From contig JARFQE010000116.1 of assembly GCA_029287915.1 (NCBI GenBank), positions 1 to 58,146 of the forward strand: 58,146 nt of DNA, in the 5' to 3' direction. The position numbers and the translations under genes are program-made. The stretch's first letter is position 1. Each line of letters begins with the position of its first letter. The stretch comes from Arenicellales bacterium (GTDB taxonomy: Bacteria; Pseudomonadota; Gammaproteobacteria; BMS3Bbin11). The notes under the pieces were generated by a model. The model was not told the origin of the DNA and searched no databases. It was given only the letters and a program-made list of their open reading frames with translations. This document shows positions 1-58,146 of this stretch, piece by piece.

Positions 1-22
1 CCTAGAATTCCCCCTCTTTTCG

Positions 23-59
23 CAGGCCGGAGATTTTTCACCGGCCTGTGTCTTGTTTT
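23..59 (+). terminator. Hairpin upstream of rpsL
   Basis: A perfect 8-bp inverted repeat (23-30 with 41-48) encloses a 10-base loop and is followed by a T-rich stretch to 59. It looks like a rho-independent terminator or attenuator for a gene to the left of the window. In many gammaproteobacteria that gene is rpoC, but it is not visible here. The T tract is interrupted, so termination may be partial and allow read-through into rpsL. Confidence 0.6.
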
Positions 60-76
60 GGGCTGGAGAATATTGA

Positions 77-451
77 ATGCCAACAGTTAATCAGCTGGTG
101 CGTAAGCCGCGTCAGCGTCAGACAAAAAAGTCAAATGTACCTGCCTTAATGGCCTGTCCACAGCGCCGTGGCGTGTGTACGCGTGTATACACCACGACAC
201 CTAAGAAGCCAAACTCTGCATTGCGTAAAGTGGCACGTGTCAGGCTGACAAACGGCTTTGAAGTAAGTAGTTATATAGGTGGTGAAGGACATAACCTGCA
301 GGAGCACTCGGTAGTACTCATTCGAGGTGGTCGTGTAAAGGATTTGCCAGGTGTACGTTACCACACGGTACGCGGCTCTCTGGATACCGCAGGTGTCTCA
401 GATCGTCGGCGGGGTCGTTCGAAATACGGTACAAAGAGACCGAAGTCTTAA
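77..451 (+). CDS. rpsL: 30S ribosomal protein S12
   Basis: S12 sits at the decoding centre of the small subunit and helps monitor codon-anticodon pairing. The 124-residue length is the family norm. The conserved loops [10 protein letters not shown] and [17 protein letters not shown] are intact, including the two lysines whose substitution gives streptomycin resistance in E. coli, so the allele looks wild type. A GGAG Shine-Dalgarno precedes the ATG. It is the first gene of a str operon (rpsL-rpsG-fusA-tuf). Confidence 0.98.
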
Positions 452-503
452 ATATCGCCAGATAACACTGAATATTACAGTATACAGAAATATACGGATT
501 TAA

Positions 504-977
<474 letters not shown>

Positions 978-1042
978 GAAGAAATTATATAGAGACGAAT
1001 TATTTTGTCAGTAGAAAGGATTTATTAAGGAAACATTGTAAA

Positions 1043-3142
<2,100 letters not shown>

Positions 3143-3193
3143 TTATTAGATAACCAATAGATTTAGACGATTACCAGTTCGAGGAATTTAGGC

Positions 3194-4384
3194 ATGTCCA
3201 AGGAAAAATTTGAACGTACGAAGCCCCATGTAAACGTGGGCACAATTGGTCATGTAGATCATGGCAAGACGACCCTGACGGCGGCGCTGACGACGGTGCT
3301 GGCGAAGCAGTTTGGTGGTGAAGTCAAGGGCTACGATCAGATTGATAATGCACCGGAGGAACGCGAGCGTGGAATCACGATTGCGACCGCACACGTTGAG
3401 TACGAGACGGAGTCCCGTCATTATGCTCACGTCGACTGCCCGGGCCATGCTGATTATGTAAAGAACATGATTACCGGTGCTGCGCAGATGGACGGTGCTA
3501 TTCTGGTGGTCAGTGCAGCGGACGGTCCGATGCCGCAGACGCGTGAGCACATCCTGCTGTCACGCCAGGTTGGCGTCCCCTATATCCTTGTTTATATGAA
3601 CAAGGCCGACATGGTCGACGACGAAGAGCTGCTGGAGCTGGTTGAAATGGAGATTCGCGAGTTGCTGGACAGCTACGAATTCCCGGGTGACGATACGCCG
3701 GTTGTGATTGGTTCGGCCCTCAAGGCGCTGGAAGGTGACACCTCGGATATAGGCGAGCCCTCCATTATCAAGCTGGCGGCGGAGATGGATTCATACATTC
3801 CACAGCCGGAACGTGATGTTGACAAGCCCTTCCTGATGCCGATTGAAGATGTGTTCTCGATCTCGGGTCGTGGCACGGTGGTGACGGGTCGAGTAGAGAG
3901 TGGTGTGGTGAAGGTCGGTGAAGAAATCGAGATTATCGGTATCAAGGATACCGCGAAGACGACAGTGACCGGTGTTGAGATGTTCCGCAAATTGCTGGAT
4001 CAGGGTGAGGCTGGTGACAACGTTGGTATTCTGTTGCGTGGCACCAAGCGTGAAGAAGTGGAGCGTGGTCAGGTGCTTGCGCATCCTGGCTCGATTACGC
4101 CGCACACCAAGTTTGAAGCAGAAGTTTATGTCCTGAGCAAGGATGAAGGGGGTCGTCATACGCCATTCTTCAATGGTTATCGCCCGCAGTTTTACTTCCG
4201 TACGACGGATGTAACGGGTGCCGTTGACCTGCCGGAAGGCGTGGAGATGGTAATGCCTGGCGACAATGTGAAGTTTACTGTCAGCCTGATTGCGCCGATC
4301 GCGATGGACGAAGGTCTGCGCTTTGCGGTGCGTGAAGGTGGGCGTACTGTTGGCGCCGGCGTTGTATCTAAGATTATTGAGTGA
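3194..4384 (+). CDS. tuf: Elongation factor Tu
   Basis: EF-Tu carries aminoacyl-tRNA to the ribosomal A site and hydrolyses GTP on codon match. The product is 396 residues, with the P loop [18 protein letters not shown] and the G4 motif as NKAD rather than the more usual NKCD. The beta-barrel domains follow. Codon use differs from fusA and the ribosomal genes: ACG for Thr and GCG for Ala are clearly more frequent, so the coding strand is locally GC-richer. Gammaproteobacteria often have a second tuf copy that exchanges sequence by gene conversion. The stop codon lies 2 bases before the rpsJ start. Confidence 0.98.
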
Positions 4385-4386
4385 TC

Positions 4387-4698
4387 ATGGAAAACCAGAA
4401 AATCAGAATCAAGCTAAAGGCCTTCGATCATCGTATGATTGATCGCTCCGCATCTGAAATTGTTGATACGGCTAAACGTACAGGCGCCATAGTAAAAGGC
4501 CCTATACCTTTACCTACAAGGATTGAACGATTCACACTGTTGAGTTCACCTCATGTCAACAAGAAGGCTCGGGACCAGTATGAAATCCGTACGCACAAAC
4601 GCATTATGGATATCGTAGACCCGACTGAAAAAACTGTAGACGCGTTGATGAAGCTGGATCTTGCAGCTGGCGTTGATGTCGAAATCAAACTTAGTTGA
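4387..4698 (+). CDS. rpsJ: 30S ribosomal protein S10
   Basis: S10 belongs to the 30S head and, as NusE, joins transcription antitermination complexes with NusB. An upstream in-frame GTG overlaps the tuf stop codon, but the ATG at 4387 gives the family N terminus ([16 protein letters not shown]) and a 103-residue protein of normal length. Only 2 bases separate tuf and rpsJ, so translation is probably coupled. The long leader through which L4 controls the E. coli S10 operon has no room here. [17 protein letters not shown] and the C-terminal [11 protein letters not shown] are typical. Confidence 0.97.
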
Positions 4699-4728
4699 GT
4701 TTGAAGCGGACGAATTGGAGTTAATGTA

Positions 4729-5370
4729 ATGGCAATTGGACTAGTAGGGCGCAAAGTCGGTATGACCCGTGTATTTGGTGACGGTGGTGAATCTACCCCT
4801 GTTACCGTGCTTGAAGTTACACCGAATCGTATTGCCCAGGTCAGGAATATCGATACTGATGGTTATACCGCAGTACAAATGACTGCTGGTAACCGTCGCC
4901 CTGGCAGAGTAACAAAGGCTATGGTCGGGCATTTTGCCAAAGCTGGTGTTGAGCCGGGCCGTGTAGTTAAAGAGTTTCAGACAACTGATGAGCAGATTGC
5001 AGAATTATCTGCTGGTTCTGAGGTTGGTGTCGAGATCTTTAACGATACCCGATTTGTTGATGTCACGGCTACCAGTAAGGGTAAAGGTTATGCCGGTGTA
5101 ATGAAACGTCATGGATTTGGTGGCGGACGCGCTACTCATGGTTGTTCAATTTCTCATCGTGCACCAGGCTCAACGGGTCAGAATCAGTCTCCGGGCAAAG
5201 TGTTCCGTGGTAAGAAAATGGCTGGACAAATGGGTAATGTGACTAAAACTCAGCAAAATCTTGAAGTGGTTCGGGTGGATGAAGAGCGCAACATGATTCT
5301 TCTGAAAGGATCCGTACCGGGTTCCAGAGGCGCTGATGTCATTATCCGTCCGGCAGTAAAGAAATCATAG
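4729..5370 (+). CDS. rplC: 50S ribosomal protein L3
   Basis: L3 is an early-assembly large-subunit protein whose extension reaches toward the peptidyl transferase centre. The 213-residue protein begins [14 protein letters not shown] and carries the conserved loop [17 protein letters not shown], which includes the glutamine methylated by PrmB in E. coli. It lies 30 bases after rpsJ with a GGAG-type ribosome-binding site. Confidence 0.98.
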
Positions 5371-5402
5371 ATTAAAAGTAATAACCAGGGTTTGAGGAAA
5401 TA

Positions 5403-6026
5403 ATGGTGCAAGTTTCAGTTTTGAAAAGTGACGGTGCAGACAGCGGCAAGAAGCTCGATCTGGCAGATGCCGCATTTGACGCCAGCTATAACGAAGCGTT
5501 GATTCACCAGGTAGTCACTGCCTATCAGGCAGGCGCCCGAAGTGGCACACGTGCTCAGAAAAACCGTGCAGCAGTTGCCGGCGGAGGTGCAAAGCCCTTT
5601 CGTCAGAAAGGAACAGGGCGAGCTCGTGCTGGTACTATTCGCAGCCCAATCTGGCGTGGTGGTGGAAAGATCTTTCCAGCATGCAATGCAAATTTTGCGC
5701 AGAAAGTGAACAAGAAAATGTACAAGGCAGGAATGCGTTCAATTGTTTCTGAACTGATGCGGACAGATCGCATGACGGTTGTGGACTCTATGGACGTTGC
5801 TGAAGTCAAAACGAAAGCAGTTGCCGACCAATTGAAGGCCATGGGTAAGGCAGATGTATTAATCGTCAGTGACACTCCATCAGAAGCACTGATCCTTAGT
5901 ACACGCAATATCAGGAATGTCGATGTGACGGATCTGACCGGTTTGAATCCTTACAGTCTGCTCAAGCATGCCAATGTCATTATAACTGCTGATGCAGCAA
6001 GTAAACTTGAGGAAGTACTGGTATGA
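5403..6026 (+). CDS. rplD: 50S ribosomal protein L4
   Basis: L4 lines the polypeptide exit tunnel. The 207-residue protein has the conserved basic loop, seen as AGGGAKPFRQKGTGRARAG, that extends into the tunnel, and the C-terminal Rossmann-like region ending in NPYSLLKHANVIITADA. In E. coli free L4 represses the S10 operon through the rpsJ leader. That leader is absent here, so such control would need another site. The last codons overlap rplW by 4 bases (ATGA). Confidence 0.97.
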   Translation: MVQVSVLKSDGADSGKKLDLADAAFDASYNEALIHQVVTAYQAGARSGTRAQKNRAAVAGGGAKPFRQKGTGRARAGTIRSPIWRGGGKIFPACNANFAQKVNKKMYKAGMRSIVSELMRTDRMTVVDSMDVAEVKTKAVADQLKAMGKADVLIVSDTPSEALILSTRNIRNVDVTDLTGLNPYSLLKHANVIITADAASKLEEVLV

Positions 6027-6322
6027 GTGATTCTGCGCTGTATAACATCATTCTGGCGCCACACGTGTCAGAAAAGAGCACCCAGCTGGCAGACAGCGCC
6101 AGCCAGGTTGTCTTCAAGGTTGCAATCGACGCCAGCAAGCCGCAAATTCGTCGTGCGATAGAGAAACTGTTTTCTGTCGAAGTCGAGTCGGTGAAGGTTG
6201 TGCGCCAGAAAGGCAAGAAGAAAAATTTTGGTCGTATTGCGGGAAAACGTAAAGACTGGAAGAAGGCATATATCAGATTGAAACAGGGCCAGGACATTGA
6301 TTTCCTGGCTGATGCAGGATAG
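6023..6322 (+). CDS. rplW: 50S ribosomal protein L23
   Basis: L23 sits at the tunnel exit and is the main docking site for trigger factor and signal recognition particle. The 99-residue product has the family signature APHVSEKSTQLAD near the N terminus and a lysine-rich extended loop (VVRQKGKKKNFGR). The start overlaps the rplD stop as ATGA, which indicates translational coupling. The length matches E. coli L23. Confidence 0.97.
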   Translation: MSDSALYNIILAPHVSEKSTQLADSASQVVFKVAIDASKPQIRRAIEKLFSVEVESVKVVRQKGKKKNFGRIAGKRKDWKKAYIRLKQGQDIDFLADAG

Positions 6323-6343
6323 ACAGGCTCAGGATAAATAGTA

Positions 6344-7168
6344 ATGGCTCTTATCAAATCAAAACCAACGTCACCTGGACGCCGTGGGCAGGTCAGTGTC
6401 AAGACTGCAGGTCTGCACACAGGCAAGCCATTTGCCGGTCTGGTAGAAAAGAAAAATACCATTAATGGTCGTAACAACAAAGGCCGCATCACGGTAAGGC
6501 ATCGTGGCGGTGGCCATAAGCGGCATTATCGTGTGATTGACTTTAAGCGCAACAAGGACGGCATTCCAGCAAAAATTGAGCGTATTGAATACGATCCAAA
6601 CCGTAGTTCACATATTGCACTGGCATTGTATGCAGATGGTGAACGTCGCTATATCATTGCACCGAAAGGTCTGAAGGCCGGTGATAGCATAATGTCCGGA
6701 GCTGAAGCGCCTATTTCTGCCGGCAATGCTTTAGCGCTGCGCAATATTCCGGTGGGCACAACGGTACATTGTGTAGAACTAAAGCCAAAGAAAGGTGCTC
6801 AGATTGGCCGAGCTGCCGGTAGTGTTATCCAGTTTGTTGGTCGTGACGGCGATTATGCGCAGCTTCGATTGCGTTCCGGTGAAATGAGAAAGGTACATCT
6901 TGATTGTCGTGCCACTATTGGTGAAGTCGGAAATTCAGAGCATTCGTTGCGTAAGCTTGGTAAAGCCGGAGCAAAGCGCTGGCGTGGTATTCGTCCTACT
7001 GTCCGTGGTGTCGCAATGAACCCGGTTGATCATCCACATGGTGGTGGTGAAGGGCGTACATCGGGTGGCCGCCATCCAGTATCGCCATGGGGTGTGCCGA
7101 CCAAGGGTTACCGTACACGTAATAACAAGCGTACGGATAATATGATTATCCGTCGTCGCAGGAAGTAA
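6344..7168 (+). CDS. rplB: 50S ribosomal protein L2
   Basis: L2 is a core large-subunit protein needed for subunit association and peptidyl transferase activity. The 274-residue length is the family norm. The C-terminal segment [18 protein letters not shown] contains the conserved histidine near the catalytic centre (E. coli His229). The basic C-terminal tail [12 protein letters not shown] is complete. It lies 21 bases after rplW and 15 before rpsS. Confidence 0.98.
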
Positions 7169-7183
7169 GCAGGAGTAGCATTT

Positions 7184-7459
7184 ATGCCACGTTCGATTAA
7201 AAAAGGTCCATTTGTTGATCATCACTTGATGGCCAAGGCTGAAAAAGCTGTCAGTGAAAACAATCGTAAACCGATTAAAACCTGGTCCAGGCGTTCGATG
7301 ATAATGCCTGAGTTTGTTGGTCTGACAATTGCAGTACATAACGGTCGTCAACATGTTCCAGTTCTTATTTCGGAAAACATGGTCGGCCACAAGCTGGGTG
7401 AATTTGCGGCAACGCGCACCTTTCGTGGACATATGGCTGATAAGAAAGTTAAACGATGA
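7184..7459 (+). CDS. rpsS: 30S ribosomal protein S19
   Basis: S19 is a 30S head protein that forms a complex with S13 and contacts the A-site finger bridge. The 91-residue protein opens [16 protein letters not shown] and has the typical [15 protein letters not shown] and [13 protein letters not shown] motifs. A GGAG Shine-Dalgarno lies before the ATG. It is followed by rplV after 28 bases. Confidence 0.97.
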
Positions 7460-7487
7460 AAGTTAAACTAATCACGGTATCGCAGTA

Positions 7488-7832
7488 ATGGAAACGCAAG
7501 CTGTATTAAAATATGTAAGAACCTCACCGCAGAAACTGCGTCTGGTGGCAGACCAGATTCGTGGCCTGCAGGTTGAGCGTGCGCTGGAAATTCTGGAGTA
7601 CAGCACAAAATCAGGTGCTGCAACAATCAAGAAAGTCCTGAACTCCGCAATAGCAAATGCTGAACATAATGATGGTGCCGATATTGATGAGCTATTTGTA
7701 ACCACTGCCTTTATCGATGGCGGGCCAACGCTAAAACGTATACGTGCCCGCGCCAAGGGCCGTGCAGCAAGAATTCTGAAACGAACCAGTCACATCACCA
7801 TCAAGGTGGGTGAAAAACAGGGGAGTAAGTAA
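7488..7832 (+). CDS. rplV: 50S ribosomal protein L22
   Basis: L22 extends a beta-hairpin into the peptide exit tunnel at the macrolide-sensitive constriction. The 114-residue protein has the conserved opening around [17 protein letters not shown] and the hairpin region ending in [17 protein letters not shown], with no insertion or deletion of the kind linked to macrolide resistance. The stop codon directly abuts the rpsC ATG. Confidence 0.97.
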
Positions 7833-8504
7833 ATGGGCCAGAAAGTCCAACCAATTGGTTTCAGACTTGGCATCGTCAAGGACTGGACAGCTAAATGGTA
7901 CGGTAACAAGCGGCAGTACGCCGATTTTTTGACTACGGACATGAAGGTCCGTGCATATCTCGAAAAACGACTGAAGAATGCCGCGATCAGCAAGATAGTT
8001 ATCGAGCGGCCTTCGCAGAATATGAACATCACGCTGTACACTGCGCGCCCAGGTATCGTTATCGGTAAAAAGGGTGAAGATATTGATCGTCTGCGTAAGG
8101 AACTTGGCAAGATGGTTGATATGCCAGTACAGATTGGCGTTGAGGAAATACGCAAACCTGAAATGGATGCCAAGTTAGTAGCTGAAAATATTGCTCAGCA
8201 GCTTGAAAAGCGAGTAATGTTCAGGCGTGCAATGAAGCGCTCAATGCAGAACACCATGCGTCTTGGTGCAGAAGGTATCAAGATCATGATTTCGGGACGC
8301 TTGAACGGTGCAGAAATTGCTCGCACAGAATGGGTAAGAGATGGTCGTGTTCCTTTGCATACACTTCGTGCTGATATCGATTATGGAACTGCTGAAGCAT
8401 TGACAACGTATGGAATTATCGGCATCAAAGTCTGGATTTTCAAAGGTGAAGTCCGTGATGCTGATGAAGGTGACAGCAATGTCAAGGTTGCTACTGGGGC
8501 CTGA
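7833..8504 (+). CDS. rpsC: 30S ribosomal protein S3
   Basis: S3 lies at the mRNA entry channel and takes part in the ribosome's helicase activity. The 223-residue protein opens [13 protein letters not shown]. It has the KH RNA-binding domain with the [14 protein letters not shown] loop (around residues 70-90) and a C-terminal domain with [22 protein letters not shown]. No gap separates it from rplV. Confidence 0.98.
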
Positions 8505-8519
8505 TGGAGAAATAGAACT

Positions 8520-8933
8520 ATGCTGCAACCCAAGAGAACTAAATTTCGTAAGATGCATAAAGGTCGTAATCGCGGCCTGGCATCTCGTGGAAACAAAGTA
8601 AGTTTTGGTGAATATGGTCTGAAATCAGTAGAGCGAGGCCGCGTAACTGCCAGACAGATCGAAGCTGCACGCCGCGCAATGACACGTCATATTAAACGTG
8701 GTGGTCGAGTATGGATACGCATATTCCCGGATAAGCCAATTTCAAAAAAGCCTCTTGAAGTAAGAATGGGTAAAGGTAAAGGAAACCCGGAATACTGGGT
8801 TTCGCTAATAAAGCCGGGCCACGTCCTTTATGAAATGGAAGGGGTCTCAGAAGAGATTGCTCGTGAAGCATTTCGTCTTGCTGGAGCCAAATTACCAGTC
8901 AAAACAGTCTTTGTATCAAGACAGGTGGGCTAA
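8520..8933 (+). CDS. rplP: 50S ribosomal protein L16
   Basis: L16 binds near the A-site tRNA elbow and is a late-assembly protein of the large subunit. The 137-residue protein begins [19 protein letters not shown] and contains the conserved [20 protein letters not shown]. The arginine hydroxylated by YcfD in E. coli falls in this family's conserved core. The stop is immediately followed by the rpmC ATG. Confidence 0.98.
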
Positions 8934-9131
8934 ATGAAAGTCAATGATATAAGAGCACTTGATAGTAAAGCGCTGCAGGCAAAGCTCGATGAATTACTAG
9001 AGCAGAAATTTACACTACGCATGCAGATTGCAACTGGACAGCAGGGTAACCATGCAGCTTTGAGAGATGCTAAGCGTTCGATTGCTCGTGTAAAAACTAT
9101 TATGAATGAGAAACATAGAGGCGACGCATGA
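8934..9131 (+). CDS. rpmC: 50S ribosomal protein L29
   Basis: L29 lies beside L23 at the tunnel exit and contributes to the signal recognition particle and trigger factor docking platform. The 65-residue, mostly helical protein begins [21 protein letters not shown], with the usual QLR-type basic helix toward the C terminus ([14 protein letters not shown]). It abuts rplP and overlaps rpsQ by 4 bases. Confidence 0.95.
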
Positions 9132-9388
9132 GCGAACAGGAAAAAATTGCACGTTCAACAAGTGGAATAGTCATCAGTAACAAGATGGATAAAACCGTCA
9201 CGGTTCTGGTAGAGCGTCAGGAAAAGCATCCGCTGTATAAAAAATACATTCGGAAATCAACCAAGCTACATGCACACGACGAATCTAACGAATGCAATGA
9301 AGGCGATACTGTGCAGATTGAAGAATGTCGACCGATGTCGAAAAGTAAAAGCTGGCGTGTTATTGAGGTGGTAAGTCGCGCGAACTAA
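9128..9388 (+). CDS. rpsQ: 30S ribosomal protein S17
   Basis: S17 is a primary 16S rRNA-binding OB-fold protein of the 30S body. The 86-residue protein carries [18 protein letters not shown] and [19 protein letters not shown], which match the family. The start overlaps rpmC (ATGA). A 55-base gap follows before rplN, where the spc operon begins in E. coli. A TTGACT box lies in that gap but lacks a properly spaced -10. Confidence 0.97.
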
Positions 9389-9443
9389 CTGCAATTACGG
9401 CGATTGACTTAATAGAAATGAAACATATCAGGAGTTCAGGGTA

Positions 9444-9812
9444 ATGATCCAGATGCAAAGCGAACTTGATGTTGCTGATAACAGTGGCGCCAGGAAGGTC
9501 ATGTGCATCAAGGTGCTTGGCGGATCCAAGCGCCGCTACGCCGGTATTGGTGATGTAATCAAGATCAGTATCAAGGAGGCCATACCAAATGGCCGTGTAA
9601 AAAAAGGTGATGTCTATAATGCCGTTATTGTACGGACCAAGAAAGGTGTGCGCCGGAACGATGGTTCATCGATTCGTTTTGACGGCAATGCAGCAGTACT
9701 GCTGAATACTCAGTTACAGCCTGTTGGCACACGAATATTTGGGCCGGTTACACGTGAATTGCGCACAGCCCAGTTCATGAAGATTATTTCACTGGCACCT
9801 GAAGTTCTCTGA
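9444..9812 (+). CDS. rplN: 50S ribosomal protein L14
   Basis: L14 sits at the subunit interface, forms bridges to 16S rRNA and is the binding site of the silencing factor RsfS. The 122-residue protein opens [21 protein letters not shown] and shows [21 protein letters not shown] and the C-terminal [12 protein letters not shown]. An AGGAG Shine-Dalgarno precedes the start. It is the first gene of the spc-like block. Confidence 0.98.
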
Positions 9813-9824
9813 GGGATACAGATA

Positions 9825-10142
9825 ATGAATAAAATTAAGAAAGGTGATGACGTTATCGTAATAGCCGGTAAGGACAAGGGAAAGCGTGGCAACGTTTTGC
9901 GTGTACTTGAAAATGGTCGAGTGATGGTAGATGGCATTAATATCGTAAAGAAACACGTTCGTCCAAATCCACAGGCTGGTGAAACAGGTGGCATAGTTGA
10001 ACAGGAAGCGGCAATGGATATTTCCAATGTCTCCTTGTTTGATGAAGCGACAGGCAAGGCCTCTCGAGTTGGTATCAAGGTCCTTGAAGATGGTAAGAAA
10101 GTCAGAGTGTATAAAACATCTGGCGAAATGGTCGACGTATAA
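9825..10142 (+). CDS. rplX: 50S ribosomal protein L24
   Basis: L24 is an assembly initiator of the large subunit that binds the 5' end of 23S rRNA. The 105-residue protein has the KOW motif near the N terminus ([20 protein letters not shown]) and the conserved [12 protein letters not shown]. It lies 12 bases after rplN and 16 before rplE. Confidence 0.97.
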
Positions 10143-10158
10143 ATAGCAGGTTATCGAC

Positions 10159-10698
10159 ATGGCTCGTTTGGAAGAATATTACAAAGAAACAATTGCTCCG
10201 GCATTAATGAAAGAGCTTGCTCTTGATAATGTCATGCAAATACCCAGGATCACCAAGATCACTCTCAATATGGGAGTAGGTGATGCAGTGGCAAATAAAA
10301 AGGTTATCGAATTTGCTACTAGTGACATGGAAAAGATCAGCGGACAGAAGCCGGTTGTCACTTATGCGCGTAAATCTATCGCCGGTTTCAAGATCCGTGA
10401 TGGTTGGCCGATTGGTTGCAAAGTCACTCTTCGTAGAGAACGCATGTATGAGTTTCTCGACAGACTGGTAACTATTGCAATCCCTCGTATCAGGGACTTT
10501 CGCGGTCTTCCAGCGAAGTCATTCGATGGCCGGGGAAATTATTCACTGGGTTTGAAAGAACAAATTGTGTTTCCGGAAATCGATTACGAAAAGGTTGATA
10601 CTATCCGAGGTCTGGATATTACGATTACTACCAGCGCGGCCAATGACGAACAGGCACGCGCATTGTTAATGGGGTTCAATTTCCCTATAAAGGCTTAA
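10159..10698 (+). CDS. rplE: 50S ribosomal protein L5
   Basis: L5 anchors 5S rRNA in the central protuberance and contacts P-site tRNA and S13. The 179-residue length is typical. Conserved stretches include [16 protein letters not shown], the [20 protein letters not shown] region and the C-terminal [10 protein letters not shown]. Confidence 0.98.
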
Positions 10699-10707
10699 AG
10701 GTTAATT

Positions 10708-11013
10708 ATGGCTAAAAAATCAATGATAGCACGTGAAAAGCGTCGCAGAGCTTCTGCGGACAGGCTGCTTGCAAAAAGGGCTGCTCTGAAAGCGAAAATT
10801 ATCGACCCGGAGGTCTCTGCTGAAGAAGCAATGGCTGCAGTATACGCCTTGCAGAAACTGCCTCGTGACTCGAGTAAATCACGTCAGCGCAATCGCTGCA
10901 GCATGACCGGTCGTCCTCATGGTTACTATCGTAAGTTTGGACTCTCTCGTAATAAATTACGTGAAGTGGTTAACCGTGGTGAAGCTCCTGGTGTAGTTCG
11001 GGCCAGCTGGTAA
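10708..11013 (+). CDS. rpsN: 30S ribosomal protein S14, zinc-free type
   Basis: S14 is a 30S head protein near S3 and S10. The 101-residue form with a long N-terminal helix and the C-terminal motif [19 protein letters not shown] is the cysteine-poor type usual in gammaproteobacteria, not the 61-residue zinc-binding type. This contrasts with S4 and L36 in the same block, which keep zinc-type cysteines. Confidence 0.97.
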
Positions 11014-11071
11014 AGCGATAATTTATTAATTAAAGATACATCAGATTCAACGACACTGAGATGATACGAAC

Positions 11072-11470
11072 ATGAGTATGAGTGACCCAATTGCCGATAT
11101 GCTGACACGTATTCGCAATGCCCATCACGCCGAGATGAACACGGTAACCATCCCTGCATCGGGCACCAAGAAGGCCATTGCTGAAGTGCTCAAGGCAGAA
11201 GGCTATATAGAGTCGGTTTCTGAAGTGAAAAATGACAATGGTTTCACTTCTCTTGAGCTGACACTGAAATATTATCAGGGCAGCCCTGTTATTGAGATGA
11301 TCAAACGTGTCAGTAAACCCGGTTGTCGGGTATATACTGGCAAAGATGATATCCCGACCGTCAATAAAGGTCTTGGCATCACTATCATATCAACTTCTAA
11401 AGGTATCATGACCGATCGCAATGCCCGCAAGGCTGGTGTTGGTGGTGAAGTGATCTGTTACGTTGCTTAA
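11072..11470 (+). CDS. rpsH: 30S ribosomal protein S8
   Basis: S8 binds helix 21 of 16S rRNA and is central to assembly of the platform. In E. coli it represses the spc operon by binding mRNA near the rplE start. The 132-residue protein opens [20 protein letters not shown] and ends with [27 protein letters not shown], both family signatures. A second in-frame ATG lies two codons in; the longer start matches the family. The 58-base gap after rpsN holds no evident hairpin. Confidence 0.97.
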
Positions 11471-11482
11471 TATAGGTGAATC

Positions 11483-12016
11483 ATGTCACGAGTAGCTAAA
11501 AATCCTGTTTCATTGCCGGGTGGTACTGAAGTCACAATCAAGGATAATATGATTGTCGCAAAAGGCCCGTTAGGAGAATTGACGATGAATAAGCATCCTC
11601 TGGTAAGCGTCGAACAGGAAGATGGAATTTTGAAGGTCGCAGCAAATGATGAGTCTATGCAGGCTCGTGCGCTGTCAGGCACGACACGTGCGCTATTATC
11701 AAACCTTGTTAATGGTGTGACGACAGGATTCGAAAAGAAATTAACGATCATCGGTGTGGGTTATCGTGCCCAGGTACAGGGAAAAAACCTAAACCTTAGC
11801 CTCGGTTTTTCTCATCCGGTTGTTTATCCTATTCCTGATGGAATTAACATTGAAGCACCTAGTCAGACAGAGCTCGTAATTAAAGGTGCTGACAAGCAGA
11901 AAGTAGGCCAGGTAGCCGCAGAAATTCGTCAATATCGTCCACCAGAGCCATACAAAGGCAAAGGTGTTCGTTACACTGATGAGTATGTAGCTCGTAAGCA
12001 GGCCAAAAAGAAATAA
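11483..12016 (+). CDS. rplF: 50S ribosomal protein L6
   Basis: L6 lies near the factor-binding site and the sarcin-ricin loop. The 177-residue protein shows the duplicated fold of the family, with the opening [14 protein letters not shown] and the second-domain signature [18 protein letters not shown]. It lies 12 bases after rpsH. Confidence 0.98.
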
Positions 12017-12031
12017 CCGGTAGGTCAAGAA

Positions 12032-12385
12032 ATGAGTAAAAAATCATCACGTATGCGTCGAGCAACCAAGAGCAGATCAAAGATCGCTCGACTGGGAGCA
12101 GACAGGTTAAGTATTCACCGTACTCCAAGACATATCTACGCTCAGGTGGTTCAGGCTGAGACTGGTAAAGTTATGGCCAGCGCTTCAACCGTAGAGGTTG
12201 AAATACGTAAAGAGCTTGGAAATGGTGGAAATATCGCAGCAGCATCAGCTGTCGGCAAGCGTATTGCTGAAAAGGCTGTTGAAGCTGGAATCAAGACCGT
12301 AGCATTTGATCGCTCCGGTTTCAGGTATCACGGACGCGTCAAGGCTCTGGCCGAGGCAGCTCGTGAAAATGGATTGGAATTCTAG
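12032..12385 (+). CDS. rplR: 50S ribosomal protein L18
   Basis: L18 binds 5S rRNA together with L5 and L25 in the central protuberance. The 117-residue protein has a basic N-terminal tail followed by [16 protein letters not shown] and the C-terminal [21 protein letters not shown]. It lies 15 bases after rplF and 9 before rpsE. Confidence 0.97.
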
Positions 12386-12394
12386 GAGTCGATT

Positions 12395-12904
12395 ATGGCT
12401 GCACGCCGTATGTCAAACGAAAAGCGCGACAATTTAATTGAAAAGCTGATCAGTGTCCGCCGAGTTGCAAAAGTTGTAAAGGGCGGACGTATCTTTGGTT
12501 TTTCAGCACTGGTAGTTGTGGGTGATGGAAACGGGAAAGTCGGAATGGGTCGAGGCAAGGCTCGTGAAGTGCCGGTAGCTGTTCAGAAGGCACTGGAAGA
12601 AGCCCGTAAATCAATGATTTCAATAGACCTTGATAAAGGCACTCTTTTCTATCCGAGTGAAACTATCTTTAGCGCTTCTAAAGTCATCATGCGTCCAGGA
12701 TCAGAAGGCACCGGAATTATTGCTGGTGGCAGCATGCGTGCAGTCTTTGAAGCGGCTGGTGTACGTAATGTACTGGCTAAATGTATTGGCTCTACGAACC
12801 CGGTAAATGTAGTACGGGCAACGATGAAAGGTCTGCAAAGTATCAGTAGTCCTGCACATGTTGCCGCAAAGCGTGGTCTGAAAGTCGAAGACCTGCGCGA
12901 CTAA
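12395..12904 (+). CDS. rpsE: 30S ribosomal protein S5
   Basis: S5 forms part of the mRNA entry channel and of the ribosomal ambiguity interface with S4. The 169-residue protein contains the double-stranded RNA-binding N-terminal domain ([19 protein letters not shown]) and the conserved [11 protein letters not shown]-type stretch, here [18 protein letters not shown]. The length is normal. Confidence 0.98.
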
Positions 12905-12923
12905 TTGATTCTGGAGCATCATT

Positions 12924-13112
12924 ATGGCTGACAAGAAAATGCTGAAAGTAAAGCTCGTCAAGAGCATGTATGGCCGTGGTAGCAAACATATGGCCTGTGT
13001 AAAAGGACTCGGTTTACGCCGTATGCACCACACCGTAGAAGTAGAAGATACTCCGGCAGTGCGCGGCATGATTAATAAGGTCAGTTATCTGCTTGAATGG
13101 GAACAGGTGTAA
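12924..13112 (+). CDS. rpmD: 50S ribosomal protein L30
   Basis: L30 is a small accessory large-subunit protein near the 5S rRNA region and is absent from some bacterial lineages. The 62-residue protein has the family core [34 protein letters not shown] Shine-Dalgarno lies upstream. The stop codon is 2 bases before the rplO ATG. Confidence 0.95.
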
Positions 13113-13114
13113 TC

Positions 13115-13546
13115 ATGCGTTTGAATGCAATCCGGCCAGCTGCCGGTTCAAATAAAGAATCAAAACGTGTAGGTCGTGGTATTGGATCCGGCTGGGGCAA
13201 GACTTCTGCTCGTGGTCATAAAGGGCAAAAAGCACGATCCGGTGGTTATCACAAGGTTGGCTTTGAAGGTGGTCAAATGCCACTACAACGCCGCCTGCCA
13301 AAACGTGGTTTCCGTTCTGCCATGTCACTTACTACAGCTGAAATTCGCACCCATGAACTGGGTAAAATAACGGACGATGTCATTGATTTGGCTGCGCTAC
13401 GTAATGCCGGTCTGATTAATACTCGAATTACTCGTGCCAAGGTGATGCTATCTGGCCCTGTTGAAAAAGCTGTCACGTTGAAAGGGATTGCGGTAACTAA
13501 GGGTGCCAGAGAAGCAATTGAAAAGGCTGGCGGAAAAGTAGAATAA
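13115..13546 (+). CDS. rplO: 50S ribosomal protein L15
   Basis: L15 is a late-assembly protein that bridges several 23S rRNA domains. A start within rpmD would add six residues, but the ATG at 13115 gives the canonical [22 protein letters not shown]. The 143-residue product has the glycine- and arginine-rich N-terminal extension ([20 protein letters not shown]) and the C-terminal L18e/L15 fold. The stop overlaps the secY start (TAATG). Confidence 0.97.
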
Positions 13547-14889
13547 TGGCAAAGGCAGGTACTCCAACCAGCGGTGGCTCTGGCGGCCTGACCGAACTGA
13601 AACAGCGCATATTTTTCGTTATCGGTGCGCTGATAATATTTCGCCTAGGTGCGCATATTCCGGTTCCCGGTATTAATGCCGAGGCACTGGCAGCACTTTT
13701 TGCTCAGACCAAGGGCTCGATCGTTGATGTGTTCAACATGTTTTCTGGTGGCGCACTGAGCCGTTTGTCTCTGTTTGCACTTGGCGTGATGCCTTATATT
13801 TCGTCATCAATTATCATGCAGATGATGACAGCGGTGATCCCGACGCTTGAGCAACTGAAGAAAGAAGGTGAGAGTGGTCGCCGTAAAATTACGCAATACA
13901 CCCGTTATGGCACCGTTGTGCTGGCTACATTCCAGGCGCTGGGTATTGCCATAGCACTGGAATCACAAACTGCAGGCGGCATGAATGTTGTGATCGCCGC
14001 AGGGCTTGGTTTCAAGATAACTACTGTCATCACATTAGTTTCAGGTACCATGTTCCTGGTCTGGCTAGGTGAACAGGTAACTGAAAGAGGCATTGGTAAC
14101 GGCATCTCTCTGATCATTTTTGCTGGTATTGTGGCTGGCCTGCCGTCGGCCCTGGGCGGCACCCTGGAGCTGGCGCGCACAGGTACTTTTTCACCAATTG
14201 GGGTGTTGCTGCTGCTAGTAGGTGCACTGGTAATTACTGCCTTTGTTGTTTTTATGGAACGTGGCCAGAGACGAATAACAGTAAACTATGCACAGCGCCA
14301 GCGCGGCCGAAAAATGTATGCCGGCCAAAGTAGTCATTTACCACTGAAAGTTAATATGGCTGGCGTAATACCACCTATATTTGCCTCAAGTATCATCCTC
14401 TTCCCTGCAAGCCTGGGTAGCTGGTTTGGTCAGGCAGAGGGCATGCGCTGGTTACGTGACCTGTCAACTACATTGTCGCCAGGCCAGCCTTTATACGTGA
14501 TGATTTATGCGGGCCTGATAGTATTTTTCTGTTTTTTCTATACGGCATTGACATTTAATCCGCAGGAAACGGCAGAGAACCTGAAGAAATCAGGTGCCTT
14601 TGTACCGGGCATACGTCCCGGTAATCAAACGGCGAATTATATTGACGGTGTTGTATCCAGATTAACCCTGGTTGGTGCCGCCTATATTACTTTTGTCTGT
14701 CTGGTGCCTGAGTTTCTGATTGTTAAATGGAATGTTCCATTTTACTTTGGCGGTACATCATTACTGATTATCGTGGTTGTTATAATGGATTTCATATCGC
14801 AGATTCAGTCTCATCTGATGTCACGTCAGTATGAGAGTCTGCTGAAAAAGACGAACCTGTCCGGCAGTGGTCTTGGGTTTGGTCGTTGA
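13546..14889 (+). CDS. secY: Protein translocase channel subunit SecY
   Basis: SecY is the central pore of the inner-membrane Sec translocon, working with SecE, SecG and the SecA motor. The 447-residue protein shows ten hydrophobic segments. Also visible are the cytoplasmic N-terminal [15 protein letters not shown], the plug-region [20 protein letters not shown], and the SecA- and ribosome-contacting loop [14 protein letters not shown]. Its placement between rplO and rpmJ is the conserved spc-operon order. Confidence 0.98.
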
Positions 14890-14900
14890 GGTAAAAGAGA

Positions 14901-15014
14901 ATGAAAGTTCAAGCATCAGTAAAGAAACGCTGCAGAAATTGCAAAATTATTATTCGCAAGGGTGTGGTGCGCGTGATCTGTAAAGACCCACGCCACAAAC
15001 AGCGTCAGGGTTAA
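14901..15014 (+). CDS. rpmJ: 50S ribosomal protein L36, zinc type
   Basis: This 37-codon gene encodes L36, the smallest ribosomal protein, which stabilises 23S rRNA near the factor-binding region. The sequence [17 protein letters not shown] followed by a second half with Cys27 and His32 gives the C-C-C-H zinc ribbon (Cys11, Cys14, Cys27, His32). It starts 11 bases after secY with a GAG-type ribosome-binding site. Confidence 0.95.
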
Positions 15015-15169
15015 TATTTAATTGAATAAAGCTTGTACTGCACCGGTAACCTGGGTGGGGAACCGGTAACGTAGTGCTTTATATCTAACAAACGATTGAT
15101 TTTGTGTGTAAAGGGCAGTATCCTTACGCGCTTTTCAAATTTGCACGAATCCATAGTGGAGAGCCTTAA
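15015..15169 (+). promoter_or_regulatory. Structured leader between rpmJ and rpsM
   Basis: This 155-base spacer separates the spc and alpha blocks. It contains an imperfect stem-loop at 15026-15082: ATAAAGC pairs with GCTTTAT, ACTGC with GTAGT (one G-U pair), and ACCGGT at 15042-15047 with ACCGGT at 15062-15067. In E. coli the corresponding leader folds into a pseudoknot bound by S4 to repress the alpha operon. A similar role here is inferred only from position. There is no poly-T tail after the stem, so it does not look like a terminator. Confidence 0.5.
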
Positions 15170-15526
15170 ATGGCACGTATAGCAGGGATAAATCTACCAA
15201 ATTATAAACATGTTGTGATTGGACTTACGTCAATCTACGGCATAGGAAATACACGCGCACGCCAGATATGCGACGCTGCAGGTGTAAAACCAGATACCAA
15301 GTGCAGTGATTTAAGTGATGCAGATGCGGAACAATTGCGTATCGAAGTCTCAAAAATCAATGTGGAAGGTGATTTGCGTCGTGAAACAACAATGAATATC
15401 AAGCGCCTGATGGATATGGGCTGCTATCGAGGAATCAGGCATCGTCGTGGACTGCCGTTGCGTGGTCAGCGTACCAAAACTAATGCACGTACTCGTAAAG
15501 GTCCAACAAGACCAATTCGCAAGTAA
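15170..15526 (+). CDS. rpsM: 30S ribosomal protein S13
   Basis: S13 is a 30S head protein whose C-terminal tail contacts P-site tRNA and which forms bridges to L5. The 118-residue protein opens [19 protein letters not shown] and has the conserved [27 protein letters not shown] Shine-Dalgarno precedes the ATG. It is the first gene of the alpha block (rpsM-rpsK-rpsD-rpoA-rplQ). Confidence 0.98.
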
Positions 15527-15562
15527 GATTCACGTTAAGAAATCAGGCACACAGAGTAAAAT

Positions 15563-15958
15563 ATGGCTAAATCAGTATCAAGTTCTAAAGGAAAGAAGCG
15601 TGTAAAGAAGAATGTCTCAGAGGGCATTGCACACATTCATGCAACCTTTAATAACACCATTATCACTATTACCGATAGACAGGGAAATGCCCTGTGCTGG
15701 AAAACAGCCGGTGGTTCTGGATTCAGGGGTTCAAGAAAGAGTACACCTTTTGCCGCCCAGGTTGCCGCAGAACATGCTGGTAAAGATGCCAGAGACATGG
15801 GTGTTAAGCACCTGGAAGTTCGCGTCAAAGGTCCTGGCCCGGGTCGCGACTCAGCTGTGCGTGCACTAAATTCTGTAGGATTCGAGATCAGTAATATCTC
15901 GGATGTTACACCTATCCCACATAATGGTTGCCGCCCGCCAAAACGGCGCCGCGTCTAA
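15563..15958 (+). CDS. rpsK: 30S ribosomal protein S11
   Basis: S11 lies in the 30S platform near the Shine-Dalgarno and anti-Shine-Dalgarno duplex. The 131-residue protein has a lysine-rich N terminus, then [18 protein letters not shown] and the family's [19 protein letters not shown], and the C-terminal [13 protein letters not shown]. It lies 36 bases after rpsM. Confidence 0.98.
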
Positions 15959-15976
15959 TCAGCCGGAGATTTAACA

Positions 15977-16603
15977 GTGGCAAGATATATCGGATCAGTC
16001 TGTCGTTTATGCCGTCGCGAAGGTGGCAAGCTTTACCTGAAGGGCGAGCGTTGCTTTACAGATAAATGTGCAGTTGAGAAGCGTGCCTATCCTCCTGGAC
16101 AGCATGGTCAGCGTCGTACACGTGTCTCGGACTACGGGCTCCAGCTAAGGGAAAAACAAAAACTTCGTCGCATATATGGTGTGATGGAGAATCAGTTTCT
16201 TGATTATTATAAGGAAGCAGACCGGATCAAGGGCTCCACAGGTGATAACCTGTTGAGACTACTGGAGGGCCGTCTAGATAATGTTGTTTATCGTATGGGA
16301 TTCGGTAGTTCCAGGGCAGAGTCACGTCAACTGTTACGCCATAACAGCATACTAGTAAATGGTAAACGCCTGAACATTCCGTCGTATCAGGTTCGCCCTA
16401 GTGATGAAATCACCGTCACTGACGCCGCTAAACAGCAAATTCGAGTCTCAGCTGCAATGGAAGCCGCTGAACAACGCGGTGTTGCCGATTGGCTGGATGT
16501 TGATTTCAAGGCAATGAAAGGGGTTTATCGTTCTGCACCTGATCGCAGTGAACTGCCAGGTGAGATCGACGAGTCTCTCGTTATCGCATTATATTCTAAG
16601 TAA
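15977..16603 (+). CDS. rpsD: 30S ribosomal protein S4, four-cysteine zinc type
   Basis: S4 initiates 16S rRNA folding with S7 and, in E. coli, represses the alpha operon. The 208-residue protein has an N-terminal domain with Cys9, Cys12, Cys26 and Cys31 spaced as C-x2-C-x13-C-x4-C. This is the zinc-binding pattern I recall from Thermus S4; E. coli S4 lacks it. The YPPGQHG segment, the [11 protein letters not shown] helix and the S4 RNA-binding domain ([21 protein letters not shown]) follow. The start is GTG. Confidence 0.97.
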
Positions 16604-16635
16604 TAAAGTCTCAGACTATCTAAAGAGGGATAGCA

Positions 16636-17646
16636 ATGTCAGATTCACCAACAGATTTTCTGAAGCCGCGTTTTGTTGATGTCACAAAGATAGATGACAA
16701 CCATGCACGTGTGGCTATTGAACCGCTTGAACGCGGATTCGGTTTTACTCTGGGCACAGCCCTGCGTCGTATACTGCTGTCATCTATCACAGGCTATGCG
16801 ATATCCGAAGTAAAAATTACCGGTGTTGATCACGAATATGACAACATCGAGGGTGTGCAGCAAGATGTACTTGAGATTCTGATGAATCTCAAGAGTGTTG
16901 CCCTTTCACTAGAGGGCAGGGAAAGCGCAACTCTACACGTAAAGAAAATGGGCCCTGGCGACTTAACAGCTGGCGATCTTGCCACTGAACATGATGTGCT
17001 GATTGCTAATCCGGATCTTGTCATCGCACATATCAGCAAGAAAGTTGAACTGGAGATGGAAATAGGTGTGACACAGGGTAGAGGCTATCATACCGCTGTC
17101 TCAAGAAAGAATGATGAGGAAACCAGCAGTATTGGCGTGATCAAACTTGATGCTTCGTATAGTCCAGTTCGTCAGGTTTCCTATGATGTTGAAGCTGCCC
17201 GTGTAGAACAACGTACTGATCTTGATAAGTTGATTTTCACCCTCGAAACCGATGGTACCATTGATCCGGAAAAGGCCATTCGGATGGCAGCAACCATCCT
17301 CTTTGAACAGATCCAGGTTTTTGTCGATTTGAAAGTAGAACCGGCTCCACCGGAAGCTCCAGAAGAACCGCCTATCGATCCTATTTTACTGCGTCCGGTA
17401 GATGATCTGGAGCTGACTGTGCGTTCTGCAAATTGTCTCAAGGCAGAAAATATTTTCTATATAGGTGACCTGGTTCAGCGCGATGAAAGTGAGCTGCTTA
17501 AGACACCTAATCTTGGTAAGAAATCATTGACAGAGATAAAAGACGTTCTTGCCCAGAATGGACTCTCTCTTGGCACCAAACTAGAAGTATGGCCACCTGC
17601 ATCACTGATTCAAAGCAGTGATGAAAATGCCGCTTCAGGACTGTAG
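16636..17646 (+). CDS. rpoA: RNA polymerase alpha subunit
   Basis: Alpha dimerises to start RNA polymerase assembly, and its C-terminal domain binds UP elements and activators. The 336-residue protein has the N-terminal domain ([20 protein letters not shown]), a proline- and glutamate-rich linker near residues 235-250, and the C-terminal domain with the helix-hairpin-helix region [16 protein letters not shown] and [16 protein letters not shown]. It lies between rpsD and rplQ, the standard order. Confidence 0.98.
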
Positions 17647-17658
17647 AGGTTTCAGCAT

Positions 17659-18054
17659 ATGAGACATCGTAAAAGCGGCAGAAAACTGAACAGAACCAGT
17701 GCGCATCGCAAGGCCTTGTTCAAAAACATGACAGTATCACTACTTCGTCACGAAGAAATTCGCACAACATTGCCGAAGGCGAAGGAACTGCGTCGTCATG
17801 CCGAGCCTTTGATTACAATGGCTAAAACCCCAAGCGTTTCCAATCGACGACTGGCATTTTCACGCCTGCGTGATCGTGAAATGGTCAGCAAACTGTTTGA
17901 TGATCTTGGTGTCCATTACAAAGATCGACCCGGCGGCTACCTGCGAATTTTAAAGTGTGGCTACCGAGCGGGTGACAAAGCTCCGATGGCTATCGTACAG
18001 ATGGTGTCACGTGAAAAAGTGGACGCAGATATTGACGAAGCATCCAGCGACTAA
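17659..18054 (+). CDS. rplQ: 50S ribosomal protein L17
   Basis: L17 sits near the tunnel exit on the solvent side. The 131-residue protein begins [20 protein letters not shown] and has the family's [19 protein letters not shown]. The C terminus ends in an acidic tail ([10 protein letters not shown]). It is the last gene of the ribosomal block and is followed by a strong terminator. Confidence 0.97.
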
Positions 18055-18083
18055 AAACAGTCAGTAATAGAAGAATCATAGAA

Positions 18084-18119
18084 ATGCCATGCACTGATTC
18101 AGTGCATGGCATTTTTTTT
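18084..18119 (+). terminator. Rho-independent terminator after rplQ
   Basis: Two perfect 14-base arms (18084-18097 and 18099-18112) form a long GC-containing stem with a minimal loop, followed by eight T residues at 18112-18119. It closes the whole ribosomal protein block. It is the clearest terminator in the window. Confidence 0.95.
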
Positions 18120-18174
18120 GTCATCGTTCTAGTTGACAGCGCTTGTCTATGTGAATACTCTGAAATCATGCCAC

Positions 18175-18180
18175 TATAAT
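18175..18180 (+). promoter_or_regulatory. Candidate -10 box for the hemerythrin-like gene
   Basis: A consensus TATAAT lies 40 bases before the ATG at 18221 and just downstream of the rplQ terminator, so a promoter is expected here. The hexamer 17 bases upstream (TGAATA) is a poor -35, and a perfect TTGACA at 18133 is too far away (36-base spacing). Promoter use is therefore uncertain. Confidence 0.35.
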
Positions 18181-18220
18181 TTTTATGGTTTTTCTTTTTT
18201 TGCTTCCAGGGAGGTAGTCA

Positions 18221-18670
18221 ATGATCACATATGACGAACTAAATGCTCAGAATGACTCAATTACTGAACTTTCCAACGTGCTTCTATATCTGTTCAAGGA
18301 ACGTTCGATGTGCGATACAAATGCATGCTGTGAGCTTTTTCATCGCTACGTAGACAAGGTTAATGCTCATATAGATCTGGTAGATAAGAATCTGTATGGA
18401 GATTTACTTAATCATTCAGATACTGAAGTCCGCAACCTGGTAAATAATTTCATGTCAGGTTCACAGGAAATAAAAAAGCTCATTAATGCCTATACCCGCC
18501 AGTGGTGTCCGCACCGACGTCCTGATGAGCTACTTATTGGAGATCATGAGCGTTTTCTGTCGGAAACAGAGGGTATGTTCGAAATGATTCTGCAGCGAAT
18601 TCAGGATGAGACAGAAAAACTCTATCCATTGATTAGAAAGACCAGTGGTGACATGGAAACAGCTGCCTGA
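18221..18670 (+). CDS. Hemerythrin-like HHE domain protein
   Basis: This is a 149-residue, all-helical cytosolic protein with the pattern of a hemerythrin-type four-helix bundle. A histidine helix (ELFHRYVDKVNAHIDLVDKNLY) and a later DHERFLSETEGMF stretch could supply iron ligands. Members of this fold bind a diiron centre and act in oxygen or nitric-oxide sensing or iron handling. A strong GGGAGG Shine-Dalgarno precedes the ATG. It appears monocistronic after the rplQ terminator. The ligand set is not a perfect match to the seven-ligand hemerythrin consensus, so metal binding is inferred. Confidence 0.7.
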   Translation: MITYDELNAQNDSITELSNVLLYLFKERSMCDTNACCELFHRYVDKVNAHIDLVDKNLYGDLLNHSDTEVRNLVNNFMSGSQEIKKLINAYTRQWCPHRRPDELLIGDHERFLSETEGMFEMILQRIQDETEKLYPLIRKTSGDMETAA

Positions 18671-18751
18671 ACTAAAGCAATAGAAAGGTCTACCTCATTA
18701 TTGTCAGGGTTGTCACTTCGCTAGGCTGGTCAACAACTGACCGCAATATTG

Positions 18752-19474
18752 ATGATTGCTCTATTTACTGATTTTGGCCTTGATGGCCTGTATGTGGGGC
18801 AGATGCATGCCCTAATCAATTCGGCTTTGCCTGACACCAGGGTCATCGACCTGTGCCATACCTTACCGGCACAGGATATTTGTGCAGCATCATATCTCCT
18901 TCCTGCCTATACCCGCTATTTACCACCGACCAGCATTATAATCTGTGTCGTTGACCCGGGCGTTGGCAGTGAACGTCCACATGCCGTCTGTAAAGCTGAC
19001 GAACACTGGTACATCGGCCCAGATAATGGCCTGTTTGATGTTCTTCAACAGCATGCCCATAGTTTCAGTAAGTATCACTTTCGCTGGCCTGGTCAGGTCA
19101 GCAACAGTTTTCATGCTCGTGATGTCTATGCTCCCGCTGCCTGCCTGCTATCTGAATCTAATGACCCAGCAGTTCTAAAAATACATCCTGCCCTCGATTC
19201 AGCACTGGCATTTCCAGCAGAACTTAATGAGATTATCTTTTTCGATCACTATGGAAATGCTATTACCGGCCTGCGCAGCAGCTCAGTAAGCACTGATTCC
19301 ATTATAGTTATCAAAGACCATAAGCTGGACAATGCGAGAGTTTTTTCAGATGTCTCTGCCGGGCAGGGTTTCTGGTACGAAAATGCCAATGGCCTGCTGG
19401 AGATTGCTGTCAATCAGGGTAGTGCAAAAGACACTCTCGGGCTGCAGCGTGGTGATTCATTTCATATAGCCTGA
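18752..19474 (+). CDS. SAM-hydroxide adenosyltransferase family protein (DUF62)
   Basis: This family cleaves S-adenosylmethionine with water or hydroxide to adenosine and methionine and is related to the fluorinase and chlorinase fold. The 240-residue protein has the family markers LFTDFG near the N terminus, VVDPGVGSERP around residue 70 and GPDNGLF around residue 90, followed by the smaller C-terminal barrel domain. An upstream in-frame TTG adds one residue; the ATG at 18752 is preferred. It is convergent with uvrA. A cytosolic location is expected because no signal sequence is visible. Confidence 0.85.
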   Translation: MIALFTDFGLDGLYVGQMHALINSALPDTRVIDLCHTLPAQDICAASYLLPAYTRYLPPTSIIICVVDPGVGSERPHAVCKADEHWYIGPDNGLFDVLQQHAHSFSKYHFRWPGQVSNSFHARDVYAPAACLLSESNDPAVLKIHPALDSALAFPAELNEIIFFDHYGNAITGLRSSSVSTDSIIVIKDHKLDNARVFSDVSAGQGFWYENANGLLEIAVNQGSAKDTLGLQRGDSFHIA

Positions 19475-19772
19475 TTATATGCAAATCGAGACTATGTGAC
19501 TGACGCCCAGATTGTAATTGCTATATACAATACAAGGTTGGTAGCAATTTTGACGGTGAAGCCCGTATCGTAGCAAAAGCCAGTAATAGTCACTTCTGTT
19601 AATTTCAGGCGCCTTCTTTCCGCCACTAGCAGGGGTAAATAAAGGTGCAATGGCTGCGGGTACAATATAGCTATTCGATAGCAAGCATGATTGTCATTAG
19701 CGTGATTTTAGCGATGTTGATTTATCTAATAGAAATTTAACTATCTCAACAATACCGTTTGCCGGGTATCAT
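19475..19772. other. Intergenic region between SAM hydrolase gene and uvrA
   Basis: This is 298 bases between convergent genes. A 69-codon open frame on the minus strand (19475-19684) has only a TTG start and no Shine-Dalgarno, and I do not treat it as a gene. I found no clear terminator hairpin with a T tract for either flanking gene. Confidence 0.5.
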
Positions 19773-22616
19773 TCACGCAGCCGATTGAGATTTTGCCCTT
19801 TGCAGCAATGGTTTCAGATATGCACCGGTATAGGATTCCTTTACTTCGCTTATCTGTTCCGGTGTGCCGGCAGCAATAACCATACCACCTCCAGCCCCCC
19901 CTTCGGGCCCAAGATCGACAATCCAGTCAGCGGTTTTGATCACGTCAAGATTATGCTCGATCACGATTATGGTATTGCCCTGATCACGCAGTCGATGCAG
20001 AACTGATAGCAGCAATTCAATATCCTGAAAATGTAATCCTGTTGTTGGTTCATCAAGGATATAAAGTGTTTTTCCTGTACCGCGCTTCGACAATTCACGA
20101 GACAGTTTGATACGCTGGGCTTCGCCTCCTGAGAGCGTGATAGCACTCTGACCGAGACAGATATATCCTAAACCAACGTCGATCAGTGTATCTAGTTTGC
20201 GTTTTACCACCGGGACAGCCTGAAAGAAATCTGAAGCCTCGTCAATACTCATCTGCAGGACTTCCTGAATCGTTTTTCCCTTATAAGTAATGTCCAGGGT
20301 TTCACGGTTGTAGCGTGCCCCTTTACAGCTGTCGCAGGGGACATAGATATCTGGCAGGAAATGCATTTCCACCTTGATCATGCCATCGCCATGACAGGCT
20401 TCACACCTGCCACCTTTGACATTAAATGAGAATCTACCGGGTTTATAGCCTCTTGCACGTGCCTCGGGAGTATTGGAAAAGAGTTCACGTATCGGGGTGA
20501 AAAGGCCGGTATAGGTCGCCGGATTTGAACGTGGTGTGCGGCCAATGGGGCTTTGGTCGATATCAATGACCTTGTCGAAGTGCTGCAGACCTTCAACAGC
20601 ATCATGAGGAGCAGGTTCCAGGCTGCTGCCATTCAGGTGCACGGCGACCGCAGGGTAAAGGGTGTCATTAATCAATGTAGATTTGCCCGACCCTGAAACT
20701 CCTGTGATACAGGTGAACAGGCCGACTGGGAGGGAAGTTTCAACATTGCGTAGATTGTTTCCGCATGCACCTCGAATCACCAGTTGTTTTTTATCATCGG
20801 GCACAGTTCTTGTTGCAGGGACAGCAATAGAGAGTTCACCAGATAGATATTTTCCTGTCACTGAAGCCGGGTTTTTAAGAATTTGTGCCGGTGTTCCTTC
20901 AGCAACAATGTGGCCACCATTTACGCCGGCACCAGGGCCAAGATCCAGCACATGATCCGCACTGAGTATTGCTTCTTCGTCATGTTCGACAACAATGATC
21001 GTATTGCCGAGGTCGCGCAGCTGCTCAAGCGTTGCCAGCAGGCGGGAGTTATCTCGCTGATGCAGTCCGATTGAAGGTTCATCTAGTACATACATTACAC
21101 CAACCAGTGCTGATCCAATCTGTGATGCAAGACGTATGCGCTGGGCCTCACCACCAGACAGTGTTTCTGCAGAACGACTCAGGGAAAGGTAACCAAGGCC
21201 GACATTAGCCAGAAAGCCCAGCCTTTCCATGATTTCCTGCGTGATTCGACTGGCAATTTCGGCACGCGAACCAGTAAGTTTCAATTCCCTGAAGTAGTCG
21301 ACTGCCTGATCAATGGGCAGGGCAGAAATATCATGCAGTGCCATATTTCCAATAAATACGTGGCGTGCTTCTTCACGCAGGCGACTGCCCCCGCATTTTT
21401 CGCAGGCATGGACTGATATGTAGCGTGCCAGCTCATCTCGAACAGCATGTGATTCTGTCTCTTTGTAACGGCGTTCCATGTTTGGAATAACACCCTCGAA
21501 AGCATGGGTACGGCTTTGACCGCGCATACCCCTGTAATAAAAGGTTATCTTTTCATTGCCGCTACCATCGAGAATGACTTTTTGTACCTTCTTTGGCAGA
21601 TCTTCGAATGCGGTGTCAATGCTGAAACCATAATGCTTCGACAGGTTTGTCAGCAGGTTGAAATAGAAGCCATTGCGTCGATCCCAGCCAGCAATGGCAC
21701 CGGCAGCCAGGCTCAATGACGGATCACGAATTATTCGGTTCGCATCGAATAGCTGTCGCACCCCAAGTCCATCACAGGCAGGACAGGCACCAGCGGGATT
21801 ATTGAATGAGAATAATCGCGGTTCAAGTTCGGACAGGCTGTAGCCACATTTTGGACAGGCATAGCGAGCTGAAAAAACATGTAGTTGTTCCGCCCCATCT
21901 CTCGGTTGAGTCAGCACATGAACCAGGCCATCACTCAGTTCCAGAGCAGTTTCAAATGATTCAGCCAGCCGCTGTTCAATTCCTTGCTTGACGACCAGGC
22001 GGTCTACTACCGCTTCAATCGTGTGCTTGATGTTCTTTTTAAGCTCAGGTGATGATTCCAGTTCAACGACCTCTCCATCTATACGCGCACGGATAAAGCC
22101 TCGTGTCCGCAACTGCTCAATGACCTGGCTATGCTGGCCTTTTCGTTCCTGTATGACTGGTGCAAGCAGCAGCAGGCGCTCGCCTTTTCCCATCGCCATG
22201 ACCTGGTCAACCATCTGGCTGATGGTCTGTGCTTTCAGCGGCAAGTTATGCTGCGGGCATCGTGGCTCGCCAATGCGCGCAAACAGCAGGCGCAGGTAAT
22301 CGTGGATTTCGGTAACCGTGCCTACCGTGGAACGGGGATTATGCGAGGTGCTTTTCTGCTCGATGCTGATCGCAGGTGACAGCCCTTCGATATGGTCGAC
22401 ATCGGGTTTTTCCATCAGCGACAGGAATTGCCGTGCATAGGCCGACAGGGATTCTACATATCGTCGCTGCCCCTCTGCATAAATAGTGTCGAAGGCAAGT
22501 GATGATTTACCTGAGCCAGATAGCCCTGTGATGACGATGAGTTTATTGCGCGGCAGGTCCAGCGAAATATTCGCGAGGTTATGCATGCGTGCACCGCGGA
22601 TACTGATATTTTTCAT
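19773..22616 (-). CDS. uvrA: Excinuclease ABC subunit A
   Basis: UvrA is the ATP-dependent damage-recognition subunit of nucleotide excision repair; it loads UvrB at bulky lesions. The product from ATG 22616 is 947 residues, close to E. coli UvrA (940). It has two ABC modules with Walker A motifs GLSGSGKSS and GVSGSGKST, two ABC signatures ([22 protein letters not shown]) and CxxC zinc modules such as CPKC, CEKC and CEAC. An upstream in-frame TTG at 22631 adds five non-family residues, so I prefer the ATG. No LexA-type CTGT-N8-ACAG box is present in the upstream spacer. Confidence 0.97.
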
Positions 22617-22715
22617 TACAAAATCAAACAAGCCTGGTCGGTTACGGGTAAACCATTAATATAAGTCCAATTCACCGTTATTGGCAAAAAGCATTACGTT
22701 TTCAAAGTGATTACC

Positions 22716-22853
22716 ATGATGCCTGGTCTGATGGCAGAACCAGTATGGGATCAGGATTGTCATGAATATCTTTACAAATACCATGATCTCTTCGACTTCC
22801 TATGCGTCATGGCGCGTTCACGATTTATTTCGAATGTTATTGATATTGCGTAA
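22716..22853 (+). CDS. Possible 45-codon small ORF upstream of the MFS gene
   Basis: An open frame of 45 codons begins with two ATGs, ends in TAA and is followed within 6 bases by a hairpin with a T tract. Residues include several aromatic and acidic ones (HEYLYKYHDLFDFL). No good Shine-Dalgarno precedes it, and I recognise no family. It could be a chance frame, a small protein or a leader peptide coupled to the hairpin. Confidence 0.25.
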   Translation: MMPGLMAEPVWDQDCHEYLYKYHDLFDFLCVMARSRFISNVIDIA

Positions 22854-22858
22854 TGAAT

Positions 22859-22893
22859 AAGCGCCTCGATAAGAGTAAAATCGACGCTTTTTT
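22859..22893 (+). terminator. Hairpin with T tract upstream of the MFS gene
   Basis: AAGCG and TCGAT in the left arm, separated by CC, pair with ATCGACGCTT in the right arm. Six T residues follow. It reads as a plus-strand terminator or attenuator 68 bases before the MFS start. There is no large plus-strand gene immediately upstream, so it may end a short transcript or regulate the transporter. Confidence 0.55.
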
Positions 22894-22961
22894 AAGCAAC
22901 GAATCAACAGCAAATAGATTTCGAGTAGTGCATGAAAAGAAGTACTAGAAAAGGCACCCCA

Positions 22962-24323
22962 ATGACATCATTAGAGCGTCGCTCTGTCGCTACGCTTGCA
23001 GGTGTATTTGGTCTGCGCATGCTGGGACTGTTCCTGATATTGCCTGTATTCGCGCTCTATGCAGATCAGCTGCAGGGTAATACCGCTTTCCTGACCGGCG
23101 TGGCAATAGGGGCCTATGGTCTAACCCAGGCGATATTTCAGATCCCATTTGGTTTGTTGTCAGACAGATTTGGACGAAAACCCGTGATAGCGGCAGGTCT
23201 GCTGATTTTTGCCATCGGCAGTGTTGTTGCAGCCATGTCAGATAGCATAACTGGTGTCATCATCGGACGGGCTCTGCAGGGCACCGGTGCCATCGCCGCT
23301 GCAGTTATAGCCCTCGCATCTGATCTGACAAGGGAAGAACAACGGACCAAAGCCATGGCGATGATAGGCATGACCATAGGCCTGGCCTTCTTTATGGCAT
23401 TAATGCTTGGGCCGGTGCTGGATCGAAGTATCGGTGTAGCGGGCATATTCTGGCTGACAGCGATACTTGCGATCTTTTCCATTTTTGTGATTTATAAAGC
23501 CGTACCAACACCGGTGGCCAGTCATATCCCGTTGGGCGGGGAGTCGAGTTTACGAAAACAGTTCGCCGTCATTCTGAAAGACATCCACCTGTTGCGGCTC
23601 GATTTTGGTATTTTCAGCCTGCACCTGGTATTGACGGCTCTTTTTGTCGCCGTTCCTTTTACCCTCGTTGAGTCTCTTCAGATCCAGCGCGAATCTCACT
23701 GGGGTATTTACCTGCCGGTGGTTCTGCTGTCTGTTCTGGCAATGGCGCCGCTAGTCATAATGACCACTCGTAAAAAACGTATACCGAACATTTTTTTGAC
23801 CGGAATAGTTCTGCTGCTGATCGGTGAGCTGTTGTTTGCCTTTGGCGCCTACTCAACAATCTGGTTTTTGCTCGGAATGGTGATCTGGTTTACCGGTTTT
23901 AATACCCTGGAGGCACTGCTACCGTCACTGGTTTCACGTCTCGCTCCGGTACGAAATAAAGGAGCAGCGATCGGTATTTACAATAGCGCAGAATTCTTTG
24001 GTGCTTTTCTTGGCGGAGCCCTGGGCGGGCTCATGTTAGGCAGATTTGGCACACAGGGAGTATATCTGATGTGTGCAGGTATTATTTTGTTATGGCTAAT
24101 AGTTATGCTGCCAGCAAGCCCTCCCAGGTTACTGGATACCCGCGTATTGCGGTTCAGTGAGCTCGAGTCAATGGAAAATAGTATTGTCAGTGAATTGTCT
24201 GCTATTGATGGTGTGGAAGAAGTTATCACCATGGCGCCACATGGTGTGGTTTATCTTAAAATAGATTCCGAAGTGCTTGATTCCGATGCCCTTGACAAGT
24301 ATGAGACAGCTGCAGGCAATTAA
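22962..24323 (+). CDS. MFS efflux transporter, YajR-like
   Basis: This is a 453-residue inner-membrane major facilitator with about 12 membrane segments and a small soluble C-terminal domain. The N terminus (ERRSVATLAGVFGLRMLGLFLILPVF), motif A (GLLSDRFGRKPVI) and the motif after it (GRALQGTGAIAAAVIALASDLTRE) match E. coli YajR. Residues from about 385 to 453 resemble the ferredoxin-like YAM domain of YajR. The ATG at 22962 has an AAGG Shine-Dalgarno; an ATG at 22932 would add ten residues. Substrate unknown. It sits between uvrA and ssb. Confidence 0.85.
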   Translation: MTSLERRSVATLAGVFGLRMLGLFLILPVFALYADQLQGNTAFLTGVAIGAYGLTQAIFQIPFGLLSDRFGRKPVIAAGLLIFAIGSVVAAMSDSITGVIIGRALQGTGAIAAAVIALASDLTREEQRTKAMAMIGMTIGLAFFMALMLGPVLDRSIGVAGIFWLTAILAIFSIFVIYKAVPTPVASHIPLGGESSLRKQFAVILKDIHLLRLDFGIFSLHLVLTALFVAVPFTLVESLQIQRESHWGIYLPVVLLSVLAMAPLVIMTTRKKRIPNIFLTGIVLLLIGELLFAFGAYSTIWFLLGMVIWFTGFNTLEALLPSLVSRLAPVRNKGAAIGIYNSAEFFGAFLGGALGGLMLGRFGTQGVYLMCAGIILLWLIVMLPASPPRLLDTRVLRFSELESMENSIVSELSAIDGVEEVITMAPHGVVYLKIDSEVLDSDALDKYETAAGN

Positions 24324-24416
24324 TATATTATCTGCACTGATGGTGGATTCACTGATTCTGTAGACGGGTTTCATGGAGAAGAAGCCTGTAATTTAAAATT
24401 TAAGGAGGCGTTAACG

Positions 24417-24875
24417 ATGGCAAGAGGCGTAAACAAGGTAATTCTGGTTGGTAATCTGGGTAAGGACCCGGAAGTCCGCTATTCACCTAACGGTAGTGCG
24501 ATGGCGAATGTGACTATCGCTACAACAGAGTCATGGAAGGATAGGCAAACCGGAGAAAAACAGGAAAAGACAGAATGGCACAGGGTTGTCTTTTTTAGCC
24601 GACTGGCCGAAATCGTCGGAGAATATCTTAAAAAGGGCAGCCAGGTATATATTGAAGGGCGCCTGCAAACCCGCAAATGGCAGGGACAGGATGGACAGGA
24701 CCGTTATACAACTGAAATTGTAGCAAACGACATGCAAATGCTGGGTAGTCGGTCAGCTGGTAGCGGGACATCTGACTGGAATGATCAACAGAATACAGCG
24801 AACGCTATACCTGGACAGGCACCATCGAGCAGTACACCGCCAGCGGATGATTTCGATGATGACGTACCATTCTAG
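24417..24875 (+). CDS. ssb: Single-stranded DNA-binding protein
   Basis: SSB coats single-stranded DNA in replication, recombination and repair and recruits partners through its C-terminal tip. The 152-residue protein has the OB fold ([39 protein letters not shown]), a Gln/Ser/Pro linker from about residue 110, and the acidic tip DDFDDDVPF that binds partner proteins. A strong AAGGAGG Shine-Dalgarno lies upstream. No SOS box is seen before it. Confidence 0.97.
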
Positions 24876-24912
24876 GAGCTGGTTGAGTCAATATTTCTAA
24901 ATACTGCATATT

Positions 24913-24941
24913 AAAGCCCCTCGGAGCAGGGGCTTTTTTTT
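24913..24941 (+). terminator. Rho-independent terminator after ssb
   Basis: AAAGCCCC pairs with GGGGCTTT across an 8-base loop and runs straight into a tract of eight or more T residues. It lies 38 bases after the ssb stop codon. Confidence 0.93.
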
Positions 24942-25113
24942 GGCATTATTTTATTCTGCATGAAATTACCATGACCAGTTATTCATAATAATTACAAAAA
25001 ATGATACCTTTCCAGCAACCTATGATTGTATGGCCTGTCTAACTTTCTTTCGGGAAATCCACTCTATTGATATCCATCATATATAACTTTTGTCCTGCGA
25101 ATGTGAGTGAGTT

Positions 25114-27390
25114 ATGACCAGTTTTATGCATAAAGGTGCCGGACTGTTTGTTCGATTTTACAAACTGACCCCCGCTATTGTAATTGCCTCTTTATTAACT
25201 GCCTGTGATAAAGGCGAGAATAAAGATGCGAAGCACTCTAAAGCTGAAGTGATTAGCGCGATACAGGCATCATCAACTACAGCAGACAGTATTCAAGTGC
25301 AGGCACATGACAGGCAATCAGATATATTCAAACAAAAGTCGGCTGCATCATTAAAACCATTATCATCCTTCCGGCCCGCTGCAGCAAAGGCAAAGGTCCT
25401 GTTCGAATTACCTGTGTGGGAGAAAACTCCTGCGGAAATTGATTCTTCAGTTGATACAGCGATAGCAAAGGCTGATAAAAAGCTTGATGCTATTGCAGCC
25501 CTGTCAGTTGATGACAGTAATTTTTCAAATACAATCGCTGCACTGGATAGTGCTTTTTACGAAGTCGTCAATATCAGTGATCGCATCGATGTCATAAGAG
25601 AGAGCCACCAGAATAAGGAGATGCGTGACAAGGCGCTGGAAACGAGCAAGAAGATCCAGGCCTGGTATGTTGCTGCGGGATTCCGCGAGGATGTCTATAA
25701 AACGGTAGCAGCTTATGCAGAAACCGGGCCTGAACTGCAGGGAGAAGATGCGATGCTGCTGAAACAAACCCTGCGCGATTATCGACGTAACGGGATGGCA
25801 TTAGCAAAAGATAAACGTGAGCAGTTAAAAGCATTAAAGACTGAACTCAATAATATGAGCCTGGAGTTCGCCACAAATATTACAGATGCGAAAGCTGTTG
25901 TTGAATTCACCGCTGAGGAACTGGCCGGCATGCCAGAGGATTTCCTCAATAACAAGGATTTGAAAACGGAACGGGGAACGTACGAAGTAAAAGCAAATGT
26001 CACCTGGCAATACCTCGCGGTTATGCAGGACGCAAGCAATGAGGACACAAGGAAAAAACTGGTTACGTTACGTTCGAACCGGGCCAGGGAGAAAAACGTT
26101 CCCTTGTTTTCCAAAATGCTAAAAACTCGTGCCCAGATTGCTGAAATGCTTGGTTATGACAGTTGGGCTGATTATCGAATCGAGACTAAAATGGCAAAAA
26201 GCGCCAAAACCGCTTACGATTTTGAACAGCGCCTGGTCAAGGGGCTGGAACCCAAGTTTCAGGCAGAAATGGCATTGCTGCAGAAGCTGAAAGCCGAAGA
26301 GACCAGCAACTCTGACGCAGTGATCAATCTTTGGGATATCCGCTATTACAAGAACAAACTGAAGAAAACACGTTATCAGGTTGATACCGACAAATTAAAA
26401 GTTTATTTTGAACTTGATCGTGTGCTGAACGGTATGTTCGGGATCTTTGAGGAAATATTCCGTCTAAAAATCGACAGGAGTGAACCGGGCTATAAATGGG
26501 TCGAAGATTTGCGTCTTTATGCGGTGACAGATGCAAACTCAGGTACCCCTCTGGGGCTGATTTATATGGACCTGTTCCCGCGCGATAACAAATATGGGCA
26601 TTTTGCCCAGTTTGGTGTGACTACTGGCAAGCTGCTCGACGATGGCGTCTATCAGCGACCTGTCGTGGCCCTGATCTGTAACTTCCCACCGCCTACCGAT
26701 GACAAACCCTCATTGCTCAAACATAGTGATGTGGAAACCCTGTTTCATGAGTTTGGCCACGCCCTGCATTCCGTTCTAACGCAGGCTAAATATGCCTCTT
26801 TTTCAGGTACCTCGGTGCCAAGGGATTTCGTCGAGGCACCCTCACAGATGCTTGAAAACTGGGTTTGGGATAAATCAGTACTGGATCGGTTTGCAGTTGA
26901 TTATCGTGACCCGAGCAAAAAAATCCCAGCACAGACACTGAACAAGATGGAAGAGGCCAGGCTTGCTACCATAGGCACCTGGTATCGTCGTCAATTGTCC
27001 TTTGGACTGCTGGATCTTAATTTACACATGAGCAATGAACGGCAAGACTTCGAAAATTTTGTTGAAGTCAGTAATGACATAATGGCGGATGTTTATCTCG
27101 ATCCTCCCACTGACACTGCCTTTGTCGCCTCGTTCGGTCATCTGGGTGGTGGATATGATGCAGGTTACTACGGATACGCCTGGGCAGAAGCAATATCAGC
27201 CGATCTTGCCTCGGTATTCAAAAGCAGTGATGGTGGTCTGATGGACAGAGAAATTGGTAAACGACTGCGTGATGAAATCTACGCCAAAGGCGGATCGCGA
27301 GAGATTGATGACTCAATACAGGCTTTTCTTGGACGACAACGCTCACTACAGGCTTTCTTTGAGTACATAGGATTGAGTGATGAAAAATAA
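25114..27390 (+). CDS. M3-family metallopeptidase, predicted lipoprotein
   Basis: This is a 758-residue zinc peptidase of the thimet oligopeptidase/oligopeptidase A family, which cleaves short peptides inside a closed channel. The zinc site HEFGH is at residues 545-549, with the third ligand in the following EAPSQ segment. Unlike cytosolic E. coli OpdA and Dcp, it has an N-terminal hydrophobic stretch ending in a lipobox (LLTAC, Cys near residue 33), followed by charged residues, so it is probably lipid-anchored in the envelope. The stop overlaps the next gene by 11 bases. Confidence 0.88.
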   Translation: MTSFMHKGAGLFVRFYKLTPAIVIASLLTACDKGENKDAKHSKAEVISAIQASSTTADSIQVQAHDRQSDIFKQKSAASLKPLSSFRPAAAKAKVLFELPVWEKTPAEIDSSVDTAIAKADKKLDAIAALSVDDSNFSNTIAALDSAFYEVVNISDRIDVIRESHQNKEMRDKALETSKKIQAWYVAAGFREDVYKTVAAYAETGPELQGEDAMLLKQTLRDYRRNGMALAKDKREQLKALKTELNNMSLEFATNITDAKAVVEFTAEELAGMPEDFLNNKDLKTERGTYEVKANVTWQYLAVMQDASNEDTRKKLVTLRSNRAREKNVPLFSKMLKTRAQIAEMLGYDSWADYRIETKMAKSAKTAYDFEQRLVKGLEPKFQAEMALLQKLKAEETSNSDAVINLWDIRYYKNKLKKTRYQVDTDKLKVYFELDRVLNGMFGIFEEIFRLKIDRSEPGYKWVEDLRLYAVTDANSGTPLGLIYMDLFPRDNKYGHFAQFGVTTGKLLDDGVYQRPVVALICNFPPPTDDKPSLLKHSDVETLFHEFGHALHSVLTQAKYASFSGTSVPRDFVEAPSQMLENWVWDKSVLDRFAVDYRDPSKKIPAQTLNKMEEARLATIGTWYRRQLSFGLLDLNLHMSNERQDFENFVEVSNDIMADVYLDPPTDTAFVASFGHLGGGYDAGYYGYAWAEAISADLASVFKSSDGGLMDREIGKRLRDEIYAKGGSREIDDSIQAFLGRQRSLQAFFEYIGLSDEK

Positions 27391-28093
27391 TAAATCCAGT
27401 GCCTTCATACTGGGTTTATTTATCTTTCTGGGCCTGGCCACAGCAGGCAAGCTGCTTGCTAGTGCGGCGATCAGTTACAGGGAATTCGAGCGTACAGTGA
27501 CAGTAAAAGGTCTCGCTGAAAAGGAATATCCCGCCGATATTGTGATATGGCCAATCCAGTTTACTGTCGCCAATAATGACCTGGCTGAACTATATAGTTC
27601 TATTGAGACTAGTACAGACAAGATCAGCAAATATCTTGAAAAAAATGGTATTGATAGCGCTGAAGTATCTCTTTCCAGCCCTGCGATTACCGACAAGTCA
27701 GCTCAAAGCTACAATAATTCAAGACCTGCTGAGTTCAGGTATACCGCTATACAGATAGTGACCGTTTATTCAAGAAAAATTGAGCAGGTTCGTCGTGTAA
27801 TGGCGGGTTTGGCACAGCTGGGGAAACAGGGTATTGTCTTCAGTGGTGGCTATGAAACTCGTCCTGAATATATTTTTACCCGATTAAATGAGGTTAAACC
27901 GTCAATGATCGAACAGGCAACAACCAAAGCGAGGGAGGTTGCAATAAAGTTTGCCAACGACTCAAAGAGTAGGCTAGGGAAGATCAAGCGAGCATCTCAG
28001 GGACAATTCAGTATCACTGGCAGAGACAAAAACAATCCCCATATAAAAAGGATTAGAGTGGTCTCGACCGTTGAGTACTATTTATCTGATTGA
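27380..28093 (+). CDS. SIMPL-domain (DUF541) envelope protein
   Basis: This 237-residue protein has an N-terminal hydrophobic segment (residues about 7-27) that is either an uncleaved anchor or a signal peptide. A SIMPL/DUF541 domain follows: RTVTVKGLAEKEYPADIVIWPI, a repeated-strand core and a C-terminal VVSTVEYYL. Family members such as E. coli YggE and the IRAK-binding SIMPL homologues form large assemblies, but their role is unclear. The ATG at 27380 overlaps the peptidase gene, so the two are probably translated together in the envelope. Confidence 0.85.
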   Translation: MKNNKSSAFILGLFIFLGLATAGKLLASAAISYREFERTVTVKGLAEKEYPADIVIWPIQFTVANNDLAELYSSIETSTDKISKYLEKNGIDSAEVSLSSPAITDKSAQSYNNSRPAEFRYTAIQIVTVYSRKIEQVRRVMAGLAQLGKQGIVFSGGYETRPEYIFTRLNEVKPSMIEQATTKAREVAIKFANDSKSRLGKIKRASQGQFSITGRDKNNPHIKRIRVVSTVEYYLSD

Positions 28094-28254
28094 ATAAGCA
28101 CTAAATGGTAGCTGAGCCGTCTGTTGTCGGTAGACAGCTCTACCACCTTCAACGACTTCTGCTCAGGGAAACCTAAGATCCAGGCATCATCGCTGGCGAC
28201 CTTTGACAGTGCATCCCCGACGACACCACGAATCATTTTAGCTATCAGGTCCAT
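28078..28254 (-). pseudogene. Possible decayed gene on the minus strand
   Basis: The minus strand reads an open frame of 58 codons (MDLIAKMIRG... ending LVLIQSDK) that overlaps the 3' end of the SIMPL gene by 16 bases. It has protein-like composition but no Shine-Dalgarno at its ATG. Just upstream, another minus-strand frame reads IPLYVKNGGKIYGLANGIWT before a stop. The two could be joined by a frameshift, which suggests the remains of a longer gene. I do not recognise the family, and an intact small protein is not excluded. Confidence 0.33.
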
Positions 28255-28328
28255 ATTCCATTGGCGAGTCCATAGATCTTGCCACCATTTTTAACGTACA
28301 AAGGAATAGAACAGGCAACATGGCAAGC

Positions 28329-28349
28329 CACTGATACTTAGTATCAGTG
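28329..28349. repeat. Perfect 9-bp inverted repeat
   Basis: CACTGATAC and GTATCAGTG flank a 3-base centre (TTA). No T tract follows on either strand, so it is not an obvious terminator. It lies in the 364-base gap upstream of the ExbB/vWA gene cluster, about 110 bases before the first chosen start, and could be an operator for a dimeric regulator. No other function is visible. Confidence 0.4.
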
Positions 28350-28457
28350 CACCAACAAGATTTATGCCTGTTTAATTCTAACAGCATTAGTGGGTATTTA
28401 AACTCAGTAGCCATGATTCAGTTACTATTCATCTTTTTTGAGTTAAAGTTATTAATT

Positions 28458-29264
28458 ATGAACAATTGCAGGGCAAAATTTCTGTTAATTCTGCTGCCGA
28501 TATTTTATATCGGGCAAAGTCCTGCTGCGTTGTCTGAACAAGAATTACTGCAGCAGCTGCGAGCTGATTATGCCTCCCTGGTGCAGGCGAGAAATGATTT
28601 TGAGGCATTAAAAAGTCGAGGCAACCCGCGTGCTGAAGAAGTTGCAGACTTTGCTGACTGGATCAGCCAGCTTCGTGATCAGCTGTTTGATGACTGCCAG
28701 AAGCTTGCAGCTATCTCCAGTACTCCTTTGCCAGCGGACCTGCCCTGTAACCGATTGTCTGCCAGTAATCCAGCGCCGGCTAATATCGATATCATCGAAG
28801 AAGCAACTGAAGCACAAAAAACGAAACAACTAACGGATCAACTCAATGGCTCCCTTGGTGAGTTCGACGAACGACTGTTGAGAGAACAGGATCGTATCAA
28901 GGCCCGCACGCCACAAACTGAGACCACAGCCAGTTCAAAGGCGGGAGGTGCGTATGCTGCAGATCAGGCGAACGACTCAGGTAATACTTTGGATAATACA
29001 GGTGACGGTGGACAGGCCGGTCAACAGAGTCAGCGAGCTGGTGAGACTGACAATGAGGGCACTCGTAGCGCCAGTAATGGAATGGGTACACCCGCCAGCT
29101 CATCGTCCGGTACCGAAGGCAGTATTCCTGAAGATATTCCTGATGGCAGCGATGACGATATTATCGCCCGACAGATTCGCGAGGCAGCGGAAAAAGAAAC
29201 AGATCCTGAACTAAGAGCGAAACTGTGGGATGAATATCGGCGTTACAGGGAGGCAATACATTAG
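28458..29264 (+). CDS. Exported protein of unknown function, first gene of ExbB/vWA cluster
   Basis: This 268-residue protein starts MNNCRAKFLLILLPIFYIG, a signal peptide with probable cleavage after PAALS. It continues with a helical region (residues about 28-80), a low-complexity Gly/Ser/Asn/Thr linker (about 160-220) and a highly charged helical C terminus rich in Asp, Glu and Arg that ends with EYRRYREAIH. An in-frame GTG at 28347 would extend it by 37 residues but would bury the signal sequence, so I use the ATG. I recognise no family. The next gene starts 9 bases downstream, which places it in the same operon. Confidence 0.65.
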   Translation: MNNCRAKFLLILLPIFYIGQSPAALSEQELLQQLRADYASLVQARNDFEALKSRGNPRAEEVADFADWISQLRDQLFDDCQKLAAISSTPLPADLPCNRLSASNPAPANIDIIEEATEAQKTKQLTDQLNGSLGEFDERLLREQDRIKARTPQTETTASSKAGGAYAADQANDSGNTLDNTGDGGQAGQQSQRAGETDNEGTRSASNGMGTPASSSSGTEGSIPEDIPDGSDDDIIARQIREAAEKETDPELRAKLWDEYRRYREAIH

Positions 29265-29273
29265 AGGCCGAAG

Positions 29274-30482
29274 ATGACTATTAGTAGAAATCTTTTTGTA
29301 ATATTTGCTCTGTTTGCTCTACTGACAGGCTGTGCTACAACTGCCGGGGAGCGCACTGTCAAACAGCAGGAAGTTCTGCAGAAAGCAAAGCAGGAACTGC
29401 CTGAGGAGCAGCTACTTGATGTCTGGATCGAGCAGTTTAAGCCTGGTGAACTAGCACAGGACAAGAACAAAAATCGTGGATTATCGATGGAAATCCGCGA
29501 GGCTGAGGCTCGTTATGTGCCGGTCCACCTACGCAGTGTGATGGAAAAAACCGGATATTGGGGCGCAGTAAGGGTGGTACCGCGTGATACTGAAGGGGCA
29601 GAAGTCCTTGTTTCTGGCACTATCAAGGAGTCCGATGGGGAAAAGCTGGTAATCGAGATTACAGCAATTGATGCCACTGGGCGCAAGTGGTTCAATCGTG
29701 AATACAGCGGTACTGCAGAGAGCTATCAGAAACTGAGTCCAAACACTGATAGCTTTGAACCTCTTTATCATGCCATTGCCAATGACCTGGCACAGTACCG
29801 CAATAAACTCGCGAATAACGAACGGACCACTATCCGGCAGATTGCCGAAATGCGTTTTGCAGCTGACATGGTAGCGGATGCGTTTGCTGGTCATCTAATC
29901 AAGGATGAAAAAGGTCGTTACAGTCTGCTCAGGTTGCCGGCTGAAGATGATCCTGCCTACCGTCGTGTTCAGTTAGTACGTGAGCGAGACTATCTTCTGA
30001 TTGATACGCTTAACGGCCACTATGACAACTTCTATCGAGAGATGGTTTTTCCTTATATGGAATGGCGTCGGGCACGCAGCATAGAAGCCGCTGCCTTACG
30101 CGAGGTCAAGAAAAAAGCCAACACCCAGAAGGCATTAGGAGTTGCTGCTATCCTCGGTGCAATTGCAATCGAAGCATTGGGTGGTTCCAATAACAATGTG
30201 CCAACTGGAACTATGCGAGATGTTATGGTTATTGGCGGACTTTATTCAATTAAGCAGGGAATCGACACCAATGCGCAAAGTACTATCCACCAGGCAGCCA
30301 TTGAAGAGCTTGGTGAGTCGTTCAGCATTGAGGCAAAACCACTGGTCATCGAGGTTGACGGCGAGGAGCATGAACTAACGGGTTCCGCTGAAGCGCAGTA
30401 TCAACAATGGAGGGAGCTGATGAGAAAAATCTATGCTTCTGAAACTGGCCTGGATCCCGTCTCCAGCAATACAGGTAACTGA
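29274..30482 (+). CDS. Lipoprotein of unknown function in ExbB/vWA cluster
   Basis: This 402-residue protein has a lipoprotein signal peptide ending in LLTGC (Cys near residue 19), with Ala at +2, which suggests outer-membrane sorting. The region to about residue 150 alternates beta-like strands and includes a segment like a stand-alone envelope fold (VLVSGTIKESDGEKLVIEITAID). A helical middle follows, and then a short hydrophobic glycine-rich stretch near residue 290 (ALGVAAILGAIAIEALGG) that may contact a membrane or other subunits. No family is recognised. It is closely spaced with both neighbours. Confidence 0.7.
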   Translation: MTISRNLFVIFALFALLTGCATTAGERTVKQQEVLQKAKQELPEEQLLDVWIEQFKPGELAQDKNKNRGLSMEIREAEARYVPVHLRSVMEKTGYWGAVRVVPRDTEGAEVLVSGTIKESDGEKLVIEITAIDATGRKWFNREYSGTAESYQKLSPNTDSFEPLYHAIANDLAQYRNKLANNERTTIRQIAEMRFAADMVADAFAGHLIKDEKGRYSLLRLPAEDDPAYRRVQLVRERDYLLIDTLNGHYDNFYREMVFPYMEWRRARSIEAAALREVKKKANTQKALGVAAILGAIAIEALGGSNNNVPTGTMRDVMVIGGLYSIKQGIDTNAQSTIHQAAIEELGESFSIEAKPLVIEVDGEEHELTGSAEAQYQQWRELMRKIYASETGLDPVSSNTGN

Positions 30483-30486
30483 TTCA

Positions 30487-31968
30487 GTGGATTATGATCT
30501 AAGACCACCTGGCGTAACTCCTGCCAGCTCTAAAGCACCGGAAACAAAAATCATTGCAGCAGGTGGCAATGGCCTGCATCGTCTGGTCTGGGCACTGCTT
30601 GGATTTATTGTTGCCCTGACACTAGTTGTCCTGTTTGTTTTACCCTACATGGTTGCCGACCAGCTGGCAGATGAAGACACAACAGTCGCTGGCGCGGCTG
30701 ATGTCATGCAGCCGCCGCCACTGGCAATCAGTGTTGTGCGTCAGGATGCCGAGCAGGCACTGCAAAAATTTTTACACCTGCGCGCGCAGCCGGATCTAGC
30801 GAATGCTGAGCAGTGGGCAAATGGAGCCTGGCAAGCGGCGATGGATGCAGCTGCTGCTGGGGATGATCATTATGGCCGAGGACAATTCAACGCTGCTTTA
30901 CTATCCTATGAAGATGCCAGCCAGCAGTTGTCTGATCTGCAGGCCAGCCGGATGAAGCGCCTGACAGATACCCTTGCGCGTGGCTGGCAGCTTCTGCAGC
31001 AGAATGATACGGATGAGGCTGTTGAGGCTTTTGAAAGGGTCCTCGCCATGCAGCCGGACAAGCAAGAAGCGCGCCGCGATGCACAGCTAGGTCTTGCGCG
31101 TGCCACGGTGAGGGATGAAGTATTGAAGCTGATGCAACAGGGAAAACACGCCGAGGCCGATAATAATTTGCAGCTTGCAGCCCGATCCTATGCAGCTGCA
31201 TTGCAGCTCGATTCACTTTATGTACCTGCACAGAAGAGCTCTCAGCTGGTCAATGCCAGGCTTGATAGTCTCGCTTTTCAGGAAGCCATGGGCGAGGCAT
31301 TGCATAGTCTGGATAGCGGAAATCTAAAGATTGCTCAACAAGCCATAGAGATCGCTGCGCGGATCTATCCCGATGAGCCTGCGGTAAAAGATGCCCGGCG
31401 ACGTCTTGCAGCTGCCCAGCATCAGTCCAGGCTGAATAACTTGCGCAAAAAGGCTGAGCAATCTGCACAAAATGAAAACTGGTCAGTTGCTGCTGATTAT
31501 TATCGCAAAGCGATTGAGCTTGATGCACGGGCTGCCTATGCCCGTAGTGGGCTTTCCCATGCGCAGAAGCGCATGCAGCTGCACGCGCAGCTTGACCATT
31601 ACCTGTCTGATAGCACACGACTTTCTTCAAAAGAACCATTGGATAATGCGCGTAAACTGCTGGAATCGAACAAACATCTACCTGCAAACGAGCCAAATCT
31701 ATCGAGAAAGATAGCCAGCTTGAAGGAGGCCGTCAGGCTTGCCTCATTGCCAGTTAATTTATATCTCCATTCAGATAACGAAACCGACATAACAATATTT
31801 CATGTCGGACGATTCGGTAAATTTCTGGAAAAGCAGGTCACGCTACGACCTGGCCAGTATACAGTGGCCGGATCCCGTCCCGGTTACCGGGACGTGCGCA
31901 AGGTCATCGTTTTGCAACCTGGAACCAAAACACAGTCTCTGCTGATACGCTGCCGGGAGCCGATTTGA
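30487..31968 (+). CDS. Membrane-anchored TPR protein with PEGA-like C terminus
   Basis: From the GTG at 30487 the protein has 493 residues: a short cytoplasmic N terminus, one membrane segment at about 32-55, then a periplasmic array of TPR-like helical repeats (about 110-390, with segments such as ALLSYEDASQQL, AVEAFERVLAMQPDK and AADYYRKAIELDARAAYA). The C-terminal beta domain (GKFLEKQVTLRPGQYTVAGSRPGYRDV) resembles PEGA. An ATG at 30433 would overlap the lipoprotein gene by 50 bases. GTG sits 4 bases after that stop and is preferred, though neither has a strong Shine-Dalgarno. A scaffolding role is inferred. Confidence 0.7.
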   Translation: MDYDLRPPGVTPASSKAPETKIIAAGGNGLHRLVWALLGFIVALTLVVLFVLPYMVADQLADEDTTVAGAADVMQPPPLAISVVRQDAEQALQKFLHLRAQPDLANAEQWANGAWQAAMDAAAAGDDHYGRGQFNAALLSYEDASQQLSDLQASRMKRLTDTLARGWQLLQQNDTDEAVEAFERVLAMQPDKQEARRDAQLGLARATVRDEVLKLMQQGKHAEADNNLQLAARSYAAALQLDSLYVPAQKSSQLVNARLDSLAFQEAMGEALHSLDSGNLKIAQQAIEIAARIYPDEPAVKDARRRLAAAQHQSRLNNLRKKAEQSAQNENWSVAADYYRKAIELDARAAYARSGLSHAQKRMQLHAQLDHYLSDSTRLSSKEPLDNARKLLESNKHLPANEPNLSRKIASLKEAVRLASLPVNLYLHSDNETDITIFHVGRFGKFLEKQVTLRPGQYTVAGSRPGYRDVRKVIVLQPGTKTQSLLIRCREPI

Positions 31969-34391
31969 GTCGTGACTATTTCATTAATGATGCGCGTGGG
32001 CAGAGACATGCCAGCGAAAAAGAACTGCCGTTGCCAGTTGGTGGAAAAGATCTTGCAGGCATCGTTATTCCGGGGCTTGAAGCTGACCAGCTGCTTGCCC
32101 ATATAGCTCTTTCACAGGGGCATGCATACATTCAGCCAGCTGGTAACTACGACAGTCTCTACCATAATGACGAACGCCTGACTGATTCTGCCTGGCTCAA
32201 ATCTGGAGACCGGATCCAGATAGGCGATTCTGTCATGAGCTGGGAAGTGCAGGGAGACAAAGTACTTATCAAGGTGTTCAAGATGTCGGAACTGCATCAC
32301 CCGAGTCCACCAGTGCAGCCGCCGCCGACCCGTTCACCCTCTGAAAATGATGCTATGCCGGTGCACACGGAGGATATAGAGCATGGATCCGGTAGCAGAC
32401 GTCGACGCAGAATTATTCTCATTGTTGTCAGTTTCCTGCTGCTGGCTGCAGTATACCTGTTGATGGTGACACCACTGGTCATAAAAGTCGAACCGCAAGC
32501 TGCAACTATTACGATGAAAGGTTTTCCTCCGCCGCTATCATTATGGGATTCCTGGCTGGTATTCCCGGGGCGCTATATCATGCGGGCCAGGCACCCCGGT
32601 TATTACCCGCTTGATGAAGAGCTTGATATCAAGATGGGTGGGACGAATGATCTGTCTTATGAGCTGATAGAGCTGCCCGGTCTGTTGAATATCAAAACAA
32701 ACCCGGTCGTGGATTTTAAGCTATATGTGGATGACGATGACGTTGATACAGTGTTGAACGATGAGGGAATGGCAGAGATCAAACGGGGAAGTCATCGACT
32801 GCGTATCGAGACAGAGCGTTATCTCGACCATCAGCAGGAGTTCGATATTCAGGGATATGGCAGGCAGCAGCAACTGGATGTCAGCTTGCAGCCTGGATGG
32901 GCAGCTATCTCGATTTTCAGCCAGCCTGTCGGGGCAGAGGTTCTTGTCGATGGAGGGCTGGTCGGACTGACACCGCTGGTGACTGACATACTACAGGGGC
33001 AGCATCAAATTACATTGAAAAAACAGGGCTTTAAAAGCGTAAGCTTTATGCAATCTGTAGAAGCTGGCATTGCTGTCAGGCTGCAGGAAATTCAGCTGCA
33101 GCCGGTTGATGGTCAGCTTACTATAAGCAGCACTCCGGAAGGGGCAAGTGTGATGGTGGAAGGTAAGTATCAGGGTACGACACCGGTGACAGTAAATCTG
33201 ACCGCCAATACGGAACATACACTTCTGCTGAGCAAGGCGGGCTACAGCACGAAACAGCAGCGCATTACCCTGAAACCGGAACAAGAGAGCGCCATCGAAG
33301 TAAAACTGAATGCCGTTTATGGCACAGTATTTCTAACAACACGGCCTGCTGGCGCGACGGTGGAGATAGATGGCAGAAAGGCTGATATTAGTAGTGGGCG
33401 TCTGCGACTGACGACCCGCTTACATACACTTACGGTCAGTAAACCTGGCTATGTCACAGAGCGATTGTCCATCACACCTCGCCGGGATATTAGCCAGAAT
33501 GTAAGCATTTCACTGAAGACAGCCCAACAGCAGGCAGCACAGCAGAAATTGTCCGCTACACCACTGGTCATTACAACGAAGGCAGGTCAGCAACTGCAGC
33601 TGCTGAAGCCAGAGCAAAGTTTTACCATGGGGGCATCTCGTCGCGAAGCAGGACGGAGGGCCAATGAAAATAAGCGTCTGGTGAAACTGCAGCGCCCGTT
33701 CTATTTTGCCCGTAACGAAATCACTAATGAAGAATTTCGTCAATTCCGTCCCTCGCATGACTCTGGCCGTCTAGATGGTGCGGCACTTAATGGTGACACA
33801 CAACCGGTTGTCAATATTAGCTGGGATGATGCTGCGCGCTACTGCAACTGGCTAAGTGAGAAGCATGGCCTGGCAAAGGCTTACACCGAAAAAGGCGGTA
33901 AAATGGTTGCAGTTAAACCAATGACGATCGGCTACCGCTTAGCCACCGAGGCAGAATGGGCCTGGGTAGCACGTATGTCCGCTCAACAATCAGAGCAACG
34001 CTACCCGTGGCAAGGTGGATTCCCGCCAGTCAGAAAAAGCGGTAATTTTGCGGATGCAAGCATTGCAGACACGCTGGCGGATGTGGTGCCAGATTATGAT
34101 GATGGCTTCCGTGGTAGCGCACCAGTGGCCAGCTTTCCTGCATGGCCGAAGGGCTTTCATGACCTTGGTGGTAATGTTGCCGAGTGGGTAAATGATTTTT
34201 ATACAGTTTACCCGGGGGAGGCGAATCGAATGGTGACGGATCCACTGGGTCCGGCCTCGGGTGAGCATCATACTGTACGTGGATCCAGCTGGCGGCATGG
34301 CAATATCACAGAGTTGAGATTGAGCTTCCGTGACTATAGTAATAAACCGCGTTACGATCTAGGATTCAGGATTGCACGTTATGCAGAGTGA
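31965..34391 (+). CDS. Membrane protein with FHA-like, PEGA and FGE-like domains
   Basis: This 808-residue protein starts at a TTG that overlaps the previous stop (TTGA). Domains in order: a degenerate FHA-like domain (about 18-105, with LKSGDRIQIGD but without the usual phosphothreonine-binding Arg/Ser/His pattern), a basic stretch RRRRR and a membrane segment (about 150-171), at least three PEGA-like repeats (about 180-520, e.g. FSQPVGAEVLVDGGLVGLTP), and an FGE/SUMF1-type domain (about 560-807: FYFARNEITNEEF, YRLATEAEWAWVAR, GNVAEWVNDFY). It contains one cysteine only, so the two-cysteine chemistry of formylglycine formation is impossible. A binding or structural role is likely. Confidence 0.8.
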   Translation: MSRDYFINDARGQRHASEKELPLPVGGKDLAGIVIPGLEADQLLAHIALSQGHAYIQPAGNYDSLYHNDERLTDSAWLKSGDRIQIGDSVMSWEVQGDKVLIKVFKMSELHHPSPPVQPPPTRSPSENDAMPVHTEDIEHGSGSRRRRRIILIVVSFLLLAAVYLLMVTPLVIKVEPQAATITMKGFPPPLSLWDSWLVFPGRYIMRARHPGYYPLDEELDIKMGGTNDLSYELIELPGLLNIKTNPVVDFKLYVDDDDVDTVLNDEGMAEIKRGSHRLRIETERYLDHQQEFDIQGYGRQQQLDVSLQPGWAAISIFSQPVGAEVLVDGGLVGLTPLVTDILQGQHQITLKKQGFKSVSFMQSVEAGIAVRLQEIQLQPVDGQLTISSTPEGASVMVEGKYQGTTPVTVNLTANTEHTLLLSKAGYSTKQQRITLKPEQESAIEVKLNAVYGTVFLTTRPAGATVEIDGRKADISSGRLRLTTRLHTLTVSKPGYVTERLSITPRRDISQNVSISLKTAQQQAAQQKLSATPLVITTKAGQQLQLLKPEQSFTMGASRREAGRRANENKRLVKLQRPFYFARNEITNEEFRQFRPSHDSGRLDGAALNGDTQPVVNISWDDAARYCNWLSEKHGLAKAYTEKGGKMVAVKPMTIGYRLATEAEWAWVARMSAQQSEQRYPWQGGFPPVRKSGNFADASIADTLADVVPDYDDGFRGSAPVASFPAWPKGFHDLGGNVAEWVNDFYTVYPGEANRMVTDPLGPASGEHHTVRGSSWRHGNITELRLSFRDYSNKPRYDLGFRIARYAE

Positions 34392-34397
34392 GAGACG

Positions 34398-34628
34398 GTG
34401 GAGATAAGTATTTATAAACCTGTCTTGTCAATAGTTCTGGCGATTGCCTTATTCCCTGCAATGGCTGAGCAGACTGATACTGACCCAAAAGCTCCATCAT
34501 CCACGGCTGCGCCTGTACAGGACATCTCCAGTGAATCCTCAAAACAAGATTTTAAGGCCACTGAGCGATTTACTCCATCGGAAAAGCTTCGAGCCGATGA
34601 CGCGGTATCGTTTCCAGTGGATATATAA
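34398..34628 (+). CDS. Small exported protein in ExbB/vWA cluster
   Basis: A 76-residue protein begins at a GTG 6 bases after the previous stop. The N terminus (SIYKPVLSIVLAIALFPAMA) is a signal peptide with cleavage near AMA-EQ. The mature part of about 50 residues is polar, rich in Ser, Thr, Asp and Pro, and probably disordered. No family is recognised. The tight spacing indicates co-translation with the FHA/PEGA/FGE-like gene. Confidence 0.6.
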   Translation: MEISIYKPVLSIVLAIALFPAMAEQTDTDPKAPSSTAAPVQDISSESSKQDFKATERFTPSEKLRADDAVSFPVDI

Positions 34629-34640
34629 ATTATGAGTTTC

Positions 34641-34691
34641 AGGTTTTACGATTTAGGTTTTACGTAATCCGTAATACATAAAACGTAAAAC
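34641..34691. repeat. Intergenic repeat with GTTTTACG units
   Basis: The 111-base gap before the ExbB-like gene holds two direct copies of AGGTTTTACG (34641-34650 and 34655-34664). It also holds an inverted copy that makes a 9-bp stem (34657-34665 with 34683-34691). No T tract follows. The layout resembles small palindromic intergenic repeats of the REP type inserted in an operon spacer. Confidence 0.5.
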
Positions 34692-34739
34692 TATATAGAT
34701 AAAGCCATATCATCAAAAATACATGACGACATTACCAAT

Positions 34740-35534
34740 ATGAAAAAAACCTTGCCGACTGAATTCATCTATCAGGTCTTCGCGCTGCTGATTTCCTTTA
34801 TCATCGTGCATGCCGTGTATGTCACGCTTGTCCGTCCCTCTGCAACGAGCCACCTGCAGCAGGAAGCGGCTAATATAGCCGCAGACCCGGCATATGTTCC
34901 ACAGGAATCGCTGTTTGTTGTCATTAAGGACTACGAACAGGAAACCTGCTTCGTTTTGATGCTTTGGGCCCTGTCCATATTGAGCTACAAGGGACTGGCT
35001 GCCTGGCGTCAGCATAAGCTGCTTGAACGTGATCTTTTACAGTTGCCGAAAAGCCTGCCCATCGGCCCGGAAGATACCCGTGAACTTGCTGAGCGTGTGC
35101 ATGGCCTGCCGTCATTAGAGAAGCAGTACCTATTGCCTCGAGCCCTGCTGACCGGGATTGAACGCTTTAGTGCTACCCGTAATGTGCAGGATGTATCGAC
35201 TGCTGTCGGGGATGTATGTGATTCGGAAGGCGAGCGGCTCGAATCTGAACTATCGATTATTCGCTACATCGCCTGGGCTATCCCATCGGTGGGATTCATT
35301 GGTACTGTACGTGGCATCGGTGATGCGCTTGGTCAGGCACATCGTGCAGTAGGAGGTGACATTTCCGGGGTTACCGAAAACCTTGGTGTGGCTTTTAACT
35401 CGACTTTTGTCGCACTGGTAATCAGCATCATTTTAATGTTCTTCATCTACCAGCTGCAGCTTTTGCAGGAGAGGTTGGTGCTGGATAGTGAGCGATACGT
35501 TGATCACTGGCTGGTGCGGAAGCTCAGGTCATGA
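34740..35534 (+). CDS. MotA/TolQ/ExbB family proton channel protein
   Basis: This is a 264-residue inner-membrane protein with hydrophobic segments at about 10-31, 70-88, 174-193 and 217-240. The last pair matches the conserved TolQ/ExbB core: IPSVGFIGTVRGIGDAL with Thr189, and NLGVAFNSTFVALVISI with Ser221-Thr222, where TolQ and ExbB have their channel threonines. These proteins form pentamers around a dimeric ExbD/TolR/MotB partner and convert proton flow to motion. No ExbD or TolR gene is adjacent; the next two genes encode vWA proteins with an ExbD-like membrane aspartate. The spacer before it is 111 bases. Confidence 0.85.
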   Translation: MKKTLPTEFIYQVFALLISFIIVHAVYVTLVRPSATSHLQQEAANIAADPAYVPQESLFVVIKDYEQETCFVLMLWALSILSYKGLAAWRQHKLLERDLLQLPKSLPIGPEDTRELAERVHGLPSLEKQYLLPRALLTGIERFSATRNVQDVSTAVGDVCDSEGERLESELSIIRYIAWAIPSVGFIGTVRGIGDALGQAHRAVGGDISGVTENLGVAFNSTFVALVISIILMFFIYQLQLLQERLVLDSERYVDHWLVRKLRS

Positions 35535-35545
35535 AAAAAAGTCTG

Positions 35546-35607
35546 AAGTTCCAAATACCAGCCTGCAAGATGTTGGTTCTAGCTTTTTTACTTGCTACCT
35601 GGAACTT
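35546..35607. repeat. AAGTTCCA inverted repeat in operon spacer
   Basis: AAGTTCCA at 35546-35553 is matched by TGGAACTT at 35600-35607. The 93-base spacer between the ExbB-like and first vWA genes consists largely of this element. Related words occur at 43340-43362 and 51663-51712, so it looks like a dispersed intergenic repeat family. Confidence 0.45.
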
Positions 35608-35627
35608 GTAACGGTTTTTCGATAGTA

Positions 35628-36719
35628 ATGAAACGCCGATCAATATCACCGTTCTCGCTGTCGTTCCTCGACATTATGTTCTGTGGCTTTGGTGCTGTTG
35701 TACTACTGGTGCTAATCCTCAATGCGGATACGGTGCAGGCGCGCAATGAGGTTTTTGCTGATTTGCGTTCAGAGGTTGTGCGAATGGAGAACGAGGTGAT
35801 TGTCGGACGTGAGAATATGGTTGTCGCACGCAATAGTCTCGAGGCCACTGAAAAAGATCTTCTGCTAATACAGGGTGATGCCGAACGTATACAGCAAAGC
35901 ATTCTGGAAATCGAAGCAGGCCTGACCAATCTGCGCCATCAAACTGCCGCAAGTCAAGAACATATTAAACAGCTTAAATCCGATGTCAGCGGGCTGGATA
36001 AGAAGACCCGGCATTTATCGGCAGAGCAACAGGATAAACGTAATCAGGGCAGCAAGGTACACCAGTTTTCTGGTGAGGGTAAGCGTCAGTATTTGACTGG
36101 TCTTAAGCTTGGCGGAAAGCGTATCCTGATACTGCTTGATGCATCGGCCAGCATGCTCGATGAGACCATTGTCAATATCATCCGCTTGCGCAATATGAGC
36201 AATGAACATAAGCGTGTCGCCGACAAGTGGCAGCGAGCCATGGCAACGACTGAGTGGCTGATAAGCAACCTGCCCGATTCCGCAGAGTTTCAGCTTTACC
36301 TTTTTAATACAGAGTCACGTGCAGCACTCGCATCAAGCAAGGGCAGCTGGTTGTCAGCGAGTCAGACGGCTGATGTGGCAGCTACGGTCAAAGGACTGCG
36401 CCAGACAGTGCCGCAAGGTGGCACCAGCCTCTACCATGCTTTTGAAACTGCGAAATTACTGAAACCCAAACCAGATAACATTCTGCTCATAACGGATGGT
36501 CTGCCAACACAGGGGCGTAGCAAACCGTCAAAAGCAACAGTGAGTAGTGAACAACGGCTACAGCATTTCAGCCGCGCCGTGAAAGTTATCCCTGCAGGCA
36601 TACCCGTCAATACTATTCTGCTACCGATGGAAGGTGATGCTTATGCAGCAGCGGCATACTGGCAACTCGCTGTGGACACGAAAGGTTCTTTTCTGACACC
36701 GGCAAGGGACTGGCCATGA
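35628..36719 (+). CDS. Membrane-anchored vWA domain protein 1 of ExbB cluster
   Basis: From the ATG at 35628 the protein has 363 residues: a basic cytoplasmic N terminus, a membrane segment at about 12-34 starting FSLSFLDIMFCGFGAVVLL, a long coiled coil (about 38-140) and a von Willebrand A domain (about 163-363). The MIDAS metal motif is D171-x-S173-x-S175 (DASAS), with a later GGTSLYHAF threonine loop and LITDG aspartate. Asp15 is placed like the proton-accepting aspartate of ExbD, TolR and MotB. A TTG at 35592 would add 12 residues from the repeat and is rejected. The stop overlaps vWA protein 2 (ATGA). Confidence 0.83.
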   Translation: MKRRSISPFSLSFLDIMFCGFGAVVLLVLILNADTVQARNEVFADLRSEVVRMENEVIVGRENMVVARNSLEATEKDLLLIQGDAERIQQSILEIEAGLTNLRHQTAASQEHIKQLKSDVSGLDKKTRHLSAEQQDKRNQGSKVHQFSGEGKRQYLTGLKLGGKRILILLDASASMLDETIVNIIRLRNMSNEHKRVADKWQRAMATTEWLISNLPDSAEFQLYLFNTESRAALASSKGSWLSASQTADVAATVKGLRQTVPQGGTSLYHAFETAKLLKPKPDNILLITDGLPTQGRSKPSKATVSSEQRLQHFSRAVKVIPAGIPVNTILLPMEGDAYAAAAYWQLAVDTKGSFLTPARDWP

Positions 36720-37717
36720 GCAGGACACGTCGACGTGATATTGATATTTTTAACCTGTCGTTTCTGGACGTCGTGTCATGTGGTTTTGGGGCCATCATTC
36801 TTCTGCTGGTGATTGTCAAGATTGGCGAGCCTCGTGTCATAGAACGTCTAACAGTCGATCTCAGCGGTCAGGTGCAGAAACTAGAGCAAGAATTGTTTCA
36901 GATTCGTGGCGAGACCAGTGTGTTGAATCGAGACCTGACCGAAAAACAGCAGCAATTGTCGGTCAGTAGAGAAAAACTGGCGCGCCTGAAAGGCAGTCTG
37001 TCTGATATCAAGGGACAGTTTGCCAATATGCAAAAAGAGCGTGATGCGCAGGCAATCATCGAGGGACAGCTTTACAGCGCACAGCAGAACCTGACAGAGG
37101 AGATGCGTCGACTGCTGAAAAGCAGGCAGAAGCTAAGTAGCAGTCGTATCGGTGGTGTACCGGTCGATAGTGAGTACATCATTTTTATTATCGATACTTC
37201 CGGTTCGATGAACCAGTTCGCTTGGTCACTGGTGCTGAAGAAAGTAAGTGAAGTGCTTAAAGTCTACCCAAAGGTGAGAGGCATACAGGTGATGAACGAT
37301 ATGGGTGAATACATGTTCCAGGCCTACAGCGGAAAATGGATACCAGATTCACCTTCACGACGCCAAGCAATCAACCAGCGCCTGGCGAGCTGGAGACCTT
37401 TCTCCAATTCCAGTCCAGTGGAAGGTATCGAGGCAGCCATCAGTCGATTTTATGCAAAAGACAAACGTATTAGTCTGTATATCTTTGGTGATGATTTTTC
37501 ACAAGGCTCTATCGAGAAAGTAATCAACACTGTAAATCGCCTTAATCGTGCTGACCGTAGTGGCAAACATCGTGTCCGTATTCATGCAATAGGTTTTCCT
37601 GTGCTGTTTAATGTTAGTGGTATGAACAGCAATGCTGTGCGGTTTGCTGCCTTGATGCGCAAGCTGGCAGAGAACAATGACGGCACCTTTGTCGGCCTGA
37701 ATAGTATTCGGCCATAG
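36716..37717 (+). CDS. Membrane-anchored vWA domain protein 2 of ExbB cluster
   Basis: This 333-residue paralogue of the preceding protein has the same plan: basic N terminus, membrane segment at about 14-35 (FNLSFLDVVSCGFGAIILLL), coiled coil (about 40-140) and vWA domain (about 152-333) with the MIDAS motif D160-x-S162-x-S164 (DTSGS). Asp18 corresponds to Asp15 of its partner. The MIDAS threonine loop is replaced by a serine-rich SNSSPVEG. The 4-base overlap with the first vWA gene suggests equal synthesis, consistent with a heterodimer on the ExbB-like ring. It is the last gene of the cluster; no terminator was found. Confidence 0.83.
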   Translation: MSRTRRRDIDIFNLSFLDVVSCGFGAIILLLVIVKIGEPRVIERLTVDLSGQVQKLEQELFQIRGETSVLNRDLTEKQQQLSVSREKLARLKGSLSDIKGQFANMQKERDAQAIIEGQLYSAQQNLTEEMRRLLKSRQKLSSSRIGGVPVDSEYIIFIIDTSGSMNQFAWSLVLKKVSEVLKVYPKVRGIQVMNDMGEYMFQAYSGKWIPDSPSRRQAINQRLASWRPFSNSSPVEGIEAAISRFYAKDKRISLYIFGDDFSQGSIEKVINTVNRLNRADRSGKHRVRIHAIGFPVLFNVSGMNSNAVRFAALMRKLAENNDGTFVGLNSIRP

Positions 37718-37980
37718 AGCAAGGAAAAACCCAAAACAGAAGACAAATACTGGCTAATAATGACATAGTTGTGATGTAAGGAGCTTCTCTGACAGCATAA
37801 AATGCTGCAACTGGCTACATTAAGCAGTAAGGAAATTGGTCGCTATCGGCTACGCTTGATACTCAGCCGTTATCGGTCAGTGCGAATAAATTGATGTCTC
37901 TATACGGACTATCCATTTATCCAGTATAACGCTGTCTTAGAAAGTTAAAATTAATTCAATCTATAATAGAGTAAGCGATA

Positions 37981-38148
37981 TCATTTTTTTTCAACGGTCG
38001 TATCGGCCCCGTTATTTACTGCAGCAGCATTATCGTCTTGCTGCATAATATCCTGAGCAGCGATAAATTCTGCTTCTGCAGCGGGATAGCCCTCTTTACG
38101 AAGTTGTAGCGATCTACTTATGACCCTGCATTTCTGATATTGATCCAT
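37981..38148 (-). CDS. Small hypothetical protein
   Basis: This 55-codon gene is preceded by CTGGAG, a good Shine-Dalgarno at 6-7 bases from the ATG. The product starts MDQYQKCRVISRSLQLRKEG, continues with a helical segment rich in Ala and Glu (YPAAEAEFIAAQDIM) and ends in an acidic, probably disordered tail with KK at the end. No membrane segment and no recognised family. It is an isolated minus-strand gene in a gene-poor stretch. Confidence 0.55.
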   Translation of the reverse strand: MDQYQKCRVISRSLQLRKEGYPAAEAEFIAAQDIMQQDDNAAAVNNGADTTVEKK

Positions 38149-38796
38149 TTATTACTCCAGAGTTGAGCGAGTACGTCATGAATAAGCATAAATAGTAAAA
38201 TCATTGACGATACAGTTTTTATGTTGATTTCAGAATTATCATAATTTTTCGATGAATTGACTTTAAGGGTAAATCGAAGCGTCTGTATGTGTATGTCCGC
38301 CAGCTGACATATTCAGTTAACATGACTGAGATAAATACAGCTCTGTACAGTGATACGATTTCTGCCTTGGCGAAGAGAATTCCACTATCTCAAGCAAGAA
38401 TCTCCTGATTCATTTATCTATATGAAGCGTCAGATATGATCCCCTGTAAAAGTCAGTATATAGTTATTATCGTATTACCTTTATTCTTATAACTGGCTTA
38501 CAGTATACAAAGTCATAATGTCTTTGAGTATAGTGGAAAACCCTGAATGACTGATGCGGGTTGCGGATTCAAATGGTCAACGCAATATTTTGTTAGAATA
38601 AAGCAGCAGCGTTGGAGTTTAAATTATGGCGTGCAGGCATGGGAGACAGCAGGCTCGACAACAGTCAAACCTAACAAGTGACCAGAGCCAGTCGAGTATA
38701 TGCATGCATGCGTCTTGGCAGATTGGGAATACGACAGCGTGAAGCCTTCTGAATACAGATTAAATTCTAATTTTGTTTTAAATGAATTTATGTGTG
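38149..38796. other. Gene-poor AT-rich region
   Basis: This is 648 bases without a convincing gene. A 38-codon frame (38626-38742, plus) has a GGAG 8 bases upstream but unconvincing composition, and I do not call it. The preceding stretch 37718-37980 is also empty. I saw no tRNA, terminator with T tract or insertion-sequence end here. Confidence 0.5.
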
Positions 38797-39150
38797 TCAG
38801 TTGACCGGCACCTCAACTTTATAACGTAGAGTTAATGTCGAGCTCTGGGGATTGGTCCACATCAGACAATAGGTTTGCATGCTGTCTGCTGACAATGCTC
38901 CGTTTCTGCTAATCATCATTTGTTCAGTAACAGGGTATCTGATCTCTTTCCCCTGGTGATAATGTATATTGAAAAGCGCTGCCGAGGAACTTTGAAAGGA
39001 GTAGCTAAGTTTCACACCGGTATCTAGCTCGTGACAGGACTCGTGGACTTCACCTGTACGAAGATTGAGAGATCGATTCTCATCAGCATGAACAATTGAG
39101 CAGTAACTGAGAATAATCGTGGTCAGGACAATAATGTATTTGATGTACAT
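38797..39150 (-). CDS. Small exported hypothetical protein
   Basis: This 117-residue protein has a signal peptide (IKYIIVLTTIILSYCSIVHA, cleavage probably after VHA). The mature part of about 95 residues is predicted mostly beta, with two or three cysteines (ESCHELD, TYCLMW) that could form a disulfide in the periplasm. No family is recognised. It is divergent from the exported methyltransferase gene, with 214 bases between them. Confidence 0.6.
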   Translation of the reverse strand: MYIKYIIVLTTIILSYCSIVHADENRSLNLRTGEVHESCHELDTGVKLSYSFQSSSAALFNIHYHQGKEIRYPVTEQMMISRNGALSADSMQTYCLMWTNPQSSTLTLRYKVEVPVN

Positions 39151-39364
39151 GGGAATAGAATTATTTTTTCCTTCGGTTGCAGACTTTATATACTAGCCTT
39201 TTTTACGTCACTGTGCAGAATATATCTACCATCAAACATGTTATGGTATTTACCCTTTCTTTTTTAGTTATCCCTGTTCTTGAATTACAGGTGCTTCGTC
39301 GTATATAACGTATGGATCTCAATATGCTGGCATTAGATCATTTTGATTTACAGGAGGACTCTCG

Positions 39365-40114
39365 ATGAAAGTATTAAATTCACGTACAGGTATACTTGCT
39401 TCACTACTTGTTGCGTTTGCGGGAGCTGCCAGTGCTGTCTCCTATGCTGTTGATCCGACAGAAAGTGCACGTATGGAACTGATCAAAATCATTGAACAAG
39501 ATGTCAGGCAGACTAGTCGTGAACTGAACAAGAGCGAGCTTGATCCACGTGTGATGCAGGTGATGGCACGTGTACCTCGCCATGAGTTTGTGCCAGCAGA
39601 AGAAAAGCCTAATGCCTATGAAAACAGGCCGCTGCCAATTGGTTATGGACAGACCATATCACAGCCATACATCGTCGCAATAATGACTGACATGCTAAAT
39701 CTAAAGCCTGACAGTAAAGTGCTGGAACTGGGTACGGGCTCAGGTTATCAGGCAGCTATACTGGGTGAACTGGCGGGTGAGGTTTATACAATCGAAATCG
39801 TTGAACCTCTCGGGCTTTCAGCGAAAGAGCGTTTGCAGCGACTTGGTTACGATAATGTTACTACAAAAGTGGGTGATGGATACTATGGTTGGGAGGAACA
39901 TGCCCCATTTGATGCCATTATCGTGACTGCGGCAGCCAGTCATATTCCACCACCGTTGATCAAACAGCTAAAACCCGGCGGTCGTATGGTGGTGCCAGTT
40001 GGTAGCCGTTTCATGACGCAGCAGCTGCTACGGGTTGATAAGGGTCTTGATAACAAGGTGGTCAGCAAACAGATAATGCCAGTGTTGTTCGTTCCGGTAA
40101 CCGGAAAACATTAG
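39365..40114 (+). CDS. pcm: Exported protein-L-isoaspartate O-methyltransferase
   Basis: PIMT methylates isoaspartyl residues with S-adenosylmethionine to start repair of aged proteins. The 249-residue protein has the family core: ALPIGYGQT-like RPLPIGYGQTISQPYIVAIM, the SAM-binding motif VLELGTGSGYQ at about 119-129 and IIVTAAASHIPPPLIKQLKPGGRMVVPVG. Unlike E. coli Pcm (208 residues) it has an extra N terminus with a clear signal peptide (residues 1-24, ending AGAASA), so it is predicted to be periplasmic, where SAM is not expected. A strong AGGAGG Shine-Dalgarno supports this start. Confidence 0.88.
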   Translation: MKVLNSRTGILASLLVAFAGAASAVSYAVDPTESARMELIKIIEQDVRQTSRELNKSELDPRVMQVMARVPRHEFVPAEEKPNAYENRPLPIGYGQTISQPYIVAIMTDMLNLKPDSKVLELGTGSGYQAAILGELAGEVYTIEIVEPLGLSAKERLQRLGYDNVTTKVGDGYYGWEEHAPFDAIIVTAAASHIPPPLIKQLKPGGRMVVPVGSRFMTQQLLRVDKGLDNKVVSKQIMPVLFVPVTGKH

Positions 40115-40143
40115 GCTAAAGCAGAGACCTGGTCGATCTGTAC

Positions 40144-42567
40144 ATGCAACAGCGTCCACCGTATCTCTCCATCGCGCTGATATCAGGTGCAGCACTGGCG
40201 TACGAGATCCTGTTGATGAGACTGTTTTCTATAATACAGTGGCATCACTTTTCCTACATGATTATTGGTCTTGCTCTACTGGGCTACGGTTTTAGCGGGA
40301 CATTTGTTTCAATCTTTCAGCGCTGGCTTACGGCACGATTCAATTATGTTTATCTTTCCAGCCTGCTGTTATTTGGCATGACATCGGTCACAAGCTTTAT
40401 GCTTTCCCAGATATTACCTTTCAATGCTGAACTTATCCTGTGGGACAATCATCAGGTCGTCTATCTAGTAGCTATTTTCCTACTGCTCAGTCTGCCTTTC
40501 TTTTTTGCCGCCACTGCTATCTGTCTGGCATTTATGCAGTACAGGGAACAGGTATCACGTATCTATGCCTGGGACCTGGCTGGCGCGGGCCTCGGCAGCC
40601 TCAGTGTGATCGGCTTATTATTTGTGGTTTTCCCACACAATTCCCTGCTAGTCATTGGTACGCTGGGTCTGCTATCACTGCTGATTGCCAGTGTGGAAAT
40701 TCGAATGAAGAAGTTTATACCTGTGCTTGTAATGCTTGGTCTTGGCACAGCGGTTCTCACACTGGTAGCAGAAAATCTGGATTTACAGATGTCGTCATAT
40801 AAGAGCCTGCCACAGACTTTGCGCATAAAAGGAACAGAGGTTATCGAGCAGGATTCCAGTCCTTTTGGATTGATCAGCATCGTCGACAGCGCAACTATCC
40901 CTTTCAGGCATGCCCCTGGACTTAGTCTTGGCAGTAGTGAAGAGCCGTTGCCGCAGCTGGGTGTTTTTACCGACGGCGATAATATGACAGTTATCACAAA
41001 AGCAGCTGAAGACCCGTCACAACTCGCCTATCTTGACCAGGTGACCTCGGCATTGCCATATCACCTGGCTGACCCAGGTTCGGTGTTAATTGTGGGTGCC
41101 GGTGGCGGTACGGATATCCTGCAGGCACTATATCATTCAACCTCAGTCATTGATGCAGTCGAACTGAATCCGCGGCTGATCGACATCGTCGGGTCTCGCT
41201 ACAGAGATTTCAATGGCGCCCTGTACCAGCGTGATGGTGTCAACGTACATGCAGGTGATGTGCGCGGTTTCCTGTCACAGAATAAAAAAAAGTACGACCT
41301 CATACAGCTGTCACTAATGGATGCCTTCAATGCATCAGCATCAGGACTGTATGCACTAAATGAGGATTACCTGTATACCGTCGAGGCACTCAAACAGTAT
41401 CTGGATCATGTTGTCCCGGGTGGTTATCTGGCACTGACGCGATGGGTCAAGATACCGCCGCGCGATACGTTGAAATTGTTTGCCACAGCGATCGATACAC
41501 TCGGCATGCTGGGTGTGGACAATCCTGCTGATCGGCTGGCACTGATTCGTAGCTGGCAAACCAGCACCTTGCTGATCAAAAACGGAGTATTTAACGATCA
41601 GGAAGTGCACAAGATATGGGAGTTCAGTGATTCACGTTCTTTCGATGTTGCATTTGCAGCCGGAATAACACCACCAAAAGGCGGCTATAACCAGCTTGTA
41701 GAGCCCTGGTTCCAGGATGGTACTGCGTCATTATTGTCAGAAGGCCGCGATCGGTATCTCAATAACTACAAGTTCGACCTCGAGCCAGCTACCGATGACA
41801 GGCCATACTTTCATCATTTTACAAAATGGAAAACGTTGCCGGAAATATTCAGATTACGTGATCGCGGTGGCATGCAGTTGATCGAGTGGGGTTATGTCGT
41901 GCTGGTGATGACGCTGCTGATTGCGGCAGTACTGAGTGTAGTTCTGATTACGCTACCGTTGCTGGTTTTACCTCGTACGCCAGTTGAAGAGAAAAATGCT
42001 ATTAGCAGGACCCGTGTTGTCTTGTATTTCCTGTTGATTGGTATTGCTTTTCTGTTTATGGAAATTGCCTTAATGCAGAAGTTTATCCTGTTTCTGCACC
42101 ATCCGCTGTATTCCTTTGCTGTGACCCTGGCCACGTTTCTGGTCTTCGCTGGACTGGGAAGTTATTTGTCCGCAAAATTAGGTCATCATTACAGCAGATT
42201 TACTACTCTGAAAGGATCGATTACTGGTATTGTATTAATCAGCCTGAGCTACATTTTGATGCTGGATAACCTGTTTATGTGGCTATCGGTAATTCCCGTA
42301 TTTTTCAAGATTCTATTGACCATAGTTCTTATTGCACCACTGGCATTGCTGATGGGCATGCCTTTTCCCCTGGCCCTTTCAACCCTTGCCGAACGAGCAC
42401 AGGCATTGATTCCGTGGGCATGGGGAATCAATGGATGCGCCTCGGTAATCAGCGCCAGCCTGGCGACACTACTGGCTATTCACTTTGGTTTCAGTACTGT
42501 TATCATGGTGGCAATATTGTTATATGCGTGTGTAGTGCTAGTATTTCCTGATCCTGGACAGGCCTGA
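40144..42567 (+). CDS. Polytopic membrane protein with spermidine-synthase-like domain
   Basis: This 807-residue protein has an N-terminal block of membrane segments (about 7-210), a soluble domain (about 230-580) of the spermidine synthase/SAM-methyltransferase fold with the nucleotide-binding glycine loop VLIVGAGGGTDILQAL and following acidic residue in VDAVELNP, and a second block of membrane segments (about 580-800). Related proteins fuse a polyamine-synthase fold to a transporter-like membrane domain; their reaction is unproven. It starts 29 bases after pcm, and both proteins have a SAM-type fold. Confidence 0.78.
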   Translation: MQQRPPYLSIALISGAALAYEILLMRLFSIIQWHHFSYMIIGLALLGYGFSGTFVSIFQRWLTARFNYVYLSSLLLFGMTSVTSFMLSQILPFNAELILWDNHQVVYLVAIFLLLSLPFFFAATAICLAFMQYREQVSRIYAWDLAGAGLGSLSVIGLLFVVFPHNSLLVIGTLGLLSLLIASVEIRMKKFIPVLVMLGLGTAVLTLVAENLDLQMSSYKSLPQTLRIKGTEVIEQDSSPFGLISIVDSATIPFRHAPGLSLGSSEEPLPQLGVFTDGDNMTVITKAAEDPSQLAYLDQVTSALPYHLADPGSVLIVGAGGGTDILQALYHSTSVIDAVELNPRLIDIVGSRYRDFNGALYQRDGVNVHAGDVRGFLSQNKKKYDLIQLSLMDAFNASASGLYALNEDYLYTVEALKQYLDHVVPGGYLALTRWVKIPPRDTLKLFATAIDTLGMLGVDNPADRLALIRSWQTSTLLIKNGVFNDQEVHKIWEFSDSRSFDVAFAAGITPPKGGYNQLVEPWFQDGTASLLSEGRDRYLNNYKFDLEPATDDRPYFHHFTKWKTLPEIFRLRDRGGMQLIEWGYVVLVMTLLIAAVLSVVLITLPLLVLPRTPVEEKNAISRTRVVLYFLLIGIAFLFMEIALMQKFILFLHHPLYSFAVTLATFLVFAGLGSYLSAKLGHHYSRFTTLKGSITGIVLISLSYILMLDNLFMWLSVIPVFFKILLTIVLIAPLALLMGMPFPLALSTLAERAQALIPWAWGINGCASVISASLATLLAIHFGFSTVIMVAILLYACVVLVFPDPGQA

Positions 42568-42791
42568 AGTAGCTTCCGGACTCACATTTGAAATTTAAAG
42601 GGCTATTGTGCTGGGCTATCTATTAGGCAATACATGTTAAACAGATACGCTTACTGAAAAGGCGTTTCAAATAAACAGGTATCTTGTTGCAGGGCGTTTT
42701 TTTATTGCAATTATTCGGTCTGTCGTTGAAGGTAATGTCTATACTGCAATGAATGCTGCAGCAACGATAGCTTTATACCTGACTTAGCACC

Positions 42792-43307
42792 TTAACGAAT
42801 CTCATCGATACTATATTTCTTCGAGAGTATGGTAGGGCTGACTAGCGCATAGCCCTGTTGCTGCCAATGCACAAGTTCATTTATAGCGGATGGTACTACT
42901 TCAATAAAACCCTGAAAATCTTCTACCGCATATCCATAGTCATCAGCAGCAAGCCCACATACCTTGAACTTGACACCCAGTTCTGAGAAATACCGCATTC
43001 TATCCACAGCAACTTTATAGCGTTCATAGTTTTTACTTGCTACGGTAACAATTTCCATGCCATGGATAACGACAACGATATCCATCATCTCTGGATCCAT
43101 ACTATAAGGTTCTTCCATCAGACTATTCATTAATGACCTGACCCAGTACAGGGCAGAGTTGATATCTTCAGGTTCATTAAAATAAAAATCGTATACTACC
43201 TGTGGTTCAGCATAGGGTGTTTCGACATAACCTGCACCCTCTGCGAACAAAGGCAAAGTGAATGCAAACAAAGAGAGCAGGATAATCTTCTTTAATAGGT
43301 GTTTCAT
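42792..43307 (-). CDS. Exported DsrE-like protein
   Basis: This 171-residue protein has a signal peptide (KKIILLSLFAFTLPLFAEG). The mature region reads as a DsrE/DsrF-like sandwich: MMDIVVVIHGMEIVTVASKNYERYK, then LGVKFKVCGLAADDYGY with one cysteine in the position where cytosolic family members carry the sulfur-relay cysteine. DsrE-like proteins are common in sulfur-oxidising bacteria, but periplasmic forms are not well understood. AGGAGG precedes the ATG. It is divergent from dgkA. Confidence 0.72.
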   Translation of the reverse strand: MKHLLKKIILLSLFAFTLPLFAEGAGYVETPYAEPQVVYDFYFNEPEDINSALYWVRSLMNSLMEEPYSMDPEMMDIVVVIHGMEIVTVASKNYERYKVAVDRMRYFSELGVKFKVCGLAADDYGYAVEDFQGFIEVVPSAINELVHWQQQGYALVSPTILSKKYSIDEIR

Positions 43308-43339
43308 ACCATGTCCTCCTGATGTTTTCAGTTTTCAGT

Positions 43340-43362
43340 CTTGAAACTTGGAACTTGGAACT
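43340..43362. repeat. Tandem CTTGGAA-type intergenic repeat
   Basis: Three 7-base units (CTTGAAA, CTTGGAA, CTTGGAA) stand in tandem in the gap between the DsrE-like gene and dgkA. They share the words AACTTGGAACT and CTTGAAACTT with elements at 35546-35607 and 51663-51712. Confidence 0.45.
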
Positions 43363-43420
43363 CTTAAATCCATTATACTCACAATAGTGTCTTATATATG
43401 ATTATTAACATCACACATAC

Positions 43421-43879
43421 ATGGGCAGAGTAATGGCCGAGCAGGGTGTTTCAGGCAGACAGCGTATAATCAATGCAATCGGTTTTTCCTATGCAGGTCT
43501 AATAAGCACGTTTAAAAATGAAGCGGTATCCAGGCAGCAGTTAGTTCTTACAGTCATCCTCATGCCTGTCGCTCGCTGGCTGGATCAGGGAATAGTTGAA
43601 AAAGTTTTACTTATATCTTTCCTGCTGCCTGTATTGATTGTAGAGCTAATAAAATCAGCGATAGAAAGTGCCATCGATCGTATCGGTATCGAACAGCACG
43701 AACTTTCGGCTCGAGCAAAAGACACCGCGTCAGCCGCTGTATTTCTTGCCCTGCTTAACGCTTTCTTCATCTGGCTATCAATACTAATTTTTGTGTGGTT
43801 TGATAAATTCATGAATACATACAGTGATTCACAATCTACCAGATGCACCATTGATAGAAGCAGCCTGAGGCCTGTATAA
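43421..43879 (+). CDS. dgkA: Diacylglycerol kinase
   Basis: DgkA phosphorylates diacylglycerol to phosphatidate in the inner membrane, recycling the lipid left by osmoregulated glucan or lipopolysaccharide synthesis. The 152-residue protein has three membrane segments and the family signature: NEAVSRQQ at the first active-site region, ELIKSAIESAIDRIGIEQHELSARAKDTASAAV with the catalytic glutamates, and a last helix. E. coli DgkA is 122 residues; this one has a C-terminal tail of about 20 residues. The start could be the ATG at 43433. argE follows after 9 bases. Confidence 0.9.
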   Translation: MGRVMAEQGVSGRQRIINAIGFSYAGLISTFKNEAVSRQQLVLTVILMPVARWLDQGIVEKVLLISFLLPVLIVELIKSAIESAIDRIGIEQHELSARAKDTASAAVFLALLNAFFIWLSILIFVWFDKFMNTYSDSQSTRCTIDRSSLRPV

Positions 43880-43888
43880 GTACTGATC

Positions 43889-45037
43889 ATGACTATTCCA
43901 GACACATTGGCAATGATGCGTGAACTGATCAGCATTCCATCAGTCAGTAGTGTCAGTCCCGATATTGATATGGGAAATCTTGCAGTCGTCGAGCTGCTGG
44001 CCAGTTGGCTGGAAGAACTGGGTTTTGCGGTCGAAGTCATACCCCTGAAGGGTATGGCCAATAAGGCGAATCTTGTCGCAACATTGGGCAGGGGGCAGGG
44101 CGGTCTGGTGCTGTCAGGTCATACCGACACCGTCCCTTTTGATGAACAGTTATGGAACTTTAATCCATTGGCTCTGACAGAGACAGGCAACCGTCTCTAT
44201 GGCATGGGAACCTCAGACATGAAAGGTTTCTTTGCCCTTGCTATTGCTGCAGCAAGTAAATTTTCTAAAGATGATCTGAATAAACCTCTTCTCATCGTCG
44301 CCACAGCCGATGAGGAGTCAAGTATGAATGGTGCGCGTGAGCTGGCAGCCAGTGGAAACCTGCAGGCTCGTCGAGTGCTTATTGGCGAGCCGACAGGCCT
44401 GCACCCGGTAAATATGCACAAAGGAATGATGATGGAATCTGTGCATTTACATGGCTGTTCCGGTCATTCCAGTGACCCATCTCTCGGTGTTAATGCACTG
44501 GAGGGAATGCATAAAGTGATTGCTGAGATACTTAACTGGAGAGCTACGTTGCAAAACCGCTTCCAGAATCATCAATTCAAGGTACCTTTTCCAACACTGA
44601 ATCTAGGGCGAATTACTGGCGGTGATAATCCGAACCGGATTTGTGGTGACTGTGAATTACATTTTGATCTGCGCCCGCTGCCAGGAATGGTAGCAGAGGA
44701 TCTACTTGCTGAGTTGCAGCCTCGTCTGCAGTCTGTTATCAGGGACTCAGGGCTAACTTTAACATTAAGAACGCTGATGCAAAATGTTCCTCCCTTTGCC
44801 TCTGATAAGGGCTCGCAAATAGTTGCTGCTGCAGAAAATTTAACGGGTTTCTCTGCAGAATCGGCTGCTTATTCAACTGAGGCGCCATTCTTCCAGCAAA
44901 GTGGGCATGATGTCGTTGTGCTGGGTCCAGGTGACATTGCACAGGCGCATCAGCCGGATGAGTTCATCGCTCTGGATCGATTGCATCCAATGATTGATGT
45001 ACTGGATGGGCTGATTCGACGATTTTGTGTTGCTTAA
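43889..45037 (+). CDS. argE: Acetylornithine deacetylase
   Basis: ArgE removes the acetyl group of N-acetylornithine to give ornithine in the linear arginine pathway. The 382-residue M20-family metallohydrolase has metal ligands in LSGHTDTVPF (His), GTSDMKGF (Asp), ADEESSMNGA (catalytic Glu), GEPTGL (Glu) and the C-terminal AHQPDEF (His), and a dimerisation domain in the middle (HLHGCSGHSSDPSLGVNA). It lies between dgkA and argA. Confidence 0.93.
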   Translation: MTIPDTLAMMRELISIPSVSSVSPDIDMGNLAVVELLASWLEELGFAVEVIPLKGMANKANLVATLGRGQGGLVLSGHTDTVPFDEQLWNFNPLALTETGNRLYGMGTSDMKGFFALAIAAASKFSKDDLNKPLLIVATADEESSMNGARELAASGNLQARRVLIGEPTGLHPVNMHKGMMMESVHLHGCSGHSSDPSLGVNALEGMHKVIAEILNWRATLQNRFQNHQFKVPFPTLNLGRITGGDNPNRICGDCELHFDLRPLPGMVAEDLLAELQPRLQSVIRDSGLTLTLRTLMQNVPPFASDKGSQIVAAAENLTGFSAESAAYSTEAPFFQQSGHDVVVLGPGDIAQAHQPDEFIALDRLHPMIDVLDGLIRRFCVA

Positions 45038-45111
45038 AGGCTCGATAAATACGATTATATAAAAATAATATTGATAACAAGATTGACAGAAATATCCGTA
45101 AAATCAGACAG

Positions 45112-46455
45112 ATGGCTAAAAAGAAAACTAATAAGATGACTCAGTCAAAGGACTTTGTGTCGGACTTTCGTCAGTCGGCACCGTACATTCACGCACATCG
45201 TGGTAAAACCTTTGTGCTCGCCTTCAGTGGTGATGCGGTGGCAGACGAGCATTTTCCTTTACTGGTACAGGATATCGCCTTGCTGAACAGTTTGGGAGTG
45301 CGCCTGGTCATTGTTCATGGTGCGCGACCACAGATTGAACAGTGCCTGAAACAGCGCAAGGCCAACAGTGAATATGTCAATGGAATACGCGTAACCGATG
45401 CGGTCGCCATGGAGTGCACCCGTGATGCGGTTGGCAGTATTCGTGTGCAGATTGAGGCATTGTTTTCAGCCGGAATTGCAAATTCCCCAATGGCTGGAGC
45501 ACGTATTCATGTTGCTTCTGGAAATTTTATTACCGCACGCCCATACGGTATTCGTGATGGAGTAGATTTTGGCTATACCGGCCAGATTAGAAAACTGAAT
45601 ACTGAAGCCATACTGCGCAATCTTGACGCACGCTCTATTGTCATGTTGTCACCGCTGGCGTATTCAGTCACCGGTGAGGTGTTCAATGTCAATTCTGAAC
45701 AGGTGGCAACATTTACTGCTTCGGCTATCAATGCCGATAAGCTGATTTTTCTGCTAGACGGTAAAGGTCTACGTGACGCACGCAGCAAGATACTGCGGCA
45801 GCTAACGAGGCACGACGCGGAAAAGATTCTGGCTTCCAGGCGTAAACTGGATCCTGAAACCAGGGTGCATTTGCACAGTGCTATAGAGGCTGGTCAGAAT
45901 GGTGTCGAGCGCGTACATCTAATCCCGGTATCGACAGAGGGGGCTCTGCTACAGGAGCTGTATACTCGTGATGGCGCAGGCACGCTGGTCACTGCCAGTG
46001 ACTATGAAGTCAGCCGTCAGGCGACTATTGATGATATCGGCGGTATTATTGAATTGATCCAGCCACTTGAAGAACAGGGCATGTTGATCAGACGCTCGCG
46101 CGAGCAGCTGGAGATGACTATCGATCAGTTTTATGTAATGGAACGTGACGGCCTGATAACAGCCTGTGCAATGCTGATTCCGTATCCTGAGAATAATATG
46201 GCTGAACTCGCCTGTCTGGCGGTGCATGCTGATTACCGCAATGCAGGGCGTGGTGATTCGATGCTGCAATTTGCTGAAAAGCAGGCATCGGGGCTGGGTC
46301 TGGATGCGCTGTTTGTTCTTACTACGCAGGCCTCCCACTGGTTCCGTGAGAGGGGTTTCGAGACCCTCAAAATGGCTGATCTGCCGGTCAAAAGGCGTTC
46401 ATTATACAATTATCATCGAAACTCCCGCGTTTATTTCAGGTCGCTGAAGACCTGA
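45112..46455 (+). CDS. argA: Amino-acid N-acetyltransferase (N-acetylglutamate synthase)
   Basis: ArgA acetylates glutamate with acetyl-CoA, the first step of arginine synthesis. The 447-residue protein has an amino-acid kinase domain (about 25-300; SAPYIHAHRGKTFVLAFSGDAV, LVIVHGARPQIEQ) that senses arginine in E. coli, and a GNAT acetyltransferase domain (about 305-440; MAELACLAVHADYRNAGRGDSML). It follows argE by 74 bases. With argE, acetate is lost rather than recycled, which fits the need for a dedicated synthase. Confidence 0.95.
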   Translation: MAKKKTNKMTQSKDFVSDFRQSAPYIHAHRGKTFVLAFSGDAVADEHFPLLVQDIALLNSLGVRLVIVHGARPQIEQCLKQRKANSEYVNGIRVTDAVAMECTRDAVGSIRVQIEALFSAGIANSPMAGARIHVASGNFITARPYGIRDGVDFGYTGQIRKLNTEAILRNLDARSIVMLSPLAYSVTGEVFNVNSEQVATFTASAINADKLIFLLDGKGLRDARSKILRQLTRHDAEKILASRRKLDPETRVHLHSAIEAGQNGVERVHLIPVSTEGALLQELYTRDGAGTLVTASDYEVSRQATIDDIGGIIELIQPLEEQGMLIRRSREQLEMTIDQFYVMERDGLITACAMLIPYPENNMAELACLAVHADYRNAGRGDSMLQFAEKQASGLGLDALFVLTTQASHWFRERGFETLKMADLPVKRRSLYNYHRNSRVYFRSLKT

Positions 46456-46554
46456 TATCCACCTGGCTGTATCTAACAATCATATATAGAGTGGTATGCA
46501 AGCCTTTGCTGGGCTAAAATGCCGCGCTGTACAGTTTGCCTGGAGATGTAGGGT

Positions 46555-46806
46555 TTGAGTGAAGGAGTATTGATAGAACAGGGCCTGGATCTGATGCTAT
46601 ATGGCATGGGAACAGTATTTATTTTCCTTACTTTGCTTGTCATCGTCACAGCACTGATGTCAATGCTTATTCGGCGCTGGTTACCGGAAGAGGATGCAAC
46701 ATCCCCGCCTACTTCTGCCAGCAATACCAGCAGTATAGATGTAGATGGTCGAGTTCTAGCCATTATCCAGGCAGCAATAGACAAACATCGCAGCCGAATA
46801 AAATAA
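46555..46806 (+). CDS. oadG: Oxaloacetate decarboxylase gamma subunit
   Basis: This 83-residue protein with a TTG start and a GGAG Shine-Dalgarno 9 bases upstream anchors the OadA carboxyltransferase to the OadB sodium channel. It has one N-terminal membrane helix (LMLYGMGTVFIFLTLLVIVTAL), a polar Pro/Ser/Thr linker, and a C-terminal segment (VLAIIQAAIDKHRSR). The order gamma-alpha-beta is the usual oad operon order. Confidence 0.85.
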   Translation: MSEGVLIEQGLDLMLYGMGTVFIFLTLLVIVTALMSMLIRRWLPEEDATSPPTSASNTSSIDVDGRVLAIIQAAIDKHRSRIK

Positions 46807-46833
46807 CAAGCTCTTTCAGGAAACATTTCTTTC

Positions 46834-48627
46834 ATGACTGAAAACAAAAAACCTCTTGGTATCACTGATGTTGTTTTGCGTGACGCACACCAGTCACTGC
46901 TTGCCACGCGTATGCGTCTTGATGACATGCTGCCAATTGCAGAAAAACTCGATCAGGTCGGCTTCTGGTCACTCGAATCATGGGGCGGGGCAACTTTTGA
47001 TGCCTGTATACGTTATCTCGGCGAGGACCCGTGGGTTCGAATTCGTGAACTGAAGGCAGTAATGCCGAACACGCCGCAGCAAATGCTGTTCCGTGGCCAG
47101 AATATTCTCGGCTACCGTCATTATGCAGATGATGTCGTTTGCAAGTTTGTAGAACGTGCTGCTGTAAATGGTGTGGACGTGTTTCGGGTATTTGATGCGA
47201 TGAATGACCCGCGAAATCTTGCTACTGCGATCAAGGCGGTGTGCAAGCTTGATAAGCATGCCCAGGGGACCCTGTCATACACAGTCAGCCCGGTCCATAA
47301 TATTGATACCTGGCTGGATCTTGCGCGCCAGCTGGAAGATATGGGATCACATTCTATCTGCATCAAGGATATGGCTGGGCTGCTTACGCCCTATGCTGGC
47401 TATGAACTGGTCAAGCAGTTGAAGCAGACAGTCCAAATCCCTATTCATATGCAGTCCCATGCGACGACTGGTATGTCTACAGCAACAGCACTGAAGTGCA
47501 TTGAAGCCGGTATAGATAATGTCGATACATCGATATCTTCTATGAGTATGACCTATGGTCATTCGCCTACTGAAACACTGGTCGCCATTCTGCAAGGGCA
47601 AGACAGGGATACCGGGCTGGATCTGCAACTGCTGGAAGAAATTGCTGCTTACTTCCGCGAGGTGAGAAAAAAATATGCCTCTTTTGAGGGTTCGTTGAAA
47701 GGTATCGATTCACGTATTCTGGTGGCGCAGGTGCCTGGTGGTATGCTGACAAACATGGAAAATCAGCTCCGTGAGCAGGGTGCTGCAGACCGTTTTGATG
47801 AAGTGCTGGAAGAAATCCCACGAGTACGCAAGGATCTTGGCTACATTGCACTGGTCACACCCACTTCACAGATTGTTGGCACCCAGGCAGTACTGAACGT
47901 TTTGACCGGGGAACGTTACAAAAGTATTTCACTGGAAACTTCGGCCGTGCTGAAAGGGGAGTATGGGGCAACACCATCACCGGTCAATAAGGAGTTGCAG
48001 CAGCGTGTGCTGGAAGGTAAAGATCCTATTACATGTCGGCCGGCAGATTTGATTGATGATGAGCTGGATAAGCTAACAGGAGAACTTGAGCAAATAGCTG
48101 GTGAAAAGGGCATACAACTGGCTGATGGTGAAAATGAAATAGATGACGTACTGACATATGCCCTGTTTCCTCAGGTTGGTCTGAAGTTTCTTGAAAACCG
48201 TGGTAACCCGGATGCCTTTGAGCCTGCGCCCACTGGTATTGAACATGAAACCGTCACCAATGAGGCAGGAGAAGAGGTCTATACGGTTACCGTCGAAGGC
48301 CATTCCTATGTCGTCGGGGTACGTAATGGTGGAGAAATCTCATCAGTCACTCCCACTATATCAAAAGAGGAAACTACAACTCCAATTCCTGCATCGCCCC
48401 CGGTTACTGGAACAGGTACACCTGTCAAGGCGCCTCTGGCAGGTACGATTTTTAAAATTCATGTTGCCAATGGTCACGCAGTCGCCAAGGGAGATGTATT
48501 GATTATTCTGGAGGCGATGAAAATGGAAACAGAGATTCGCAGCTCTCAGCCCGGTGTCGTCAGTGATATTCTGGTACGCGAAGGTGATTCTGTCGCCGTT
48601 GGCGATAACCTGCTGCTGATAAAATAA
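46834..48627 (+). CDS. oadA: Oxaloacetate decarboxylase alpha subunit
   Basis: OadA carries the carboxyltransferase that moves CO2 from oxaloacetate to biotin, and the biotin carrier domain. The 597-residue protein opens with the HMGL-like barrel ([16 protein letters not shown]). It has [22 protein letters not shown] in the middle and a Pro/Thr-rich hinge near 500-520, and it ends in the biotinyl domain with the biotin lysine K563 in EAMKMET. A stretch [11 protein letters not shown] matches the family. It lies 27 bases after oadG and 13 before oadB. Confidence 0.95.
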
Positions 48628-48640
48628 GGCAGAAGCTAAG

Positions 48641-49804
48641 ATGGAAAAGCTAATTGGTTTATGGCAAAGCACAGGGCTTTTCCAGATGGAAATCGGCCAG
48701 CCCGTTATGATAGGGATCGGTTTCTTCCTGCTATACCTTGCCATCCGCAAAGGCTTTGAACCATTGCTGCTATTACCGATAGGATTTGGTGCAATACTGG
48801 TCAATATACCAGGCGCTGGCCTGATGGATGCTCCACTGATGGAGGCTGGTCATTTAATTGAGCCTGGTGGTTTTCTTTACTATATCTATAACGTCGGCAT
48901 CTCCACCGGTGCTTTCCCACTGATAATTTTCATGGGCGTTGGTGCAATGACCGATTTTGGTCCGCTGCTGGCGAATCCAAAAACACTTTTCCTTGGTGCT
49001 GCCGCCCAGTTTGGTATTTTTGCTACTGTTCTTGGGGCCGTCGCAATCAGTTCTGCCGGCTGGATCGATTTCAGTATCTCTGATGCAGCCGCGATCGGGA
49101 TTATCGGTGGGGCGGATGGGCCGACAGCCATTTTTGTTGCCAGTAAACTGGCTCCTGATTTGCTTGGTGCGATTGCAGTTGCTGCATACTCATATATGGC
49201 TCTGGTTCCGATTATTCAGCCACCGATTATTCGCTTGCTGACGACACATGAAGAGCGCTCTATCGAAATGGTACAGTTGCGTCATGTGTCTCGCACTGAA
49301 AAGATCATTTTTCCACTAATTTTGCTTTCACTGGTTGCTTTGCTATTGCCTACCGCGACTCCTCTGTTAGGAATGTTTGCTCTTGGTAATCTGATGCGAG
49401 AAAGTGGCGTTGTCGACCGCCTCAGTGATACGGCGCAAAATGCTCTAATAAATATCGTAACGATTTTCCTCGGCATTGCAGTTGGTTCCAAAATGAGTGC
49501 CGAACATTTTCTCAATATCAAGACACTCGGGATACTTGCACTGGGTATCGTCGCCTTTGGTATCGGTACCGCTACAGGAATTCTTATGGCCAAATTGATG
49601 AATACGATTGCCAGTAACAAGGTCAACCCTCTGATTGGCTCAGCCGGCGTTTCTGCCGTTCCGATGGCCGCTCGTGTCTCTAACCGTATGGGTCTGGAAG
49701 CCAACCCGCATAACTTCCTGTTGATGCATGCCATGGGCCCTAATGTTGCGGGAGTCATTGGTTCGGCTGTTGCAGCCGGTGTAATGCTGGCATTACTCGG
49801 TTGA
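48641..49804 (+). CDS. oadB: Oxaloacetate decarboxylase beta subunit, sodium pump
   Basis: OadB decarboxylates carboxybiotin and exports sodium ions through the inner membrane. The 387-residue protein has about nine membrane segments. Family motifs include [33 protein letters not shown] (with the sodium-binding Asp) and a C-terminal [30 protein letters not shown]. The cluster implies a sodium gradient is used by the cell, consistent with a marine or saline habitat. Confidence 0.95.
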
Positions 49805-49869
49805 TCCTGCAGAAACCTGTTTGTCGCATCATTATATTTTTTTGAATGTATGATCATTTTACTACTCTA

Positions 49870-50571
49870 ATGCTGAAACAAGTCTTTTTCTTTCTGCTGA
49901 TGCTATTGCTGACAAATTCCGTTCATGCATCTGGTATCGCCAGGTTCAGTGGTCTGGATAATGGCAGCCCTTACACTCTGAGCCTGGAATATCTAAACAG
50001 GGCTACATCACGAATCGACATGGATGATAGCAGTGATGTTGAGTCGTACCTGTTATTCAAAAACAGGCAGGGACAGGTGGTTACTAGATACCAGGGAAAT
50101 ACCCTGGTAATGGATTTAGCTAACATGAGTCAGATGGCACAGAGTCTGGGCATCATGAACGTGCTGGGAATAGATTCTGAAACATTGATGATCAATGTTG
50201 TTAGTATGAAAGCAACCGGTAAAAAAGAAAAAGTATCCGGAATAGAAGGAGAGGTTTACAAACTCACCTGGATCAGAGATAACATTCAATATCAGGATGA
50301 ACTGGTCGTAACCAGTGACAGCAAGGCATGGGAATATACTGAAGCCTGGATCGATGTGATAAAAATCATCAGCAGGTCGAGTCCATCTATAAACATCAAT
50401 GGTGGTGAACTGCTAACCAGGGTCAGTAATGATAAGCTTGGAATACTGCGTATCGGTAATCGTTTTCGCCTTGTATCAGTGCACAATAAAACTGTTAGTC
50501 CTGAACGTTTTATTGCTCCGGACACCAGTTTCGAGATACCAGGACTGGGTGATTTGCTCGGCAATCTGTGA
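49870..50571 (+). CDS. Exported protein of unknown function
   Basis: From the ATG at 49870 this is a 233-residue protein with signal peptide MLKQVFFFLLMLLLTNSVHA. The mature part is mostly beta: SLEYLNRATSRIDM, SYLLFKNRQGQVVTRYQGNTLVMDLANM and the later KATGKKEKVSGIEGEVYKLTW resemble DUF4412-like periplasmic proteins, but the match is weak. An ATG at 49846 would add 8 residues before the signal sequence. Neither start has a good Shine-Dalgarno. Confidence 0.6.
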   Translation: MLKQVFFFLLMLLLTNSVHASGIARFSGLDNGSPYTLSLEYLNRATSRIDMDDSSDVESYLLFKNRQGQVVTRYQGNTLVMDLANMSQMAQSLGIMNVLGIDSETLMINVVSMKATGKKEKVSGIEGEVYKLTWIRDNIQYQDELVVTSDSKAWEYTEAWIDVIKIISRSSPSININGGELLTRVSNDKLGILRIGNRFRLVSVHNKTVSPERFIAPDTSFEIPGLGDLLGNL

Positions 50572-50615
50572 CACTGTTAATATCAACAACGGTTTAATAA
50601 CAATGGATTCTACAC

Positions 50616-51005
50616 ATGAAAAAAGTTCTAATGATAATTTTATTTTCTCCACTGACTGTATATGCACAGGGTATGAATCAGCAGGATATGCAGAACATGA
50701 TGGGCCAGATGCAGGAAATGGCGGCATGTATGCAGACAGTCGATCAGAATGAGGTAGAAGCACTTGACAAAGATTCAAAGATATTTGAAGCAGAAATGAA
50801 GGAGCTTTGTAATGATGGTAAGCGCGACGAAGCTCAGAACAGGGCAATGGCATATAGCAGAAAGGTGATGAATTCGCAGGCATTTATAACCATACGCAAG
50901 TGTACTGAGAATATGCCTGCTTCAATGAGAGGAATGATGCCAAATATGGATCCGGATGAAATTGCAAAAGATTACAGCAAGCACCATATTTGTGATGAGA
51001 TATAA
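50616..51005 (+). CDS. Small methionine-rich exported protein
   Basis: This 129-residue protein has a signal peptide (MKKVLMIILFSPLTVYA). The mature part is helical and methionine-rich (QDMQNMMGQMQEMAACMQ) and contains four cysteines (AACMQ, ELCND, RKCTE, HHICDE) that could form two disulfides in the periplasm. No family is recognised. It follows another exported protein gene after 44 bases. Confidence 0.6.
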   Translation: MKKVLMIILFSPLTVYAQGMNQQDMQNMMGQMQEMAACMQTVDQNEVEALDKDSKIFEAEMKELCNDGKRDEAQNRAMAYSRKVMNSQAFITIRKCTENMPASMRGMMPNMDPDEIAKDYSKHHICDEI

Positions 51006-51084
51006 TTTTCTGCCGTTTACCTTTTGTTGAGAAATCCGTCACACTTACTGCAATTAAAATCAATCAATATTGGAGTCTGTTATT

Positions 51085-51651
51085 ATGAGAAAGTCCGCAA
51101 TGCATAAACGTATAGCTGTCATTACCCTGTGCCTTTTGCTGGCACCTTTTATATTCACTACTAATGCGATGGCCGCTACAGCTCAGGAGATTGATGCCAG
51201 GGTCGATGCAACTTTAAAAATATTCCGTGCCCAGGTGCCGGGTGCCGATCAGTATCTCAGTGTTGCAAAAGGTGTACTGGTATTCCCCAGTGTATTCAGG
51301 GCAGGTGTTGGTATCGGTGGAGAATACGGTGAGGGTGCAATGCGAATAAACGGTAAAACAGTTGAGTACTGGAGTACTGCATCAGCCTCAATTGGTTTTA
51401 CCTTTGGTGCCCAGAGTAAATCACTGATACTGATTTTTCTTGATGAAGCCGAGCTGATTAAGTTCAGGAACAGTGAGGGCTGGCGCGCAGGTATCGATGG
51501 TTCTGTGGCTTTTGTTGAATGGGGGAAGGCGGAGAACGTCGATACCATTAATACAAAGGATCCTATCCTCGGTTTTGCATTCGGTAACAAGGGCTTGATG
51601 GCAAATATTGCACTCGAGGGTTCAAAGTTTATTCTTCTGAATAAGGAATAA
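51085..51651 (+). CDS. YSC84/SYLF-domain lipid-binding protein
   Basis: The ATG at 51085 lies 9 bases after GGAG; a TTG at 51070 would add 5 residues and is rejected. The 188-residue protein has a signal peptide ending near AMA. It is a single YSC84 (SYLF) domain: VAKGVLVFPSVFRAGVGIGGEYGEGAM, STASASIGFTFGAQSKSLILIFL and DPILGFAFGNKGLMANIALEGSKF. In eukaryotes the domain binds phosphoinositides; bacterial versions are secreted with unknown ligands. Confidence 0.85.
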   Translation: MRKSAMHKRIAVITLCLLLAPFIFTTNAMAATAQEIDARVDATLKIFRAQVPGADQYLSVAKGVLVFPSVFRAGVGIGGEYGEGAMRINGKTVEYWSTASASIGFTFGAQSKSLILIFLDEAELIKFRNSEGWRAGIDGSVAFVEWGKAENVDTINTKDPILGFAFGNKGLMANIALEGSKFILLNKE

Positions 51652-51657
51652 AGCAAC

Positions 51658-51712
51658 AAAAAAGTCACAAGTTCCATTTTCTAACACCCAAAAAAACTTG
51701 AAACTTGTGACT
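51658..51712 (-). terminator. Terminator hairpin of mltF, repeat-related
   Basis: An 11-bp perfect stem pairs 51663-51673 with 51702-51712 across a 28-base loop. On the minus strand it is followed by six T residues (complement of 51658-51663). It fits a terminator for the minus-strand mltF gene whose stop codon lies a few bases away. The arms contain the AAGTTCCA and CTTGAAACTT words of the dispersed repeat. Confidence 0.65.
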
Positions 51713-51718
51713 GATAAT

Positions 51719-53194
51719 TTACTTTACCTTTTGTGTCGCTTTCATTCTGGCTTCCTGTGCATCGATTACTGATTTGAAGGTAAGGTAATATTTCATGATG
51801 TTGGCTACATAATGGACCGGTTCGCTACTGGCATAGCGTCGCGTCACATACTCAACATTATGGAACCATTTGTTTGGATTTTTACCTAGCTTTTTAGCCT
51901 TGTTCCGCATCTGGTTGATCCTGCCCGGTCCTGCGTTGTAGGCTGCCAGCGTAAAGGCCAGCTGCTCAATCGGTGGAATTTTGGGGTCAGAGAAATATCT
52001 TGAACGCAGAAATGCCAGATACTTTGTCGCAGCGTGTATGTTCTTGTCATAGGACCCTTTAACACCTGTAATCCCTATATTCTTGTCCGCTGCAGTTGAT
52101 GGCTTGATTTGCATTACACCGACAGCGCCATGATTGCTCTTTCTATTCTGGTTCAGTTTTGATTCCTGATAACCCAGTGCCGTCAACATAACCCAGTCGA
52201 TGTTATATTGCTCACCATATTTCATGAATGACTTCTGATACTTGTGTAGTCGTTGCAATGTTTTGTCATTGACAGGGTTAGTAATCCATTTTGTGTTCTT
52301 GTAATAGCGGTTGAATATAACGTTCCCAATTGTGGTGCCATGTTTATATTTTTTTAGAAATAAATTCAGTTTGTATAGCAGGTCCTTATCGCTTTTTCTT
52401 ACTGCCCAGGCTATCTTGTTACCTGTACTGATAGTCGCCGCTGTTTCTGGAACAATATCTTTTAGTGTACGTGACCACAGTTCTGCAATATGACTATCAA
52501 CTACGGTGTATTGATAGATTCCTGCATTGACCATCTGCAACAGGTCCTCACTGGCAAGGCTTTCATCTGCCTCAATAATCTTGATGCCAGGTTTTTTTTC
52601 TTTTTTAAGCTGTGTGTTCAATTGTTTCAGGTGAGAATAGTAGCTGCTGCCTTTGACGACATGGACAGTCTTGCCAGCCAACTCGGAGGCGTTATCAATT
52701 TTCTGTACGCCTTTATTACGTACGACAACTTCTGAAATGTTTATTCGATAGGGACTGCTGAATGCGACTTTAGCACTGCGCTTAGGGGTGATGGTCATAC
52801 CCGCTGCGACGATATCACCTTCGCCACTTAATAAAGACGGTATTAACTGATCAAAGGGCTGGGCGATAAAAACAAAATGTATTTTTTTGTCTGCAGTGAG
52901 CCCCTTATTGAGATATTTTTCAAAGGAATTCATCAGCTCATATTCGAGCCCTGCCTGTTTGCCTTCAACGAAAAAGTAATTCGTGGCATTGTAGTTGACC
53001 AAAACGCGTATGGCACGCTTGCCTGCTCGTATTGGATCTACTTTTCTTTGTTCCAGTATGAGTTCAGACTCCTTGCCCATGCTGCTAGTTTCATTGCCAG
53101 GTGAAGCTGCAGCTGCAAAACTCTGAGGAAAAACAACAAAAAGTATGAGTATTGTAAACAGTGAGATTTTTCTGTTACGGATTAATGCTGGCAT
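51719..53194 (-). CDS. mltF: Membrane-bound lytic transglycosylase F
   Basis: MltF cleaves peptidoglycan glycan strands to 1,6-anhydro-muropeptides and has an added periplasmic binding protein-like regulatory domain. The 491-residue protein has an N-terminal hydrophobic signal (about 8-28), a solute-binding-type domain (about 60-295) and the SLT catalytic domain (about 320-470) with Glu344 in GYQESKLNQ, followed by GAVGVMQIKP and AYNAGPGRI. No lipobox is apparent, unlike some family members. It lies 23 bases downstream of dsbA. Confidence 0.92.
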   Translation of the reverse strand: MPALIRNRKISLFTILILFVVFPQSFAAAASPGNETSSMGKESELILEQRKVDPIRAGKRAIRVLVNYNATNYFFVEGKQAGLEYELMNSFEKYLNKGLTADKKIHFVFIAQPFDQLIPSLLSGEGDIVAAGMTITPKRSAKVAFSSPYRINISEVVVRNKGVQKIDNASELAGKTVHVVKGSSYYSHLKQLNTQLKKEKKPGIKIIEADESLASEDLLQMVNAGIYQYTVVDSHIAELWSRTLKDIVPETAATISTGNKIAWAVRKSDKDLLYKLNLFLKKYKHGTTIGNVIFNRYYKNTKWITNPVNDKTLQRLHKYQKSFMKYGEQYNIDWVMLTALGYQESKLNQNRKSNHGAVGVMQIKPSTAADKNIGITGVKGSYDKNIHAATKYLAFLRSRYFSDPKIPPIEQLAFTLAAYNAGPGRINQMRNKAKKLGKNPNKWFHNVEYVTRRYASSEPVHYVANIMKYYLTFKSVIDAQEARMKATQKVK

Positions 53195-53217
53195 AATTTA
53201 GACCCTTTTACATCAGC

Positions 53218-53877
53218 TTAGTTATTCGGTGATTCGGGCTTTTCCCTGCTACGCTGATCAGCTGCTTTTTTAACGAGATAATCTACTGTCTCAAATAAGT
53301 CTTTCATGCCAGTCTGCGACGCCGAGGTCAGGTAACGTCCATCAACGAGTATGGATGGAACACCTGAAATGCCATAACGCTTTGTCATAATTGCCGCCTG
53401 ACGACTTAGAGAGTCCACGCTGAATGAGTTGTAGGCATCGAGAAATTCTTTGCGGTCCACTCCCTGGGTGGCGACAAAGTCTGCAATCTGGTCTTTTGTC
53501 ATAATCTTTTGTCTCTTGACATGTATTGCATTCATCAGAGCGTGATGCAGTTCTTCTGTTTTATTCAGTGCTTCAAAGGCATAGTAGGCACGGGCATGAG
53601 GAATCCAGTTTTCACGGAAGACAGCAGGCATACGAATGAACTGGGCATTGGCAGGCATTTTTTCTTTACGCCATTTATCCATTGGTTTTTCCAGATTAAA
53701 GCAATGCGGACAGCCATACCAGAATACTTCCCTTACCTCGACCTTGTCACCGGTGCTGACCGGAAATGGCGTGGGGTATGCTGTGTATTCAACACCTTCT
53801 TTTAATTCTTTTGCCAGCAGTGTGTTCGGCAACAGGCATATCATTAATGATAGAAAAAGAGCTTTTTTCATTTTCAT
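53218..53877 (-). CDS. dsbA: Thiol:disulfide interchange protein DsbA
   Basis: DsbA introduces disulfides into exported proteins in the periplasm and is re-oxidised by DsbB. The 219-residue protein has a signal peptide (about 1-22), then the thioredoxin active site C56-P-H-C59 in FWYGCPHCFNL, and the cis-proline loop ISGVPSILVDG. The intervening helical insert fits the family. It is followed by mltF on the same strand. Confidence 0.95.
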   Translation of the reverse strand: MKMKKALFLSLMICLLPNTLLAKELKEGVEYTAYPTPFPVSTGDKVEVREVFWYGCPHCFNLEKPMDKWRKEKMPANAQFIRMPAVFRENWIPHARAYYAFEALNKTEELHHALMNAIHVKRQKIMTKDQIADFVATQGVDRKEFLDAYNSFSVDSLSRQAAIMTKRYGISGVPSILVDGRYLTSASQTGMKDLFETVDYLVKKAADQRSREKPESPNN

Positions 53878-53921
53878 TTCTTGTCCTTACAGTTTTTTTC
53901 TGGTTAATAAAGCGTCAGATA

Positions 53922-55295
53922 TCAGTGCGCGGAGTATTTGTGCTCCAGGGCATGTAATAATTTGCCATGTATTCCCCCAAAGCCACCATTACTCATGACC
54001 AGGACATTGTCGCCTGGCTGGCTCATGGAAACCACTTCATTGACGAGCATATCGAGATCGGTTTGAATGCTGAGTGGTGAAATTTCATTCGTCATTTCAG
54101 AAACATTCCATTGAATATCTTCCGGCTTGTAGACAAAAATTTTGTCTGCAAGTTTCAGTGAATTTGCCAGGGTTGTTTTGTGCACACCCATTTTCATGGT
54201 ATTTGAACGAGGCTCAAGAATAGCAATAATTCTTTCATTTCCACAGTGTTTTCGTAGCCCCTGCAGGGTTGAAGAAATTGCGGTCGGGTGGTGGGCAAAA
54301 TCATCATAGACTGTTATGTTGTTGATGCTGCCACGAACTTCCATTCTTCTTTTTACATTTTTAAACTTGCCCAGGGCAGCGATAGCAAGCTCAGGTTTTA
54401 CGCCTACATGGGCAGCGGCAGCAATGGCAGACAGAGCATTAGTAGCATTGTGGGCACCCATTAATTGCCAGTTAAGTGTCCCCAGTGCTTCACCACGGTC
54501 TAGAACTGTAAAGCGTGAATAGTCTTCTTCCAGACACTCAATCTGCCATTCACTTTTTCTTCCGTCTGTGATGCTGAAATATGTTTGCCCAGACCAGCAG
54601 CCTTTTGCAATGACATCCCGCAGAGCTTCATCATCGGCATTGACGACGAGTTGTCCTGTGGCCGGCACCGTGCGGATGAGAAAATGAAATTGCTGCTTGA
54701 TTGCATCAAGATCATCAAATATGTCCGCATGATCAAACTCAAGGTTATTGAGTATCAGTGTTTTTGGGTGATAGTGGATAAACTTTGAACGTTTGTCGAA
54801 AAAGGCAGTGTCATACTCATCTGCTTCGATAACAAAATATTTTCCACCACCTGCGCGGGCAGAAATACCAAAATTTTGTGGAATCCCGCCAATAAGAAAA
54901 CCGGGTTCAAGGCCGGCATATTCCAGTATCCAGGCCAGCATGCTACTGGTTGTAGTCTTGCCGTGCGTACCGGCAGCAGCCAGCACGTGACGTCCTCGTA
55001 GAAAATGCTCAGCCAGCCATTGCGGGCCGGATATGTAATTCAAGTCTCGTTCAAGAACGGCCTCGACTTCCGGATTCCCGCGCGACAGGGCATTACCTAT
55101 GACAACAATATCTGGTTGTGGATCGAGATTGTCAGCATCATAACGGTTAATCCTGATGCCAAGTTCTTCAAGCTGTGTGCTCATCGGCGGATAGGGGTTA
55201 TCGTCAGATCCCGAAACAGTCACTCCCATCTCTCTGGCCAATACAGCAATGCCGCCCATGAATGTGCCGCAGATTCCAAGGATATGAATATGCAC
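53922..55295 (-). CDS. mpl: UDP-N-acetylmuramate:tripeptide ligase Mpl
   Basis: Mpl joins the recycled murein tripeptide L-Ala-gamma-D-Glu-meso-DAP to UDP-N-acetylmuramate in the cytosol. The 457-residue Mur ligase has the N-terminal MHIHILGICGTFMGG, the ATP-binding loop GTHGKTTTS at about 109-117, the central ligase motifs (ADEYDTAFFDKRSKFIHY) and the C-terminal YDDFAHHPTAI. It is separated from the next upstream gene by 2 bases. Confidence 0.95.
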   Translation of the reverse strand: MHIHILGICGTFMGGIAVLAREMGVTVSGSDDNPYPPMSTQLEELGIRINRYDADNLDPQPDIVVIGNALSRGNPEVEAVLERDLNYISGPQWLAEHFLRGRHVLAAAGTHGKTTTSSMLAWILEYAGLEPGFLIGGIPQNFGISARAGGGKYFVIEADEYDTAFFDKRSKFIHYHPKTLILNNLEFDHADIFDDLDAIKQQFHFLIRTVPATGQLVVNADDEALRDVIAKGCWSGQTYFSITDGRKSEWQIECLEEDYSRFTVLDRGEALGTLNWQLMGAHNATNALSAIAAAAHVGVKPELAIAALGKFKNVKRRMEVRGSINNITVYDDFAHHPTAISSTLQGLRKHCGNERIIAILEPRSNTMKMGVHKTTLANSLKLADKIFVYKPEDIQWNVSEMTNEISPLSIQTDLDMLVNEVVSMSQPGDNVLVMSNGGFGGIHGKLLHALEHKYSAH

Positions 55296-55297
55296 TT

Positions 55298-55831
55298 CTA
55301 TGTCAGCTCCTGCTGAAGCTCATTTGCAAACAAAGTAAGCATGCTCATACCAATAATAATCTGGGTAATGATGCTGATCAGTATAGCTTTTCCTCTACTG
55401 GCGTCCAGCGCATGGCGGTAGATGTGGACCATCACGACAAATGACCAGACAGCAAGGGCGATAACGGCAAGCAGAGGAATGGTGGCCTGTTGCTGGGCAT
55501 CTTCACCGATGGACAATAACCAGCTACGAAAAGGCCATACAGCAAGCTGTATCAGCACACTGGTGCCATAGAAAGCCGTCAAAGTCTGCAGCGCCCGTTC
55601 TGATTTCTGGTTTAATGCCAGGATAACCCAGACGGTAGCCGTCAGGATAGCGACCTGGGTCAGGGCAAACATCAGTTTGCCAGACAAGTCATTATTCATG
55701 TGGTCACCGAGCATGGCAGTGACGATGAGTAAAAAACCGGTAATGATCAACAGGTTTTGAGAAGCGGGTAAATCCTGAGGACCGCGGCGTAGCCTTATAA
55801 GGTCAATAAACAGTAAGAAAATGGAATTCAC
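55298..55831 (-). CDS. Membrane protein of unknown function upstream of mpl
   Basis: This 177-residue protein begins at GTG and has five hydrophobic segments (roughly 25-42, 50-70, 85-105, 120-140 and 150-170). Little else is recognisable. The 2-base gap to mpl indicates co-transcription, so a link to cell-wall recycling is possible but unproven. It is divergent from rnd. Confidence 0.65.
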   Translation of the reverse strand: MNSIFLLFIDLIRLRRGPQDLPASQNLLIITGFLLIVTAMLGDHMNNDLSGKLMFALTQVAILTATVWVILALNQKSERALQTLTAFYGTSVLIQLAVWPFRSWLLSIGEDAQQQATIPLLAVIALAVWSFVVMVHIYRHALDASRGKAILISIITQIIIGMSMLTLFANELQQELT

Positions 55832-55939
55832 TGGTGTCGGGTTTTACTGATTGGGTTGAACAGGGGTCCATGAGAGAATATCTCGCTTATATTCGAATTC
55901 ACAACAACTGGATTTACTAATACCCGGTCGGGAATACCT

Positions 55940-57052
55940 ATGAGTAATAACGGAACATTTTATATCGATAGTGCAACTGAATTAAAGGCATTCTGCGACG
56001 AATTGCTAAAAGATACATGGATAGGCGTTGATACAGAATTCATGCGCGAACGCACCTATTATTCCGAACCCTGCCTGGTACAGTTGTCAACTGATACCGG
56101 CATAGCCTGCGTGGATGTACTTGCAATCAAGGATATCACGCCTTTAAAAGAGCTGCTGTGTCGACAAGATATTGTTAAATTGATGCATTCATGTAGTCAG
56201 GATCTGGAAATATTCCACCTATTGTTCAATGCCATACCGCCAAATATATTCGATACCCAGGTGGCAGCGGCATTTACCGGCAGGGGTGATCAAATCTCCT
56301 ATGCCGCACTGGTTGAAGATATCTGTAGGGTCACCCTGCACAAGGCGCATACTAGAGCAAGATGGTGTAACCGGCCGCTTTCACAGGATGAAATCCATTA
56401 TGCTGAGGATGATGTCAGGTATTTGCCGGCATTGTATGAGGTGCTGGCTGAAGATCTTGAAAAAACCGGGCACAGGGCATGGTTTGATGAAGAAATGCAG
56501 GGCTTATCGAATACCTCGGTGCATGCAATCAATGAAAAAAATGCCTGGCAGCGTATCAATGCACTGAAACAGATGACCGGCCGCCCCCTGGCTGCAGCAA
56601 AAGCCCTGGCCGGCTGGCGTGAGAGCAGGGCGCAGGCCCGCAACAAGCCGAAAAGCTGGATACTGGCTGACAAGGTTCTGATACAAATCGCCTACGCACT
56701 ACCTGAAACTTTAAATGAGCTTGCTGCAATTGAAGGCATCAGCGAAGGTTTTGTTAAACACCAGGGACAACGAGTATTATCAATCGTCCGTGATTCTGCT
56801 GACCATAATGAGTCAGAGCAGGCAACTAGGCCGGGTCGCCCAGATGCCAGGGAAAAGGCGTTGAAGAAGGAACTGGCAGGGATACTGGATAAGGTGGCAG
56901 GAAGTTTGAATATTCCTGCATCGATACTGGCAACGCGTCGTGATCTGACTGCGCTGATTCATGGCGATAGTGAACTGCCGGTGCTTAAGGGCTGGCGTGC
57001 CGAGGTAGTGGGGAATAAACTACTCAAGCATTTGCATGAAATGAACAGCTAA
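55940..57052 (+). CDS. rnd: Ribonuclease D
   Basis: RNase D is a 3' to 5' exonuclease that trims tRNA and other structured RNA precursors. The 370-residue protein has the DEDD exonuclease domain with D31 and E33 (GVDTEFMRE), the central CSQDLEIF and the third motif YAEDDVRYLPALYEVL, and an HRDC domain (about 200-280: WQRINALKQMTGRPLAAAKALAGWRESRAQARN). The length fits the E. coli enzyme. Confidence 0.95.
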   Translation: MSNNGTFYIDSATELKAFCDELLKDTWIGVDTEFMRERTYYSEPCLVQLSTDTGIACVDVLAIKDITPLKELLCRQDIVKLMHSCSQDLEIFHLLFNAIPPNIFDTQVAAAFTGRGDQISYAALVEDICRVTLHKAHTRARWCNRPLSQDEIHYAEDDVRYLPALYEVLAEDLEKTGHRAWFDEEMQGLSNTSVHAINEKNAWQRINALKQMTGRPLAAAKALAGWRESRAQARNKPKSWILADKVLIQIAYALPETLNELAAIEGISEGFVKHQGQRVLSIVRDSADHNESEQATRPGRPDAREKALKKELAGILDKVAGSLNIPASILATRRDLTALIHGDSELPVLKGWRAEVVGNKLLKHLHEMNS

Positions 57053-57142
57053 ACTACACAAAGATGACTTGCGAAGGGCCTGTATGAAAGGCAGGTCAGG
57101 ACAGTCGATAGTGAGTCTGAGTGACGTTGCCGTTGATAACAA

Positions 57143-58105
57143 TTATACAAAGGCGGCGACACGCTCAATCGTCCAGAACGCCGCAACAGAGCCAATCACA
57201 TAGGTGGCCGTAATTTCGGCCCAACGCATCGGTTGTAGAGCGATAGGCTTTAATGCCAGGTTAAGCAGCAGTACTCCAATGACGAAAGCCAGCTGACCGA
57301 GTTCGACGCCGACATTGAAAAATAGCAGGGCCAGCGGAATTTCTGTCTGCGGCAGACCGACTTCGGTGAGGGCACCGGCAAAACCAAAGCCATGCAGCAG
57401 GCCGAAGATAAAGGCAACGATCCATGGGTAGCGCTGGGTAATGCCAATCCTGCCCTGTTGCAGATGTATGATCTCTGTCGCCAGGAAGAGGATACTTAAT
57501 GCAATAACAGCCTCCACAGGAGCCTGGGGCACATTAACAAAACCAAGGGTGGCGGCAGCCAGGGTAATGCTATGAGCAACAGTAAACGCAGTGATTGTTC
57601 CAACCAGCCGTTTCCAGCCCTGGACAATGAGCAGCAGGGCAAAGACAAACAGCAGGTGATCAATGCCCAGCAGGATGTGTTCAAAGCCCAGCAACAGGTA
57701 GGTGCTGATCACTTCCATTGAGGAAGGTTCACCTTTCACCACAAAGCTTGCTGCCTGCGGAGTCAGCCTGACGGTTTGGGTTGTCCCGCCGCGATGTTTT
57801 AGCCTTACCAGTACATCAGTCAGTGTCTGTGCCAGTCCGTTTATCGCAATTTCGCCATGGGTCAGGCCATCGTTGCAGCTAATAGTCCATTGCCTGACCA
57901 TGGCCGCTGCTACCGGGCGGCTGGAAGGTGGGGTCAATTGCTCGCAGGAGGCAGGGAACGCGGGTGACAGGCGCAATACAGCATCGCCTTTCATCGGCAC
58001 TTTCCATAACACGGAATATTGATTCACGGCGGTTTCGTTAATTTCGAGATAGCCGGGCCGCACCTCATGAGCGAGTGCAGGCAGGGCGGATAACAGCAGG
58101 ATGAC
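57143..58105 (-). CDS. HupE/UreJ-type metal transporter, 5' end missing
   Basis: This is a partial gene cut off by the contig edge; about 320 residues remain. It has the end of a signal peptide (SALPALAHEVRPG), an N-terminal periplasmic domain of about 120 residues, and a C-terminal membrane domain with the family's histidine motifs (EHILLGIDHLLFVFAL, FTVAHSITLAAATLG, GLLHGFGFAGALTEVGLP). HupE/UreJ proteins are linked to nickel or cobalt uptake. The open frame appears to run on to 58120, but residues MYKRQ are adapter sequence; the true start lies beyond the window. Confidence 0.85.
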   Translation of the reverse strand, partial: VILLLSALPALAHEVRPGYLEINETAVNQYSVLWKVPMKGDAVLRLSPAFPASCEQLTPPSSRPVAAAMVRQWTISCNDGLTHGEIAINGLAQTLTDVLVRLKHRGGTTQTVRLTPQAASFVVKGEPSSMEVISTYLLLGFEHILLGIDHLLFVFALLLIVQGWKRLVGTITAFTVAHSITLAAATLGFVNVPQAPVEAVIALSILFLATEIIHLQQGRIGITQRYPWIVAFIFGLLHGFGFAGALTEVGLPQTEIPLALLFFNVGVELGQLAFVIGVLLLNLALKPIALQPMRWAEITATYVIGSVAAFWTIERVAAFV

Positions 58106-58146
58106 CTGTCTCTTATACACATCTCCGAGCCCACGAGACCACGGCT
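58106..58146. other. Illumina Nextera adapter at contig end
   Basis: From 58106 the sequence is the 19-base transposase mosaic end (starting CTGTCTCTTATACAC) followed by the Nextera read-2 adapter arm (CCGAGCCCACGAGAC), and then 7 bases that may be the start of an index. It is library sequence, not genome. It ends the biological content at 58105. Confidence 0.97.

Follow-up and report, generated by a model that had tools for sequence, protein, structure and literature searches.

The window, i.e. the whole stretch of 58,146 nucleotides that was analysed (contig JARFQE010000116.1 of an Arenicellales bacterium, assembly GCA_029287915.1), carries eight genes in a same-strand run from 28458 to 37717 (+). 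The run and its spacing of -4 to 111 bases, reported in a preliminary description of this DNA, are confirmed from the open reading frames. The genes and their products are listed below.

28458..29264, + strand: sm1, small exported protein 1, 268 aa, signal-like N terminus
29274..30482, + strand: lipoprotein, 402 aa, lipobox LLTGC
30433..31968, + strand: membrane TPR protein, 511 aa, TPR_2, one membrane helix
31965..34391, + strand: scaffold with FHA-like, PEGA and FGE-like domains (Pfam, hydropathy), TTG start
34398..34628, + strand: sm2, small exported protein 2, 76 aa, conserved C-terminal motif
34740..35534, + strand: ExbB/TolQ/MotA-type channel, 264 aa, MotA_ExbB
35628..36719, + strand: vWA1, 363 aa, membrane helix, coiled coil, vWA head
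36716..37717, + strand: vWA2, 333 aa, membrane helix, coiled coil, vWA head

The membrane and exported labels first given to these products are also borne out by hydropathy, with one helix each in the TPR protein, the scaffold, vWA1 and vWA2, and signal-like N termini in sm1, sm2 and the lipoprotein. The reading frame of the TPR protein is open from the ATG at 30433, which results in a 50-base overlap with the lipoprotein gene; the GTG at 30487 (gap of 4) is the likelier start. Promoter and terminator scans of the cluster gave results near chance. The intergenic stretch 34629-34739, 5' of the channel gene, holds repeated gttttacg and acgtaaaac-like elements, and a gene for a SIMPL-domain (DUF541) protein (27377-28093) lies immediately upstream of the cluster.

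Relatives were collected by searching one genome per species with an alignment of five vWA2 sequences, which returned at least 493 matches. The best 80 of these, with up to 10 kb on either side, were taken as the locus set, and their open reading frames were sorted into families by iterated profiles. Among these best 80 of at least 493, with the count restricted to loci whose upstream sequence was long enough, the scaffold was present in 55/55 loci, the ExbB-like protein in 66/67, sm2 in 63/66, the TPR protein in 45/47, the lipoprotein in 29/30 and sm1 in 17/18, and the gene order was identical nearly wherever the contig permitted, in several phyla. Likewise, in a second set of 20 further regions from a sample of the window's class, all 18 regions that had room contained the scaffold, the TPR protein, sm1 and vWA1, and ExbB and sm2 were present in 17 each and the lipoprotein in 16. 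The flanks are not common to the loci, the most frequent flanking family occurring in 13 of them. The co-occurrence proposed in the preliminary description as a check therefore holds, the families recurring together in the 80 and in the 20 further loci, and the eight genes are one conserved set whose linkage is supported beyond chance. The cluster occurs in 30/370 sampled genomes of the window's class (~8%) and, in its full type, in 3/246 of a Planctomycetota sample; a search of viral contigs and plasmids gave no relatives of it. Geothermobacter hydrogeniphilus HR-1 (locus L086) is one of its carriers.

Most of the locus exceptions that were examined are method artefacts, sequence gaps or truncation. 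For example, sm2 of locus L024 has 53 residues, which is below the length limit of the search, and the exception at L098 is an overlap in ORF calling; an upstream gene loss at L034 was rejected, as a run of N starts at the break. In L083, sm2 was not found. One family, that of genomes G089, G199 and G285, departs from the order, with ExbB placed after vWA2 in two genomes. In G199, ExbB is unlinked, although a different contig of this genome carries it (E 3e-100), which implies that motor and vWA pair are retained jointly even when unlinked. The lipoprotein is missing from 2/3 genomes of this family, and since those genomes are 99-100% complete, it would be dispensable in this lineage.

The ring protein matches MotA_ExbB with an E-value of 1.1e-14, above the curated Pfam cut-off; its profile gave no ExbB/TolQ match among solved structures at E 0.01. 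Two threonines, T189 (35304-35306) and T222 (35403-35405), are each invariant in the alignment of 88/88 relatives. By their position, T189 in FIGTV and T222 in the last helix, we take them to correspond to the pore threonines of TolQ/ExbB. The membrane helices of the vWA proteins each hold an invariant aspartate in their N-terminal part, namely D15 of vWA1 (35670-35672; 95/95 aligned) and D18 of vWA2 (36767-36769; 98/98 aligned). The two proteins are paralogous along their full length (hhalign E 1.1e-37). Their Pfam vWA matches, 4.7e-05 (VWA_2) and 0.0014 (VWA), are below the cut-offs, and the metal-site motifs are complete in both, i.e. DASAS (36138-36152), T266 and D290 in vWA1 and DTSGS (37193-37207), S232/S233 and D259 in vWA2. 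Across the aligned relatives these MIDAS residues vary little or not at all, which is consistent with the metal binding predicted for both heads. A correlation between the stalk lengths of vWA1 and vWA2 was rejected (Pearson 0.60, Spearman p 0.24), as it is carried by one outlying locus.

The usual partner of such a ring is lacking from the neighbourhood. An HMM built from 20 gammaproteobacterial ExbD/TolR sequences found no match among 7,794 open reading frames of ~100 loci, and Pfam detected no ExbD or OmpA domain in the window proteins. The normal ExbD gene beside the ExbB-like gene, named earlier as the observation that would count against the proposal, is thus found in none of the ~100 loci. 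Two ordinary ExbD/TolR genes are found in the window's genome on other contigs (C128 and C55), and the one on C55 has its own ExbB/TolQ-like match less than 100 bases away. The aspartates of the vWA helices can be aligned with that of the ExbD/TolR helix, but the score is not significant; against the ExbD/TolR profile the hhalign probability is 3-9%, and in pairwise comparison 232-1425 of 3000 shuffles score as high, neither being significant. A correspondence of the vWA helix to the ExbD helix is suggested instead by the place of the aspartate, the gene context and the lack of another partner. One conserved gene set in which an ExbB-type channel is joined by vWA proteins where the ExbD/TolR partner would be is backed by the linkage and order of the genes and by the invariant residues, in support of the preliminary description. 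The ExbD-like placement of the Asp-bearing vWA helices goes beyond that description.

An arrangement of this kind was predicted independently as the TolQ + TPH-vWA class (PMC12204202; Mol Biol Evol 2025, msaf138, Fig. 4c,d). The passages on that class describe paired vWA proteins having a transpore helix with an aspartate, in tight co-occurrence with tolQ homologues and without tolR/exbD, as well as a conserved threonine ring and a heterologous vWA pair beside the TolQ-like gene. The class was detected starting from Idiomarina (the vWA proteins of Idiomarina loihiensis) and is given for Proteobacteria and Verrucomicrobia, and AF3 models place the vWA helices inside the pentamer (PMC12204202). 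The window shares with this description the TolQ-like gene adjoining a heterologous membrane vWA pair, the helix aspartate and the ring threonine, and has no tolR/exbD/motB-like gene in the cluster, the MotB-like absence being judged by Pfam on the window proteins and the loci-wide HMM covering ExbD/TolR only. The cluster probably belongs to the predicted class, as judged by the features described there. In those passages the class is a motor with a vWA pair, and the eight-gene set, the Hsp70-FHA protein, the kinase and the lipoprotein fold are unmentioned; a search of the open-licence literature brought up no account of the larger gene set. What is apparently new here is the eight-gene set, the Hsp70-FHA protein and kinase of relatives, the lipoprotein fold, the distant Planctomycetota loci and the empty site, which are treated below.

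The scaffold combines PEGA (Pfam 1.2e-41, three stretches) and FGE-sulfatase (5.3e-34) domains in one protein. Its N-terminal domain is degenerate and FHA-like, with a weak Pfam call (E 0.053), and is followed by a membrane helix at residues 150-168, the PEGA repeats and the C-terminal FGE-like domain. The final 120 residues of the window protein, with the FGE catalytic stretch, are free of Cys, and the same is true of 53/75 related proteins. As the catalytic Cys pair is missing, this domain is unlikely to be an FGE enzyme. In NCBIfam the scaffold is matched best by GldK/PorK (E 3.3e-24), far under the cut-off of that model, and FGE enzymes have this likeness too. The TPR protein has TPR_2 (E 2.5e-07) and a PEGA-like C-terminal domain, and in the window it is without a kinase domain. 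The small proteins have strongly conserved C-terminal motifs, DDDiVARQLREAAekEtDPeL.eKLWeEYr.YK in sm1, which has a low-complexity middle, and F.PsEki.aDsaVsFPvDI in sm2.

The lipoprotein consists of a FlgT/PelC/CsgG/TolB-N-like domain, long helices and a hydrophobic Gly-rich segment. Its predicted structure (pLDDT 83, pTM 0.80) was matched by VIA-align over residues 30-183 to FlgT (Z 11.1), to CsgG (Z 9.1) and to TolB (Z ~8), and to PelC with Z 10.0 at 2.5 A over 112 residues. Several of these proteins are ring formers located at the outer membrane or close to it. The model apparently has the FlgT/PelC/CsgG/TolB-N fold and resembles a ring former, an assignment made because of the VIA-align matches, as Foldseek alone gave nothing below 1e-3. 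In ~10 gammaproteobacterial loci the operon extends with two lipoprotein-like genes and an M48-type metallopeptidase, hinting at a role in outer-membrane quality control. Examples of such extensions are as follows.

L132:14315-17140
L131:13842-15834
L090:10977-13707
L142:2170-4148

Among the best 80 of at least 493 relatives, 30/80 loci carry an additional gene, placed between ExbB and vWA1. The model of its product (pLDDT 88.8) has an Hsp70 nucleotide-binding domain, matched to DnaK with Z 31.7 over 336 residues, and C-terminal to this an FHA domain, which Pfam recognizes in 19/27 of these proteins. Locus L073, another of the locus exceptions, is probably a member of the lineage with this gene, its available sequence being too short. 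The TPR protein carries a fused Pkinase domain in 8/47 aligned members and in L018, and the HRD-type catalytic motif is clear in nine loci, all of which have the Hsp70-FHA gene. A dependence of the kinase on Hsp70-FHA (9 to 0, Fisher p 0.002) was rejected, as it is not significant once phylogeny is considered (3 independent pairs). No more than two state changes are needed for the Hsp70-FHA gene on a tree built from 81 concatenated core proteins, where the window sits among the rows without this gene; a search of the window's genome with the Hsp70-FHA profile found no copy. This genome is without the kinase fusion as well, having the degenerate FHA-like domain only.

Distant relatives in Planctomycetota have a single vWA protein with a longer stalk and an Asp helix, adjoining ExbB. 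For example, L172:2831-6969 and L173:8660-13792 are compact loci in which ExbB is accompanied by a single vWA protein with a long stalk and by a multi-FHA membrane protein; L173 also has a trypsin-like domain and a neighbouring stand-alone Ser/Thr kinase. As kinase and FHA parts are found in these distant relatives too, the link between the motor and phospho-signalling is probably old. Another planctomycetotal locus, L171:7724-11855, has two membrane partners of different kinds beside its ExbB-like gene, the helix of one containing an Asp (LDSFLDVV) and that of the other lacking it (FPFLAVLICTVGA); a heterodimeric motor having a single ion site is possible there.

The cluster has a natural empty site in a sister species (G001, L217 15115-15169), where the flanking genes, presumably an M3-type peptidase gene before and pcm after, are ~53 bases apart. 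The alignment extends through the upstream gene to window position 27389 and resumes with pcm from 39443, such that 27390-39442 is missing and the cluster is gone together with the SIMPL gene, as a single block. As the sister species is without the whole cassette, the function of the cluster would be dispensable.

The reading favoured here, with a probability of about 0.7, is a trans-envelope, ion-driven machine of the 5:2 type in which a paired-vWA axle would replace the ExbD/TolR dimer. It is drawn from the joint inheritance of the genes, the invariant residues, the paralogy of the vWA proteins, the lack of a neighbouring ExbD and the independent prediction (PMC12204202). Five ExbB-like subunits would form the ring, as in the ion-flow-driven motors MotAB, ExbBD, TolQR and GldLM, and one helix each of vWA1 and vWA2 would fill the pore in place of the ExbD/TolR dimer. 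The vWA aspartates may serve as ion-binding residues opposite the conserved threonine pair of every ring subunit, and the coiled-coil stalk would hold both heads in the periplasm. There, the heads may turn or pull on their partners, i.e. the scaffold with its PEGA arms and FGE-like tip, the TPR-PEGA protein, sm1 and sm2, and the lipoprotein. Control from the cytoplasm is probably through phospho-signalling, because relatives have a TPR-fused Ser/Thr kinase and the Hsp70-FHA protein. We infer one physical complex, its stoichiometry, the heterodimer, the ion flow and the movement; the most likely target would be the outer membrane, in envelope maintenance or in the assembly of a surface structure.

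The candidate machine resembles ExbBD, TolQR and MotAB in its MotA_ExbB domain, pore-type threonines and an Asp near the start of the partner helix, but differs in lacking an ExbD or OmpA-like domain and in having vWA heads on a coiled coil and two paralogous axle proteins. The type IX secretion ring, GldLM with GldK/N, is likewise an ion-driven motor system having an FGE-fold partner, and GldK is a ring protein in the system that GldLM drives. However, GldK is a lipoprotein, whereas the FGE domain of the window belongs to a membrane protein that also has FHA-like and PEGA parts; the cluster showed no further T9SS gene. The gliding motor AglRQS also joins one MotA/TolQ-like ring protein to two different axle proteins, but the AglQ/S axles have TolR-like cell-wall-binding domains (PMC9389320). 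The AglRQS axle is without vWA heads.

The vWA helices could alternatively dock outside the pentamer, as in TonB/TolA, with an unlinked genomic ExbD/TolR filling the pore. The two ordinary ExbD/TolR genes elsewhere in the genome could supply this subunit, although the one on C55 lies close to an ExbB/TolQ-like match of its own, and the ~100 loci are without an ExbD gene. A vWA family with an SHLS motif beside tolQR-like genes is described as side-docking in PMC12204202, but that paper assigns the helix Asp, which is invariant here, to the in-pore family; side-docking is therefore judged unlikely. It is also improbable that the cluster is a signalling or sensing system, in which ion flow or a mechanical change would report the envelope state, with the FGE-like tip as sensor, to be read by the kinase, FHA and Hsp70-FHA proteins. 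Such a system would suit the TPR-fused kinase and Hsp70-FHA protein of relatives and the kinase-FHA-ExbB-vWA loci of Planctomycetota, and FGE and vWA domains are reportedly named in papers on putative antigen-sensing conflict systems. Against this, the lineage of the window keeps the entire periplasmic side without kinase or Hsp70-FHA, and a conserved output gene is absent.

An anti-phage defence of the Zorya kind is the least probable of these explanations and very unlikely. A MotA-type channel in a cassette missing from a sister species, with a weak ZorA match (E 0.0066), is what ZorAB would bring to mind. However, ZorB, ZorC and ZorD, and thus the ZorB-type and effector genes, are absent from the cluster, in agreement with the preliminary description, which had set Zorya aside. 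The remaining matches to defence models are weak and lie in coiled-coil or repeat stretches, those of the vWA proteins in PADLOC being dismissed on the ground that they are located in coiled coils, and the neighbours are housekeeping genes.

The favoured reading, an ion-driven machine with a paired-vWA axle, may be carried further. Tentatively, and at slightly less than even odds, it would constitute a distinct machine class. The axle of such a machine would be a vWA heterodimer on a coiled-coil stalk, working on a PEGA/FGE scaffold and on a lipoprotein ring in the outer membrane, under a cytoplasmic Ser/Thr kinase and Hsp70-FHA switch. To our knowledge, ion-driven 5:2 motors are known from few settings (the flagellum, Ton, Tol, gliding, type IX secretion and Zorya). 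If the reading is true, the cluster would represent a widespread further motor type with vWA heads, present in several phyla, whose role is unreported. The gene set, the residues to mutate, the relatives with kinase and Hsp70-FHA and the natural empty site would make this role directly testable.
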